Assembly (NCBI GenBank): GCA_013390905.1
Contig: JACATG010000005.1
Span: 32,001 to 85,990 of the forward strand
Source: Marine Group I thaumarchaeote
Lineage (GTDB): Archaea > Thermoproteota > Nitrososphaeria > Nitrososphaerales > Nitrosopumilaceae
Reading direction: 5' to 3'
DNA length: 53,990 nt
The position numbers and the translations under genes were made by a program. The notes beneath the pieces are model-generated. The model was not told the origin of the DNA. It saw only the letters and a program-made list of their open reading frames with translations, and ran no database searches. Of the stretch, positions 1 through 53,990 are shown piece by piece. Position 1 is the first letter of the stretch, and each line of letters begins with the position of its first letter.

Positions 1-1
1 A

Positions 2-385
2 GTGATGCTAAGAAAGAAAACACTCGATTTATTGGATATTGTTCAACAAATTCTCAATTTAGATTCTCAAATGAGATTTGCAGCAATAATTGATACAAAA
101 GGTAAAATCCGAGAGGCAATTATGAAGACGGGAAAAACAAGTCTTGAATCCCAAAAAGAAGAAGAACATTTCTGTAAACAAGTAGCACAAAGGAGAGCAA
201 TGAGGCAAGAATTTAACAAAACTCTTGGAAAAGTTAGATACGTTCATGTTGAAAGAGAGAAAGTATCTCAGATGGTAATTTACACTAAAAGAAATATTGT
301 CTACTTTTCAATGGAACCTGAGATGGCAATTAACACAAAAATCCGATTAATTACAAAAATCAAGAAAATTACTGCTGACCTTTAG
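2..385 (+). CDS. Thaumarchaeal hypothetical protein (DUF6659-like), possibly cut at the left edge
   Basis: The reading frame gives 127 residues from a GTG at base 2, or 126 from the ATG at base 5, so the true start may lie outside the window. The protein is a compact mixed alpha/beta sequence with no membrane segment. The pattern FAAIIDTKGKI near residue 26 followed by basic helices resembles a thaumarchaeal family of small roadblock-like proteins that I recall as DUF6659. That match is from memory and is not verified. No function can be assigned. Confidence 0.7.
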   Translation: MMLRKKTLDLLDIVQQILNLDSQMRFAAIIDTKGKIREAIMKTGKTSLESQKEEEHFCKQVAQRRAMRQEFNKTLGKVRYVHVEREKVSQMVIYTKRNIVYFSMEPEMAINTKIRLITKIKKITADL

Positions 386-429
386 AGAAAATTTACATAA
401 TTTCATTTCTTTCTAAATATGTTGATTTG

Positions 430-648
430 ATGACATGTAATTATGAACTTTCAAACCAAGAATAAGAAGAAATTAAAAAACTAGTCCAAAAAGAAATAGA
501 TTTTGGAAAGTTAAACTCAAAGTCCGATTTTCAGCACTTTAACATTGATAAAGAACTTGCTTGGTTTGATGGTATATCGCGTGAACACATTGATACATTT
601 TGCAACAATTTGTATGACTTGACGCAGAAATATCCTATCAAAATCTAA
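430..648 (+). pseudogene. Small gene interrupted by an in-frame TAA
   Basis: Reading from ATG 430 gives MTCNYELSNQE, then a TAA stop at 463-465, and the same frame stays open for another 60 codons to a TAA at 646-648. The downstream part (EEIKKLVQKEI...DLTQKYPIKI) has a composition typical of a soluble coiled/helical protein. There is no ATG shortly after the stop to restart translation. This looks like a small gene inactivated by one nonsense change (for example CAA or GAA to TAA). A sequencing error is the alternative. Its end overlaps the convergent gene at 638-844 by 11 nt. Confidence 0.5.
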
Positions 649-844
649 TTAGGTTTTTTAGTATTTTGTCAACTACTTGAATCTCTTCTTTTCTTTCTTT
701 GATAATAGCCTCGTTCCATTTTTTTGCAAATTCTGACTGTCTATCTATCATTTCTAATTCTTGGATATATGTTATCAAGTGTAACTTGTAGTCTTGAAGT
801 AAATCTAGATGTTTATTGTGATTTTTTTCAGTTGGTGTTGACAT
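638..844 (-). CDS. Small coiled-coil hypothetical protein
   Basis: This 68-residue, charge-rich, almost entirely helical protein has no Cys, no signal peptide and no membrane segment. It overlaps the stop of the upstream minus-strand gene (828-1061) by 17 nt, so the two are probably co-transcribed and translationally coupled. Both are short helical proteins, which suggests they may act together, but I do not recognise either one. Confidence 0.6.
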   Translation of the reverse strand: MSTPTEKNHNKHLDLLQDYKLHLITYIQELEMIDRQSEFAKKWNEAIIKERKEEIQVVDKILKNLIRF

Positions 845-1061
845 CCCATTCCTCTTTTGTAATGTCTGGAAACATTTCTCTAATTCTCTTTCTATCTATT
901 TCAACTGCATTAATTCTCTCATCAAGATGATTTTTGATTGTGGGGTCCGTCACTTGATTTTTTTCTTCCTGAAAATCAGAGATTAGTTTGGTTAGTGATT
1001 TGTAATATGTAAGATGGTTCTTTTTGGATTCTTCTGATTTGTCTTCTTTTTTTACATCCAC
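828..1061 (-). CDS. Small helical hypothetical protein
   Basis: The protein is 77 residues long, with a lysine/glutamate-rich N-terminus followed by predicted helices and a C-terminal acidic stretch (MFPDITKEEWDV). It is the first gene of a two-gene minus-strand unit with 638-844. About 80 nt separate its start from the divergent PIN-like gene at 1140, so this interval should hold both promoters. No function is recognised. Confidence 0.6.
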   Translation of the reverse strand: MDVKKEDKSEESKKNHLTYYKSLTKLISDFQEEKNQVTDPTIKNHLDERINAVEIDRKRIREMFPDITKEEWDVNTN

Positions 1062-1139
1062 AAAAATTCATGATTTTATTGAAAATAAGTACTTGATCAT
1101 TTTGTTTACACTAATATTGAAACAAAATCATGAAATGAT

Positions 1140-1412
1140 ATGAAAATTCTAATTGATGAAATGGATGACGGTTGGGATGAAAAACTCAAGGAGCTAGGTT
1201 ATGATGCATATAGTGTTAAGAAAATGCGTATAAATGGTCATAAACTTAGAACTGATTTTTCTGTGATAAATTATGCTAAAGAAAATAACATGATACTAGT
1301 CACACGAGATACAGAGAGTGGTCAGGCATGTGAAGAAAACAATCTTCCTTATGTGTTACTGGATAATGATGAGATTTTCAGAATTGTTGTAGAGAAGTTA
1401 AAAAAGTTCTAG
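1140..1412 (+). CDS. PIN-like (DUF5615-type) protein
   Basis: The 90-residue protein opens with MKILIDE and contains VINYAKENNMILVTRDTES at about residues 43-61. That is the usual layout of DUF5615/Mut7-C-like PIN-fold proteins: an acidic residue after the first strand, then xxLVTxD after the central helix. Members are often toxin-like or RNA-directed nucleases. Here the acidic positions D6, E7 and D57 are visible, but activity is not established. No antitoxin-like partner is adjacent on the same strand. It ends by sharing the four bases CTAG with the convergent winged-helix gene. Confidence 0.75.
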   Translation: MKILIDEMDDGWDEKLKELGYDAYSVKKMRINGHKLRTDFSVINYAKENNMILVTRDTESGQACEENNLPYVLLDNDEIFRIVVEKLKKF

Positions 1413-1975
1413 TTCACATTCTTTGAATCAAACTGCAATATTCTCAAGTTTGCAAGAATCTCATTTAGAAAATTATCTTCTGGTTGGTGTACAATTATAT
1501 TCATTATTGCTTGCCAGCAATCACTTATCTTTCTGTTAATTTGTGAGAACATTTTATCTTTTTTAAATGCAGGATAGTAAGACAACAATTTCATTACTCC
1601 ATCGGTTGACTGTACAATGTGTATGATATGAATGACTGATCTTAATCTTTCATGGAATGAAAATTTTTCTTCTTTATTGGCAACATCGAAATTAACAATT
1701 TTATTAAAAATTATATTAATTTCCTTATGTATGTTTTTGAGTTGGTTGTTTACTGATTCAGATAGATTGATCAACTCATATTCTATATGAGATCTACTAT
1801 GGATTTTCTTTTCTATCTCACCTGCTTCAACTAGTGAACTAATTTCTCTATAAACCATTTTCTCATTGCCAACTTTTTCTATGACTCTTTTGGCAAGTTC
1901 AGTTCCACGTATTTTTCCATTTTCATTTAGGATTCTAATAATCTCTGTCCTAATAATTCCTAAATTTTTACTCAT
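1409..1975 (-). CDS. Winged-helix DNA-binding protein with helical C-terminal domain
   Basis: This is a 188-residue protein. Residues 1-65 look like a winged helix: IIRTEIIRILNENGKIRG, then a recognition-helix-like segment and a basic wing (KKIHSRSHIEYEL). The remainder is all helical, with no recognised domain. It may be a transcription regulator. The gene end shares the palindromic CTAG with the convergent PIN-like gene. The upstream minus gene at 1989-2225 ends only 13 nt away, so they probably form one transcript. Confidence 0.65.
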   Translation of the reverse strand: MSKNLGIIRTEIIRILNENGKIRGTELAKRVIEKVGNEKMVYREISSLVEAGEIEKKIHSRSHIEYELINLSESVNNQLKNIHKEINIIFNKIVNFDVANKEEKFSFHERLRSVIHIIHIVQSTDGVMKLLSYYPAFKKDKMFSQINRKISDCWQAIMNIIVHQPEDNFLNEILANLRILQFDSKNVN

Positions 1976-1988
1976 TTGATCATCCTAG

Positions 1989-2225
1989 TTATTTCTGATA
2001 TTTTTCTAGTACTGCTTTTTCTCCAATCTCATTAATCTCTCTTACTAATTTTTCTAAAATTTCTACTCCTTTTTTAATTGGTCCTTTTTCTAAATTCTTG
2101 TATTCTAGTTTTTGTTTGAGCACTATTTTTTCATTATTAACAAAACTTAGCAAGCTTACATTTTCGCCCATATTGAGATTAATAAAAAAATCTACATATT
2201 CTAAGGTTGATTGTATACCCATCAT
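1989..2225 (-). CDS. Hypothetical protein, 78 residues
   Basis: This short soluble protein (MMGIQSTLEYVDFFINLNMGENV...) has an N-terminal beta-rich part and a C-terminal helix. It lies just upstream of, and on the same strand as, the winged-helix gene at 1409-1975, so they are likely co-expressed. The start could be either of the two tandem ATGs. No family is recognised. Confidence 0.55.
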   Translation of the reverse strand: MMGIQSTLEYVDFFINLNMGENVSLLSFVNNEKIVLKQKLEYKNLEKGPIKKGVEILEKLVREINEIGEKAVLEKYQK

Positions 2226-2301
2226 TCCTAATTTTTCCCTCTAGTATTTGTTTGAAACACATTCAAACAAGGTTTATTTACAATTTCAACAACATTTGAT
2301 T

Positions 2302-2556
2302 ATGAGTAGTTGCGATAGGCGTGTTCGTGCTTACAAAAATGGTAAAACTTTTGATCAATGTAGAGATATTGCTGAATTTATGAATCCAGATTTTAAAAAA
2401 CAAATTGAAGCGAAAGGAAAAGTTCTATGGACTGAAATATTGAAGCAAGTTGATCATGATGAGGTAATCTACAAGCTAACTCTAAAATTTTTAAGACGAG
2501 ATGGTTATGATATCGGAAATCATAAGATTCCTAAAGTCAAAAAATTTAATTTGTAG
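2302..2556 (+). CDS. Hypothetical protein, 84 residues
   Basis: The frame opens at 2248, but I place the start at ATG 2302 (MSSCDRRVRAYKNG). A TATA-like TTTATTTA at 2273-2280 is centred about 26 nt before it, which fits a leaderless archaeal transcript. The protein is basic and soluble, with a helical C-terminal half. Its end overlaps the convergent membrane-protein gene (2546-3376) by 11 nt. No known family is recognised. Confidence 0.65.
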   Translation: MSSCDRRVRAYKNGKTFDQCRDIAEFMNPDFKKQIEAKGKVLWTEILKQVDHDEVIYKLTLKFLRRDGYDIGNHKIPKVKKFNL

Positions 2557-3376
2557 GTTCTATCTTACAACTTCCATCAGCGTTTCGTAATTTCTTCGCT
2601 AATACATATGGTATAATAACTAATATTGGTATTGATATCGCAATAAATAATGTCTGTAATTGCGTTAACGCAATTGATAATGCAATTCCGCTTGTTGTCC
2701 CAATAAATATTGATAGAAATGTTCCTGCGCAAGTGGGGCATGCAATGAAAAGTCCTGTAGCTGCGCCAATAGTACTTACTCCTTTTTCTTTCTTTGAAAT
2801 CATGTAAGCACTGACGGCAATTGATGCATTCAATCCAACTAGATATGATACAACTATTTGTAATACTAAATTAACTGGAATTATCTGTAAACCTATATGT
2901 TCTGTCAAGTAGACGATTATCTTTGGCATATATCCAGGACTGTCACAACATGGTGCGATAAAACCAGATGGGATTGTTGCACCATAATGAATTGAAAAGT
3001 TAACTTCAGGTTGATATACTAATGTACCTGATGCCATAGAAAAGAATAAACCATATCCAATAAACGTGGCAACGAAGATTTTGCGTGACTTTGAATTCCA
3101 TGTTGCCAATGCAATTATTGTTGTAAGGTCTTTTCCTTTGTTTTCAACTTTTTCTCTATGATATCGATACATGCCAAAAGCAATAGCGCCAAATGCTGCA
3201 ACAAGCGTTATGTAAAATCCATAAGCAATTCTTTGTATGGAATTTAGTGCATCAGGTGTAATGAGCTCTGGATCCTGATATCTATGATAAAGTAAAAACA
3301 AGATTGTAATTATCACAAATCCAAAAACAATCATCTTTTTTCCTGTGTTTGTACTTTTAGCTGATTGTTTCTTCAT
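2546..3376 (-). CDS. Multi-spanning membrane protein with CC and CPTC cysteine motifs
   Basis: The protein is 276 residues with about six hydrophobic segments (roughly 15-33, 52-72, 100-118, 160-190, 200-225 and 230-262). Two Cys motifs stand out. PCCDSPGY lies in the loop after the third segment, and CPTCAG lies just before the last pair of helices. Such Cys pairs suggest metal binding (copper is plausible in these organisms) or thiol redox, but that is inference. A family-level relationship to other thaumarchaeal membrane proteins is likely. It lies 37 nt downstream of the CBS-TrkH gene on the same strand. Confidence 0.75.
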   Translation of the reverse strand: MKKQSAKSTNTGKKMIVFGFVIITILFLLYHRYQDPELITPDALNSIQRIAYGFYITLVAAFGAIAFGMYRYHREKVENKGKDLTTIIALATWNSKSRKIFVATFIGYGLFFSMASGTLVYQPEVNFSIHYGATIPSGFIAPCCDSPGYMPKIIVYLTEHIGLQIIPVNLVLQIVVSYLVGLNASIAVSAYMISKKEKGVSTIGAATGLFIACPTCAGTFLSIFIGTTSGIALSIALTQLQTLFIAISIPILVIIPYVLAKKLRNADGSCKIEPTN

Positions 3377-3412
3377 AATTTAGAACTTTTTTTTATGAAA
3401 TTAAATCCTATC

Positions 3413-5239
3413 TTAGGCAAGTCTAGGAACAAATATGTAGATAATTGCAATTATCTCGAGCCTCCCAAATATCATCAAAAATCCAAGAACAATTTTTGTT
3501 GCAGCATCTGTATCTGTGTCAATTACTCCTGCTGACAGCCCACCAGTAGTAATTACTCCTACTGCCTCAAAGAATGCAACTTCGAATGACACATCCTCAA
3601 TTGCTGCAAGATGCAATCCCGTAATTACAGCTATTGTTGGAAATAGTGCAATAATAATTAAAGTAGAAATGACTTCTTTTTTTGCTTGGCTTGATAGTTC
3701 AGCTCTTTTTATTTTACTAAAGAGAAATTTAACATATTTCAAGTGGAATAGTCTAAATATTTTCAAACCCCCAGCAGTTGAAAATCCACATCCTCCAATA
3801 AACATCAAAATTATCAAAATGGTGTGGGCCCCCCAATTAAGTCCTGCAAGACTATCTTGCTGAAGTCCTGTAGTGGTACTAGCTGATATGGAATAAAATA
3901 CGCTTTCCAAAGGTTCCAGACCGCTAATTGCCACAAACAAAATAGTTGCACTACCTAAAATTGCAAAGTATGTAAGAACCTCCTTTCCAAGTTTTGGTGA
4001 CAGGAATTTTTTCCTAACAAACGCATAGTGAAATGTAAATGGTAATGCCCCAAGTATCATCGCGCCCATTAAGACTATGTGTTCTTGCCAAAGTAAATCT
4101 TCAAGAATTGTAGATGTCGGGATGAATCCTCCTGTTGAAAGAGTACTCATAGCCAGCGAAAAATTATCTAGGATGTCTCTCTCACCCATGAAATACAATA
4201 AGGTTGCAACAATTACAATGTAAATTGAAAAAATAACTGTAATGGTCAGGAAAAGCTCCTTCATGTGAAGTGTTTTTCCTGATATGAAACCACGCATGGA
4301 TTGTAGTTTTGATTCTGGATAAAACGCTGTAATTACTAAATAAATGAAACTCATACCTCCTACAAGCTGTGTGAAGCTTCGAAAGAAGGTGAAACTCTGA
4401 GAAAGATTTTCTGGCTCATCAAATAGAGATATCCCACCAGTTGTAAATCCTGCAGCACTTGAAAAGAATGCATTTGCAAAGACCTCAGCACTATTTTCAT
4501 TACTTGGAAATACGTACAGATATGGAATAGTTCCAAATAGTGATAATAAAAATAAACTAGCAAAAACCAAAATTGATGCCTGCTGTAGATTAAGACTTGA
4601 TTTTTCACCATAAGAGTTTAGAAAAAATCCAGTAATTAGTAAAAGAACTGTTGTCAGGTAAATTCCAGTAGCAATTTCTGTATCTTCTAAAACTGTTGCA
4701 ACAATAGCTGGTACCATTAACAAAACTCCAGCAAACTGTAACACAAAACCTAGATTACCAAGAACCGCCTTTACAGGTGGACTCAGAAGTCTAGGAGCAG
4801 TGACAGTAGCGTTTCTAATCACATCTACAATAGTTGTCTGATAGATTATGCCAATGACTTTGTTTTTCTTTGATATGACGGGAAGTTTTCTGATGTCGTT
4901 GTCTCTCATTTTATGCAAAGCATCTTGCAATGTTGCCTTTTGATTAATTGTAACAAGTGGGGTGGTCATAACTTCTTTTAGTGTAGTAGATTCGGCAAAA
5001 ACTGTAACATCAATAACTTTACTTAGAATGTCTTGATCTGTAACAATTCCAATTGGAATGTTATCTTTATCAGTAATAATAATATCATCTGTTTCATAGC
5101 GACGCAACAATCTAGCTGCTTCTCTAGTTTGTGTATTGGGACTAAGAATTAATACATCTTTGTCCATGTATTGCGTTACAAACTTGCTTAGAACATATGA
5201 AACAGCACGTTCTGGATTTGTTGACATTAAGCTACCCAT
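3413..5239 (-). CDS. CBS-domain / TrkH-type potassium transporter fusion
   Basis: In this 608-residue protein, residues about 20-142 form two CBS domains (DDIIITDKDNIPIGIVTDQDI and RKLPVISKKNKVIGIIY are typical cores). Residues about 155-608 form a TrkH/KtrB membrane unit. Its four selectivity-filter repeats are visible: AAGFTTGG near 262-269, LSTGGF at 367-372, SASTTTGL near 452-459 and GVITTGGL at 561-568. TrkH proteins move K+ (sometimes with Na+ or H+) across the membrane and are usually controlled by a separate TrkA/KtrA nucleotide-binding ring. Here an adenine-nucleotide-sensing CBS pair is fused at the N-terminus and no trkA lies nearby. The start could also be the ATG at residue 5. 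Confidence 0.9.
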   Translation of the reverse strand: MGSLMSTNPERAVSYVLSKFVTQYMDKDVLILSPNTQTREAARLLRRYETDDIIITDKDNIPIGIVTDQDILSKVIDVTVFAESTTLKEVMTTPLVTINQKATLQDALHKMRDNDIRKLPVISKKNKVIGIIYQTTIVDVIRNATVTAPRLLSPPVKAVLGNLGFVLQFAGVLLMVPAIVATVLEDTEIATGIYLTTVLLLITGFFLNSYGEKSSLNLQQASILVFASLFLLSLFGTIPYLYVFPSNENSAEVFANAFFSSAAGFTTGGISLFDEPENLSQSFTFFRSFTQLVGGMSFIYLVITAFYPESKLQSMRGFISGKTLHMKELFLTITVIFSIYIVIVATLLYFMGERDILDNFSLAMSTLSTGGFIPTSTILEDLLWQEHIVLMGAMILGALPFTFHYAFVRKKFLSPKLGKEVLTYFAILGSATILFVAISGLEPLESVFYSISASTTTGLQQDSLAGLNWGAHTILIILMFIGGCGFSTAGGLKIFRLFHLKYVKFLFSKIKRAELSSQAKKEVISTLIIIALFPTIAVITGLHLAAIEDVSFEVAFFEAVGVITTGGLSAGVIDTDTDAATKIVLGFLMIFGRLEIIAIIYIFVPRLA

Positions 5240-5369
5240 AATTGGGGATTTTAAATAATTTGGGATTGATTTCCCATCTTGATAGTTAAAAAATAACTTA
5301 CCTTTGATCTTTTTGCTCTCATTTTTGCTATCTTTATAAACACTGAATCTGAAGTTTATGCGTAATACG

Positions 5370-5795
5370 ATGAATATTGATCAAGCACAGGAGCCTGATT
5401 ATGAATCAGTCAAAATTGATTATGTTGGATTTGTTGATCCTTATGCAGTTGAAGGAATGGTTGTTCTAAAGGCTGATAATGGAAAAGAATTTCACATGAG
5501 AGCATTTTCTGGCGAAGTTGTAAGACACATCTCAAGTTTTGGTGAAAATGAAGGAGAGCCAGTACCATCAATCTATAAGATGATTGAAGAGATTTGTGAA
5601 GAAAATGAATTAGTTCTAGTCAAAGTAAAAATCTATGAGAGTGGTGAAGTTTTACGAGCAAATCTATACTTTACGGGCAAAAAAGACCTTGTATTGAGAA
5701 ACTATCGTGCTTCTGATGCCATGGCACTTGCATCATTTTATAATATTCCAATTCTTGTTAGAAAAAACCTACTGAAAGAAACTATGGAAGCATAG
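5370..5795 (+). CDS. Bifunctional nuclease (BFN, DUF151) family protein
   Basis: The sequence shows the BFN/DUF151 pattern: an N-terminal strand pair, the central GKEFHMRAFSGEVVRHI, a PSIYKMIEEICEENE helix, and the C-terminal YRASDAMALASFYNIPILV, which matches the family signature RxSDAIALA. Homologues have reported nuclease activity in plants and Thermotoga, while the role in archaea is unclear. The frame extends to an ATG at 5358. However, a TATA box TTTATAAA at 5333-5340 predicts transcription from about 5363, which favours the second ATG at 5370 (141 residues). Confidence 0.85.
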   Translation: MNIDQAQEPDYESVKIDYVGFVDPYAVEGMVVLKADNGKEFHMRAFSGEVVRHISSFGENEGEPVPSIYKMIEEICEENELVLVKVKIYESGEVLRANLYFTGKKDLVLRNYRASDAMALASFYNIPILVRKNLLKETMEA

Positions 5796-6022
5796 AATTC
5801 TTCTTACAAATAATTAATTTTATTCATTAAAGAAACCATCTAGACTCCTTTTCTTAATTTTATTTTAAAATATGCTTCATAATTCGGCAATTCTCATCAT
5901 CTATCAGCTATAGCTTAGAAGGTTGATTAATCATCAGCATTTTTCCTCGTATTATCTAGAATATATTATCATTCAATCTAAAAATCAGAAGCTTTTTCAC
6001 ATGATAGAATTTCATTACAGTT

Positions 6023-6397
6023 ATGGTCAATTTTGAAAAAATCTATCAAAGTGTAGCAGAGCATGTGATTCAAAGATGTCACGGAGCAATCAAAATTACT
6101 AAACATGGAAAAATAATTGAAGTTTATGACACTAATCGACATATTTGGAGTGATGGGTTGGCAGGTCTTATAATTAAAGAAGAATCAAAGAATGCAAATT
6201 TACGTGAATGGGAAGTTGCAAGGTGTATTAGACCTCGTATAATTTCTATCCTTCTTGAAGATAAGGAAGGGTTACTATCAACACGGTTGGCTCCTGACAG
6301 TGCAGAAAATCAAACCAGAAAAAGATTATCACACAAAAAATTTACTGTTAAAAAACCAATAACAAAAAAACCGATTAGAAGAAAATCTAATCAATAA
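6023..6397 (+). CDS. Thaumarchaeal hypothetical protein with basic tail
   Basis: This 124-residue protein has a globular part (residues 1-95, containing HVIQRCHGAIKITKHGKIIEVYD) and a strongly basic Lys/Arg/Pro tail (KKPITKKPIRRKSNQ) that could contact nucleic acid. No domain is recognised. The preceding intergenic stretch 5796-6022 is AT-rich with no convincing gene. The end overlaps the convergent zinc-ribbon gene by 7 nt. Confidence 0.65.
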   Translation: MVNFEKIYQSVAEHVIQRCHGAIKITKHGKIIEVYDTNRHIWSDGLAGLIIKEESKNANLREWEVARCIRPRIISILLEDKEGLLSTRLAPDSAENQTRKRLSHKKFTVKKPITKKPIRRKSNQ

Positions 6398-6651
6398 CCT
6401 ACCTTTCTGATCAAGTGTGGTTCTTTTAGCATAATTGTATCATCTTTAGTAGATGACAAATCCACTTGTTCGAGATTGTGATTTGTAATGACAATTAATG
6501 CCTCACATCTTGAACATAGGATTGTTTTTCCATTTGATCTTTCTTCTCTGATCACGTCTTTTTCTAGTCTGTCTTCTTTTTCACATGTGGGGCAAAGTCT
6601 TGGTTCTTTGAGTATGGTGATAATCTCTTTAATGAAAATGGTCTTGCCCAT
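6391..6651 (-). CDS. Small zinc-ribbon protein
   Basis: The protein is 86 residues. The Cys pairs CPTC (about residues 20-23) and CSRC (about 47-50) form a classical four-cysteine zinc ribbon, with a charged linker and a C-terminal extension. Similar stand-alone ribbons are abundant in thaumarchaea and are presumed to bind nucleic acid or protein. The actual partner is unknown. The gene is convergent with, and overlaps, the gene at 6023-6397. Confidence 0.65.
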   Translation of the reverse strand: MGKTIFIKEIITILKEPRLCPTCEKEDRLEKDVIREERSNGKTILCSRCEALIVITNHNLEQVDLSSTKDDTIMLKEPHLIRKVGY

Positions 6652-6840
6652 AATCTGCTATTTCAAAAGGCCACTAATGAGTTGTATTGTTAATTGGTAT
6701 CAGCATTCCATTTTGAATGTCAAACCGCTTTAATCATTCAAAATTAGAACGAATGGTATTCAGTATATTTCCAATCTAACCAATTAACATTATTTTGCAG
6801 TTTTTCTTGAAAATATATTTTTTGATTTTCTAGAATGTCA

Positions 6841-7932
6841 TTATGTAACTATTTCGTCAAGACGATCTTCTTCCTGGGCTCGTTTAATCTCCATTGCGAT
6901 TCTTCTACCAACACCAAAAGTCTTCCCATACTGATATTTTGTGTAAGGACTTGTGGTCGCAACTATTGGATTTCCAGGAACCCGTAAAGATACATCATAC
7001 ACTATTAACTCTAAATCTTTTGTAATTACACTTTGAAGTGAAAATGGCCCAATAATTCCTGGCGTATATTCTTTTTTGACAGCTGCGACAAACTTGTCTC
7101 CCATCTTGATAACTTTTTCAAGTAATGATTCTCTAATGCTTGCAGGCGTATGGCCTACCTCAATATTTTGTATATCTATGTTAATGTCTAGTTGCTGTTT
7201 TGCAGGTAGCGCATTGTAATCATGGATGTTTGTTTGTAATCTTCTTTCAATTCCAATGAAATCAACTTGGTCTGAAATTGGTGTATGAAAGAAGTTAAAA
7301 TTCATGTATGTCCCTATTACTAATTCTTCGATGCTTGATTTTTCTAGATCCTTTCTTGAGATCAGTCCTTGTTTGATTTTTGCATCTGATTTTTCCTTGT
7401 AATCCTTATAAGATGAAACTGTAAAGAACGCTCTTTCTAGTGGCCTACTCTTTTCTTGAACTTTTACTATACATGGCTTGTTAATTCTTTTTGGATCTTT
7501 GAATAATTTAGGATATTTTATTCTGGCTTTGCCTAAAAGATAGTATTGTCCTTTCTTTGCAGTTCTTTCTTCTGCTTGGAATAATTTTCTATTTCCAAAA
7601 ATTGGTACTTTGAATATATTCTCAATAATTTTGTATCCCAGATAAACAGTAAATGATCTATGTGGAACTATGATTGTGTTTGATTCGCGTAACTTTTTCT
7701 GAATTTTGACTGAAGCCATGTCTTTGAATTTGTCTAAAATTATAATCTCATCTGCAATTCTTCCAAATCTTTGATATGGTGTCTCTCTTCCTTTTTGACA
7801 AAAAACACTAGTTTGAAAGCCTTCATCTTTTGCACCGTCCATAACTTCAAGTGCAGAGTGACTGCCGAGAACTCCTATTCTGACATCTGAATAGTTATTC
7901 ACTATTTTTTTAATCTCAGAACTTTTAATCAC
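6841..7932 (-). CDS. purP: FAICAR synthetase (PurP)
   Basis: PurP is the archaeal formate- and ATP-dependent enzyme that converts AICAR to FAICAR in the ninth step of purine synthesis, replacing the transformylase part of bacterial PurH. The 363-residue length is normal. Family landmarks are GVLGSHSALEVMDGAKDEGF near residue 20, PIFGNRKLFQAEERT, and the ATP-grasp C-terminal half with YTPGIIGPFSLQ. It stands alone, but the other purine genes purSQLF (11.1-15.7 kb) and purC (16.8 kb) lie nearby on the other strand. Confidence 0.95.
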   Translation of the reverse strand: MIKSSEIKKIVNNYSDVRIGVLGSHSALEVMDGAKDEGFQTSVFCQKGRETPYQRFGRIADEIIILDKFKDMASVKIQKKLRESNTIIVPHRSFTVYLGYKIIENIFKVPIFGNRKLFQAEERTAKKGQYYLLGKARIKYPKLFKDPKRINKPCIVKVQEKSRPLERAFFTVSSYKDYKEKSDAKIKQGLISRKDLEKSSIEELVIGTYMNFNFFHTPISDQVDFIGIERRLQTNIHDYNALPAKQQLDINIDIQNIEVGHTPASIRESLLEKVIKMGDKFVAAVKKEYTPGIIGPFSLQSVITKDLELIVYDVSLRVPGNPIVATTSPYTKYQYGKTFGVGRRIAMEIKRAQEEDRLDEIVT

Positions 7933-8029
7933 AATATTCTTAGATTATGCGATCTAATATAGCTAATTTTCAATTTATCATATAGGCGTAAACCATAAGA
8001 TTTTTTTTAATCAATATCTGATTATAGAT

Positions 8030-8167
8030 ATGCTGTATTCTTTTGAGTTGCAGATGATGGGAGTAATCTTGTTAACTGCAATGACTGTTGGTGGAATCTC
8101 TTTGTGGTTTAAACGAAGAAAAGCACGAAAAGAGTTAGAAAAATCTGCAGAAAATGATGAGACATAA
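8030..8167 (+). CDS. 45-residue single-helix membrane protein
   Basis: Reading from ATG 8030 gives MLYSFELQMMGVILLTAMT..., one hydrophobic segment (about 8-27) and then a Lys/Arg/Glu-rich tail (KRRKARKELEKSAENDET). This is the layout of a small type-I-like or N-out membrane protein. A T-rich TTTTTTTAATC element about 24 nt upstream fits a leaderless promoter. It lies 66 nt before ubiX. Function is unknown. Confidence 0.6.
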   Translation: MLYSFELQMMGVILLTAMTVGGISLWFKRRKARKELEKSAENDET

Positions 8168-8233
8168 AATCATTAGCGTTAAACACTTTCTTCCATCTAA
8201 TACATAAAATACTATAGTTTCCAAGATTAATTA

Positions 8234-8791
8234 TTGAAACTGATCATTGGCATTACTGGTAGCACTGGAGCAATTTATGGAATTAGAATGTTAGAGGTCC
8301 TCAAGAAGCTTAATGTTGAAACTCATTTGATAATGTCAGAGTGGGCTGAAAAATGCATCTCTATGGAAACTGAATATACAATTGATTATGTAAAATCACT
8401 TGCAACAAATACTTCAAATGAAAAAAACATGGCATCAAGTGTTTCTAGCGGAACTCATAGAGTTAATGGAATGATTATTGCTCCATGTAGTATGAAAACA
8501 TTGTCTGCAATTGCAAATGGATATGATAATACATTAATTGCTAGAGCAGCTGGTGTCACAATAAAAGAATCCAGAAAATTAATTTTGATGGCAAGGGAAA
8601 CACCACTTTCTGCAATCCATTTGGAAAACATGTTAAAGTTATCTAGATTGGGAGTTGTAATTTTACCACCTGTTACAGAGTTTTACACAAAACCCAAATC
8701 AATTGATGATATTGTTAATCATGGGGTGGGAAAGTGTTTAGACCAGTTTAACATAGAGCACGATTTATACCATCGATGGGGAACATTCTAA
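8234..8791 (+). CDS. ubiX: UbiX-family flavin prenyltransferase
   Basis: UbiX joins dimethylallyl phosphate to FMN to make the prenylated flavin cofactor of UbiD-type decarboxylases. The 185-residue length is standard. Visible motifs are the FMN-binding GITGSTGAIYG at residues 6-16, APCSMKTLSAIANGYDNTLIARAA near 84-107, and RETPLSAIHLENMLKLSRLGVVILPP. The start is a TTG at 8234, directly preceding KLIIGITGS, as usual for the family. No ubiD gene is in the window. The next gene follows after 7 nt. Confidence 0.95.
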   Translation: MKLIIGITGSTGAIYGIRMLEVLKKLNVETHLIMSEWAEKCISMETEYTIDYVKSLATNTSNEKNMASSVSSGTHRVNGMIIAPCSMKTLSAIANGYDNTLIARAAGVTIKESRKLILMARETPLSAIHLENMLKLSRLGVVILPPVTEFYTKPKSIDDIVNHGVGKCLDQFNIEHDLYHRWGTF

Positions 8792-8798
8792 GTTACTA

Positions 8799-9227
8799 TT
8801 GTCAAAGTTCTCTTTTGAAAAAACTGTTAATGCAAAAAGAGAAACTGTTTTTGAAAGACTATCAAATTATGAAAATTATGAAAAATTATTGCCTCAACAT
8901 TTTCCATCTGTTCGTGTACGTTCAGTTCGAGGAAATGTTTCAGTTGTAGAAGAGCACATGAATCTTGGAGATCGAGAACTGGTAATTATGGCAAAGCATG
9001 TCACTACAGAACCAATTTTGCATGAGGTTTTTGTTATTGGTGGTGATGCGAAGGGAAGTTACATCAAGCAACAATTTATCGAAATTTCACAAGGAACAAG
9101 AATCATCGTTGATGTAGATTTTAAGCTAAAGGGCAAGATGAAGATATCAGGCATATTTGAAAAAAACAAGTTTGAAAAAGATTATGCTAAAATTTTAGAT
9201 GATTTTGTAAAAATTGCTGAAAACTAG
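8799..9227 (+). CDS. SRPBCC/START-like ligand-binding family protein
   Basis: This 142-residue protein begins with FSFEKTVNAKRETVFERLSNYENYEKLLPQHFPSVRV, the typical first strand and helices of the polyketide cyclase/coenzyme-Q-binding (SRPBCC) fold. It ends with the long C-terminal helix of that fold. The start is TTG, 7 nt after ubiX, so the two are likely co-transcribed. A link to quinone or lipid metabolism is plausible but only inferred. The stop shares CTAG with the convergent tatA. Confidence 0.8.
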   Translation: MSKFSFEKTVNAKRETVFERLSNYENYEKLLPQHFPSVRVRSVRGNVSVVEEHMNLGDRELVIMAKHVTTEPILHEVFVIGGDAKGSYIKQQFIEISQGTRIIVDVDFKLKGKMKISGIFEKNKFEKDYAKILDDFVKIAEN

Positions 9228-9454
9228 TCTGATTTCACTTCTTTATCTTTGGTAATTTTGTCAATTTCTCCCTTGAAGTCTTTGAGTTCATTATCAGCTT
9301 CAATCTTTCCTTTCTCAAATTCCCCTTTAGCTTTACCAAATGTCTTTGCAAGTTCTGGAATCTTTTTTACCCCAAAAATTAACACACCAATCACTACAAC
9401 CAATATTATAATCTCTGGTCCTTGAATAAAGTTAACAATATTCATTCCAAGCAT
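9224..9454 (-). CDS. tatA: Twin-arginine translocase subunit TatA/E
   Basis: This is the small pore-forming subunit of the Tat system, which exports folded proteins. The 76-residue protein has one N-terminal membrane helix (about residues 11-28), the hinge FGVKKIPELAKTFGKAKGEFEKG that begins the amphipathic helix, and a charged tail. It lies 27 nt downstream of tatC on the same strand. The start could be ATG 1 or ATG 4. The stop overlaps the convergent gene by CTAG. Confidence 0.93.
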   Translation of the reverse strand: MLGMNIVNFIQGPEIIILVVVIGVLIFGVKKIPELAKTFGKAKGEFEKGKIEADNELKDFKGEIDKITKDKEVKSD

Positions 9455-9481
9455 ATTAAATTAACTTCTTCGATTTGAAAT

Positions 9482-10273
9482 TTAAGTGTTCAACTTTTTA
9501 CGTTCTTTACGCTCAATACTTATCATGCCTGCAACATAAAGTAGAATCATTGGAACTGCAATAAACCACATTGTTATACCACTACCATCTGGTGTAATTA
9601 CTGCACCAAAGATTACAATAATCACAATTGCATATCGTAAATTCTTTCTCCAAAAGTCTGGTTCTACCATTCCTGATGCAGATATTGCATACATTACAAG
9701 TGGTAGCTGAAATGAAAATCCAAATGCCAATAAAAATTGTAAAACAAAAGTAACAAATTCCATTATGCCGAGAAAAGTTACTAGCCCTGCAGATTCCCCA
9801 TATCTATACAAAAATTCTAAAATATATGGAATCACAAAATTGTAAGAAAAAACACAACCTGCAATAAACAGGCCTAGTGCTGGAATTGTAATACTTCTAC
9901 TAACATTAATTTCATTTTCTTTTAGTGCTGGTTTGATGAATCCGACTAACTCTCTTATAATAACTGGCATTCCTATTACAATCCCTACAAGTGCTGCAAT
10001 GTGTACTTGGGCAAAGAAAGCTTGTCCTGGCGCAGTCTGAATCAACTGAACATTTTCTGGAACGAGATTAAGTTTCATGTGGTTTGTAATTTGTGCTGCA
10101 ATGTTGTTAAGTGGTTCAAATGTGGGATAGTACAAAGTAATTTCATTTACTTGAATAGGTTCTGCATGAAAAGTTAGAATAAATGCAGTAATGATACCAA
10201 TGACTAGAACAATTCTAAGTAGTCTCTTTCTTAACTCTTGAAAGTGGAGATTGATTCCATCTAACTCTGACAT
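9482..10273 (-). CDS. tatC: Sec-independent protein translocase TatC
   Basis: TatC recognises twin-arginine signal peptides. The 263-residue length with six hydrophobic segments is normal. The N-terminal HFQELRKRLLRIVLVIG matches the conserved HLxELRxRL signature, and the loop IKPALKENEI matches the FxxPgLxxxE motif region. It is followed by tatA in the same direction, forming a minimal TatAC system. There is no separate tatB, as is usual in archaea. Confidence 0.95.
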   Translation of the reverse strand: MSELDGINLHFQELRKRLLRIVLVIGIITAFILTFHAEPIQVNEITLYYPTFEPLNNIAAQITNHMKLNLVPENVQLIQTAPGQAFFAQVHIAALVGIVIGMPVIIRELVGFIKPALKENEINVSRSITIPALGLFIAGCVFSYNFVIPYILEFLYRYGESAGLVTFLGIMEFVTFVLQFLLAFGFSFQLPLVMYAISASGMVEPDFWRKNLRYAIVIIVIFGAVITPDGSGITMWFIAVPMILLYVAGMISIERKERKKLNT

Positions 10274-10300
10274 GAAATATTTTTGTGTTTTAAGCTATAT

Positions 10301-10765
10301 CTATTTGCCGGGAATTGGTAACAACTTTGCCTCTGGCAGTCCTGCTTCTTTGAGTTGTTCAGTAGTTAAATCCTCAAACTCCAAAGAAATAACAGCCTTT
10401 GTGTTGAATTTTGTTTCCATCTCCTTTGCCAAGTCTCCAATGTCTTTGCTAGAATAGATTTCTTTTGAATCTTTCAGAAATATCCTTTCTCCTTTTTCCA
10501 TCTTTTTACCATTGAATTTCCCTTTAAGGAAATTAGTGATTGCTGGGAGTTCTTCTCTATCGATATTGTTATAGTAATAACAGATTCCTTTTACTGATTC
10601 ATAGTCATATGCAGTCCCATGTTTATACATGAAAACTCCAATAAAATGTGCCTCTACTTCTGGCTCTCTAATACATTTAATTTCCCAATTTAACAATTTA
10701 CTTTCATCATAAGTAAAACCATCCATCTCATCTGATGTAAGCTTCCAATATCTAGATCTTGCCAT
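10301..10765 (-). CDS. Thaumarchaeal hypothetical protein
   Basis: This is a 154-residue soluble protein, MARSRYWKLTSDEMDGF..., with aromatic-rich strands in the N-terminal half (EAHFIGVFMYKHGTAYDYESVKGICYYYNN) and a charged helical C-terminal half. There is no signal peptide or membrane segment. It lies 27 nt upstream of tatC on the same strand and may share its transcript. No family is recognised. Confidence 0.65.
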   Translation of the reverse strand: MARSRYWKLTSDEMDGFTYDESKLLNWEIKCIREPEVEAHFIGVFMYKHGTAYDYESVKGICYYYNNIDREELPAITNFLKGKFNGKKMEKGERIFLKDSKEIYSSKDIGDLAKEMETKFNTKAVISLEFEDLTTEQLKEAGLPEAKLLPIPGK

Positions 10766-10864
10766 TATGTAATGAGGTAAAATATTCTGATATAAATTCC
10801 AATGTCTGTCTAATTAATAGTAAAACGTGATCTTCCTTTTATAACAAATTGACGTAATTGGTTT

Positions 10865-11020
10865 ATGGGAGACAGAATAACCATTGTATTGAATTCCACC
10901 AATGTTGAGAAACTTCGTAATATTCAAGCAAGGATGATCAGAACTTCCCCTAAATCTATCAGCTTCTCACGTGTATTGAATTTAGTTGTTAGCGAAGGTC
11001 TCAAGAAATTTAAAGCATAA
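10865..11020 (+). CDS. Small ribbon-helix-helix-like DNA-binding protein
   Basis: This 51-residue protein starts at ATG 10865. RITIVLNST gives the single beta strand, VEKLRNIQARMIRTSP the first helix, and SFSRVLNLVVSEGLKKF the second helix. This is the layout of MetJ/Arc/CopG-type (RHH) repressors, which dimerise through the strand. It stands alone upstream of purS, so a local regulatory role is possible but unproven. Confidence 0.7.
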   Translation: MGDRITIVLNSTNVEKLRNIQARMIRTSPKSISFSRVLNLVVSEGLKKFKA

Positions 11021-11152
11021 TTCAAAACTAAAATTATTCATGTACTAACTCTATTTTTAATTAGGATGCTTAATGTGTTTTTCAATATAAGCATAAATGT
11101 ATAAAATTATTCGGAAGATAGATTAATCTCGATTTAAATTTGAACATTGTTA

Positions 11153-11413
11153 ATGGCAACTTTTAACGTTCAAGTAATCATAGAAAATAAACCTGGTATC
11201 AGTGATCCTGAAGGGGATACAATTCTAAATGATCTAGTTTTAAAAGGAACACACAAAACAGTTTCTAAAATCAAAACTGCAAAGATGTTAAAATTTACAA
11301 TCAAAGAAAAAGACAAGAAGACTGCTGAATCAAAAATACAAGAGATCTGTGACGAGCTACGAATATACAATCCAGTGGTTAGTAAAGTATCAGTAGTCGT
11401 TTTTGATGCCTAG
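11153..11413 (+). CDS. purS: FGAM synthase subunit PurS
   Basis: PurS is the small dimeric linker that couples PurQ and PurL in the four-step formylglycinamidine ribonucleotide amidotransferase. The 86-residue length is typical, with the family elements FNVQVIIENKPGISDPEGDTI and the C-terminal NPVVSKVSVVVFDA. A TTG two codons upstream is also in frame, but ATG 11153 gives the usual N-terminus. It is the first gene of purS-purQ-purL-purF. Confidence 0.92.
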   Translation: MATFNVQVIIENKPGISDPEGDTILNDLVLKGTHKTVSKIKTAKMLKFTIKEKDKKTAESKIQEICDELRIYNPVVSKVSVVVFDA

Positions 11414-11462
11414 ACTTTTCAGATTCAATTCAAATTAAATATCGCTAAATGTAAATACAAAT

Positions 11463-12143
11463 GTGAAGGTTGGGGTTGTAGTTTTTCCTGGTAGTAATTG
11501 TGATCGTGATATGTATCATGTTCTAACTGATGTCTTTAATCTTGATACACAATACTATTGGCATGAGAAATCTCTTCCAAAAAATATTGATGCAGTAATT
11601 CTTCCTGGTGGATTTTCTTATGGAGATCGACTTAGAGCTGGAGTAATTGCGGCTCATAGCCCAATCATTAAGGATATCCAAAAGATGGCTGAAAAAGGGA
11701 TTCCAATTTTAGGTGTATGTAATGGATTTCAAATTCTTGTAGAATCCGGGTTACTTCCTGGAGTTCTACTCAAAAACGAATCTCTAAATTTTATGTGTGA
11801 ATGGATAAATTTGATTGTAGAAAACAACAAGACTCCATTTACAAATCAATTCAAACTACATGAGAAAATTCCAATTCCAATCGCAAATGGTGAAGGGCGA
11901 TATTATGTTGATGATAATACTCTAAAACAATTAAAGAAAAAAAACCAAATTGTATTTAGATATAGTCAAGTTGTAAACGGCTCTTCAAATAGAATTGCGG
12001 GCGTCTGTAATCCAGCAGGAAATGTTGTTGGCATGATGCCACATCCCGAAAGAGCAGTTGAGTCTGAAATTAATCCAGTTGATAACAAACCCTCCTCTCT
12101 TATCTTTGAATCTCTAATGGTAAAAATGGGTGTTGTAAATTGA
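11463..12143 (+). CDS. purQ: FGAM synthase glutaminase subunit PurQ
   Basis: PurQ releases ammonia from glutamine for PurL. The 226-residue protein has the class-I glutaminase nucleophile Cys86 in GVCNGFQIL, and the catalytic His/Glu in MPHPERAVE near its end. The start is GTG at 11463. The TTGA at 12140-12143 is shared with the purL start, giving a 4-nt overlap and probable translational coupling. Confidence 0.95.
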   Translation: MKVGVVVFPGSNCDRDMYHVLTDVFNLDTQYYWHEKSLPKNIDAVILPGGFSYGDRLRAGVIAAHSPIIKDIQKMAEKGIPILGVCNGFQILVESGLLPGVLLKNESLNFMCEWINLIVENNKTPFTNQFKLHEKIPIPIANGEGRYYVDDNTLKQLKKKNQIVFRYSQVVNGSSNRIAGVCNPAGNVVGMMPHPERAVESEINPVDNKPSSLIFESLMVKMGVVN

Positions 12144-14305
12144 GTCTTGAACCTCAAGAACTAATTGAACTAAAATCAAAAATTGGTAGAGATCCAACTT
12201 CAACTGAATTACAAATTATAGCTGCAGAGTGGTCTGAGCATTGTTCCTACAAATCATCAAAAAAACATCTCAAAATGCTACCGATGAAAGGACCTCTTGT
12301 AATTCAAGAGAAAGGATATGACTCTGGTGTCTTGGATGTTGGGGGTGGGTATGTTATAACTGCACACATTGAAAGTCATAATCATCCATCTGCTGTTGAA
12401 CCATATGGTGGTGCTGCGACTGGTGTAGGTGGTGTAATTAGAGATATTTTATCGACAGGGACGCGGCCTATTGCAATCCTTAATGGATTGCGTTTTGGAA
12501 ATATAGAAAAAGATCAACAAGCAAGATGGCTTTTCAAAAATGCGGTTACTGGAATTGCTGACTATGGAAACTGTTTAGGCATTCCAACGATTGGAGGTGA
12601 AGTAGAGTTTGATGACTGTTATCAAAATTATGCCCTAGTGGATGTTGCAGCAGTAGGGTTTGGCAAAAAAGAAAATTTGATTAAAAATCATGCTAAGAAA
12701 GGAGATTTGGTAGTGCTACTTGGAGGTTCTACGGGTAGAGATGGAATGGGCGGTTCTCAGTTTGCTTCAGATTCTTTGGAATCAGAAGATCGCTCTGCAG
12801 TTCAAATCCCAGATCCTTTTATTGAGAAATTAATCATAGAGGCAATCTTGGAAGCGAGAAATCATAAACTAATCAATGCAATGAAAGACCTTGGAGGTGG
12901 TGGTTTGTCTTGTGCAGTTTCAGAGATTGTTGACACATTAGAAGTTGGAATAGAGATGGATGTTGACATGGTTCATACACGTGAATCAAACATGCATCCA
13001 GATGAAATAATGATCTCTGAATCACAAGAAAGAATGTTAATTATTACAAGTAAAACTAAATTAAAAAAACTGCAAGAAATTTGCAAAAAATTCCGTATTA
13101 CGTGTTCTGTAATTGGTCATATAAAATCCGATAATCAAATGCATGTAAAAAAAGGCAAAAAGACATTTGCAAATCTTCCAACAGATGTTGTTGTAAATGT
13201 AACCCTTCTTGATTTGCCATCAAAAAAGCCTGTATATTTGAAAACAATTGAGAAAGAAAAAAAACTCAAATCAATTTCTGATTATTCTAAAATAATGATG
13301 AGTTTCCTTGGTGCACCAAACATAGCAAGCAAAATTTGGGTTTATGGACAATATGATCATGAGGTTGGCATTAGGACTGTCATAAAACCCGGACATGATG
13401 CATCAGTTTTACGACTAGATAACGGAAAATTTCTTTCTATAAAGATTGATGGAAATCCAAAGCAGTGTTACATTAATCCTAGAGAAGGCGCAATAGGTTG
13501 TTTTGAGGAGGCGTGCAGAAATGTTGTCTGTACTGGAGCAAAGCCAATTGGTATGCTTGATCATCTTCAATTTGGAAATCCAAAAGATCCTGAAATATTT
13601 TGGACATTTTTAGAATCCCTAAAGGGGTTAACTGATTTTGCTAACTATTTCAAGATTCCCTGTATTGGAGGCAAGGTCAGCTTGTACAATGAAACTCCCT
13701 TAGGATCAATAAAACCAACTCCTCTGATTGGAGTTTTGGGTTTAATTGATAAAAAACCTCTCATTCCTCAAAAGATTACCGAAGGTGATTGTCTTGTAAT
13801 TGTTGGGGACACCAAAGATGAGATGGGTGGTTCTGAATACTTTGAATATGTTCACAAGTTCGTTGGAGGAAAATGTCCATCTGTTAACTTTGTAGAATCA
13901 AAGAAAAACATGAAAACTGTATTGAAAGTAATTCAAAGTCAACTCCTAAAATCCGTACATGATTGTTCAAAGGGTGGATTGGCAGTTGCAATATCTGAAC
14001 TTTGTATGATGAATCAAATTGGTTGTAAAATATCATTAGAAAATGTTCCTGGTGAGAAACTTGATATTGACAGAATTTTATTTTCTGAAAGTCACTCTCG
14101 TTATCTTTTAATATTAGATAAGAAAAATCTCAAAAAACTAGAAATTATACTCAAAAAGAACAAAGTTTCATTCAAACTTATTGGTAAGTTTATGGGAGAC
14201 AAAATTCAATTTACAAAGGGAATAAAATCGATCATTGATCTAAGAGTTGATATGGCGCAAAAGACTTGGATAAATTCGTTAAAGGACTTGGTGCTTCATG
14301 GTTAA
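12140..14305 (+). CDS. purL: FGAM synthase large subunit PurL
   Basis: PurL makes FGAM from FGAR, ATP and the ammonia delivered by PurQ. At 721 residues it is the usual small (archaeal/Gram-positive) form that needs PurS and PurQ. Motifs seen include EWSEHCSYKSSKKHLK, HNHPSAVEPYGGAATGVGG and a second-half repeat, DMAQKT end. The start is TTG, overlapping the purQ stop by 4 nt, and the end overlaps the purF start by 8 nt. Confidence 0.96.
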   Translation: MSLEPQELIELKSKIGRDPTSTELQIIAAEWSEHCSYKSSKKHLKMLPMKGPLVIQEKGYDSGVLDVGGGYVITAHIESHNHPSAVEPYGGAATGVGGVIRDILSTGTRPIAILNGLRFGNIEKDQQARWLFKNAVTGIADYGNCLGIPTIGGEVEFDDCYQNYALVDVAAVGFGKKENLIKNHAKKGDLVVLLGGSTGRDGMGGSQFASDSLESEDRSAVQIPDPFIEKLIIEAILEARNHKLINAMKDLGGGGLSCAVSEIVDTLEVGIEMDVDMVHTRESNMHPDEIMISESQERMLIITSKTKLKKLQEICKKFRITCSVIGHIKSDNQMHVKKGKKTFANLPTDVVVNVTLLDLPSKKPVYLKTIEKEKKLKSISDYSKIMMSFLGAPNIASKIWVYGQYDHEVGIRTVIKPGHDASVLRLDNGKFLSIKIDGNPKQCYINPREGAIGCFEEACRNVVCTGAKPIGMLDHLQFGNPKDPEIFWTFLESLKGLTDFANYFKIPCIGGKVSLYNETPLGSIKPTPLIGVLGLIDKKPLIPQKITEGDCLVIVGDTKDEMGGSEYFEYVHKFVGGKCPSVNFVESKKNMKTVLKVIQSQLLKSVHDCSKGGLAVAISELCMMNQIGCKISLENVPGEKLDIDRILFSESHSRYLLILDKKNLKKLEIILKKNKVSFKLIGKFMGDKIQFTKGIKSIIDLRVDMAQKTWINSLKDLVLHG

Positions 14306-15728
14306 AGAAAATTGTGGCGTAGTTGGAATCTTTAGTTTGAGTGGAACTAATGTAATACCTATGGTGATCGATGCATTAAGAGCACTTCAACATAGAGGCC
14401 AAGAAGCATGGGGTCTTGCAATTCCAAACAAACTCCCACTTAAAAGATTAGGACTAGTTTCTGCGGCATCATCAGAATTTAAAACAATTACAGAAGAATA
14501 TGAATCTCCTTCAGTAATTGGACATGTACGTTACTCCACAATGGGACGTAGTACTCTTGAAAATGCACAACCCCTTAAAGTGAAAGATCTCTGTATTGCT
14601 CATAATGGAACAATTACAAATGTTCAAGAACTATCAAACCTTGTCGGGGGCTGCTCATTTACACCACAAAATGCTAGTGACACTCTTGTTGCAGCACAAA
14701 GACTGGTTGCACTAATCTCTGAGAACGGCCAAATGGGTAAGGCACTGTCAATTCTTAAAAATGAGATGGTTGGCTCTTACTGTTTTACATTCATCACTGA
14801 CGATAATTCTGTTTACGCTGCACGTGATCCAAAAGGATTTCGTCCAATGGTTTTAGGGCATAAAGAAGTAGATAATACTTACATTGTTGCATCTGAATCT
14901 TCAGCATTATCTGCAGTTGGAGCTGAACTGCAAAGAAATGTGAACCCTGGTGAATTAATTAAGTTAAGCAAAAATGGATTAGAGACCGAACGCTTCTCTG
15001 ATGAATCTACACATGCACATTGTTCTTTTGAATTTACTTACTTTGCACATCCATCAAGTAACATGGAAGGAACCAATATCTATGTTGCAAGAAAAAACAT
15101 TGGTAAATTTTTGGCAAGGAAATTTCCAATTAAAGATGCAGATTTAGTAATACCAGTTCCTGACTCCGCAAGACCTGCTGCACTAGGATATGCACAAGAA
15201 CTTGGCGTGTCCTTTGATGAAGGCTTACTCAAAGACAGATATAGTAAGAAAGGACCATTACGAAGTTTCATTGAACCACATCAAACCGATAGAGTAGAAA
15301 TTAATAGGTGGATTATGCCTATTAAAGAAATTATTGAAGGAAAACATGTTGTTGTAATTGATGATAGTTTAGTTAGAGGTACAAGCTCTAAGGCAATTAT
15401 TAAGGCACTTCGAAGAGCTGGTGCAAAAAAAATTAGTATGGTCATTACATACCCTCCAATTAAATTTCCATGTTATGCTGGAATTGATTTTCCATCACAA
15501 GAGGAACTTGCAACATTTTCTAATGGAAAAGATATGACTACCGAAGAAACCACTGAAATGGTAAGACAAAGCATTGGTGCAGACTTTTTGGGGTATAATG
15601 ATGCTGAAAACCTTGCAGCAGCAATTGGCATTCCAAAAGATTCCATGTGCTTTACATGTTCTTCAGGCAACTATGATTCTCTTGGAATTAAGCCCAAATT
15701 TAGTAGAATAGAGATGAAAGGTGAATAA
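14298..15728 (+). CDS. purF: Amidophosphoribosyltransferase PurF
   Basis: PurF catalyses the first committed purine step, PRPP plus glutamine to phosphoribosylamine. In this 476-residue protein the glutaminase Cys6 is in ENCGVVGIF, so a five-residue propeptide would be removed. The PRPP loop VVVIDDSLVRGTSSKAI is intact. Four cysteines (HCSFEFTYFA, PCYAGID and the pair CFTC) sit where the Bacillus-type enzyme holds its 4Fe-4S cluster, so an iron-sulfur form is likely. It overlaps purL by 8 nt. Confidence 0.96.
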   Translation: MVKENCGVVGIFSLSGTNVIPMVIDALRALQHRGQEAWGLAIPNKLPLKRLGLVSAASSEFKTITEEYESPSVIGHVRYSTMGRSTLENAQPLKVKDLCIAHNGTITNVQELSNLVGGCSFTPQNASDTLVAAQRLVALISENGQMGKALSILKNEMVGSYCFTFITDDNSVYAARDPKGFRPMVLGHKEVDNTYIVASESSALSAVGAELQRNVNPGELIKLSKNGLETERFSDESTHAHCSFEFTYFAHPSSNMEGTNIYVARKNIGKFLARKFPIKDADLVIPVPDSARPAALGYAQELGVSFDEGLLKDRYSKKGPLRSFIEPHQTDRVEINRWIMPIKEIIEGKHVVVIDDSLVRGTSSKAIIKALRRAGAKKISMVITYPPIKFPCYAGIDFPSQEELATFSNGKDMTTEETTEMVRQSIGADFLGYNDAENLAAAIGIPKDSMCFTCSSGNYDSLGIKPKFSRIEMKGE

Positions 15729-15731
15729 ATC

Positions 15732-16010
15732 GTGCAAGCCATCTGGAACAGTGTTGTGATTGCTGAAAGTAATGATACAATTGTAGTTGAAGGTAATCAT
15801 TACTTTCCATTTAATTCAATTAAAAAAGAATATTTTCACAAAACTGAACAGACAACTCTTTGCGGTTGGAAGGGAATGGCAAACTATTATTCAATATCTG
15901 TTAATGGAAAAACTAACAAAGATTGTGCTTGGTATTATGAAGAACCAAATGACGCTGCCATGAAGATCAAGGGAATGGTAGCCTTTTGGAATGGTGTTGA
16001 AGTAAAGTAA
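15732..16010 (+). CDS. DUF427 family protein
   Basis: This 92-residue protein has the DUF427 layout: AIWNSVVIAESNDTIVVEGNHYFP, then TLCGWKGMANYYSI, then AWYYEEPNDAAMKIKGMVAFWNGVEV. The family is small and beta-rich, its biochemical role is not settled, and it often contains the conserved CxWKGxAxYY element seen here. It starts at GTG 3 nt after purF, so it is likely the last gene of the purSQLF transcript. Confidence 0.88.
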   Translation: MQAIWNSVVIAESNDTIVVEGNHYFPFNSIKKEYFHKTEQTTLCGWKGMANYYSISVNGKTNKDCAWYYEEPNDAAMKIKGMVAFWNGVEVK

Positions 16011-16073
16011 GTCCTACACCAACTAGATTTGATAATTAAAATTCCTAAAATAATGGAATATTAGAGATAAGTT

Positions 16074-16268
16074 ATGGAAGATGAGATAGCGAAACGCGAC
16101 CATCAGAGAAATAAATCTGAAATTGTAAAATTAGTGAAAGAAATGTTTGGTTTAGAAAAATGGGGTGATGAAGAATATAAGAGAAAACTGCAAGAATTAG
16201 TTAAGAAAGATGATGATTTAATTAAAGATGTTATTAGAAAAATTAAGTTAGAAAAAGGCTTGGAATGA
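16074..16268 (+). CDS. Small charged helical protein
   Basis: The 64-residue protein is dominated by Lys, Glu and Asp and is probably two or three helices. It contains FGLEKWGDEEYKRKLQELVKKDD. It has no Cys, signal or membrane segment. It lies between the DUF427 gene and a small membrane-anchored protein, all on the same strand. Function is unknown. Confidence 0.55.
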   Translation: MEDEIAKRDHQRNKSEIVKLVKEMFGLEKWGDEEYKRKLQELVKKDDDLIKDVIRKIKLEKGLE

Positions 16269-16340
16269 AACCTGTAATAATTACCTAACAATTTCCATCA
16301 TATAATCAATCTTAATTATTAGGAAAACAACATACAATCC

Positions 16341-16727
16341 ATGAATCAGTACACTCTAATTGTTGCTGCAGGAATTACTGTAATTGCAATAGTGGCTGTA
16401 ATTTTTACTGGTGATATTTTGAAATTATCAGTTCCCACTCAAGAATATGATATCTTTGTTGATCCAATTTTAGACAAACAAAGTCTGTTTGTTATGGGAA
16501 GAGTAACAATTCAAAATATCGGTTCTCAACCCCTAACAAATATTCATGTGAACTTTGGGGCTGGAGATACTCTTGATCTTAAAACTCTCAAAGTAGGACA
16601 AAAAATAATACTCTCTCCTCCCCCTGATAACCCCATGGAGTTTGTGATGATCAGTGCTGATAACGACATCTTTGTAAGCAAAGCCTACCGTGAATTGCCA
16701 AAGATGGTTGGCATGATGGGCTCATGA
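16341..16727 (+). CDS. Membrane-anchored extracytoplasmic beta-sandwich protein
   Basis: The 128-residue protein has an N-terminal hydrophobic anchor (residues about 5-24). A probable extracellular domain follows, with strand pattern SLFVMGRVTIQNIGSQPLTNIHVNFGAGDTLDLKTLKVGQKI. This resembles the Ig-like or CARDB-type folds common in thaumarchaeal surface proteins. That is fold-level inference only. It lies 45 nt upstream of purC. Confidence 0.65.
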   Translation: MNQYTLIVAAGITVIAIVAVIFTGDILKLSVPTQEYDIFVDPILDKQSLFVMGRVTIQNIGSQPLTNIHVNFGAGDTLDLKTLKVGQKIILSPPPDNPMEFVMISADNDIFVSKAYRELPKMVGMMGS

Positions 16728-16772
16728 CCTTTTTACTATCAGTTAAATCATATCAAAATCCAGTGTGATTGT

Positions 16773-17597
16773 TTGAAGTTTCTTACAAGTGGTAAAGTAA
16801 AGGACATTTATGATGTAGATGAAGATACAATTCTTTTCAAGTTCTCAGATAGAGTTTCTGCTTATGATGTCAAATTCAAGCAAGATATCCCACAAAAGGG
16901 TGAAGTTTTGTGTAAATTTGCAGAATTCTGGTTCAACAAGTTAACCGTACCAAACCATTTTGTAAGACGTGAATCTGATACCGAGATTGTTGTAAAAAAG
17001 ATGCAGATGCTTCCAATAGAGTGTGTTGTTAGGGGCTATTTCTATGGAAGTTTGGTAAATCGTTGGAAGAATGGTCAAATCACATTACCTGAAGGCATTG
17101 ACACTACATTGGCTACAAAACTTCCAGAACCAATTTTTGATCCTACCACAAAATCAGAACACGATATTCCCATTAGTAAATCAAAAGCACTAGAGATGAA
17201 TTTAGTTACTGAGGAACAATACAAATGGTTAGAAAAAACTTCGATTGAAATTTACAAAAAAATGGCAGAAATTGCTGATGGTGTTGGGTTTATCTTGGCA
17301 GATTTGAAATTAGAATTTGGAATTTTAGACGGACAAATTACTTTGGGGGATTCGATTGGTCCAGATGAGTATCGTTTATGGCCAAAAGAATCTTTTCAGG
17401 TAGGAAAAATTCAAGAAGCATATGACAAACAACTTTTGCGTGATTGGTTAACTGCTAATGGATATCAAAAACAATTTGACGATGCACGAAATGCCAATAA
17501 AGAACCTGTTGCTCCAAAAATTCCACAAGAGATAATTGAAAAAATGACAGAGCGTTATGTTATTGCATATGAGAAACTTGCAGGAAAAACTTTGTAA
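16773..17597 (+). CDS. purC: SAICAR synthetase PurC
   Basis: PurC joins aspartate to CAIR in the purine pathway. The 274-residue protein begins [32 protein letters not shown] and contains [13 protein letters not shown] and the catalytic-domain segment [31 protein letters not shown], all typical. The start is TTG at 16773. It is separated from purSQLF by three small genes but is on the same strand. Confidence 0.96.
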
Positions 17598-17944
17598 CTA
17601 TTATTGTGAACGTGATGTTGACTACAAGCTAACTTTAAACTCGAATTTTATTTTTGACATAATGACAAAATAACGTTCTGTTAGGCAATTGCTGAAATAA
17701 TTTTCCAGAGATAATTTTTTTGACATTTTAGAAAATTTCTAAAACCCCTACCAAAATTATTCTATTGATTCAATATTCATCATAGTGGTATTAATATTAT
17801 TGAATACGTTACGATATTTCTTATATCAATTAGTATGGTTTTGATAGCAGTATGAATTTTATTGAAACAAAAAAAAATTAATGCTATTAGACAAAAAAAT
17901 CTGATATAGGGATCTTTTAGATCAGACAAGAAGGTAATCTCAGT
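17598..17944. other. 347-bp intergenic region with two imperfect/perfect inverted motifs
   Basis: No gene is convincing here. About 35 nt after purC, TAAACTCGAATTT at 17636-17648 resembles half of the palindrome family found at 18.9-22.3 kb. At 17726-17744 there is a 9-bp inverted pair, TTTTAGAAA then one base then TTTCTAAAA. The last 60 bases should contain the promoter of the downstream HTH gene. Confidence 0.5.
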
Positions 17945-18448
17945 ATGTCTACATTATTGGAAAAGCAAATCAAAGTAAATCGTATAGTTACGACAAGCAT
18001 AGAACATGCACGTGCAATTGAAGATCCTGCACGAGCTAAAATTGTGGAAATGTTATACCACCAAGCACTTTCTGCAGATCAGATAACAAGTGTTCTAAAA
18101 AAGGTAGGATACAAAAAAGCATTAACAACAGTCCGTCACCATCTGGAAATTCTTAAGAATTCTGGATTAATTGAAATTGCAAAAATTGAAGAATCAAGAG
18201 GTGCTATAAAAAAATATTATGGCACTTCAACTAAACTACTAGATTTTAAGACCCCTGAAGATTTTGATTCAAAATATTCCAAAATAATTGACAAAACATC
18301 CACCAAAATTGAAAAAATCATCAAAGGTCTGACGCCAAAAACTACCAAATCAAAAGGTAAACAATCTAAAGAATATTCACAGTATTTAGTCGTGGAAATT
18401 ATAAACAGAGCAATGACAAATGTACTAGAAAATTCTGAAAACAAATAA
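17945..18448 (+). CDS. ArsR-like winged-helix transcription regulator
   Basis: In this 167-residue protein, residues about 18-88 form a helix-turn-helix of the ArsR/winged-helix type: ARAIEDPARAKIVEMLYHQALSADQI, then TTVRHHLEILKNSGLIEIAKIEESRGAIKKYYG as recognition helix and wing. The C-terminal part is charged and helical, perhaps for dimerisation. No metal-binding Cys is present. The palindromic sequence at 17726-17744 upstream and the palindrome family downstream are candidate targets, but this is only a guess. The next gene starts 12 nt later. Confidence 0.85.
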   Translation: MSTLLEKQIKVNRIVTTSIEHARAIEDPARAKIVEMLYHQALSADQITSVLKKVGYKKALTTVRHHLEILKNSGLIEIAKIEESRGAIKKYYGTSTKLLDFKTPEDFDSKYSKIIDKTSTKIEKIIKGLTPKTTKSKGKQSKEYSQYLVVEIINRAMTNVLENSENK

Positions 18449-18460
18449 CAACGAAAAATT

Positions 18461-18865
18461 TTGCAAGACAAGTCTGTAAAACTATTTTCTGAAAAAAATC
18501 TCGTGTTTATTGCAACAATCATGAAAGATGGCTCTCCACAAGTATCTCCTGTTTGGGCAAACTATGAAGATGGATATATTTTTGTAAATACTGCAGAAGG
18601 AAGAATAAAACACAAAAATGTCTTACGTGATCCTCGTGTTGCGATATCTGTTGTATCAAAAAACAATCCACTTGATATGACAACAATTCGTGGAACTGTT
18701 GAAGAGTTGATTCCTGATTATGAATACAAACATGCTGACAAACTTACACAACAATACATGAATCGTGAACATTATCCATTCAAACGTGATGATGAAAAAA
18801 GAGTAATTCTAAAAATCAAACCAATCAAAGTTTTTGTTTTACCTGAATTGAAGATGAACGAGTAA
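18461..18865 (+). CDS. PPOX-class (F420/FMN-dependent) oxidoreductase family protein
   Basis: The 134-residue protein has the split-barrel flavin-binding pattern KNLVFIATIMKDGSPQVSPVWANYEDGYIFVNTAEGRIKHKNVLRDPRVAISV, which is characteristic of pyridoxamine-phosphate-oxidase-like, F420-dependent enzymes. The C-terminal RDDEKRVILKIKPIKVFV strand is also typical. The substrate is unknown. The start is TTG at 18461, 12 nt after the regulator, which suggests co-transcription. A perfect 22-bp palindrome begins 12 nt after its stop. Confidence 0.88.
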   Translation: MQDKSVKLFSEKNLVFIATIMKDGSPQVSPVWANYEDGYIFVNTAEGRIKHKNVLRDPRVAISVVSKNNPLDMTTIRGTVEELIPDYEYKHADKLTQQYMNREHYPFKRDDEKRVILKIKPIKVFVLPELKMNE

Positions 18866-18877
18866 TAATTTATAATG

Positions 18878-18899
18878 TTTCTAAACTCGAGTTTAGAAA
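18878..18899. repeat. 22-bp perfect palindrome, copy 1
   Basis: The core CTAAACTCGAGTTTAG flanked by TTT and AAA reads identically on both strands over 22 bp. It lies between the convergent ends of the PPOX gene and the histone-H1-like gene. Near copies are at 21534-21555, 22176-22197 and 22246-22267. Confidence 0.85.
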
Positions 18900-18947
18900 T
18901 AAAATTAATTATAAATTAAAAAAATAGAAAAAAGAAAGTAAGACAGT

Positions 18948-19261
18948 TTATCGTGTACGTTTAGCTGCCTTTCTTTTTGGAGCTGCTCTACGGTTAGCTG
19001 CCTTTCTTTTTGGAGCTGCTCTACGGTTAGCTGCCTTTCTTTTTGGAGCTGCTCTACGGTTAGCTGCCTTTCTTTTTGGAGCTGCCTACGTTTTGGAGCT
19101 GCACTACGTTTTGGAGCTGCACCCTTTCGAGTTGCTGTTGCCTTTCTCCTGCGAGATGCTTTTGCTTTTGTTGCTGCTGCTGCTTTTGCTGCTGCATTTC
19201 TCTTACGAGTTCGTGCTGCTTTTTGAGCCGCTGCTGCTCTTTTAGCTTTAGAAATAGCCAT
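18948..19261 (-). pseudogene. Frameshifted Lys/Ala-rich histone-H1-like protein
   Basis: From ATG 19261 the frame encodes MAISKAKRAAAAQKAARTRK... and blocks such as GAAPKRSAAPKR, which is the composition of histone-H1-type DNA-binding tails. Then the frame changes: the next four 33-bp units read VEQLQKERQLT instead of the RRAAPKRKAAN encoded one frame over. The fourth unit (19059-19090) is 32 bp because one base is missing at 19085/19086. Restoring it gives RAAPKRKAAN repeats ending KAAKRTR and a stop at 18948-18950. Unrepaired, the frame runs to 18905 with a hydrophobic end. Either the gene is broken or slips, or this is an assembly error. A TATA box near 19284-19293 supports a leaderless start at 19261. 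Confidence 0.8.
18960..19090. repeat. Four tandem 33-bp repeats in the H1-like gene
   Basis: Units at 18960-18992, 18993-19025, 19026-19058 and 19059-19090 share the sequence beginning gttagctgcctttctttttg. The fourth is 32 bp. The first three are identical apart from the first base. Because 33 is a multiple of three, gain or loss of whole units keeps the frame, but the one-base loss in unit four does not. Confidence 0.9.
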
Positions 19262-19363
19262 ACTTTTTTGCAAAAGTTATGCGTGTTATATAGTACAAGT
19301 CACACATAACTACGCTTACTATAAGAAAATTTGACACTTTTTTTGATTTTATAAAATACTCGA

Positions 19364-19855
19364 TCAACAATTTGTTATACAAACAACAGCTGTATCTACA
19401 GTTGATTGTTCTTTTTGTGGTCTTACAATAATTTTGTATTGTACTTCTTCACCAAACGGAATATCAAACTGCGTTGTTATCTCAATTGGTTTGTTTGGCT
19501 CTAACCATTCTATGAATAAATCTTTAGAAGAAAACTCTCCTTCTCCAAATATTGCCTTGTGTTTTTGATCTCTTTCATCAACAATGTAGAATTGTCCTCC
19601 TGTCAGCAGAGTTTTTTCATCACTTATGTTTTTTGCAGTAATTCCAATCATTACAAACGTGTTTTCAGGTCTAATTTCCTCACTTCCATTATGTGTTCCT
19701 TCGAATGTAATGACATATTCTACTGGTCCAACTGTAATTGTATCTCCTGCTACTGCTGTGATGTAGTTTGTTTGGTATTGTGAATACATGTACATTCCAG
19801 CTCCCATTGAAGCAAATATTCCAACTATTATCATCACAACAACAAATCCCGCCAT
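19364..19855 (-). CDS. Membrane-anchored DUF4352-like surface protein
   Basis: The 163-residue protein has an N-terminal hydrophobic anchor (residues about 3-25). An exported beta-sandwich follows, with TITVGPVEYVITFEGTHNGSEEIRPENTFVMIGITAKNIS, QFYIVDERDQKHKA and PIEITTQFDIPF. This pattern is that of DUF4352/telomere-repeat-factor-2-like immunoglobulin-fold domains. Two cysteines at the very end (VVCITNC) could form a disulfide. The role is unknown, probably cell-surface. Confidence 0.75.
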   Translation of the reverse strand: MAGFVVVMIIVGIFASMGAGMYMYSQYQTNYITAVAGDTITVGPVEYVITFEGTHNGSEEIRPENTFVMIGITAKNISDEKTLLTGGQFYIVDERDQKHKAIFGEGEFSSKDLFIEWLEPNKPIEITTQFDIPFGEEVQYKIIVRPQKEQSTVDTAVVCITNC

Positions 19856-20165
19856 AAAAATAGTAAATTATTTTGGTATATAGTTGAAACGAAATTTTTA
19901 GAAAGAAATCTAGACCTAGTACAACGAATGGCACAAGGGGCAGAATAGGTCTGAACTCTGATGGTATTATCACATAGAATGACATAAAATCAGCGGAAAT
20001 TTGGGTAAAAACCCCATGCCATTTTGGAATTTAGAGCAAAAAACCATCCAAATCAGGAAAAATGCCAAAAAATCATAATTTTAGATATGTTTGTTAAATT
20101 CAGTTGAATTGCGATCTTCATACTTTAATCAAAATATATAATATTCATTTATGAGATTTTTACCA
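19856..20165. other. Intergenic region between divergent surface-protein genes
   Basis: About 300 bp without a convincing gene. It should carry divergent promoters. On the plus side AAATATATAA at 20132-20141 is a TATA box about 26-29 nt before ATG 20166. Nothing else is recognised. Confidence 0.5.
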
Positions 20166-20660
20166 ATGACTAAAACAAAAACAATTTTGGGAATCTTATT
20201 AGCTGCAGTCTTTGCAGTTTCAATGATGATGCTCCCTATATCTGCAACATCTACAATTCAAGAAGTTGAAGAATCAACATCTAATGGTAAAACATTGGTA
20301 TTGACAGCTGATTCTTCTATTGATGTAGTTAATTTCTCTGGATTTGCATTTCCAACTTAGAATGGATTTCTAGGTATTACATCACATGGTGGTGTATTAG
20401 ATAGTGTAGGTCAAGACAATAAGGATGATGCAAGTTTTCATACCCATTTCGTAAAAGCTGAGGCAAGCACAAACTGTCCTGATGGTGTACAAGTTACACA
20501 TGCATCAAAAAACACTGTTGGTGATGTAACCACATTGGATAATGTGTTGGTAGTATCAAGCGCAAATCTTGGATTGACTGGTGATGTAACTGGTGATGCA
20601 TTTGCATTCACATTAGATAGTGGTCCAAACGGTGCACTCTGTTTACATTCTCATCTTTAA
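20166..20660 (+). pseudogene. Secreted protein interrupted by an in-frame TAG
   Basis: From ATG 20166 the sequence MTKTKTILGILLAAVFAVSM forms a signal peptide ending near SATS. The frame then meets TAG at 20358-20360 but continues, in frame and with the same composition, for 99 more codons to TAA at 20658-20660. The second part contains the His pairs FHTHF and LCLHSHL, two Cys (NCPDG and LCL), and Gly/Asp-rich beta-type sequence, as in exported metal-binding or surface domains. An upstream ATG at 20151 is possible, but the TATA box at 20132-20141 fits 20166. Most likely this is one nonsense mutation or a sequencing error. Confidence 0.7.
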
Positions 20661-21014
20661 CCTTTTTCAATAAGGTTTCCTTTTTCTTTTTTTAGAAGGG
20701 GTTTAGCTTTTACGCATAACTAAAAAAGATCATACATGTTTAGCTGGGAGATCATGGTGGTTTGATGGTTGCATTTCATATCTGGGCATGAGCGTTAAAC
20801 CCCCCCTCAAATAACCCAATTTTGAAAAAATGGTATTGTGTCTAAATGAACTAAATTACAAGGGGGTTTAACAACTAGGCATAATTTTAGAAAGCTAGTC
20901 ATTTTAGAAAACTTTGTAACATTAGAATAATGATGAAACAACCCCCATTAAAACAAGAAATTTGAATGAGTTTTGGATGTAAAACTATTGTAGATCTGAC
21001 AAATGAATTATTTT
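20661..21014. other. 354-bp gene-free region with a GC-rich inverted repeat
   Basis: No protein gene is evident. GTTAAACCCCC at 20794-20804 pairs perfectly with GGGGGTTTAAC at 20862-20872 across a 57-nt loop. A related ggggtttag...gcataac segment lies at about 20697-20719, and ggggtttaac...gcataat at about 20863-20884. It could form an RNA stem-loop or be the remains of a mobile element. Confidence 0.55.
20794..20872. repeat. Inverted repeat, 11-bp arms and 57-nt loop
   Basis: The arms are GTTAAACCCCC (20794-20804) and GGGGGTTTAAC (20862-20872). They are perfectly complementary and much more GC-rich than the surrounding AT-rich DNA. The loop is AT-rich and has no open reading frame of note. 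No transcript evidence is available. Confidence 0.65.
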
Positions 21015-21464
21015 TTAGAATGTCTTCATCAAAAATCTTGCAGCTTTTTCATGCATTTCAGATACACTATCAATTGCATCAAACATAGTTTGTTGATTGA
21101 TGTTTTCTTTGTCGTCTAATACAACATATACTCCAATCTTTTGTTTTCCGTCTTCGGTTATCATTTTGTTAATGGCATGAATTGAATTACAAAAATCAGA
21201 TACCTTTTTCTCAAATATTCCTTTTTCTTCTTCATTAAATCCCAAATATCTTGCAATCTGCTTGTTTTTCATAATTACTTTGGCCCCTATTACTAGAATT
21301 CCTGGTTGTGCTTTTGGTTCAAATATTTCCACAGGATTCCCGTATTGCCCTGCATGTTTTACAAGAATTTGAAAAGAGTTCTCTGGATTTTTTATTTCTT
21401 CAAAAGAATGACCTTCATGAGTTAGCCATCTTTCAATATTATCTCGCATTTTAGATATACTCAT
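21015..21464 (-). CDS. DUF2299-like archaeal protein
   Basis: The 149-residue soluble protein runs from ATG 21464 (MSISKMRDNIERWLTHEGHSFEEI). An in-frame TTG 42 nt upstream also exists. The opening WLTHEGHSFEEIKNPENSFQILVKHAGQYGNPVEIFEPKAQPG and the later IGVYVVLDDKENINQQTMFDAIDS match my memory of the archaeal DUF2299 family, which resembles a secretion-chaperone-like fold. Function is unknown. A palindrome copy (21534-21555) lies about 70 nt upstream. Confidence 0.7.
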   Translation of the reverse strand: MSISKMRDNIERWLTHEGHSFEEIKNPENSFQILVKHAGQYGNPVEIFEPKAQPGILVIGAKVIMKNKQIARYLGFNEEEKGIFEKKVSDFCNSIHAINKMITEDGKQKIGVYVVLDDKENINQQTMFDAIDSVSEMHEKAARFLMKTF

Positions 21465-21533
21465 GATAAAACGTCTCAAACAAGTCCTATATGACTCTAA
21501 ATCCAAGTGATTACTAACACTAAATTTACAATA

Positions 21534-21555
21534 TCTCTAAACTCGAATTTAGAAA
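21534..21555. repeat. 22-bp palindrome, copy 2
   Basis: The core CTAAACTCGAATTTAG differs from copy 1 by one base in the centre (GAG to GAA) and has TCT/AAA flanks. It lies 42 nt past the stop of the minus-strand gene at 21597-21824 and about 70 nt before the start of the DUF2299-like gene, so it could be a terminator-side or a promoter-side element. Confidence 0.8.
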
Positions 21556-21596
21556 TATTTAAAATCCATGCCTTGAAATCATCCAAAAAATACTTA

Positions 21597-21824
21597 CTAG
21601 ATGTTTATATTAAAGCCAGAATCTAATCCCGGAATTGATGAAGCAATAAAAATATTGAAAATTATTCCAATAAACATTAACGCTAATCCTAAATACAAAC
21701 AATTCTTCGCTTTACGTGGGTCATCATGGCGTAAAATAAAGAATGCAATAATACCACCAATTACTCCAAAGAATATTGGTAACAAAAACCACGCATTACT
21801 TCTTTGTTTTTCTGGATACGACAT
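21597..21824 (-). CDS. Small two-helix membrane protein
   Basis: The 75-residue protein has two hydrophobic segments (about 12-31 and 41-61) separated by the polar turn RHDDPRKAKNC. It resembles short thaumarchaeal membrane proteins with the DDPxKAKxxLxxG pattern. The 11-nt spacing from the upstream zinc-ribbon gene on the same strand suggests one transcript. No function is known. Confidence 0.7.
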   Translation of the reverse strand: MSYPEKQRSNAWFLLPIFFGVIGGIIAFFILRHDDPRKAKNCLYLGLALMFIGIIFNIFIASSIPGLDSGFNINI

Positions 21825-21835
21825 TTCTGATATAA

Positions 21836-22084
21836 TTATTTTGCAGTTAATGTTTTTTTCTGTATCTGTGTAATCTCTATTTCTACTGTTTCTAAAGGAT
21901 CTTCAACCTGATTGCGTCTAATTGAGAACATTTTTGGTTTTTCAAAGTCATTAGTACAATCAGGGCATGCATATACTAGTATTCTATGTTCATTTGGTGC
22001 TTTTGGATTAGATAATCTGGGATAATATACTAATCTTGCGCCACAATCAACACAATATCTGTTGGCCCTTCTAGTTCTGACCAA
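21836..22084 (-). CDS. Zinc-ribbon protein
   Basis: This 82-residue protein carries CVDC (about residues 11-14) and CPDC (about 40-43) as the two halves of a four-cysteine zinc ribbon, preceded by a basic VRTRRANRY start. The C-terminal part is a charged extension. It could bind nucleic acid, but no partner is evident. It is followed after 11 nt by the small membrane protein gene. Confidence 0.7.
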   Translation of the reverse strand: MVRTRRANRYCVDCGARLVYYPRLSNPKAPNEHRILVYACPDCTNDFEKPKMFSIRRNQVEDPLETVEIEITQIQKKTLTAK

Positions 22085-22175
22085 TGTAAATCTCCTGCAT
22101 CATTCTAAATGTGCGATCATCTATTAGATCTATATTGTCTAATAGAATGAACTAATTACTATCAACCGATCAATA

Positions 22176-22197
22176 TTTCTAAATTCGAGTTTAGAGA
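22176..22197. repeat. 22-bp palindrome, copy 3
   Basis: The core CTAAATTCGAGTTTAG has one central mismatch to copy 1 and a GA instead of AA near the right end. It is 70 bp from copy 4 and 92 bp before the start of the zinc-ribbon gene. Confidence 0.8.
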
Positions 22198-22245
22198 TAT
22201 AATTAATCTTATATGGTAATTCATTAAATATATTAAAAAATAATA

Positions 22246-22267
22246 TTTCTAAATTCGAGTTTAGAAA
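22246..22267. repeat. 22-bp palindrome, copy 4, next to tRNA-Asn
   Basis: The core CTAAATTCGAGTTTAG has the full TTT and AAA flanks. It starts 4 nt beyond the 3' end of tRNA-Asn, so it is in position to affect tRNA transcript ending or to mark an attachment-like site. Confidence 0.8.
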
Positions 22268-22271
22268 TAAG

Positions 22272-22348
22272 TGGCGCCGCCCATCAGACTTGAACTGACG
22301 ACCATCCGATTAACAGTCGGACGCTCTACCACGCTGAGCTAGGGCGGC
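22272..22348 (-). tRNA. tRNA-Asn (GTT), CCA encoded
   Basis: On the minus strand the acceptor GCCGCCC pairs with GGGCGGC. The D arm is GCTCAGCGTGGTAGAGC and the anticodon arm CCGACTGTTAATCGG carries GTT. The T arm has GTTCAAGTC. The discriminator G is followed by a genome-encoded CCA at 22272-22274. No intron is seen. The AT-rich sequence upstream (near 22371-22378) could serve as the promoter. Confidence 0.97.
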
Positions 22349-22418
22349 AACACGTTTGTACTTTGGTAAAAGTGATTTAATCCTTACGACTATTCAAATT
22401 AGACTAGAGTAATGATGG

Positions 22419-22706
22419 TCAGTTAAATTTAGAAAAAAATTCTTTAATTTCTTTTGAATGATTTTCTACTAATTTAATAATCTCTAGATGTTCCTCAGCT
22501 GTAGGTTCTCGCTGATGAACAATTTGAAATGCACTAAGTGCAGAACCAACCATCTCTCCAACAAAAAACCCACACAAAAAGTCACCGATACTTGTACAGT
22601 CCCATATTTGTCCAATTCTGGGTGAAGCCCCCGATGTTTTGTATAATTCTAATGTCTGTTCAATCAAGTCTATTGTTTGTTTTGTAAATTCAGGATCTAA
22701 AGTCAT
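22419..22706 (-). CDS. Conserved-looking hypothetical protein after the ribosomal operon
   Basis: The 95-residue protein is helical, with a central hydrophobic patch (IWDCTSIGDFLCGFFVGEMVGSALSAF) that looks like buried helices rather than a clear membrane anchor. It lies 17 nt after rpl6 on the same strand, so it is probably the last gene of the ribosomal transcript. No domain is recognised. Confidence 0.7.
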   Translation of the reverse strand: MTLDPEFTKQTIDLIEQTLELYKTSGASPRIGQIWDCTSIGDFLCGFFVGEMVGSALSAFQIVHQREPTAEEHLEIIKLVENHSKEIKEFFSKFN

Positions 22707-22723
22707 AAGGAAATCTAGAAATT

Positions 22724-23281
22724 TTATTTTTCTATACCTTTTTTTGTATCATAAACATAAATACCGTCTAAGAAAACTCTGTGGTCTTTATTTTTTACTT
22801 TAGTTTTTTGCTCAATGTTAGCTGCAGTTTGAGTAATGTCGGTCCAAACTTCACCAGTAAGAATTACATCTTCACCTTTTGGAATAACTTTTGTATTTCC
22901 AACAATTTTTGTAATCCTTGGTGCACGTTCTCCTTGAAAGTTTTCAATTAAAATTTTCTTTCCATCTACTTTTACTGTGACTGGAAAGTGTGCAAACACA
23001 ATCTTCATTTTAATCGTATATCCTTCTACTAAACCTTCACAAATATTTCTAATAATTGATCTTGCAGTATGTAAAATAGAATAATCTCTTTTTCTAAAAC
23101 CTGTTGTCTTTAAGATAATTTTACTTTCTGTAATCTCTATATTTATTGGGATTTTACGAAAACTCTTGAAGGTTTTACCTAATGGGCCTTCAAATCCTAA
23201 CATGTATTTATTTTGTGTAACTTTTACTCCTTCTGGAATAATTACTTCATCCTGAAATTTTTCAAGTTGCTTAGTAGACAT
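22724..23281 (-). CDS. rpl6: Ribosomal protein uL6 (L6)
   Basis: This large-subunit protein sits near the factor-binding region. The 185-residue archaeal-length sequence has the L6 pattern IPEGVKVTQNKYMLGFEGPLGK in the first domain and KIVFAHFPVTVKVDGKKILIENFQGERAPR in the second. Its start overlaps the rps8 end by 11 nt. It is the last ribosomal gene of this cluster. The usual followers L18, S5, L30 and L15 are not in the window. Confidence 0.96.
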   Translation of the reverse strand: MSTKQLEKFQDEVIIPEGVKVTQNKYMLGFEGPLGKTFKSFRKIPINIEITESKIILKTTGFRKRDYSILHTARSIIRNICEGLVEGYTIKMKIVFAHFPVTVKVDGKKILIENFQGERAPRITKIVGNTKVIPKGEDVILTGEVWTDITQTAANIEQKTKVKNKDHRVFLDGIYVYDTKKGIEK

Positions 23282-23663
23282 AACCTATCAAAAATCCCCC
23301 AATTCCTTTCTCTACTGCTTCATGATGAGACATTACTCCTTGATTCGTTGTAACAAGAAGCATTCCTCTATTGTATGCAGGTAAATATTGTTGTTCCCAG
23401 CTGTTGAATTCGTCATTTTTTACTTTAAATCTTGGGGAAATTGCTCCACATTTTGTTATTTTTGCTAATAGATTGATTTTGAATTTTCCGCCTCTTTTGT
23501 CGTCAATATGTTCAAACTCTCCAACATACCCACCTTTTTGAAGGGTCTTTAGAACTTCAACCCCTATTTTTGAAGTTGGAAGAACAGTGCATTTATCTTT
23601 TCTTCTTGTTTCATTATTGTATAATGTGACAAATAGATTTGCTAAAACGTTAGTTGCTGGCAT
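23271..23663 (-). CDS. rps8: Ribosomal protein uS8 (S8)
   Basis: The 130-residue sequence has the archaeal S8 start (PATNVLANLFVTLYNNETRRKDKCTV) and the C-terminal RNA-binding motif LLVTTNQGVMSHHEAVEKGIGGFLIGYVY. It binds 16S rRNA early in assembly. It lies between rps14 (4-nt gap) and rpl6 (11-nt overlap). Confidence 0.97.
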   Translation of the reverse strand: MPATNVLANLFVTLYNNETRRKDKCTVLPTSKIGVEVLKTLQKGGYVGEFEHIDDKRGGKFKINLLAKITKCGAISPRFKVKNDEFNSWEQQYLPAYNRGMLLVTTNQGVMSHHEAVEKGIGGFLIGYVY

Positions 23664-23667
23664 GATA

Positions 23668-23847
23668 TCACCTATTTTTCCTAAATCCTAAAGAGACTGC
23701 TACTTCTCTGAAACATCGTCTGCATAACATTAAATCATATTTCTGTATAACTGCTGTATAATCTCCACATCTCTTACACCATCTTGAACCTCTACCAAAG
23801 TCATGTTTTTTTCTTCCAGTAAATTCGTATGATCTATCTTTTGGCAT
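23668..23847 (-). CDS. rps14: Ribosomal protein uS14 (S14, zinc form)
   Basis: The 59-residue protein begins MPKDRSYEFTGRKKHDFGRG and carries CKRC and CRRC, the four zinc ligands of the short type-Z S14. It ends VSLGFRKNR. Its start shares one base with the rpl5 stop and it ends 4 nt before rps8, fitting a tightly packed operon. Confidence 0.95.
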   Translation of the reverse strand: MPKDRSYEFTGRKKHDFGRGSRWCKRCGDYTAVIQKYDLMLCRRCFREVAVSLGFRKNR

Positions 23848-24368
23848 TATTCTATCGTCACTCCAAACTCTTTTACTAGATAATCCTTTGCTTCTTGACT
23901 TGTAATAATGTGAGATTTTCCAACACTTGCTTTATGTTTGCTTCTTTTTCTTATTCCATAACCTGGTCTAGTTAATGCAATTGAAATTCCAAGACCTAAA
24001 ATTCCAATTTGTGGTTCATATTTGACACCCGGAATGTCTATGTGTTCATTAATTCCAAATGAATAATTTCCAAAATTATCAAATGATTTACCCTTAACAA
24101 TATCTCCTTTTGCATCTAATAGTCTTTTCAGTAATGTTATGGCATCTTCTCCACGAACTGTTACTGACACTCCTATTGGTTCTCCTTTTCTAATTCCCCA
24201 ATCCCTTTGTGTCTCTTTTGCATTGCGTGAACAAGATTTTTTTCCTGTAATTTGATCAAGTGCTCTCTTTGCAATTTCAATTTCATCTCCAGACTTACCT
24301 ACTCCCATGTTGAGAACTATTTTATCTATAGATATTTTTTTCATTGGGGATTCAATTGTTTGAGACAT
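23847..24368 (-). CDS. rpl5: Ribosomal protein uL5 (L5)
   Basis: L5 binds 5S rRNA in the central protuberance. The 173-residue sequence contains KISIDKIVLNMGVGKSGDEIEIAKRALDQITG and NYSFGINEHIDIPGVKYEPQIGILGLGISIALTRPGYGI, which are family signatures. It lies between rpl24/rps4e and rps14. Confidence 0.97.
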   Translation of the reverse strand: MSQTIESPMKKISIDKIVLNMGVGKSGDEIEIAKRALDQITGKKSCSRNAKETQRDWGIRKGEPIGVSVTVRGEDAITLLKRLLDAKGDIVKGKSFDNFGNYSFGINEHIDIPGVKYEPQIGILGLGISIALTRPGYGIRKRSKHKASVGKSHIITSQEAKDYLVKEFGVTIE

Positions 24369-24372
24369 ATGA

Positions 24373-25089
24373 TCACTTTAGTTGAATTACTGGCTCCTCT
24401 TTTCCTATTGCCATTACAATGTCAGCTGGAATCTCAATTTTCCTATCTCCTAAGACAAGAACTGCTCTTTTTGGAAGAATGAATGTTCCTTTTTCTATAG
24501 TTTCAATTTTACCTATTTGCCCTGCGTTAACTCCACGTGTTACTATACATTGGCAACCTGCTTCCATTTTTATAACCTTAAGAATTTTTAGATCTGGAAT
24601 TTGTATCAAACATGTATCCCCGACATTTAATTTGATATCCGAAATTAATGAACGCCCGTCATGAAATCCTATCTGCATTTTCCCTTTGTTAATTGTAGTC
24701 TTACTAATTACTCTAACAAGTTTTTTTGATTTTTCTGATTCGTTAATCTTAATTGGTATTAACAATCTTTTTTCTGACGGAACTAAACGATAAATATCTG
24801 GTATATTTTTTAATTCTACTACATCCATTAATCCAATTGCATGATGAAGTGATTTTCTTACAACTCCGTCAATTTTCACTTTACCTGAATATATTGCAGA
24901 TTTTGCTTCTCTAAGACTTGTAACTATTTTTAGCGTATCTCTTAGAAACACTGCAGTAGGCACAGAATAGTTCTTTTTGTGTGGACCTGGCCTTACTGTG
25001 ATAACAAATCTCTTACTTTTTCTAGTAATTCCCCAGAACTGTGGAGCCATTTGACGCTTGAGTTTTTTACTTCCTGCTAGGCTTACCAT
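24373..25089 (-). CDS. rps4e: Ribosomal protein eS4 (S4e)
   Basis: This archaeal/eukaryotic small-subunit protein is 238 residues. The N-terminal SLAGSKKLKRQMAPQFWGITRKSKRFV and the S4-like RNA-binding segment are followed by a KOW-like C-terminal region (VTRGVNAGQIGKIETIEKG). Its position after rpl24 is the normal archaeal order. It overlaps rpl24 by one base. Confidence 0.97.
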   Translation of the reverse strand: MVSLAGSKKLKRQMAPQFWGITRKSKRFVITVRPGPHKKNYSVPTAVFLRDTLKIVTSLREAKSAIYSGKVKIDGVVRKSLHHAIGLMDVVELKNIPDIYRLVPSEKRLLIPIKINESEKSKKLVRVISKTTINKGKMQIGFHDGRSLISDIKLNVGDTCLIQIPDLKILKVIKMEAGCQCIVTRGVNAGQIGKIETIEKGTFILPKRAVLVLGDRKIEIPADIVMAIGKEEPVIQLK

Positions 25090-25556
25090 TATTTCTCATC
25101 TTCCTTTTTTTCGGTTTTCTTTACCTCTTTTGTTTCTTTAGAGACTTTTTTCACTATCTCCTCTCCAGCTGGTTTTTCTTTAGGAACATCTTTAGGTTGC
25201 TTTCTTGGGTCTTTGCCTTCAAGTCTTGCCATTCTCCATTTGTCTCCAGTATTGAGTGAAGTGACTACAAGATTTGATGTATGAATGTAAACGTCAAATT
25301 TGTCTCCTTTTGTTTTTTCTTTTTTAATTCCTTCAATAGATACACTATTTTTTTGAGTAGATATTTTTGAAATTTTACCATCCACTCCTTTGTATTCTCC
25401 TCTGACAATTCTAATACTATCTCCTTCAATAACACGAACACTTCTTCTTCCATACTTTTTGTGCAGATCTTTTGATAATGCACTTCCAAGCTGCTTACTT
25501 TTTGTTGTGTATGTTGCACGATAAATCATTTTGTTGCGCATTTTAGTTGGTTTCAT
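25089..25556 (-). CDS. rpl24: Ribosomal protein uL24 (L24) with charged tail
   Basis: In this 155-residue protein the archaeal L24 core ([45 protein letters not shown], with a KOW motif) occupies residues about 1-115. The last 35 residues are a Lys/Glu-rich tail ([20 protein letters not shown]) not needed for the core fold. L24 starts large-subunit assembly. It is 4 nt from rpl14. Confidence 0.95.
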
Positions 25557-25560
25557 TTTT

Positions 25561-25983
25561 TTATACCACCATTGATGCCAAGTTAGCTACTCTTGGCCAT
25601 TTTTCTGAAGCTTCTGCTGCAACAGGTCCTTTGATATCTGTTCCTCTTGTTTCTCCTTCTGGAGTAATTAGAACAGCTGCGTTGTCCTCAAAACATACTC
25701 TAACGCCATTTAATCTACGAATTGCATATTTTTGTCTGATAATTACTGCACCATGTACTTGCTTTCTTAATACTGCTGGTCCTTTTTTTACTACAACATT
25801 ACAAAAATCTCCTACTGCTGCTGCAGGAAGTCTAGACACTCTTGTTTTATGTCTTGGAACATTAATTATTTCTAAAATTTTAGCACCAGAGTTATCAGCG
25901 CATACAATTTGTGCACCAACCGGAATTACTCTTGTAACATATGGACGGAATTCTTCTACTCCTTTACCTGCTTGTTTTGCCAT
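25561..25983 (-). CDS. rpl14: Ribosomal protein uL14 (L14)
   Basis: The 140-residue sequence has the L14 hallmarks [24 protein letters not shown] and [44 protein letters not shown]. The stop/start junction with rps17 shares one base. L14 sits at the subunit interface. Confidence 0.97.
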
Positions 25984-26306
25984 TATGCTCTAACCTCCAC
26001 AACTACATATGATACTGATTTTGATATTGGTCTGCATTCTGCAGTCAAGACAAAATCTCCGGATTCAACATCAATACAATTTGGAACATGTGCGTGAATC
26101 GTGCTTTTACCTCTTGCATATCTCTTAAATTTTGTAAAGTAAATTGCTATTTCTTTTTGTATTGTAATTGTCTGCTTTGCTTTGCTGCCTGTTACCTTTC
26201 CATCAAAGAGTTTACCTCTTACTGATAAGTTTCCGTGAAATGGACAATTTCTGTCTGTGCATTTTCTTTTAGGTTCTTTTACTTTTAATCCAATATTTAG
26301 GGTCAT
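25983..26306 (-). CDS. rps17: Ribosomal protein uS17 (S17)
   Basis: The 107-residue archaeal S17 shows CTDRNCPFHGNLSVRGKLFDGKVTGSKAKQTITIQKE and the C-terminal GDFVLTAECRPISKSVSYVVVEVRA. It overlaps the RNase P subunit gene by 4 nt. It is a primary 16S rRNA binder. Confidence 0.97.
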   Translation of the reverse strand: MTLNIGLKVKEPKRKCTDRNCPFHGNLSVRGKLFDGKVTGSKAKQTITIQKEIAIYFTKFKRYARGKSTIHAHVPNCIDVESGDFVLTAECRPISKSVSYVVVEVRA

Positions 26307-26569
26307 ATTTTCACTCCAATTCTGTCAAATGGTCTTTTTGCAATTTTAGAACCATCAATAACTATGTCTTGATTTCCAATTGAGAATTTCCAACTATTTT
26401 TTGATTTAGCAATTGATTTCATTCCATTCTTTGTATTTATTCTAAACATTGATTTTGTTTCATCAACAATTCTCCCATTTAATCCTATGATTTGTGGATT
26501 TGTCGATTTAGTAATCTCAGTATGTAATCCAATAAATTCATGTGATGTGATATTGTCTATTGTAATCAT
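26303..26569 (-). CDS. rnp1: RNase P protein Rpp29 (Pop4)
   Basis: The 88-residue Rpp29 homologue helps the RNA subunit of RNase P cut tRNA 5' leaders. The family pattern EFIGLHTEITKSTNPQIIGLNGRIVDETKSMFRINT is clear, and the place between rpl29 and rps17 is the standard archaeal location. It overlaps both neighbours by 4 nt, which implies coupled translation with the ribosomal genes. Confidence 0.95.
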   Translation of the reverse strand: MITIDNITSHEFIGLHTEITKSTNPQIIGLNGRIVDETKSMFRINTKNGMKSIAKSKNSWKFSIGNQDIVIDGSKIAKRPFDRIGVKI

Positions 26570-26772
26570 TTCTCTCTTTTCATCTCATTTACTCTAGTTA
26601 GCATTCTTGCAATATCATGACGTAGTGGTTTTAGCTTACCACTTTGTTTTCGTAGTGTGCCTTTAGCCCCATCAATTCTAAGTTTAGTAAGTTCGCTTCT
26701 TGATTCCTGAATCTTACTTTTAAGATCATTTTCGTTTAATTGTTTAATGGTTTTCATACTAATTCTAGTCAT
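26566..26772 (-). CDS. rpl29: Ribosomal protein uL29 (L29)
   Basis: This is a 68-residue, two-helix-hairpin protein: [48 protein letters not shown], the L29 pattern. It binds near the peptide exit tunnel where signal recognition particle docks. It overlaps rps3 by 4 nt. Confidence 0.95.
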
Positions 26773-27698
26773 TTTAATCTGTTCTCCTCTTCCTCTAATG
26801 TCTCCAAACTTTTCATTTTTTCTTCTTCAATAGCAATTTGTTCTGATTCTGTTTTTACCTTCTCTGTTTGAACACTTACCTTCTCTGTTTGATCACTTAC
26901 CTTCTCTGTTTGATCACTTACCTTCTCTGTTTGATCACTTACCTTCTCTGTTTGATCACTTACCTTCTCTGTTTGATCACTTACCTTCTCTGTTTGATCA
27001 CTTACCTTCTCTGTTTGATCACTTACCTTCTCTGTTTGATCACTTACCTTCTCTGTTTGATCACTTACCTTCTCTGTTTTTTCTTCTTGTTTTACTTTCT
27101 TTGGTTTTTCGTCTCTCATTTCAAATTCTGGAATGAGTTTTTCTTTTCTTGCAATTCTAATTCTAATTCCAATTAAACCCATTTTAGTTTTTACATGTGC
27201 AATGTCTTGTTCGACAATAATCTCTGCATGATGTCCAGCTCTTGGTAAAATTCCTGCTGTGTGTTTTTCAAATGCTGAACGGTCACCTCTAAGTTTTCCA
27301 GAAATTGTAATTTGAACTCCCATTGCTCCATTTTCCATGATTTGTTTTAATGTCCACATTGTTGCTCTCCTAAAAGCAGTTCCACGCTCAATGTGGGCGG
27401 CCATTCTGTTACACATAACACCTGGAACTAGTTCTGGTTTGTCAATTTCTACTACTGAAATTTGTGGGTTCTTTAAGTTAAAATCTGTTGCAAGTTTTTC
27501 GGTAAGTGCTCTGATTCCAGTTCCTTTTCTTCCTATAACGATTCCAGGTCTTGTCACATGTAATGCAACTCTAGTTCCTGTTGGAGTTTTTGATATTTCT
27601 GCATGTGAAAAACCTGCATCTTTGATTGCTTCTCTTAGATAATCTTTGAGAAGCATCATGTTGTAATTATCTTTGATTACGTTTTTGACTGCTGACAT
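26769..27698 (-). CDS. rps3: Ribosomal protein uS3 (S3) with heptapeptide-repeat C-terminal tail
   Basis: The core (residues about 1-205) is typical archaeal S3: a KH domain with [16 protein letters not shown], then [15 protein letters not shown]. It is followed by an unusual tail of about 100 residues containing nine EKVSDQT heptads, one EKVSVQT and an acidic end. Archaeal S3 is usually about 210-250 residues, so the tail is an extension encoded by 21-bp tandem repeats. It may be flexible at the mRNA-entry side of the ribosome. It is the longest ribosomal gene after rpl3 here. Confidence 0.96.
26856..27080. repeat. 21-bp tandem repeats in rps3
   Basis: About ten units of acttaccttctctgtttgatc run across this stretch. 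Nine carry gatc and one carries gaac. They encode the heptad EKVSDQT on the minus strand. The near identity of the copies suggests recent expansion or ongoing homogenisation, and the copy number probably varies between strains. Confidence 0.9.
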
Positions 27699-27700
27699 TT

Positions 27701-28159
27701 CTAAATCTCCTGAGCTATCAATTCCACATGAGTTAATACATCGTTCTTAGGAGTTGCCCTTCCCATTGCTCTTGGAATGAATCTTTTTATTGTTACTCCT
27801 TTGTGAACAGTTGCGTTTATAATTTTTAATCTATCCAAATCCATTCCTTTGTATTCTGCATTTGATTCTAAATTATCTAAAACTTTGATGAATTCTTTTG
27901 CTGTTTTTTGTGGATAACGTCCTGACATCATTCCAGGATCTGATTTATGTCCTACTTGGTTTTTGAATCGTCTAAATGCAACTGCTCTGTCTTTATGAAT
28001 GACTGCTTTTAAGTAATCTCTTGCTTTTTCAATTGACATTCCTTTAATTGCAACTGCCACTTCACGTGCATGTTTGTGTGAAATGTCTTTTTCTCTTAAT
28101 GATGAACGTACATGTCTTGTTGCATCATAATTTTGGAAAGCGTAACCGAATCTACCCAT
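27701..28159 (-). CDS. rpl22: Ribosomal protein uL22 (L22)
   Basis: The sequence [50 protein letters not shown] is the archaeal L22 start. L22 lines the exit tunnel. A GTG three codons upstream (28168) overlaps the rps19 stop in a GTGA, but the ATG at 28159 gives the conserved N-terminus, so 152 residues are called. It lies 2 nt before rps3. Confidence 0.96.
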
Positions 28160-28164
28160 AATAA

Positions 28165-28560
28165 TCACTTCAACGGTACATAGAGACTGGATCTCGATGC
28201 TCCTACACCTGGTGCCCCATGTGAGACTTTTTTGTTTGTTATGACATATTCTCCCAGATAATGCCCAATCATTTCTGTTTTAATTACAACTGGGACAAAT
28301 TCTTTTCCTGAAAAAACATCTACTGTAACATCTACCATGTAAGGCAGAATGATCAAATCTCTTAGGTGAGTTTTGATAGGATTCTTTAGTTTACCTGCTT
28401 TTGCAGACTTTATCTCCTCAATTAGTTTCCTCTTTCCATCAGTAATACCTCTAGTGAGAGATCTTCTTTGTCTGGAGTTGAATAATAGGAATAATTTCTC
28501 TAAAGACGTATTTTCTAACTCCTCTTTAGGAATCCCTCTGTATGAAAATTGTTTAACCAT
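28165..28560 (-). CDS. rps19: Ribosomal protein uS19 (S19)
   Basis: The 131-residue sequence shows FSYRGIPKEELENTSLEKLFLLFNSRQRRSLTRG and the C-terminal GHYLGEYVITNKKVSHGAPGVGASRSSLYVPLK. S19 sits in the small-subunit head. The gene follows rpl23 after only 44 nt, where rpl2 would be expected in most archaea. The sequence GAGGAG sits about 9 nt before its ATG as a possible ribosome-binding site. Confidence 0.96.
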   Translation of the reverse strand: MVKQFSYRGIPKEELENTSLEKLFLLFNSRQRRSLTRGITDGKRKLIEEIKSAKAGKLKNPIKTHLRDLIILPYMVDVTVDVFSGKEFVPVVIKTEMIGHYLGEYVITNKKVSHGAPGVGASRSSLYVPLK

Positions 28561-28603
28561 TCTTCTTCTCCTCTGTTAATGTACTTCGAGTTTTACGGTC
28601 CAT
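28553..28603 (-). other. 16-codon basic leader-like frame in the rpl23-rps19 gap
   Basis: ATG at 28603 begins a 16-residue frame (MDRKTRSTLTEEKKNG) that ends at a TAA overlapping the rps19 start. It begins 1 nt after the rpl23 stop. It could be a leader peptide, a coupling device, or chance. It is too short to call a gene with confidence, but it fills the position normally held by rpl2. Confidence 0.3.
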
Positions 28604-28604
28604 A

Positions 28605-28871
28605 TTATAGCATTCCTATCTTTGTTGCCAAATCCCTAGCTTTTGCTGTAGTCTCAAACTTAACAAATGCCTTTTTACCATAAATTGTTCTTGCGGTATT
28701 AACATGGGTAACATTTTCGTTGTAAAGTATTTTTACTGCCTCCGCAATTTGAGGTTTACTTGCTGAAAGATGTACAATGAAACAAACTTTACTTTCATTT
28801 TCTACCATTGCAAATGTTTTTTCTGTAATGTGTGGCTTTACAATGATTTTATTTGCTTGTTCTACATTCAT
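28605..28871 (-). CDS. rpl23: Ribosomal protein uL23 (L23)
   Basis: The 88-residue archaeal L23 has NKIIVKPHITEKTFAMVENESKVCFIVHLSASKPQIAEAVKILYN and GKKAFVKF. It forms part of the nascent-chain docking site at the exit tunnel. Its start overlaps the rpl4 stop by 4 nt. Confidence 0.96.
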   Translation of the reverse strand: MNVEQANKIIVKPHITEKTFAMVENESKVCFIVHLSASKPQIAEAVKILYNENVTHVNTARTIYGKKAFVKFETTAKARDLATKIGML

Positions 28872-29680
28872 TGTGTTTTCACCATTAACTCCAGATGTGT
28901 TGATTTAATTTTTCCAATTTCTTTAATTGCTGATTTGGTATACACTGTTAATCTAATTGGATCAGAACCTGGCGCCAAGTCTAATACGCTCAAATCTTTA
29001 ACATTTTTTGCTTCTACCCCTGGAAGTGCACCTGTTGCTTTTCTTAAGTTTGAAGAATTTGTTGTTACAAACAAAACACTCTTTCCAACTTTTTTACTCC
29101 TTCCTCGAAGTCTTGATTGTCCAGAACGTATTTTTCTTGATTCTAATCTCTTAACGTCTTGTGATAGATTTAGTGAATCTAACACCTTGGAGATTTCACT
29201 AGTTTTAGAAATTGATTCAATATCATCTGATACTATGATTGGGAATAATTTAATACCTTCAACTTTGTGACCCCTTGATTCAACAAGGTCTTTTGAGGCA
29301 GTTGCAGCAATTGCAGAACATAATGCTAGTTTGTTTTCTTTTTTGTTTAATTTTTTGTAAATTACCTTTCCAACAATAGGTGGATGTGCTTGCCTTCCTC
29401 CTCTAGTTGATGCAACTTCTGCACCTTGACCTGATCTTCCTCCCCCTCCACCAGTAGCTCTGGCTACACGAGATACACCTTGACCTGTAGGTGGATTGTT
29501 TGAATCTGCCACTACATCTTGACCTGCAGTTGGGTGTCTTCCCTGTGGTTGGAATTTGTGTGAAGTTAAATTAGTGAAAGCTTTGTGAATTAATTCCCTT
29601 CTAAATGGAGTCATGAATACAATTGGAAGTTCAACTTCTCCATCTTTTGCTCCAGAAGTTGTGTATACAGTTGTTTTCAT
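28868..29680 (-). CDS. rpl4: Ribosomal protein uL4 (L4)
   Basis: The 270-residue sequence contains the archaeal L4 elements AFTNLTSHKFQPQGRHPTAGQD, the glycine-rich loop ATGGGGGRSGQGAEVASTRGGRQAHPP that reaches into the exit tunnel, and the C-terminal globular half. It overlaps rpl3 by one base and rpl23 by four. Confidence 0.97.
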   Translation of the reverse strand: MKTTVYTTSGAKDGEVELPIVFMTPFRRELIHKAFTNLTSHKFQPQGRHPTAGQDVVADSNNPPTGQGVSRVARATGGGGGRSGQGAEVASTRGGRQAHPPIVGKVIYKKLNKKENKLALCSAIAATASKDLVESRGHKVEGIKLFPIIVSDDIESISKTSEISKVLDSLNLSQDVKRLESRKIRSGQSRLRGRSKKVGKSVLFVTTNSSNLRKATGALPGVEAKNVKDLSVLDLAPGSDPIRLTVYTKSAIKEIGKIKSTHLELMVKTQ

Positions 29681-30672
29681 TATACTACTACCTCCAAAAT
29701 GTTTGGTTTGAGAACTTTGGCTGGAACATTTCTGATTTGGCTTCTTAGTTTGATTAATCTTCTATATGTTCCCGGAACTGAACCTTTTAGAACAATGAAA
29801 TCTCCTTTAACCAATCCAAAGTGTTTGTATCCTCCATCTGGATTAATTTTAATTTGATCATTATCTGTATTTCCTATAATCATAATCCGTTTATCATATT
29901 CTGTTCTTTGATGGAACCCCATCTGTCCTGCTCTTGGAACTGTATACATGACACTTTGTGGAGAGATTGGGCCGAGTGAACCTACTTCTCTAACTGTTTT
30001 TCTTGATTTGTGTTGTTTCTTTTTTACACCCCATCTCTGAATGACACCTTGCCATCCCTTACCTTTAGTAATTGCAGCAACATCAACAGTTGAACCAAGT
30101 TCAAAAATTTGATCAATTTTAATTTCTTTTCCAAGTAATTCTTTAACATGAGTAAATTGTTTTTGTATGTTTCCACCACTAACTAAAGCTTCAAAAACAT
30201 ATGGTTTCTTTTGTTCTAATCCAGCTGCACGTGGGGAAACTGCAACAATTGCAAAGATTTCTTTAATCTTACCTAATCTTTTTTCTGCATGTTCTAATGC
30301 CCCCTCTTTATTTTTTAATGTAATCTCTTTTGTAATATATTTTGGAATGTCTTCTGCATATACATCAAATTCTGCATGTAATCCATAATGATCTTTTGAA
30401 TATCCTCTAATCCCTAAAATTAGTAGTGGTGGTGTTACTAAGACTGTCCCAAGACTAACAAGTTGTTTTCCTGCATTTGGCGTCTTTTCACGATCGTCAA
30501 TACTTACTATTTGTACACAACCTGCTTTGAATCCACAATGAGCTAAAATTCTTGGTTCATCTGAATCTAATTTTGGCCATGCTCTAATTCTTGCTTCCAT
30601 GCTTTTGGCACGTCCTCTAGGTGAGTATGCAAGACTTCCTCTACGTGGTTGATGGTGTTTACGAGCGCCCAT
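29680..30672 (-). CDS. rpl3: Ribosomal protein uL3 (L3)
   Basis: The 330-residue archaeal L3 begins GARKHHQPRRGSLAYSPRGRAKSM and contains the RWGVKKKQHKSRKTVREVGSLGP loop that reaches the peptidyl-transferase centre. It is the first gene of the ribosomal operon. The 30673-30766 interval upstream, with a TTTAATAG element, probably holds the operon promoter. Confidence 0.97.
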   Translation of the reverse strand: MGARKHHQPRRGSLAYSPRGRAKSMEARIRAWPKLDSDEPRILAHCGFKAGCVQIVSIDDREKTPNAGKQLVSLGTVLVTPPLLILGIRGYSKDHYGLHAEFDVYAEDIPKYITKEITLKNKEGALEHAEKRLGKIKEIFAIVAVSPRAAGLEQKKPYVFEALVSGGNIQKQFTHVKELLGKEIKIDQIFELGSTVDVAAITKGKGWQGVIQRWGVKKKQHKSRKTVREVGSLGPISPQSVMYTVPRAGQMGFHQRTEYDKRIMIIGNTDNDQIKINPDGGYKHFGLVKGDFIVLKGSVPGTYRRLIKLRSQIRNVPAKVLKPNILEVVV

Positions 30673-30766
30673 GACTAAGTCGCATCATCGATTACCCTCT
30701 ATTAAACCATATGAGATATCGTTAACCACTTTGAAAATTTAGGTTAACCAATTATATCTGAAATCA

Positions 30767-30877
30767 TTATGGCTTTAATAAATCTGATACAGTATTCCAC
30801 ATAGTGATAACACCAATTACAATTCCAGCTAATCCAATCATAACTGCAAATAGTAAGAAATTTTTTCTTTCTGCCAT
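30767..30877 (-). CDS. 36-residue single-helix membrane protein
   Basis: Frame MAERKNFLLFAVMIGLAGIVIG... has one hydrophobic segment (about residues 7-27) and a short polar end, VSDLLKP. It starts one base after the stop of the SPOUT methyltransferase gene, so it is probably co-transcribed with it. This small class is common in thaumarchaea and often unannotated. No function is known. Confidence 0.6.
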   Translation of the reverse strand: MAERKNFLLFAVMIGLAGIVIGVITMWNTVSDLLKP

Positions 30878-30878
30878 G

Positions 30879-31691
30879 TTATGATGTTCTTTGAGCATTA
30901 ATTATTGCTAATGTTCCTAGTAATGCTTCTTCTAGACGTACAGTTTGAGTAGCTTGATCTGGGAAAAAATTTAGAATCTTTGCATTTTGTATATTTTTTA
31001 TCCTTCCTCCCAAAATTTCATGAACCCCTTTTTCAGGAGAGCCAAATACTATCAGTGTTGGCTGTTCTGATTTTGTATACTTAGAAATCTGTTCTTTGGT
31101 TGCAGTTTTTCCTTTTCTAGATGTGATAATTATATTTCCCTTCCACTCATTTAATAGTGAAAATAAGTTTGCTCTCTCTTTTACTGAGTATCCCCAATAA
31201 TCTGGAACTTCATTTTTATTAATTTCTTTTACTGATAATTTAGGATAACCTTCTTTGAATTGAACTGTAACTCTTTTTCCAATTGAAGTCGTACCAAAAA
31301 ATTGTAATAGTTGGTTTATTCCAACATCTACAAATTTTTTCCCTTTAATGCTGATTACAATCCCCTCTCTTACATCTCCGCTATTGATCTTTTTTGAATT
31401 TGCGGGTGTTATGTGACTTGGAATTTTTAGTGGTTGAAGAACTCCTGCAAACTTTAGGTCATTCATTTTAGGAAATAACCTTCTTCTCAAAAATTGTGGT
31501 GTTTCTAAATATTTTAGAATCATTATTAGTAGGCTCCCATCTTGTTTATTATTTCCATCCTGATAGACATAGATTGTATCTATTTTGAAAATAGAACAAG
31601 CCCTTGCTAGAACTGATATTTTTCTAGTCTTGTCTATTTTAAGTGAATCATCCGACAGTGCTGATTCAGGAATAGCGACTGATAATTTCAA
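30879..31691 (-). CDS. SPOUT-family RNA methyltransferase
   Basis: The 270-residue protein has the archaeal/eukaryotic SPOUT (C9orf114/SPOUT1-like) pattern: SVAIPESALSDDSLKIDKTRKISVLARACSIFKIDTIYVYQD at the start and the knot end ILNFFPDQATQTVRLEEALLGTLAIINA. An OB-like insertion occupies the middle. Such proteins methylate rRNA or tRNA, and the exact site is unknown. The location next to rpl3 is a common archaeal linkage. The start is TTG at 31691. Confidence 0.88.
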   Translation of the reverse strand: MKLSVAIPESALSDDSLKIDKTRKISVLARACSIFKIDTIYVYQDGNNKQDGSLLIMILKYLETPQFLRRRLFPKMNDLKFAGVLQPLKIPSHITPANSKKINSGDVREGIVISIKGKKFVDVGINQLLQFFGTTSIGKRVTVQFKEGYPKLSVKEINKNEVPDYWGYSVKERANLFSLLNEWKGNIIITSRKGKTATKEQISKYTKSEQPTLIVFGSPEKGVHEILGGRIKNIQNAKILNFFPDQATQTVRLEEALLGTLAIINAQRTS

Positions 31692-31723
31692 TGTAATTTA
31701 ATCTCACAAGCAGTTAAAAGTAA

Positions 31724-32461
31724 TTATTTTTGGTCGTGTGGATATTTTTCTTTGGCAGTTTTTGCAAAATTTATAATCTGATCTTTAGAAATTATTTCAT
31801 ACAAACCTGTTTCTGTTTTGATGTGTGCCATTCTGATATGATCTGTACCTTTTTTATCTTCACTTGATAGATAAATTGCTGCTGTAGCTAATGCTGAAGC
31901 GTCATCTAATGAAAGATCATTTTTATAAGTTTTTTCTAAAAAGTCAGTTACTTCTTCAGAACCTGCCCCAATTGCAATTGCATCATAAGAGATGTATGTC
32001 CCACTAGGATCAGTAAGATACATCTGAGGTACTTTATTCACTACTCCTCCTAGAATAAGTGCAACACCAAAAGGTCTTACACCTGCATATTGTGTAAATT
32101 GCTGACATTGATCAGCTAAATGTTTTGCAATTATTTCAACTTCAACTGGTTCATCATAAATCATTTTGTTACTTTGAGAAAAGAATCTTGCATTATCCAC
32201 CTGACTTCTTGCATCTGGAATGTATCCTGCTGCTGCAACCCCAACATGATCATCAATTTGGAAAATCTTTTGTGCTGTTTCAGAAATCTGTAATTTTCTT
32301 GGTTTTTCTTCAACTGCGATAACTATGCCCTCTTTACATTTTACACCAACTGCGATTGTTCCTCTTTTAACAGTCTCGATAGCATACTCTACTTGGTAAA
32401 GTCTACCATCTGGTGAAAATACTGTAATTGCTCTATCATAACCTTGTTGTTGAGGAAGCAT
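31724..32461 (-). CDS. psmA: Proteasome subunit alpha
   Basis: The alpha subunit forms the outer rings of the 20S proteasome and docks the regulatory ATPase. The 245-residue sequence starts QQQGYDRAITVFSPDGRLYQVEYAIETVKRGTIAVGV, the gate and H0/H1 signature. The C-terminal part (IKTETGLYEIISKDQI) is normal. The beta subunit is not in this window. Confidence 0.97.
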   Translation of the reverse strand: MLPQQQGYDRAITVFSPDGRLYQVEYAIETVKRGTIAVGVKCKEGIVIAVEEKPRKLQISETAQKIFQIDDHVGVAAAGYIPDARSQVDNARFFSQSNKMIYDEPVEVEIIAKHLADQCQQFTQYAGVRPFGVALILGGVVNKVPQMYLTDPSGTYISYDAIAIGAGSEEVTDFLEKTYKNDLSLDDASALATAAIYLSSEDKKGTDHIRMAHIKTETGLYEIISKDQIINFAKTAKEKYPHDQK

Positions 32462-32513
32462 TTAATTCCAATGCTTTGAAAGTTTAATTTAAGTCTAGCC
32501 TATTAGATTTGGC

Positions 32514-32930
32514 GTGAGATTTGAAATTCAATTTTCTGGAAATAAAAGTATTAGATCAATTCACCAAAAAACTATAGAGATTACAAAAGAGTCTCACTTA
32601 ACACCCAATGGGGATTGTATCGTTGGTGTTAATGCAACTTCCGGCTGCGCTGATTTGCCTCAAGAATTAAAAGACAAACTAAAAGTCTCGGGTGCTAAAG
32701 TAATTTTTTCAATTTGTGTTGGAGAGTATGAATTTGTACTAGAGGGAAAAGGTCATCCTGATCTAATCCTTACGCATTCTGAAGATATTGTTATTAGAAA
32801 AAGCGATTTCATATGTCCTAGAACTTTGGCTGTTAAATGTGACAAAGCATCTGATCTATTACCCCGAGAGATGGTTTTATTATTGCAAGATCCAAAAACA
32901 AAAGGGACCTTTACTATTATAGTAGAATAA
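32514..32930 (+). CDS. DUF371 family protein
   Basis: The 138-residue protein contains the DUF371 pattern SIHQKTIEITKESHLTPNGDCIVGVNATSGCADLPQELK and the C-terminal ICPRTLAVKCDKASDLLPREMVLLLQDPKTKG. Proteins of this family are archaeal, and the role is unknown. The start is GTG at 32514. Only 52 nt separate it from the divergent psmA start, so their promoters overlap. Confidence 0.88.
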   Translation: MRFEIQFSGNKSIRSIHQKTIEITKESHLTPNGDCIVGVNATSGCADLPQELKDKLKVSGAKVIFSICVGEYEFVLEGKGHPDLILTHSEDIVIRKSDFICPRTLAVKCDKASDLLPREMVLLLQDPKTKGTFTIIVE

Positions 32931-32967
32931 GTGTGACAATTTTATAGGCATACTTCTAGTTTTGATT

Positions 32968-33087
32968 ATGGGTCGAAAAACCAATATTTTCATTTTGATT
33001 CCTTTAGCTGCTTTTGCTACTTTGATCCTTGGAATTGGAATGTATAACACATTATGTAAAAACGCTAACATTCCGTTGCCCTGTTAG
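32968..33087 (+). CDS. 39-residue membrane protein with C-terminal cysteine
   Basis: Frame MGRKTNIFILIPLAAFATLI... has one membrane helix (about 7-25). A short outer or inner tail follows, NTLCKNANIPLPC, with two cysteines that could pair. It starts 37 nt after the DUF371 gene on the same strand. Unknown function. Confidence 0.55.
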   Translation: MGRKTNIFILIPLAAFATLILGIGMYNTLCKNANIPLPC

Positions 33088-33175
33088 AATTCATCAAATC
33101 TTTTCTAATTATTTCCTGTTTTAGTTAATTCTGTTTCAGCAAGATTCTCTTAAAGTATAACACATTAGAAATTTC

Positions 33176-33517
33176 ATGGCAAAACCGATCATCGAGTTAC
33201 CAATTTCTAAAAAACCTACAGACATGGAACTAAAAAAACTGAAAGAATATTTCAAAGAAATGCCTGTAGAAGAGATACTTTCTGGATTAAAATTTGCTAG
33301 GAACAGGTGGTCTGCAAAAGATGCTGGAACTCTAAAAGTAGGAAGAAAGAGTATTATTAAAAAAGAGGTTCATTCCGTAACTACCGAACAAGCTCAATGG
33401 AGATTAAAGAATTGGAAGATGATGATAGCAAATTATCGACGACGTGGATATAGCTATCCTACAATCTCTAGAATAAAAAAAATTCTAGTTCAAAAAAGTA
33501 AAAAGAAATCAAAATGA
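33176..33517 (+). CDS. Basic hypothetical protein
   Basis: This is a 113-residue protein, rich in Lys and Arg, with a helical N-terminal half (DMELKKLKEYFKEMPVEEILSGLKFARNRWSAKDAG) and a very basic end (KKILVQKSKKKSK). The basic nature suggests nucleic-acid contact, but there is no recognised domain. It lies convergent with cdvB. Confidence 0.65.
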   Translation: MAKPIIELPISKKPTDMELKKLKEYFKEMPVEEILSGLKFARNRWSAKDAGTLKVGRKSIIKKEVHSVTTEQAQWRLKNWKMMIANYRRRGYSYPTISRIKKILVQKSKKKSK

Positions 33518-33535
33518 AAACTGATTTAAAAAATC

Positions 33536-34186
33536 TTAGATGATGATGTTTGACCTTTTCTCAACTATTTGGTGTTTGAGGCTATCTGGAATTTCTGGAA
33601 TTGCTGATTTAGTCTGACCCGCAATTACATTGTGTGCTTCTTCTAGAATTGCCAAGGTGTCTGCATTTGTCTCAGTACCAACACTCAAACTGTCATCAAT
33701 GTTTATTGATGAGCCTGACATTACATCTCCAAGTATTTGTGACAAGTCTTGCATTGAAGCACTTGCTTCTGGCATTATTCCTTTTAGTGATGGAGCTAAC
33801 CCCCTGATGATTGCCATACATGGGCTAAGTGTAACTACTACATCTCCCAATTCTGATATCGTGCTTAATCTGAGATTGATTTGTTCCATGGATAATTTTG
33901 CCCCACTTACCATATTCCTCATCTTTCTAACTTGGGCTAATTCTCCTGCATATGCTTGAGCATAACCATTTTGGTTATTTCTTTGAGCATTTACAATCTT
34001 TTCAAAGATCATATTATGTTTTTTCTTTAATTTTTCATTAATTCCATCTAATTTTAAAATCTGAAATTCTAATTTTTTTTGTGCTAAATCAATCTTGTTT
34101 TTAATTGGTCCTTCAGGCTTTATTTTATTTATTACACTTTGAGATATGGATCCTCTAATTACTTTATTCCAAGAATTACTTATCAT
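33536..34186 (-). CDS. cdvB: CdvB-type ESCRT-III (Snf7) protein
   Basis: CdvB polymers constrict the division site in Cren- and Thaumarchaeota. The 216-residue protein has the Snf7-like helical core: KIDLAQKKLEFQILKLDGINEKLKKKHNMIFEKIV, QAYAGELAQVRKMRNMVSGAKLSMEQINLRLSTISELGDVVVTLSPCMAIIRGLAP, then an acidic linker. The C-terminus PEIPDSLKHQIVEKRSNIII could be a MIM-like tail for the AAA-ATPase CdvC. Neither cdvA nor cdvC is nearby, so this may be one of several paralogues. Confidence 0.9.
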   Translation of the reverse strand: MISNSWNKVIRGSISQSVINKIKPEGPIKNKIDLAQKKLEFQILKLDGINEKLKKKHNMIFEKIVNAQRNNQNGYAQAYAGELAQVRKMRNMVSGAKLSMEQINLRLSTISELGDVVVTLSPCMAIIRGLAPSLKGIMPEASASMQDLSQILGDVMSGSSINIDDSLSVGTETNADTLAILEEAHNVIAGQTKSAIPEIPDSLKHQIVEKRSNIII

Positions 34187-34280
34187 GCCTTAATTTCCCT
34201 AATCTGACTGCAAATTTTTCTTTTAAACAGATTTGTCACTACAGCTGTTGTCACTGGAGTGACAAGAGGGCATGGTTACA

Positions 34281-35390
34281 CTATCCAAACGTAAATGTGA
34301 ATATTTGGAATCCTTTACCGTTGATCTGTATTTCCATTACATGTGATGAACTATTTCCACTGCTTATGATGTTGTAAAGATCAGGTTCTGAAACTATCAG
34401 TATGTTTCCTGATGTAATGTCATCTCCTGAATACTTTGCATGAATTGGTTCTCCGTCAAGAAATATTTCTAATTCTGCAACATTGTCAGTTACTATGTTT
34501 ACTTGTTTTGCGGTATATAGCAATTTGATGGTTCCGGTATCTGATACTAATTCCATGCTGTCTTCATAATTCTTCCAATCCCCTGTCAGATAGAATTTGT
34601 CCAAGTCAATTTTATCTGATTCTAAATATGTGACTATTTTTCCTGGTTTGAATCCCTCTTCACTTCCCAACTGATTTCTATTTTGTGCAAACTTGTAACC
34701 AAAGTATAATTCAGGAGTTCTAAACATTGTATGTTCAAATGCATCAATATTTACAAGCGGTGCAGCTGATGCCATCTGAATTTCAAGTGATGTGTTTCTT
34801 TCATCCAAAAGCTGTTGAATGATTTTTTCAGTTTCTTTATATCCTCCTTCTCCGATATGATCATACCTTATGTATCCTTCATGATCTGCAATGTATTTTC
34901 TTGGCCAGTATCTATTATCAAACGCTTTCCATGTTTCCATATCGTTATCCAAAACAACAGGATAATCAATACCGTATTTTTCAATTGCCATCTTGACATT
35001 TTCAGGATCTTTTTCAAATTCAAATTCTGGAGAATGAATTCCGATGATTAATAATCCTTGATCTGCATATTTGTCATCCCATGCAGTGATGTATGGTAAT
35101 GTTCTGATACAATTAATGCAACTATATGTCCAAATATCATAAAGTATCACTTTGTCCTTGATTTCTTCACTTAATTTTTCAGGTGTGGTATTAAGATAGT
35201 GCGCAATTCCAACTAAATCAGGAGCCATTTTAAATCCCGATTTATCAATTTTAGTGATTGAATTTCCTTCAGAAGCCATGTTTTCAGACTCGTACTTTTC
35301 ATCAAATGACGAAAAAATCATGCTCATTATACCTAATCCCGTGACAATTACAATTCCCAAGATTAACGCTGTTTTTATTTCTGATTTCAT
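34281..35390 (-). CDS. Membrane-anchored thioredoxin-like protein (DipZ C-terminal type)
   Basis: In the 369-residue protein, residues 5-26 are a membrane anchor and residues about 55-200 are a TlpA/thioredoxin-like domain with active site WTYSCINC (Cys91, Cys94). Residues about 210-369 are an all-beta domain typical of the DipZ C-terminal part. It lies 4 nt downstream of a CcdA gene, so together they resemble a DipZ protein split in two. It should exchange disulfides outside the membrane with electrons supplied by CcdA. The exact client is unknown. Confidence 0.88.
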   Translation of the reverse strand: MKSEIKTALILGIVIVTGLGIMSMIFSSFDEKYESENMASEGNSITKIDKSGFKMAPDLVGIAHYLNTTPEKLSEEIKDKVILYDIWTYSCINCIRTLPYITAWDDKYADQGLLIIGIHSPEFEFEKDPENVKMAIEKYGIDYPVVLDNDMETWKAFDNRYWPRKYIADHEGYIRYDHIGEGGYKETEKIIQQLLDERNTSLEIQMASAAPLVNIDAFEHTMFRTPELYFGYKFAQNRNQLGSEEGFKPGKIVTYLESDKIDLDKFYLTGDWKNYEDSMELVSDTGTIKLLYTAKQVNIVTDNVAELEIFLDGEPIHAKYSGDDITSGNILIVSEPDLYNIISSGNSSSHVMEIQINGKGFQIFTFTFG

Positions 35391-35394
35391 TTAA

Positions 35395-36126
35395 TCACCC
35401 TAGTAGCACCAAATCGTTAAGAAGTGGGAAATTTGCAATATATGCCAATTGATTTGTGAATACTAAAATTCCTAATAGTATAATGAATCCCCCCAAAATT
35501 ACGTTATAGTATTTGAAATGTTTAGTCATTGAACGAATAAGTCTTGTTGCTCTTGAGAAAAAGACACCCATCAAAATGAATGGAATTCCTAGACCTAATG
35601 AATATGCAAGTAATAAGCTAAATGAGAGAGATGGAGTAGTAGCTGCCAATGTAAGTATTGTTCCAAGTATTGGGCCAACACATGGTGTCCATCCTACCGC
35701 AAAGGCTAGACCAAATACAAATGACATTGGATAGCTTGTTTTTGAACTTTTTGGAAAGAATTTTTTCTCTATATTTAATGAACGAATTTTTGTAGATAAC
35801 AACATAAAGATTCCAAATGCAACAATGATTGTTCCACCTACAAAATTAAGACTCTCTGTAAATTCATTAACTGTACTAGAAAAAATACTGCTAATTAAAA
35901 CTCCCAAGATAGAAAATACAACTGAAAATCCTATGACAAAAAATACAGTATTAAGTACAATGTTTACTCGATTAATGGAATGGACAGATCCACTTTTAGA
36001 TCCAAGTTCTGTTACAGTAGTACCAGAAATGTATGCAAGAAAAGCTGGAATTATTGGGAGAATGCAGGGGGCAATAAATGAACCTAGGCCAGCAAGCAAT
36101 GCTACAAATATTGTTGGTTCTGCCAT
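35395..36126 (-). CDS. ccdA: CcdA/DsbD-type membrane electron carrier
   Basis: CcdA passes electrons from cytoplasmic thioredoxin to extracytoplasmic redox proteins. The 243-residue protein has six hydrophobic segments and the two redox Cys in APCILPIIPAFLAY (helix 1) and GWTPCVGPILGT (helix 4). These are the classical cysteines of the family. It is the upstream partner of the thioredoxin-like protein at 34281-35390, 4 nt away. Confidence 0.95.
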   Translation of the reverse strand: MAEPTIFVALLAGLGSFIAPCILPIIPAFLAYISGTTVTELGSKSGSVHSINRVNIVLNTVFFVIGFSVVFSILGVLISSIFSSTVNEFTESLNFVGGTIIVAFGIFMLLSTKIRSLNIEKKFFPKSSKTSYPMSFVFGLAFAVGWTPCVGPILGTILTLAATTPSLSFSLLLAYSLGLGIPFILMGVFFSRATRLIRSMTKHFKYYNVILGGFIILLGILVFTNQLAYIANFPLLNDLVLLG

Positions 36127-36222
36127 GTAATAAAATTGAAATTTTTCCTTTAAAGCATTATTCCAAATCTCTTCCTAATCTAAGTCCAATCAATTTTTAA
36201 CTGGGATATGCATGATTATGGT

Positions 36223-36327
36223 ATGAACATGCGTTTTGTAGTTGTGGGTATTGGTTTAGGAATTATAGTCACACTTGCAGTAATTATTGGGTCTCCCGCC
36301 ATAGGTGGTTTTGATACTCTGCGATAG
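36223..36327 (+). CDS. 34-residue membrane peptide gene
   Basis: Frame MNMRFVVVGIGLGIIVTLAV... forms one hydrophobic helix, then GSPAIGGFDTLR. It lies between divergent ccdA and the end of bioF. It has the look of the other single-helix microproteins in this window. Function is unknown and the call rests on composition only. Confidence 0.45.
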   Translation: MNMRFVVVGIGLGIIVTLAVIIGSPAIGGFDTLR

Positions 36328-37458
36328 TTATCTAAATTTTGGATAGGCTTTTTCAAAAATTTCAAGTACTTTTTCAATATTTGTGTCTGAGAACCATGCG
36401 GTAACTGAAATTCTCAATCTGGCTTGATTCTTTGGAACAGTAGGATATCTAATGGGCTGTACAAATATCCCATTATTAAACAAAAATTTCCCAAAGTCCA
36501 TTGCTGATTTCTCACTTCCAATAATTATTGGTATAATGTGTGTTGAAGAATTTATTTTATATCCAATTTGTGTCAGTCCTTTTGAGAGTTGTTTAGTATT
36601 TTTTTCTAGTTTTCTCTTTTGTTTTTCTCTATTTGATTCAAACCTTTTCATGGAATGCTCAATCAAAAATGAAGGGAGTGCAGATGTATAGATAAATGAT
36701 TTTGATTTGTTAATACATAAATCAATCACATTATTTTGTGATGCAACGTATCCTCCAAATGATCCTAGCCCTTTACTTAGACTGCTAATATACAAATCAA
36801 TTTTCTTTGCTACTTTAAAATAATCTGGCGTTCCTTTTCCATCTTTTCCAACAACAAAATCACCATGTGCATCATCTATAATTGTAATTGCTTTTGCTTT
36901 TTCTGAGATTTCTGTAATTTGTTTCAGAGATGAAAAATCCCCATCCATACTAAATATTCCTTCAGTAATTACAAACTTGTTTTTACCCTTCTGTTTTAAT
37001 TTTTTTTGTAAATCTTGCATATTGTTATGTTTGTAAATTGAAACTTTGGCATCAGATAACTTGCATGATTCTATTATGCTTGCATGATTCAACTCATCAC
37101 TGAGAATTAAATCTCCTTTTTTTGCAATTGAAGAAATTACTCCAAGGTTTGCCATGTACCCAGTTGGATAAATCAAACTGTTTTGTTTTGATTTGTGCTT
37201 TGCAAGAGCATCTTCTAATTTTTTGTATGACTCATCATTACCAGAAACAAGTCTTGAACTTGACTGAAGCTGTTTGAATTGAATCTTTCCTGTTGGAATT
37301 CCTAGATAGTCATTTGAACATAAATTCAGAAGTTTTTTGCCATTAATTGTAATATAACCTCCATCTGTTTTTCCATATCGTAATTTCCTATAGAGATTAC
37401 TACGCCTAATTCTCTTTAATTCTGAATCAATAAAGTTCAGTTTATGCTTGGAGGCCAA
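36328..37458 (-). CDS. bioF: 8-amino-7-oxononanoate synthase BioF
   Basis: BioF condenses pimeloyl-thioester with alanine to 8-amino-7-oxononanoate, the first ring-carbon step of biotin synthesis. This 376-residue PLP enzyme has Lys229 in SLSKGLGSFGGY and the substrate/PLP motif ITIIDDAHGDFVVGK. It overlaps bioB by 17 nt. The genes that make pimelate (bioC, bioH, bioW, bioI) are not in this window. Confidence 0.95.
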   Translation of the reverse strand: MASKHKLNFIDSELKRIRRSNLYRKLRYGKTDGGYITINGKKLLNLCSNDYLGIPTGKIQFKQLQSSSRLVSGNDESYKKLEDALAKHKSKQNSLIYPTGYMANLGVISSIAKKGDLILSDELNHASIIESCKLSDAKVSIYKHNNMQDLQKKLKQKGKNKFVITEGIFSMDGDFSSLKQITEISEKAKAITIIDDAHGDFVVGKDGKGTPDYFKVAKKIDLYISSLSKGLGSFGGYVASQNNVIDLCINKSKSFIYTSALPSFLIEHSMKRFESNREKQKRKLEKNTKQLSKGLTQIGYKINSSTHIIPIIIGSEKSAMDFGKFLFNNGIFVQPIRYPTVPKNQARLRISVTAWFSDTNIEKVLEIFEKAYPKFR

Positions 37459-38419
37459 TTTTTTCTATCATTTCCAAGTCTTTCTTAGCCTCATTTCCGT
37501 TCATCGTTAAGTAACCTGCAGTAATAATCCCATTTGCACCACTTTGGAGTAATTCTTCACCCGAATCATCTAGATTTGTCTCTCTTCCACCAGAAATTTT
37601 GATGACTGATTCTGGTAATAGAAATCTGATCACAGAGAACATTCTGAGAATTTCTGAATTAGATAGTTTCGTTTGCAATTCAAGTGGAGTTCCTGGAATT
37701 GGAACTAGCATGTTAATAGTTACTTCTTCAGGATATAGTCTAGCTAATTCTAACGCCAACTCTAGTCTCTGTTCTCTTGTTTCACCTAGTCCAATAATTC
37801 CACCAGTGCATAACTCTAATCCTGCATTCCTTGCAATTTCTAATGTCTTTAATCTGTCTTCATATGTGTGAGTTGTACAAATTTCTGAAAATTTTGACTT
37901 TGCAGTTTCTAAATTATGATTATATCTTTTTACTTTGAGTTTTTTCAGCTTTCTTGCCTGTTCTTTAGTAAGAAAACCTAAACTACATTCAATAGTTATT
38001 CCAACTTTATCATTTACTTCACTAATAATTTTACATACTTTTTCAAAATCCCTTGATGATGGCTCTCTCCATGCTGCAACAAGGCAATATGATTCAGCTC
38101 CCTCATCTTTTGCTTTTTGAGCTTTTGTAACTATCTCTTCAGGAGTTGGTAATTGGTATGTTTCGATTCCTGTATCAAAAAACGCAGATTGTCCACAAAA
38201 TGTACAGTCTTCACTGCATACATTTTTTTTAATATTGTTTAACTGTTCCACATCAACCTTACTTCCATTGAAATCTCTAGTAATTTCATTTGCACACTTT
38301 GCTAATTCTTTTAGATTCACATCTGGAATGTTAAATAATTTTTCAGCATCTTCAGATGAAATCACAATTCCAGAAAATACTTTTTCTTGGCACTCTTTGA
38401 TGAAATCTAGAGTGCTCAT
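37442..38419 (-). CDS. bioB: Biotin synthase BioB
   Basis: BioB is the radical-SAM enzyme that inserts sulfur into dethiobiotin. The 325-residue protein has the CxxxCxxC cluster ligands Cys68, Cys72 and Cys75 (VCSEDCTFCGQ). The frame extends 18 nt further, to 38437, but a TATA-like AATATTATTAATG upstream fits a leaderless start at ATG 38419 (MSTLDFIKECQ). It overlaps bioF by 17 nt. Confidence 0.96.
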   Translation of the reverse strand: MSTLDFIKECQEKVFSGIVISSEDAEKLFNIPDVNLKELAKCANEITRDFNGSKVDVEQLNNIKKNVCSEDCTFCGQSAFFDTGIETYQLPTPEEIVTKAQKAKDEGAESYCLVAAWREPSSRDFEKVCKIISEVNDKVGITIECSLGFLTKEQARKLKKLKVKRYNHNLETAKSKFSEICTTHTYEDRLKTLEIARNAGLELCTGGIIGLGETREQRLELALELARLYPEEVTINMLVPIPGTPLELQTKLSNSEILRMFSVIRFLLPESVIKISGGRETNLDDSGEELLQSGANGIITAGYLTMNGNEAKKDLEMIEKIGLQA

Positions 38420-38491
38420 ACTAAATTCAAATAACATTTCATTAATAATATTACTGGAAATGTTAACCTTGATGATTATGGGGGTTAACAG

Positions 38492-39808
38492 TCAGATTAC
38501 CTTTGATCTTGCAGCCTTTATTGTTCTAATTACTCCATTTAGAAGCAGATTTAGCTCTTTTTCTGAAATTGCTAGGGGTGGTACAAGCATGACTATATTA
38601 CCTAGAGTTCTAAGATAAATCCCTTGTTTTTTACCCTCTTCAAAAAATATTTTGTTTATTGATTTTTTGGGATGAATTGGAGTCTTTTTCTTTCTGTTAG
38701 TCACTAGTTCAATTCCCATCAGCATTCCTTTGTGTCTAATATCACCCACAATGTCAATTTCTGAAATTTCTTGATAGAATTTTTCAAATACTTTTGATGT
38801 TTTTTGAATCTTTTTGATCAAACTTTTTGTTTTATACATTTTGAGATTTTCATTTGCAACAGCTGCAGCAATTGGATTGCCAGTATAGGTATGTCCATGA
38901 AATAGATGCTTACAATCATTAAATTCCCCTAAATACGAATCATAAATTTTCTTGTTTGTCATGGTTACAGCCATTGTTAGATATCCACCAGTTAACATCT
39001 TTCCATATGCCACAATATCTGGAGTACTTTTTTGTTCTTCATATTGTATCATGGATCCTAGTCTTCCTAAACCCGTTGCAATCTCATCTAAAACAAATAA
39101 CACATCATATTTTTTGCATAATTGACTAATTTTTCTCTGAAATCCTTTTGGATAAATTATAACTCCCCCAGCTACTTGTGCACCGCTTTCCATGATAAAA
39201 GCTGCAATGTTATTATTTTTAGAAAATTTCTTTTCTATTTTTTCTATACAATAGTTTTGATAATCTGAAAAAGTAAATCCACTTGGTATTCTGTATTTGT
39301 TTGGAACTGGAAATTGTATTGTTGAAAATAACTGTTCTTTGAATTTACCAAAAAATTCTGGTACATATCCCACAGACATTGCTCCAAATGTATCCCCATG
39401 GTATCCATTTTCTATTGTAGCAATTTTTATTTTCTTTTTCTCTCCAATGTTTTTCCAGTATTGTACTGCTAGTTTGATAGCAATCTCCATTGCTGTAGAA
39501 CCATTATCAGAAAAAAAGACCTTATGCATTCCTGGTGATATATTTACTAGATTTTCTGCAAGCCTTTCAGCAGGCTCGTTTGTGAGATTAAACATGGACG
39601 AATGCTGCAATTTTTTGCTCTGGTTTGTGATGGCTCTAATTAATTCAGGATTAGAATGCCCCCATACATTACACCACATTGATGCCACCCCATCAAGCAT
39701 TTTGTTGCCTTTAGAGTTAATAAGCCACATTCCTTTTCCTTTGATGATTTTATCAAAAGAATTCCATTCTTTCATCTGTGTGTTTGGGTGCCAAACAGAG
39801 CTTTTCAA
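38492..39808 (-). CDS. bioA: DAPA aminotransferase BioA
   Basis: BioA makes 7,8-diaminopelargonate from 8-amino-7-oxononanoate. The 438-residue class-III aminotransferase shows the PLP motif LDEIATGLGRLG and Lys270 in YGKMLTGGYLTMA. The gene lies 72 nt upstream of bioB on the same strand; the start is ATG 39808, only 70 nt from the divergent bioD start. Confidence 0.95.
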   Translation of the reverse strand: MKSSVWHPNTQMKEWNSFDKIIKGKGMWLINSKGNKMLDGVASMWCNVWGHSNPELIRAITNQSKKLQHSSMFNLTNEPAERLAENLVNISPGMHKVFFSDNGSTAMEIAIKLAVQYWKNIGEKKKIKIATIENGYHGDTFGAMSVGYVPEFFGKFKEQLFSTIQFPVPNKYRIPSGFTFSDYQNYCIEKIEKKFSKNNNIAAFIMESGAQVAGGVIIYPKGFQRKISQLCKKYDVLFVLDEIATGLGRLGSMIQYEEQKSTPDIVAYGKMLTGGYLTMAVTMTNKKIYDSYLGEFNDCKHLFHGHTYTGNPIAAAVANENLKMYKTKSLIKKIQKTSKVFEKFYQEISEIDIVGDIRHKGMLMGIELVTNRKKKTPIHPKKSINKIFFEEGKKQGIYLRTLGNIVMLVPPLAISEKELNLLLNGVIRTIKAARSKVI

Positions 39809-39878
39809 CTGATTTTGTAAGATCTCAGATCTTAATAATTAACCGATGAGTTAATCAACCAAAAATTCTGAATCTAGT

Positions 39879-40565
39879 TTGTTGAAATCACTCTTTATTA
39901 CTGGAACTGACACTGATGTTGGAAAAACCTATATCGCTACAGGTCTAGCAGTGTCATTTCGTAAGATGGGAATTAATGTTGGAGTAATGAAACCTTTTGC
40001 AGCCGGAAGAGCTCAGAAAAAAGGCTACAAATCTGAAGATATTGTAATTTTATCCCGTGCCGCAAAGGCATGTGATCCTGAAAAATTAGTAAATCCTCAA
40101 TTCTTCAAAATTCCTGCATCTCCATATACTGCATGGAAAACTTTGAAGACAAAACCAAAAATATCTACAATATTATCTAGTTTTAAGAAACTCACAAAAC
40201 TTCATGACATGATTCTTGTTGAGGGTATGGGTGGAATTATGACTCCAATTTTGAAAAACTATTACATTACAAATCTGATCAAAGAGATGAAAATTCCTAC
40301 AGTAATTGTAACAAGAAGTAAGATTGGAACAGTTAATCATACTATAATGACTTGTAAGATGTGCGAAAAATATAAAATTCCAGTTAAAGGAATTATAATT
40401 AATAATTTTGATGATGGCTATCCAATTCTAGAATTAAAGCGGGACTTGCAAAACCTTACTGGAATCAAAGTTTTAGGCTCAATTCCATTCATTAAAAACA
40501 TGAGTGACACGTCTTTGCATCGTATTTTTAAAAAGAATATTGATTTGAAAACTCTAATAAAATGA
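39879..40565 (+). CDS. bioD: Dethiobiotin synthetase BioD
   Basis: BioD closes the ureido ring of dethiobiotin with CO2 and ATP. The 228-residue protein has P-loop GTDTDVGKT at residues 9-17 and the EGMGGIMTPI motif in the middle, typical of the family. Either of two tandem TTG codons (39879 or 39882) may start it. It is transcribed away from bioA, so the 70-nt gap between them is a shared promoter region and a likely control point for biotin synthesis. Confidence 0.95.
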   Translation: MLKSLFITGTDTDVGKTYIATGLAVSFRKMGINVGVMKPFAAGRAQKKGYKSEDIVILSRAAKACDPEKLVNPQFFKIPASPYTAWKTLKTKPKISTILSSFKKLTKLHDMILVEGMGGIMTPILKNYYITNLIKEMKIPTVIVTRSKIGTVNHTIMTCKMCEKYKIPVKGIIINNFDDGYPILELKRDLQNLTGIKVLGSIPFIKNMSDTSLHRIFKKNIDLKTLIK

Positions 40566-40584
40566 TACTTAAATGATACCTTCT

Positions 40585-41136
40585 TTATATTCGTAAAATT
40601 TTGAATTTGTTTTGTCCTTGTACGTTAACAAATTGTGTAATATCAAAGATAATCTTTGAAAATGTTTGGTTATCTTTTTCTATGATGTATGTTCTGTTTT
40701 CAAAATCAAATTTTTGTGATAAAATTAGCCAGACATTCTGTTTTTCTGGTTGTATTTTGTATAACTCAGTTAATCTCTGTTCAATCTCCCCTTTGTTACT
40801 TGTTTTTGGAATGCATATGATCAAAGTTTGTTTCGGATCTTTCTCTAATGTCTTTAAATCTGGAATAACAATGTCTATCTCTATTCCATTATACTCTATT
40901 TTTCTTTGACTATTCAATAATGCATTGGTGAGAAGAAAATGGAGTAATCCTGTTGCTAAAACCCCTATACTTTCATCTTTTTCCCCCAGTGTGATGATTT
41001 TGTCATAACAATTTGCTATGACATCTTCAATTATTTCTGAGAACTTCTCATTTGAGATTAATTTTTGAATTTTTTCGTCTGACCTTGATAGGTAATCAAA
41101 CAGATAATCCTTGATTGGGTTAGGTTCTTCCTGCAT
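40585..41136 (-). CDS. Thaumarchaeal hypothetical protein, 183 residues
   Basis: This soluble protein has a helical N-terminal half (DYLFDYLSRSDEKIQKLISNEKFSEIIEDVIANC) and a later alpha/beta part with IEIDIVIPDLKTLEKDPKQTLIICIPKTS and VWLILSQKFDFENRTYII. This is reminiscent of a restriction-endonuclease-like or Rossmann-like fold, but no catalytic motif is certain. It is convergent with bioD. Function unknown. Confidence 0.65.
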   Translation of the reverse strand: MQEEPNPIKDYLFDYLSRSDEKIQKLISNEKFSEIIEDVIANCYDKIITLGEKDESIGVLATGLLHFLLTNALLNSQRKIEYNGIEIDIVIPDLKTLEKDPKQTLIICIPKTSNKGEIEQRLTELYKIQPEKQNVWLILSQKFDFENRTYIIEKDNQTFSKIIFDITQFVNVQGQNKFKILRI

Positions 41137-41245
41137 TATTCTACTATGTTGGAAAATTTTCCTTGTATATTCTATTAGAGTACAGAATGGTTTTTGTTGT
41201 TTACCATTTCAATATGTTTAAGTTCATAATTATTATGCGTAAATC

Positions 41246-41599
41246 ATGAAGATTAGCCAGATATTAATAGAAACAACTATCCCTCAAATAACTAACCATT
41301 TAATTAAATTTAGAGATGACACAAAAGAAGTAATTGGAAAGTCTGCTCTTGGTGTATTAGCATGTGAGAGTGATGATCCATCAGTTCATCTAAGTAGAAA
41401 AAGATTGTTTGTAAGTCATTATCAAATATTGGAATCACATGGAATAAAGGACGAAAAAATATACCCATATCTTACAGGAAATGATTTTTTTTGGAATTAT
41501 AACTCAGAGTTATCACGTATAATCAAAACACTCAATGATTCATATAATTTCACATTCAAGGAAATTGGAGAATTCTTGGATGTTACATTCGATTTATGA
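41246..41599 (+). CDS. Hypothetical protein, 117 residues
   Basis: This mostly helical soluble protein, MKISQILIETTIPQITNHLIKFRDDTKEV..., has a single Cys (VLACESDDPSVHLSRKRLFV). It has no known domain. It lies upstream of and convergent with the HMG-CoA synthase gene, with a TATA-like TTTAAGTTCA about 30 nt before the start. Confidence 0.65.
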   Translation: MKISQILIETTIPQITNHLIKFRDDTKEVIGKSALGVLACESDDPSVHLSRKRLFVSHYQILESHGIKDEKIYPYLTGNDFFWNYNSELSRIIKTLNDSYNFTFKEIGEFLDVTFDL

Positions 41600-41622
41600 A
41601 AACAAGGTTTCTTTAAGATATA

Positions 41623-43017
41623 TTATTCATTAAAGACGTAACGTCTTTCGCCTATAAACTCGGCATCAGTTTTAACATCTATCAAGACAAATTCTTTCTT
41701 TGTATAAACCATTGATTCATCAATTGATAGTTTATTTTCATGTAAATTTTCATATTCATCCCATGTTAGTCTTTTTCTTTCACCGATCTCTACTTCCAAG
41801 TTCATGTTCTTTACAACTTGTTCATATTCTGGTTGAATAACTCCGCTGAATACCATTGCGCTAGCACCACTACCATACGATCCAAACCCAACTCTTTTTC
41901 CTTCCAAATTAATTCCTTTCTGATATTCAAATTCTAAACTACTTCTAAACCCCAAGTATAGTGATGCAGTATACAGATTCCCAATCATAGTAGATGCAAT
42001 AAGTGAACTCGAAAGTTTTGATTCGTATATTTCCTGGAATTCCGGTGTTTTTGTAAACAGTTTGGTAAATTCATGGTCTTTTGCCATATATTCGGCATCT
42101 CCCAACACTGACTCAATTGTTCCACGTGGGTCTTTTGGTACTGGCTCTTCCATTCCTATTTCCTGTAAAATTTTCTTCCATCGTGGAAGTTGACGCCATT
42201 CATGTCTGACCATGTATGCTAAGGCCTTTTTTCCCATGTTGCTATACGGCAAATGCATGTTGATGTAATCCATATGATCTAAGATTGTTTCACCAGGTTC
42301 TATCTTGATTAGTCCAGTCGTAACTACTTTTTTCTTGTAGGCATCAAGTGCTTTTCTTATCTGAATCATGTAAAGCAAATTAGAATACTGACCATGTACA
42401 ATTGGCGTCTCTTTTCCAAAAGGTCTGTAAAAGTCATATTCGTCTTTAATTGATGTAGCTGTAACTTTAGGATCAAATTCCAGCAATCTTGGTTTGTCAT
42501 TGAGAAGCATTACTACTGCTCCTGCTCCTTGAGTCATCTCACCACTAGAACCCATATCATATTTTGCAATATCTGATACCACTACAAGTGCAGCCTTGTC
42601 GTCTGCTTCTCCTGCTCTAATCCAGTTTGTATTGTCATAAAGAGCGTACGAACCACTGACACAAGCAAATTTTGTCTCAATACCTCCACAGTGTTCAAAT
42701 GCACCTTGACCATAAACCTGTTCTAACATTCCAATAACATAAGAGTTCATTGCCTTTGATTCATCAAATGCTGATTCAGTTGAAACATATAATCTTCCAA
42801 TATCTTCTGGGGATAGTTTGTTTCTCTGCATAATTTTTAAACATGCATTTGCTGCAAGACATGCTGGGTCTTGATTGGCATCAACAATTGCCATTTGAGA
42901 AACTCCAAGACCTTTTTGTAATTTTACGGGATCTAAACCTCTAGCTTTTGCAAAATCAGTTGCATCAATATACAATCTAGGAATGTATATTGCAATGTCA
43001 TCTATTCCTGCGGCCAT
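41623..43017 (-). CDS. Hydroxymethylglutaryl-CoA synthase
   Basis: HMG-CoA synthase condenses acetyl-CoA with acetoacetyl-CoA at the entry to the mevalonate pathway, which supplies the isoprenoid lipids of archaeal membranes. The 464-residue protein has DDIAIYIPRLYIDATDFAKARGLDPVKL, LYVSTESAFDESKA and the catalytic Cys119 in ETKFACVSGSYAL. The length is closer to the eukaryotic/bacterial MvaS type than to the short archaeal forms. The 464-residue size includes the C-terminal region not found in the roughly 350-residue archaeal enzyme. Confidence 0.93.
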   Translation of the reverse strand: MAAGIDDIAIYIPRLYIDATDFAKARGLDPVKLQKGLGVSQMAIVDANQDPACLAANACLKIMQRNKLSPEDIGRLYVSTESAFDESKAMNSYVIGMLEQVYGQGAFEHCGGIETKFACVSGSYALYDNTNWIRAGEADDKAALVVVSDIAKYDMGSSGEMTQGAGAVVMLLNDKPRLLEFDPKVTATSIKDEYDFYRPFGKETPIVHGQYSNLLYMIQIRKALDAYKKKVVTTGLIKIEPGETILDHMDYINMHLPYSNMGKKALAYMVRHEWRQLPRWKKILQEIGMEEPVPKDPRGTIESVLGDAEYMAKDHEFTKLFTKTPEFQEIYESKLSSSLIASTMIGNLYTASLYLGFRSSLEFEYQKGINLEGKRVGFGSYGSGASAMVFSGVIQPEYEQVVKNMNLEVEIGERKRLTWDEYENLHENKLSIDESMVYTKKEFVLIDVKTDAEFIGERRYVFNE

Positions 43018-43129
43018 ACGCCTCGGTTTGATGGTTCATTAATAAGGATATCCAGTAAATTCTAACTAACTAGGAAGGAAATTTTAGTACTTTTTTTGAT
43101 CTTTATTCGTTAATTGATCGCTAAAAATT

Positions 43130-43834
43130 TTATTTTCTAAGTTCTGTTTCAAAAATATTCTCAAATACTGCAAATGGCTGTGCTCCAAAAATTGGTGTAG
43201 TATTTCCATCAGGTCCAATAATAAAAAATGCTGGCGTGCCTGTTATTTCAAGAGTCCTTGCATCTCTATTACTTTCAAGAATTACTTGTGAATGAGGCTT
43301 ATTTGCCATACATTCAGACCATTCATCCATATTCAAGCCAATTTCTTGTGCAAACTTTGCAAGGTTTTCAGATGATGCCCATCCATTATTCTCACCCGTC
43401 CAGTTTGAATACAAAATATCATGATACTCCCAAAACAATTCTTGATCATTTGCACAATGTGCTCCATGTGATGCAGTAACAGAATCAGGTCCAATTATTT
43501 TATAGTCTTTGAAGACCATTCTAACTTTTCCTGTCTCTACATAATTTTTCAAAATATCTTCTTCAGTTGAATGGAAGAAAACATTACAGAAATAACATTG
43601 ATAATCACCAAACTCAACAAGGATAATTGGAGCATCAGGATTTCCAAGTATTGGTGAAGCATTTGCCAAAAATGCTGTCAAAGAAATCTTCGCTGGTCCA
43701 AATTGTTGAACAGAAGAATCCAGTTCTAAAACAAGTTCTAATTCATTTGAAATTGTGTCAAATCCTAAAAATACAACAATTAATGCTACTGATGCAATTG
43801 CAGCACCTATTGCAAGAGAGGGACTATGTATCAA
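43130..43834 (-). CDS. DsbA-like thiol oxidoreductase
   Basis: The 234-residue protein has an N-terminal hydrophobic anchor or signal (residues about 7-25). A DsbA-type thioredoxin fold follows with CYFC at 80-83 in EFGDYQCYFCNVFF, and the cis-Pro loop EITGTPAFFIIGP. It probably forms or breaks disulfides outside the cell membrane. The start is TTG at 43834. It is 113 nt downstream of the HMG-CoA synthase start, on the same strand but with its own transcript likely. Confidence 0.87.
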   Translation of the reverse strand: MIHSPSLAIGAAIASVALIVVFLGFDTISNELELVLELDSSVQQFGPAKISLTAFLANASPILGNPDAPIILVEFGDYQCYFCNVFFHSTEEDILKNYVETGKVRMVFKDYKIIGPDSVTASHGAHCANDQELFWEYHDILYSNWTGENNGWASSENLAKFAQEIGLNMDEWSECMANKPHSQVILESNRDARTLEITGTPAFFIIGPDGNTTPIFGAQPFAVFENIFETELRK

Positions 43835-44062
43835 TAAACAGTAAAATTTTTTGACACATTTAGTCTTTTATGATGCTATGGTTACTATCATTTTGAATTA
43901 TAGCAAACCAAATATTTCTAAAATTTTTGTTGACTGAGAATTTACATTTTCTATATTTTTTATAACATGCAATGGTTTTCTTTTAAAATTTTTATAAATT
44001 ATGAACTATATAACAACCAATCACTGTACATGTATATTGATTATCAAAAATTTTAATATCAA

Positions 44063-44374
44063 TTAGCACAAATTTTTTTGTCTAGTTGATTTATCATCCA
44101 TCATTATTTCTTTGTTACATGTAGAACATTTTACTAAATCCAGAATTGGGAAAACTGATTTGTCTTTTTTTGGAATTTGTTGACGTGGGTTATCTGTTTT
44201 ATCTGTAATTTCTGGAATTTTTAATCCAGAAATTCTTTCAAGATATAATTTGTCTGAATTAATGATCTCTTTACTTTCTTTGATTCTTTTTAGAAGATAC
44301 TCATTTTGCCCTGGATCTTCTTTTGATTGCTTTATAGCTTCTGCTAGAATATTTATTAGAAAATTTTTGTTCAA
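44063..44374 (-). CDS. Small protein with C-terminal Cys pair
   Basis: The 103-residue protein has a helical N-terminal part (AEAIKQSKEDPGQNEYLLKRIKESKEII) and CSTC (about residues 83-86) near the end, with one more Cys at the C-terminus. It could bind zinc as an incomplete ribbon or in a dimer. No family is recognised. The 228 bp between it and the DsbA-like gene show nothing identifiable. Confidence 0.6.
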   Translation of the reverse strand: MNKNFLINILAEAIKQSKEDPGQNEYLLKRIKESKEIINSDKLYLERISGLKIPEITDKTDNPRQQIPKKDKSVFPILDLVKCSTCNKEIMMDDKSTRQKNLC

Positions 44375-44563
44375 TTTTTGTTATAATTAATGCTTATTTT
44401 GTAATTATATGTAAATCAGTCATCAAAATTTTCCTTCCAGTCTAGTTTTTTGAGCAAAATTATTTCAAACTAACCTGACAAATGGTCTATTTTTGATAAT
44501 AATTTAGATTTGATCGTAAATCATACAGAAATTTTAAACATTGGTGAAATTCAAAAGATCACC

Positions 44564-44782
44564 ATGGAAGATCAAAAATGTGATGAATGTGATGAAAAAG
44601 CTGTTCGGGAATATGAAGGCAAGTTTCGTTGTGAAAAACATCACTCAGAGGCAAAACGTATAGCCAATATCAAATTTGAAAGAAGCGAATCTCGCAAAAA
44701 ATATGCGGTGATTATTGGAGGTATAACTGGAATAATAATTGGTTCTATAGTAATTTATCAATTTGTTGCAAATTTATCATGA
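44564..44782 (+). CDS. Small zinc-binding membrane protein
   Basis: I place the start at ATG 44564 (MEDQKCDECDEKAVREYEGKFRCEKHHSEA). The frame is open from a TTG at 44510, but TTTTAAA at 44532-44538 fits a leaderless start at 44564. The sequence carries CDEC and CEKHH, a B-box-like zinc site at residues about 6-25, then a C-terminal membrane helix (AVIIGGITGIIIGSIVIYQFV). The 72-residue protein may be a membrane-tethered zinc domain. Unknown role. Confidence 0.6.
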   Translation: MEDQKCDECDEKAVREYEGKFRCEKHHSEAKRIANIKFERSESRKKYAVIIGGITGIIIGSIVIYQFVANLS

Positions 44783-44831
44783 AAAAAGAGTTTTTCTTTA
44801 AATTCGATAACGAAGTATTAAAGGTGATTTA

Positions 44832-45098
44832 ATGAGTGAAACTTGGAGAGAAAGATTAAGCCGAAGAAGACTGGAAATAGGGTTAGAAGGACCAGAATAT
44901 GATTACATCCAAGGTTACATTGAGTTTTATTGTTCTGAGGCGGATCGTAGATGTAAAGAAATTGACATGAACAAAACTGTGGATGAAGTTATCGATTCCA
45001 TGAAAAATGAAGACTTTGATAGATTTACAAGATCAGTTATTAATTTTGTTCATAAAAAACAAGGATATGATGGACAAGCCCCTGCTCAGATGGCTTGA
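44832..45098 (+). CDS. Hypothetical protein, 88 residues
   Basis: The protein starts MSETWRERLSRRRLEIGLEGPEYDYIQGYIEFYCSEADRRCKEIDMNKTVDE and is helical and soluble with two cysteines. A TTTAAATTC element about 30 nt upstream fits a promoter. It is convergent with 45112-45411, ending 13 nt apart. No family is recognised. Confidence 0.6.
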   Translation: MSETWRERLSRRRLEIGLEGPEYDYIQGYIEFYCSEADRRCKEIDMNKTVDEVIDSMKNEDFDRFTRSVINFVHKKQGYDGQAPAQMA

Positions 45099-45111
45099 TG
45101 ATGTTTGAAGT

Positions 45112-45411
45112 CTAGCGTTTTATCTCATAATATTCAACTGGATGAGTAAACTGTTTGTTATAATCAACTTCCTGCCAAAACTTTTCTTCATTAATTTCTT
45201 TTCCTTCTTCAATCCACACGTTTAGGATTTTTTGCATAAACATTTGTGTAGTATTATCAATTTGGGGCCTGATTCCAGTCTCTTTTTCTATTCTATCTCT
45301 TTCTTCTTTGAATTTTTTTAATAATCCTTTGAGGTTTTTGCCGTTTATTTGGGCAGCTTTTTTTCTTTTTTCGGTTTGCAAGTCTTTTCTAAAATTGGAT
45401 AAAAATCCCAT
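45112..45411 (-). CDS. Hypothetical charged helical protein, 99 residues
   Basis: The sequence MGFLSNFRKDLQTEKRKKAAQINGKNLKGLLKKFKEERDRIEKETG is strongly basic-acidic and probably coiled-coil in the first half. The second half is IDNTTQMFMQKILNVWIEEGKEINEEKFWQEVDYN. No metal motif or signal is present. Function unknown. Confidence 0.6.
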   Translation of the reverse strand: MGFLSNFRKDLQTEKRKKAAQINGKNLKGLLKKFKEERDRIEKETGIRPQIDNTTQMFMQKILNVWIEEGKEINEEKFWQEVDYNKQFTHPVEYYEIKR

Positions 45412-45575
45412 AATATTACTATGAGACGTTTTTTAAAAAAGTTCTTAATTATGTCAAATCATTGGCGCCTGTAATTACTCATATTATGTCATAATATTAA
45501 CATGTTAAGAAAAATTTATCATATAGTAATAACTGTAGAGGTTGTTTGTGAGAACAACAATAAGTATTGAAAGAT

Positions 45576-45677
45576 ATGATATGTAAAAAATGTGGTGGTG
45601 AAGCCAGAGTTAATTCTTATGATGAGTTATGGTGTAAAAATTGCGCTATGCTAGTTTATGCATGTAAATGTCATTAA
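45576..45677 (+). CDS. 33-residue zinc-ribbon microprotein
   Basis: The frame from ATG 45576 reads MICKKCGGEARVNSYDELWC... and contains CKKC, CKNC and a CKCH end. Two CxxC pairs spaced about 14 residues apart are the minimal zinc ribbon. Its start is near a TTG/ATG-rich AT stretch. It is one of several similar microproteins between 45.5 and 47.6 kb. The role is unknown. Confidence 0.6.
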   Translation: MICKKCGGEARVNSYDELWCKNCAMLVYACKCH

Positions 45678-45727
45678 CTTGAATCTTTTTGGAAAAAACT
45701 AGAGATTTAGTGATAAAGAATCTAAGT

Positions 45728-45748
45728 AAATGGGCTATAGACCCATTT
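45728..45748 (+). terminator. Possible hairpin terminator
   Basis: AAATGGG (45728-45734) pairs with CCCATTT (45742-45748) across the loop CTATAGA and is followed by ATTTTTC. A hairpin plus T-run could end the 45576 transcript. Archaeal termination usually relies on T-runs alone, so this is tentative. Confidence 0.4.
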
Positions 45749-45965
45749 ATTTTTCAAGTGTTAACGAGTTTATCGACAATCAGTAAAAAGGCAATCCCCC
45801 CTCTTTGTGTGTAAAAACATGCGTTTGACTAACGTAGGACGTGAGTTGGTTTTAGAAAATTAAGAAGAAAGAGTTTTGAATCTTTTTTGAATTATCTGTG
45901 GACCCTGTTTTTGGATGACATTCTAGAAAAAATTGAGTTTACTATTGTTTTTCTGTTTTAGCAAA

Positions 45966-46106
45966 TTACTCTTGAGTTTCTTTTTTTGTGTCCGTGTTTG
46001 TTGTAGTGTCTTGTTTCTTGTCAGATTCTTTGAACGCATTTACGTCATCAGAAACTTTGGTCTTACAAGAACCAATTTTTATTTTTTGAAGTATTTTTTC
46101 AAACAT
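45966..46106 (-). CDS. 46-residue hydrophilic protein
   Basis: The minus-strand frame from ATG 46106 (MFEKILQKIKIGSCKTKVSDDVNAF...) runs to TAA at 45966. It is polar throughout, Thr/Lys/Asp-rich toward the end (DTTTNTDTKKETQE), and probably disordered there. It is much more protein-like than the hydrophobic Phe/Leu-rich frame on the opposite strand. One Cys. No function is known. Confidence 0.5.
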   Translation of the reverse strand: MFEKILQKIKIGSCKTKVSDDVNAFKESDKKQDTTTNTDTKKETQE

Positions 46107-46226
46107 ACGTTAACTGTGTTTCTCTCAGATATATACCGGTGTAATTTTTGAATTAAATTAAGATAACTTCACATTCAAATAATTTGTTCATAAAGTTAAT
46201 CTAGTTGAATTATTGAATAATTTTTC

Positions 46227-46346
46227 ATGATTGGAACATCTCATAAATGTCATAATTCTGGAATTGAGGTTCTGAAAACTACAGTATTGATTAGTGAGAT
46301 CGGTTCCACTGACATTCCATTATGTACAAAGTGCAGAAACAACTAA
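46227..46346 (+). CDS. 39-residue zinc-finger-like microprotein
   Basis: MIGTSHKCHNSGIEVLKTTV... carries an N-terminal CHxS element and a C-terminal CTKC pair. With His 6/9 this could complete a zinc site. It lies between the hydrophilic 46-residue gene and the basic microprotein at 46403-46513. Unknown role. Confidence 0.55.
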   Translation: MIGTSHKCHNSGIEVLKTTVLISEIGSTDIPLCTKCRNN

Positions 46347-46402
46347 TCTAGTGGGTTTAGATATCTGTCTGAATATTATTGGAAGAAAAAGGAAAATAGA
46401 TC

Positions 46403-46513
46403 CTAACGTTTCTTTTTAGTTTTAGAACCTTTTTTTGCAGCTGCGTTTCTTTTCCTAGTGAGAGCACCTTTTTTTGCTGAAGCACTACGTTGAGCTTTTG
46501 TTCTTTTTACCAT
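46403..46513 (-). CDS. 36-residue Lys/Ala-rich H1-tail-like protein
   Basis: Minus-strand frame from ATG 46513: MVKRTKAQRSASAKKGALTR..., then KRNAAAKKGSKTKKKR. It is rich in Lys, Arg, Ala and Ser, like histone H1 tails and like the frameshifted gene at 18948-19261. It probably binds DNA non-specifically. The segment KRNAAAK occurs in both. Confidence 0.6.
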   Translation of the reverse strand: MVKRTKAQRSASAKKGALTRKRNAAAKKGSKTKKKR

Positions 46514-46718
46514 TGAAAAGTACTGGATCACGCTTATTTTTTAATGGTTAAGATAAAGAAAAATTCACTAATAATTACAGTTAGCAGTTCATATCAAATG
46601 TAATTCAAAAGAATAACTCGTAGATTATTGAATACTCTCATCATTCACAATTACTGTTTATTGTCAAACAAAATTTACAGTATCTTTCTAAATAGGTTCA
46701 AGTTTAGGATTAGTTGTT

Positions 46719-46862
46719 ATGACAATAGGATATTGTGTAAAATGCAGAACGAAAAGAGAAATAAAAAATCCAAAATCTGTCACCATGAAAAATGGTAGGC
46801 CTGCAATAAAAGGCACCTGTCCGACCTGTAAGACAAAAATGTACAGAATAGGAAAAGGTTAA
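46719..46862 (+). CDS. DUF5679-like zinc-ribbon protein
   Basis: The 47-residue protein from ATG 46719 contains CVKC and CPTC with the internal NGRPAIKGTCPTCKTKMYRIG. This matches the small DUF5679-type archaeal ribbon in which the two Cys pairs frame an Arg/Lys-rich loop. It is probably a nucleic-acid- or protein-binding ribbon. Function is not known. Confidence 0.75.
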   Translation: MTIGYCVKCRTKREIKNPKSVTMKNGRPAIKGTCPTCKTKMYRIGKG

Positions 46863-46939
46863 TTCGATTTAAAGTTCCTGTAATAATTGAAGGGCCTAAT
46901 TTGAGATAATTCTGGATTAAAAGAAAACGAAAAATTGAG

Positions 46940-47407
46940 CTAATCCTGTTTATTTTCTTTGTGAGTAATTATTATCTCTTCGTCAAATTTCACATTAGGT
47001 ATCCACATTTCGTTTCCGTTTTTTAATTCGATAATGGTTTTTGTTAAATGAATCTCTTTGATTACACCTACTTTATTATCAATTTCTATAATATCACCTA
47101 AATTAACTCGTGGGCCTAAGAAGATACTTAGACCTGCAGCTGCATTTTTTAGTTTATTTTGGAAGGTTATACCCAACACCACTAAACCTACACCTATAGA
47201 AGCAATTATTTCGAACACATACTCAAGTAATCCGAATGAAGTTGACAGATACACTAGTTCACCAGCTATTGCTAACATAGAAACAACTACTACGATTTTG
47301 TGTGATCCAGTAAGTCCCTTGAACTTTACACGGTCAATGTATTTGGCTATTAACATGATTGAAATAGTAATTACTATGGAAATTACAGCAAAGACAATTT
47401 GCGACAT
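46940..47407 (-). CDS. MscS-family mechanosensitive channel, short form
   Basis: The 155-residue protein has three hydrophobic segments (about 3-22, 36-56, 62-82). The MscS pore-to-beta signature GITFQNKLKNAAAGLSIFLGPRVNLGDIIEIDNKVGVIKEIHLTKTIIEL follows. The channel would release osmolytes under hypoosmotic tension. The short C-terminus after the beta domain lacks the usual alpha/beta vestibule part, so this is a minimal version. Confidence 0.85.
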   Translation of the reverse strand: MSQIVFAVISIVITISIMLIAKYIDRVKFKGLTGSHKIVVVVSMLAIAGELVYLSTSFGLLEYVFEIIASIGVGLVVLGITFQNKLKNAAAGLSIFLGPRVNLGDIIEIDNKVGVIKEIHLTKTIIELKNGNEMWIPNVKFDEEIIITHKENKQD

Positions 47408-47489
47408 TAGAAATCGAATTCATTTATTTGATCAGTAATTATAATCATTCATCCTCATGCCACAACTGTCTGGCTTGCTTTTGACAAGT

Positions 47490-47585
47490 CTAGGTATGAA
47501 AAATTTTCTCACAAATGTTACACATAAATTTGTAAGGGCTGATTTGAATCCATTCGATACAACTAATACATTCTTTACTTGTCAT
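47490..47585 (-). CDS. 31-residue two-CxxC microprotein
   Basis: The frame from ATG 47585 (MTSKECISCIEWIQISPYKF...) has CISC and CNIC, a minimal zinc-ribbon spacing of about 12 residues, and then EKIFHT. It lies between the MscS gene and gap. Function unknown. Confidence 0.5.
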   Translation of the reverse strand: MTSKECISCIEWIQISPYKFMCNICEKIFHT

Positions 47586-47780
47586 ACTATCTATCCATCA
47601 TAAACTAATAAAAACATACATCGGTTTCTAGGTAACCTTATCATATTTTGGATGATATTACGATAAAATAAAACAACTGGCTTGTTTGAAATAATCATCA
47701 TTTAACTCAAATTTCTCAAGACAATAAATTGGGAAATTCATGCAATCAATCTAAATAAATGGGACAGCCATACATGATTC

Positions 47781-48833
47781 ATGAAGAAGATTTTTGTCAA
47801 TGGTTATGGAACTATTGGTAGTAGAATTACATCATTTCTTAAAGATGATCCTGAGGTAACAGTGATTGGTGTTGGTAAATACTCCCCCGATGATAAAGTA
47901 GAACTCGCTAATTCTAGAGGTCTGAATGTTTATGTACCAGAAAGAAAACTAGATGATTTTTCAGATTACAAAATTGCTGGAAGTGTAGAGTCTGCACTTG
48001 ATAATTGTGATTTGGTAATTGATGCTGCTCCAGGAGGGTATGGTTATAAAAACAAAAAAAATCTCTATGAACCAAAAAATATCAAAGCAATTTATCAAGG
48101 GGGGGAATCCACTATTGGGTCTGAATCTGTTTCTGATTTACTGTTTAACTCTAGGGTAAACTATGACAAAGCATTAGGAAAAAATCATGTAATGCAAGGT
48201 AGTTGTAATGTAACTGGCATGGGACGAATTCTTGAACCATTACGTAACAAGTTTGGAGACAAATTGATTCGCTTTGATGTGACTCTTATTAGAAGATGGG
48301 CAGATATCGAACAAATTGACGAAGAACTTTCTGACACCATAGAGATGACAGAAAAACCTCATCATGGTGATGATGTTAAGATGTATTTTGGAAAGGATGC
48401 TCCTCTCTTTGTTAGAGCAATCAAGGTACCAACAAAACAAATGCATTTACACATAATGGATATTAGATTCAAAGATTTAGCACCAAAATCTTCTGAAATT
48501 CATGAAATTTTTACAAATGAATCCGGTGTTGCTACTTTGTGGACTGCAAAGGGCACAAAAGATGTTAGAGATTATGCTAAAAATATGGGCTTTAATTTTA
48601 CAGACACAAATATGGTTCATATCCATGCTAATATGACAACTTCGATAGGTGATACAGTTCAGATGATGTATTCTGATGATCAAACAGGAATTGTAATTCC
48701 TGAAAACCATATGCTGATGCAAGCAATGTTATTTGAAAAATCATACGAGGATGCATTGAACCATACAGAATCAATTTTTCATATGAATGAAAAAAAGCAA
48801 AAATTACAAGAACGTTTTGCTAAAAAAGACTAG
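47781..48833 (+). CDS. gap: Type II glyceraldehyde-3-phosphate dehydrogenase
   Basis: The archaeal-type GAPDH works in glycolysis/gluconeogenesis, mostly in the gluconeogenic direction in autotrophic thaumarchaea. The 350-residue protein has VNGYGTIGSRI for NAD(P) binding and catalytic Cys142 in GSCNVTG. TAAATAAAT about 25 nt before ATG 47781 fits a leaderless start. The stop is shared, as CTAG, with the convergent CNNM-type gene. Confidence 0.94.
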   Translation: MKKIFVNGYGTIGSRITSFLKDDPEVTVIGVGKYSPDDKVELANSRGLNVYVPERKLDDFSDYKIAGSVESALDNCDLVIDAAPGGYGYKNKKNLYEPKNIKAIYQGGESTIGSESVSDLLFNSRVNYDKALGKNHVMQGSCNVTGMGRILEPLRNKFGDKLIRFDVTLIRRWADIEQIDEELSDTIEMTEKPHHGDDVKMYFGKDAPLFVRAIKVPTKQMHLHIMDIRFKDLAPKSSEIHEIFTNESGVATLWTAKGTKDVRDYAKNMGFNFTDTNMVHIHANMTTSIGDTVQMMYSDDQTGIVIPENHMLMQAMLFEKSYEDALNHTESIFHMNEKKQKLQERFAKKD

Positions 48834-50083
48834 TAACGGATTCTTTCGATTCTAATTTTTTGAGGAATGTTTTTTGAAACTTTTTCAACAATTATTCTGA
48901 GTTCATCTAGTTCCACCTTGTCTCCCTCTTGTGGAATGTCTTTGAGTTTTTCATGGAGCAACCCATTAAGTGATGCATAATCATCTCCTTCTGGAATGTT
49001 TGTCTTGAAAATTTCGTTAATAATATCAATTTCAATATCTCCATTAGTGATTATTGTATATTGATCAATTTTTTCATATCCTACTGGTTTAGGTAGATCT
49101 GTCTCGTCTTCAATTTCACCTACAATCTCTTCAACCAAATCTTCTAGTGTAACAAGACCTTCAACACCATTATGTTCATCAATAACAATTGCTATGTGGA
49201 TTCTTCTTCCCTGCATCTCTTTTAACAAAGAACTGACCATTTTTTCTTGAGATGCAAAAACAGGTTTTCGTGCAATCTGCTCTAAACTTACCATCTTGTT
49301 GTCTTTCTCTAATTCTTTAAGAATATCTCTAGCATGAATAAATCCAACAATATCCTCTTTCGTATCGCCATAAATTGGAATTCTTGAATGTCCACTTTGA
49401 TTGATTTGCGGCAACGCCTCAAAAAGTAACATTTTGGAATTAAGCGTAAACATCTTTATTCTTGGAGTCATAACAGAACGAATAGCTGTATCATCAAATT
49501 TCAAAGCTCTATGAACTAACTTCATCTCATCTTTCTCAATTGCTTTTTCTGCTAATCCTTGATCAATAACTCCTTTGATATCTTCTTCAGTTATTGGTGG
49601 AGGTGTATAGCTACTTCCAGTTAACTTTACTACTCCTCTTGTAATAACCTCGAAAAATTTTACAACTGGATAGAACACATAACTAAACGCTAGCAATACT
49701 GGAGCAAATCTTAGTGCAATTTTAGTAGAATTTGCATTACAGTATGTCTTTGGAGTAATTTCACCAAATACAAGAATCAAGAATGTCATTACGCCAACTG
49801 CTATTCCCAATCCGTCATTTCCAAACAGTCTGATTGCTAAGCTTGTTGCAAGTGCAGAAGCTCCTACATTTACAAGGTTATTACCAAGATTTACACTTGA
49901 CATCATCCAACTTGGATTAGTTTTTAACTTGTGTAATGCCTTTGAACCTTTCTTTCCTTCATGAAAAAGTTGAATGACCTTTGATTTTGGGATTCCCACT
50001 AGTGCAACTTCCAAGCCACTAAAAAATCCAGATAGCCCAATTAGAACTGCTAATGTTGCAAGTTCTACCCATAGATCTACCAT
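48830..50083 (-). CDS. CNNM/CorC-type protein with DUF21, CBS pair and CorC_HlyC domain
   Basis: In the 417-residue protein, residues about 1-180 contain the DUF21 membrane domain with four hydrophobic segments (LATLAVLIGLSGFFSGLEVALVG and others). A CBS pair follows at about 205-325 (GHSRIPIYGDTKEDIVGFIHARDI, HIAIVIDEHNGVEGLVTLEDLVEEIVGEI), then the C-terminal CorC_HlyC-like domain. The family is linked to Mg2+ (or other cation) export. It is convergent with gap. Confidence 0.93.
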   Translation of the reverse strand: MVDLWVELATLAVLIGLSGFFSGLEVALVGIPKSKVIQLFHEGKKGSKALHKLKTNPSWMMSSVNLGNNLVNVGASALATSLAIRLFGNDGLGIAVGVMTFLILVFGEITPKTYCNANSTKIALRFAPVLLAFSYVFYPVVKFFEVITRGVVKLTGSSYTPPPITEEDIKGVIDQGLAEKAIEKDEMKLVHRALKFDDTAIRSVMTPRIKMFTLNSKMLLFEALPQINQSGHSRIPIYGDTKEDIVGFIHARDILKELEKDNKMVSLEQIARKPVFASQEKMVSSLLKEMQGRRIHIAIVIDEHNGVEGLVTLEDLVEEIVGEIEDETDLPKPVGYEKIDQYTIITNGDIEIDIINEIFKTNIPEGDDYASLNGLLHEKLKDIPQEGDKVELDELRIIVEKVSKNIPQKIRIERIRY

Positions 50084-50235
50084 GATATCCTCCGAAAAAA
50101 TTTCTTAGAACAACTAGACACGTTACTCATTTAGTTTTTTAACACCATCATTTGGATATCATATATTCATAAAACTGAGATTTAACTCTTGAGATATCAA
50201 AGCAATTCTAAATTAATTGAGCCTAAAGGAAGAGC

Positions 50236-51588
50236 CTAATTTTTTGGTGGTTTTGCAAATTTATTTTTGGGATTGGTATGATAATCTACAGGAAGCATTG
50301 CATCTTTTTGTCGGCCTGTAAGAATTCCAACAATTACATCATCCTTTTTGATTATACCTTCATTGATTAATTTCTTAATCCCCACAACTGTTGCCCCTGA
50401 TGCCATCTCACAATCAAACCCATTAAGACCAACAACTGACATACCATCAAGCATTTCAGAGTCTGAAACTGTTGTTACTATGCCGTTTGTAAATTCTAAT
50501 GCACGTAAGCCTTTCAAAATATTTGTAGGTCTACCAATTTGAATTGCAGTAGCTTTAGTTTTGGGGCGTATTCCTTCTTTATCTAAATGATCATAGTATC
50601 TTGATATTAATTCAGTATTAGGCTTACCTTTATTCCATCTAAGTTCTTCTCCTTCAAATTTCCCATTATACAAATCAGACAATGTACTTGCACCTTCAGA
50701 ATTTATGACTGCAATTCTTGGAATTTTTTTAATCCACCCCCACTCATATAATTCCATTAACGCCTTACCACAACTTGAAGTGTTTCCTAAAGCTCCTCCG
50801 GGGTAAACAATCCAATCTGGAGATTCCCAATTAAGATATTCTAACGCTCTAAATGGAATTGTTTTTTGTCCTTCTATTCTAAATGGATTAATTGAATTTA
50901 CTGTATATCCATTATGATTTTGCACATCTTCTAATGACTGTTTTAATGCATCATCAAAATTTCCGTCAACTTCTAAAATTTGAGCTCCAAATTGATATGC
51001 CTGACTAAGTTTTCCTGGAGCAATTTGTCCAGCAGGAATATACACATCACAATTTATTCCCTCATTAGCAGCAAACATACCTGCAGAAGCGGATGTATTA
51101 CCAGTAGACGCACAAACAATTTTTTTTGCACCAATCATTTTTGCATGTGTTACAGCAGTAGCCATCCCATTATCTTTGAAAGAACCACTTGGATTGTATC
51201 CTTCAGGCTGTAACCATAAACATTCATTTGAGATTTCTACGAATTTTGCAACTTTTGACATTTGATACGGTTTTGATTGTCTACCTTCTGCTCCATCAAG
51301 TGATACTAGGTATTTTGAACACTCTTCGATATTTTCAGTATCTATCTGACAAAAATTTAGTAATTCTCTAAATCTCCATACTCCACTCTCATCGAAAATA
51401 TTTCCTTGGGAATTACGTCTTTCGTAAAATACTTTCTTTAGGTTATCCGATGGAATATTTTTATATTTGACATCTAACATGTGGCCATTTTCACATTGTA
51501 CGTTTATGCACTTAATTGTGTATTCTAAACCACATTGAGGATTAATACACTTAAGATAAGCATCATCCTGCATCGTCATTACAGACAA
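50236..51588 (-). CDS. thrC: Threonine synthase
   Basis: ThrC converts O-phosphohomoserine to threonine using PLP. The 450-residue protein has PLP Lys138 in NPSGSFKDNGM, the phosphate-binding ASTGNTSASAGMFAANEGI and GGALGNTSSCGKAL loops. The N-terminus has four cysteines (14, 19, 27, 32: CINPQC and CINVQC) that could form a zinc site, an addition to the usual N-terminal region. The C-terminal part is standard. No other threonine genes are nearby. Confidence 0.93.
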   Translation of the reverse strand: MSVMTMQDDAYLKCINPQCGLEYTIKCINVQCENGHMLDVKYKNIPSDNLKKVFYERRNSQGNIFDESGVWRFRELLNFCQIDTENIEECSKYLVSLDGAEGRQSKPYQMSKVAKFVEISNECLWLQPEGYNPSGSFKDNGMATAVTHAKMIGAKKIVCASTGNTSASAGMFAANEGINCDVYIPAGQIAPGKLSQAYQFGAQILEVDGNFDDALKQSLEDVQNHNGYTVNSINPFRIEGQKTIPFRALEYLNWESPDWIVYPGGALGNTSSCGKALMELYEWGWIKKIPRIAVINSEGASTLSDLYNGKFEGEELRWNKGKPNTELISRYYDHLDKEGIRPKTKATAIQIGRPTNILKGLRALEFTNGIVTTVSDSEMLDGMSVVGLNGFDCEMASGATVVGIKKLINEGIIKKDDVIVGILTGRQKDAMLPVDYHTNPKNKFAKPPKN

Positions 51589-51677
51589 TTAATGACAATT
51601 TAAAGCAAATGTGTAAATTTTACATAAGTCAAGCTATTTTTCCTAAACTTTAGATTAGATTAATCTGAAAAATAATT

Positions 51678-52052
51678 ATGGTTACTTATAATGAATATCT
51701 AAAAAACATACTCAAGCAGATATTAGATTCATATAACATGCTTAAAGAAATTGAAGATAAAAAAGAAGATCTTAATAATATCAAAAAAGAGATGTTGAAA
51801 ATTAATGGATTCTTAAAAGTTGTATTAAAAAAACTTGATAATGATAAAATTACTTCATCTAACTTTAGGATAATAAAATCCAAATTTCAGCATTATTTGG
51901 AAAATTATTACTTTGAAAAAGAAATTGAGACTATGGCACCATTATATTCCAATGACCTTAGTAGGGTAAAAAATATGAGATTAAAAATATTGGAGGCATT
52001 AGAAGATAGAGAAATGATGGAAGAGATTGAAGAGTTAATTAAAAAAATATGA
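51678..52052 (+). CDS. Coiled-coil hypothetical protein
   Basis: The 124-residue protein is almost wholly helical, with heptad-like charge patterns (DSYNMLKEIEDKKEDLNNIKKEMLKINGFLKVVLKKLDNDK). It has no membrane segment or Cys. Its stop overlaps the next microprotein start as ATGA (52049-52052), so the two are probably translationally coupled. Function unknown. Confidence 0.6.
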   Translation: MVTYNEYLKNILKQILDSYNMLKEIEDKKEDLNNIKKEMLKINGFLKVVLKKLDNDKITSSNFRIIKSKFQHYLENYYFEKEIETMAPLYSNDLSRVKNMRLKILEALEDREMMEEIEELIKKI

Positions 52053-52156
52053 CCGATGAAAAAAAATGTGTATTATGTGGATGCAAAGATCATAAATTAT
52101 TTGGATGTTCAAGACACATTTTAAAAAAATGTAGTTGTTACAATGAACAAAATTGA
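52049..52156 (+). CDS. 35-residue Cys/His-rich microprotein
   Basis: The frame from ATG 52049 encodes MTDEKKCVLCGCKDHKLFGC..., with seven Cys (7, 10, 12, 20, 28, 30 and a nearby His/Cys set) in a protein of only 35 residues. The spacing CxxCxCx2H resembles a metal-binding fold such as a zinc finger or cluster. It is coupled to the coiled-coil gene by a 4-nt overlap. A similar pattern is encoded at 52170-52286 on the other strand. Confidence 0.65.
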   Translation: MTDEKKCVLCGCKDHKLFGCSRHILKKCSCYNEQN

Positions 52157-52169
52157 TTTAAAAAAATAA

Positions 52170-52286
52170 TTATTTTCTTCTAGGTCCTGATCTTTCGTGA
52201 AAATTCAAACAACATTTACATTCTTTTTCAATACATTCGGATTCACTATGATGACCACAAATTCCACATTCACAGCTTCTAGACAT
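52170..52286 (-). CDS. 38-residue Cys/His-rich microprotein
   Basis: The minus-strand frame from ATG 52286 (MSRSCECGICGHHSESECIE...) has seven Cys and three His in 38 residues. Its CxCxxCxHH, C and CKCC groups recall the microprotein at 52049-52156, and the two lie convergent, 13 nt apart. They may be diverged paralogues or partners in metal binding. Unknown function. Confidence 0.65.
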   Translation of the reverse strand: MSRSCECGICGHHSESECIEKECKCCLNFHERSGPRRK

Positions 52287-52354
52287 GAAATAAATTATGT
52301 TATTTAGAATATAATGTATACCTTGATTTTTTATGAGTTTAAGGTCAAATGGGA

Positions 52355-52672
52355 TTATTTTTTAGATTTTGATTTTTTTCTAGGTTTTTCTTTTTCTCCC
52401 AACTCTTTTTCAATTTGCGCCGCCTTTGTATCGACTGCTTTGATAATCTCTTGAATAAGTCCATCAAGATCACTATCCTCTGCTGCAGGTTCTACATTAC
52501 TAGCAATTTCATTAATTGTGCTTGAAATTTCTGCACTAACATCCTCAAAGCTTTCAGGATCTTCATATCCTACATTATAAAGTTCTTTGAGAGTGTTTAC
52601 CTGGCCTATTACTTGATCTGTTAGTACAACTTTGTAATCTGTTCCATTTACCTGAAATTCTTTTGAACTCAT
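52355..52672 (-). CDS. Hypothetical protein with acidic helical middle and basic tail
   Basis: The 105-residue protein opens MSSKEFQVNGTDYKVVLTDQVIGQVNTLKELYN, has an acidic helical middle, and ends in a KPRKKSKSKK-type basic tail. No motif is recognised. It is downstream of the 52745-53194 gene on the same strand but 72 nt away. Confidence 0.6.
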   Translation of the reverse strand: MSSKEFQVNGTDYKVVLTDQVIGQVNTLKELYNVGYEDPESFEDVSAEISSTINEIASNVEPAAEDSDLDGLIQEIIKAVDTKAAQIEKELGEKEKPRKKSKSKK

Positions 52673-52744
52673 ATATCATTTTCAAGTTCTTTTGTTTATA
52701 ATGTTTTTTAGAGATATATTATGAATATTAGATGTACACACTAA

Positions 52745-53194
52745 TCAAAATATAATATAATCTAGTGCATGAGCATCACTGATTAATCGTGTATGAAACG
52801 ATTTTATGACATATCCATTTTTAATAAAGCTCATAGGAACCCATCTATTTGTTGAAGTATAGTGTCTCTTTTCTTGCAATTCTCTTTCAATAGATTCAAT
52901 ATCAAATTCAGATTCTTCTACTTGTTGTGTTGTAAGATGTCTAATTGTCACAAGAATTTTTGTTACTTTGACACGGTCTCCAAGTTTCCATTTAAATGGA
53001 GGCTCCTCATCAGACACTTCTAATATTTTTATCTTCATCTGTTTTGTCCCAAAAGTATCAGAGCTTATCAAGGTACTTTCATCAGTAAATTGTTCAAAAC
53101 TAATTCTTGAATTTACATCTGCATTAGAAATTGTTTCTAATAATGATTCAGAAGTTTTTTTAATTGTTTCAATATCCGTATTCTTTTTAGACAT
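52745..53194 (-). CDS. Hypothetical protein, 149 residues
   Basis: This soluble protein has a helical N-terminal half (ETIKKTSESLLETISNADVNSRISFEQF) and a beta-rich part containing KIKILEVSDEEPPFKWKLGDRVKVTKILVTIRHLTTQQVEESEFDIE. The KLGDRVKV element recalls KOW/OB-type strands, but no family is assigned. It lies 51 nt downstream of the Hjc-like gene, so one transcript is possible. Confidence 0.6.
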   Translation of the reverse strand: MSKKNTDIETIKKTSESLLETISNADVNSRISFEQFTDESTLISSDTFGTKQMKIKILEVSDEEPPFKWKLGDRVKVTKILVTIRHLTTQQVEESEFDIESIERELQEKRHYTSTNRWVPMSFIKNGYVIKSFHTRLISDAHALDYIIF

Positions 53195-53245
53195 TATTGT
53201 TACACGTGTATTATCCTTAAAAAACGATTGGAAAATTCTATTCGA

Positions 53246-53755
53246 TTAGGTATTTTTCCTTTGTTTTGTCTTAAATGGCATCAAACATTCCTTAAGAAAC
53301 AGTTCTTTCCGGGTACCATCTATTTTTGCAAAAAATTTACCCTCGTAAGTACAGACACAATCTGTTATTTCCAGAGATTCATCCCAAATTTTATAGAATT
53401 CTCTTAATTCTCGACTTTCATATTTTGCCAAACCTATTCTTTTCTTTGAAAGAAATTTAAATGCCAGAAGCACATTTCTTTTTTTATAAATATTAAATGT
53501 ATTTATCCAATCTAGGCATCGCTCAATCTGATCTGCGGGTACAGGAAGTGATGTACTGGTTCCAGATTTTGCCTCTATTGTGAATATCTTGCTCTCTTGC
53601 GTATTTACTGCCAATACATCTGGCAATGCAATACTTGGGGATCCAAGCCTAAAGGCCTTCCATTTTTCTGTACTATTAAATCGTTTAACTAAGGTATCTT
53701 CCCATTGATACCCTCTCTGCCGACGAATTCTAGCTGCCCTTTGGTGGTTTATCAT
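53246..53755 (-). CDS. hjc: Hjc-like PD-(D/E)XK nuclease
   Basis: Hjc resolves four-way Holliday junctions in archaea. From ATG 53755 (MINHQRAARIRRQRGYQWEDTLVKRF) the 169-residue protein shows the nuclease core: Glu in the first helix (QWEDTLVKRF), Asp in the LPDVLAVN strand and E-x-K in IFTIEAKSG. The longer frame to 53869 adds a segment without family likeness, so 53755 is preferred. Other PD-(D/E)XK nucleases (for example a restriction-like enzyme) remain possible, because the C-terminal part is longer than in typical 130-residue Hjc proteins. Confidence 0.72.
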   Translation of the reverse strand: MINHQRAARIRRQRGYQWEDTLVKRFNSTEKWKAFRLGSPSIALPDVLAVNTQESKIFTIEAKSGTSTSLPVPADQIERCLDWINTFNIYKKRNVLLAFKFLSKKRIGLAKYESRELREFYKIWDESLEITDCVCTYEGKFFAKIDGTRKELFLKECLMPFKTKQRKNT

Positions 53756-53990
53756 ACTTTTTTTAGTAATCTTTTGTTTTGAAATAGTTAATGTTAGTAC
53801 TTTGGTTCTCATCGACAAATTATTCTCTGTATTAGATATAGTAAAGATGGTAATTACATAATAACTCAATAAAATGTTATACGCGTGTTATTTTTAGATC
53901 AATAATTCTTGAAAAAACATTAAACAGTTGTATTTGATAGATAGGCTATTATCTGAAATACTTTTTGAGAAATTACTAGAACAACAATAT

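Follow-up and report, generated by a model that had tools for sequence, protein, structure and literature searches.

A single missing base puts the basic tail of a histone-H1-tail-like gene out of frame in an assembled marine thaumarchaeote genome

A basic repeat-tailed gene with one base missing

Does a histone-H1-tail-like gene of a marine thaumarchaeote still encode its basic tail, or has the gene been broken, either in the organism or in the assembly? The gene lies in the window, by which we mean the whole stretch of 53,990 nucleotides that was analysed. As assembled, it occupies 18905–19261 on the minus strand, starts with the ATG at 19261 (ATG GCT ATT TCT AAA...) and translates as MAISKAKRAAAAQKAARTRKRNAAAKAAAATKAKASRRRKATATRKGAAPKRSAAPKR. 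The product is small, rich in lysine, alanine and arginine and very basic (118 aa, net charge +23), and it probably binds DNA. Its stop in the present frame (18905–18907) falls outside the interval 18948–19261 that the first-pass annotation had considered.

The intact N-terminal part, read on the minus strand from 19261 to 19088, comprises 58 codons (MAISKAKRAAAAQKAARTRKRN...AAPKR) with a net charge of +21 and is conserved across the genus in an alignment of the first 60 residues. Two 18-bp units, AAPKRS and AAPKR-, are found at 19086–19120, the second of which (19102–19086) has only 17 bp. They are followed by four 33-bp units at 18954–19085 (19085–19053, 19052–19020, 19019–18987 and 18986–18954), each of full length. 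Tandem Repeats Finder places this 33-bp array at 18956–19090 and counts 4.1 copies in it, at 98% matches and without indels (0%). The first three units are mutually identical, and every unit contains CCAAAAAG and an A5 run. The first-pass annotation had described four units with a 33-bp period of which the fourth had 32 bp; period and number hold, but all four units are full and the short one is the second 18-bp unit, so that a '32-bp fourth unit' appears only if the phase is set differently.

A single base is absent between 19086 and 19085, where the 18-bp units meet the four 33-bp units, outside any homopolymer and outside the A5 run. That a base is missing had been noticed before, with the right coordinates, and is borne out by direct reading and by an alignment with three relatives, which has a single-base gap at this position. 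Beyond the junction, the present frame encodes four QLQKERQLTVE-type units with regularly spaced leucines and stays open for 60 codons. In the -1 frame the sequence is AAPKRKAANR R... KAAKRTR, followed by a stop at 18948; reading both frames confirmed what had been stated about their sequences. This out-of-frame ancestral tail (18948–19085, minus strand) has 45 codons plus the stop and no further lesion. The net charge of the tail thus changes from +21 in the ancestral frame to +2 in the present frame. When the codons of the tail were shuffled (n=20,000), the shifted frame was open in 64% of the cases and never contained at least 90% K/A/R/P, compared to 91% in the real sequence. We therefore exclude that the K/A/R-rich shifted frame is a chance product.

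As assembled, the gene is therefore broken, as had been proposed: residue 58 is the last in the ancestral frame, and the basic tail does not continue in frame to the C-terminus as it does in the type-1 orthologue group. We looked for a second lesion in the promoter, the start, the N-terminal 58 residues and the shifted tail and found none, so the event is either very recent or artefactual.

The upstream region contains the element TGTGTGACTT together with a TATA-like box (19286–19311, minus strand; TATATAA at 19292–19286). The 50 bases upstream of the ATG that include both are near-identical across the type-1 orthologues and intact here. In these orthologues the ATG stands close behind the nearly invariant element and the TATA box, and the transcript is possibly leaderless. 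The window also contains a short intact basic paralogue at 46403–46513 on the minus strand (MVKRTKAQRSASAKKGALTRKRNAAAKKGSKTKKKR, 36 aa) with the same N-terminal signature, and short copies similar to it are present in two other genomes (G091 and G071).

The basic frame is kept in related genomes

To place the gene among its relatives, we searched 95 genomes of the genus, 56 of them of good quality, with a profile of the first 60 residues. The family was detected in 61 of the 95 genomes and in 46 of the 56 good-quality ones. Named relatives matched by the profile include Nitrosopumilus sp. D6, other Nitrosopumilus MAGs and a Nitrosarchaeum, and from the names of the relatives we infer that this genome belongs to Nitrosopumilus. 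The gene carries the N-terminal signature M..SKAKRA.AA.KAARTRKRN, which forms invariant alignment columns in the type-1 syntenic orthologue group. As in that group, it is located between a pyridoxamine-oxidase-like gene (18461–18865) and a small membrane protein gene (19364–19855); the conserved flanking genes, named by inspection, comprise these two and an ArsR-like HTH gene.

In total, 74 distinct copies were listed, including type-1 orthologues and type-2 paralogues. We left out the gene studied here, the 36-aa paralogue, the frameshifted copy L072, four copies cut off by a contig end and two that contain Ns, which leaves 65 complete, ambiguity-free copies, nearly all from the same genus. 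All 65 hold the K/A/P/R frame to a basic C-terminus and none naturally ends in the QLQKERQLTVE tail. The homologues thus show the alternative frame to be the ancestral one and agree with the first-pass annotation that it is the coding one. The orthologue closest in layout (L061, genome G117) has four 33-bp units, RAAPKRKAAKR three times followed by a variant, and its codon at the junction, where the window lacks one base, is complete. L061 and the orthologues L054 (G090), L044 (G081) and L008 (G007) resemble the window gene in promoter, N-terminus and the repeat vocabulary AAPKRKAA, and the gene neighbourhood of the latter two matches as well; unlike the window gene, all four remain in frame up to an end of the KRRR or NRRR type.

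The excluded copy L072 (G107:C27:69846-70001), a type-2 paralogue of another species starting with MVQTKAQRS..., is also frameshifted, and since its lesion is located at a shortened A run, it is of a different kind. A frameshift in NORP47 (L024/L046) was set aside as it lies in a stretch with many Ns.

Probable gene loss or possible assembly error

The best explanation, which we consider on balance probable, is that this dispensable gene has recently lost its function here, through deletion of one base at the 5' border of the 33-bp array. The gene is an orthologue of a genus-conserved basic, repeat-tailed, histone-H1-tail-like protein, and under this explanation the deletion has put its C-terminal half out of frame. 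The deletion may have arisen recently, when slippage or unequal exchange gave rise to the array of near-identical units; that it coincided with a recent homogenisation of the array is suggested by the identity of the first three units. The product would still have the N-terminal half with its charge of +21, but a near-neutral tail in place of the +21 one, and with such a tail the putative binding to DNA would become weaker or disappear.

The main competing explanation is that the assembly or the consensus is wrong at the border of the tandem repeat and that the living organism has an intact gene. We take this to be a real possibility, although probably not what happened; the grading of both the loss and the artefact is a judgement and not a computation. 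The genome is a draft of 20 contigs and 1.23 Mb, and the lack of further decay in the gene fits an error as well as a recent mutation. Furthermore, at least seven related assemblies are broken, gapped or blurred within this gene family, so that a local error is possible: contigs end within it in G005, G018, G062, G027 and G084, G075 has a 100-N gap inside it and G071 has many Ns there. An error is, however, at odds with the position of the missing base, which is not homopolymeric, and with the usual outcome of array collapse, which normally takes out whole units and thereby keeps the frame. Moreover, a 21-bp array in rpsC (26855–27079) stays in frame although it is longer than the 33-bp array and lies in the same window.

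Unexplained single indels are also few in the rest of the genome. In a frameshift survey of 1.19 of the 1.23 Mb against the closed relative G007 (1,152 genes, 925 kb aligned), we found 12 raw frameshift pairs, of which about three were genuine upon inspection; most raw pairs turned out to be tRNA, antisense matches or matches to non-coding sequence upstream. Two of the approximately three genuine cases have an additional stop, from which we conclude that unexplained single indels are rare. One case combines a frameshift near an A8 run with a stop (C3:36505-36991) and another is a single indel (C3:39999-40456). We thus rejected a generally poor consensus in this genome as an explanation. Another of the genuine cases, a short winged-helix-like gene (C11:3033-3331; L099, G000) has both a stop and a frameshift compared to G007, and is thus probably a genuine pseudogene. 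The rpsC gene itself (26769–27698, minus strand) has a C-terminal expansion of S3 with about ten TEKVSDQ repeats (21 bp x 10.7, 99% identical) that is absent in S3 of G007.

Improbable readings: frame switching and a new C-terminus

Could both tails be made? The frame might be switched at translation, or by slippage of DNA or RNA at the A5 runs of the 33-bp units, to yield two products. The present and -1 frames are both open over the array, CCAAAAAG occurs within each unit and the promoter is intact, which speaks for such switching. We nevertheless consider it improbable, as the missing base is outside the A5 run and the frameshift is not conserved in any relative. Translational rescue is unlikely: a -1 shift at the junction would meet a TAG codon, and the right frame has no heptamer of the canonical X XXY YYZ type. 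Programmed frameshifting as a family trait is ruled out by the complete, ambiguity-free relatives, all of which are in frame, and it is unlikely here. The suggestion of the first-pass annotation that slippage turns the tail on and off is thus not supported, given that the base is missing outside any homopolymer and that the frameshift is shared by no relative. Its bolder form, a frame-switchable archaeal H1-like protein in which repeat slippage toggles between a +21 DNA-binding tail and a neutral tail of 11-residue repeats within one population, is very improbable. Least credible of all is that this lineage has given the protein another role, with the 11-residue repeats of the QLQKERQLTVE tail, a possible coiled-coil, serving as a functional new C-terminus: the frame is open for 60 codons past the junction with its leucines regularly spaced, but the pattern is an automatic by-product of the shifted repeat, is not the natural end in any other species and bears no independent sign of selection.

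Comparison to known histone-H1-like proteins

The C-terminal tail of the eukaryotic linker histone H1 is rich in lysine, alanine and proline and is expected to be disordered. The window protein resembles this tail in composition; unlike the linker histone, it is without a globular winged-helix domain. The intact orthologue matched no Pfam family at E ≤ 0.1 and no NCBIfam model, and the frame-shifted product had only sub-cut-off Pfam matches to unrelated families. We therefore class the protein as H1-tail-like by composition and not as a member of the AlgP or Hc2 family, and the earlier label 'histone-H1-like' holds in this compositional sense only. The Lys/Ala-rich tandem-repeat tail typical of AlgP and Hc2 is likewise present by composition, in the shifted frame only.

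AlgP of Pseudomonas aeruginosa has a histone H1-like C-terminal domain, and rearrangements are reported to be concentrated in its repeat region (PMC9239181). Both AlgP and the window protein in its ancestral frame have a basic Lys/Ala/Pro-rich tandem-repeat tail with putative DNA binding, whereas AlgP is bacterial, has a separate helical N-terminal domain of 124 aa and carries KPAA repeats. The variation reported for AlgP is a change of repeat number, and a frameshift is not mentioned there (PMC9239181). Hc2 (hctB) of Chlamydia trachomatis is H1-like and rich in lysine, and it comes in different sizes because the number of its internal repeats varies (PMC2848022); unlike the window protein, it is bacterial with pentamer-based repeats, and the two share no sequence-family match. 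A literature search found nothing specific on this protein in thaumarchaea.

Dispensability and relevance of the gene family

The H1-tail-like gene is cleanly missing between its conserved neighbours in the closed genomes G022 (L170) and G082 (L171) and, among the drafts, in at least G104 (L172), and G015 (L169) has no clear copy at the syntenic place. As the gene is absent from its syntenic place in other species, its loss is tolerated in the genus and the gene is dispensable. Furthermore, this genome retains one histone-fold gene and two Alba genes, all intact, in addition to the short paralogue. The importance that had been attached to the loss was thus overstated.

Overall, the locus is a case of ordinary pseudogenisation or an assembly slip in an under-described family of basic proteins. 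More useful than this minor frameshift is the observation that most species of an abundant marine ammonia-oxidising genus carry a conserved H1-tail-like gene, whose promoter is conserved too and which no Pfam or NCBIfam family matches. As histones are reported to be scarce in Nitrosopumilus maritimus (<0.06% of the proteome; PMC7613761), such a gene is relevant, and the fact that it can be lost provides natural comparisons between genomes in which it is present, absent or broken.
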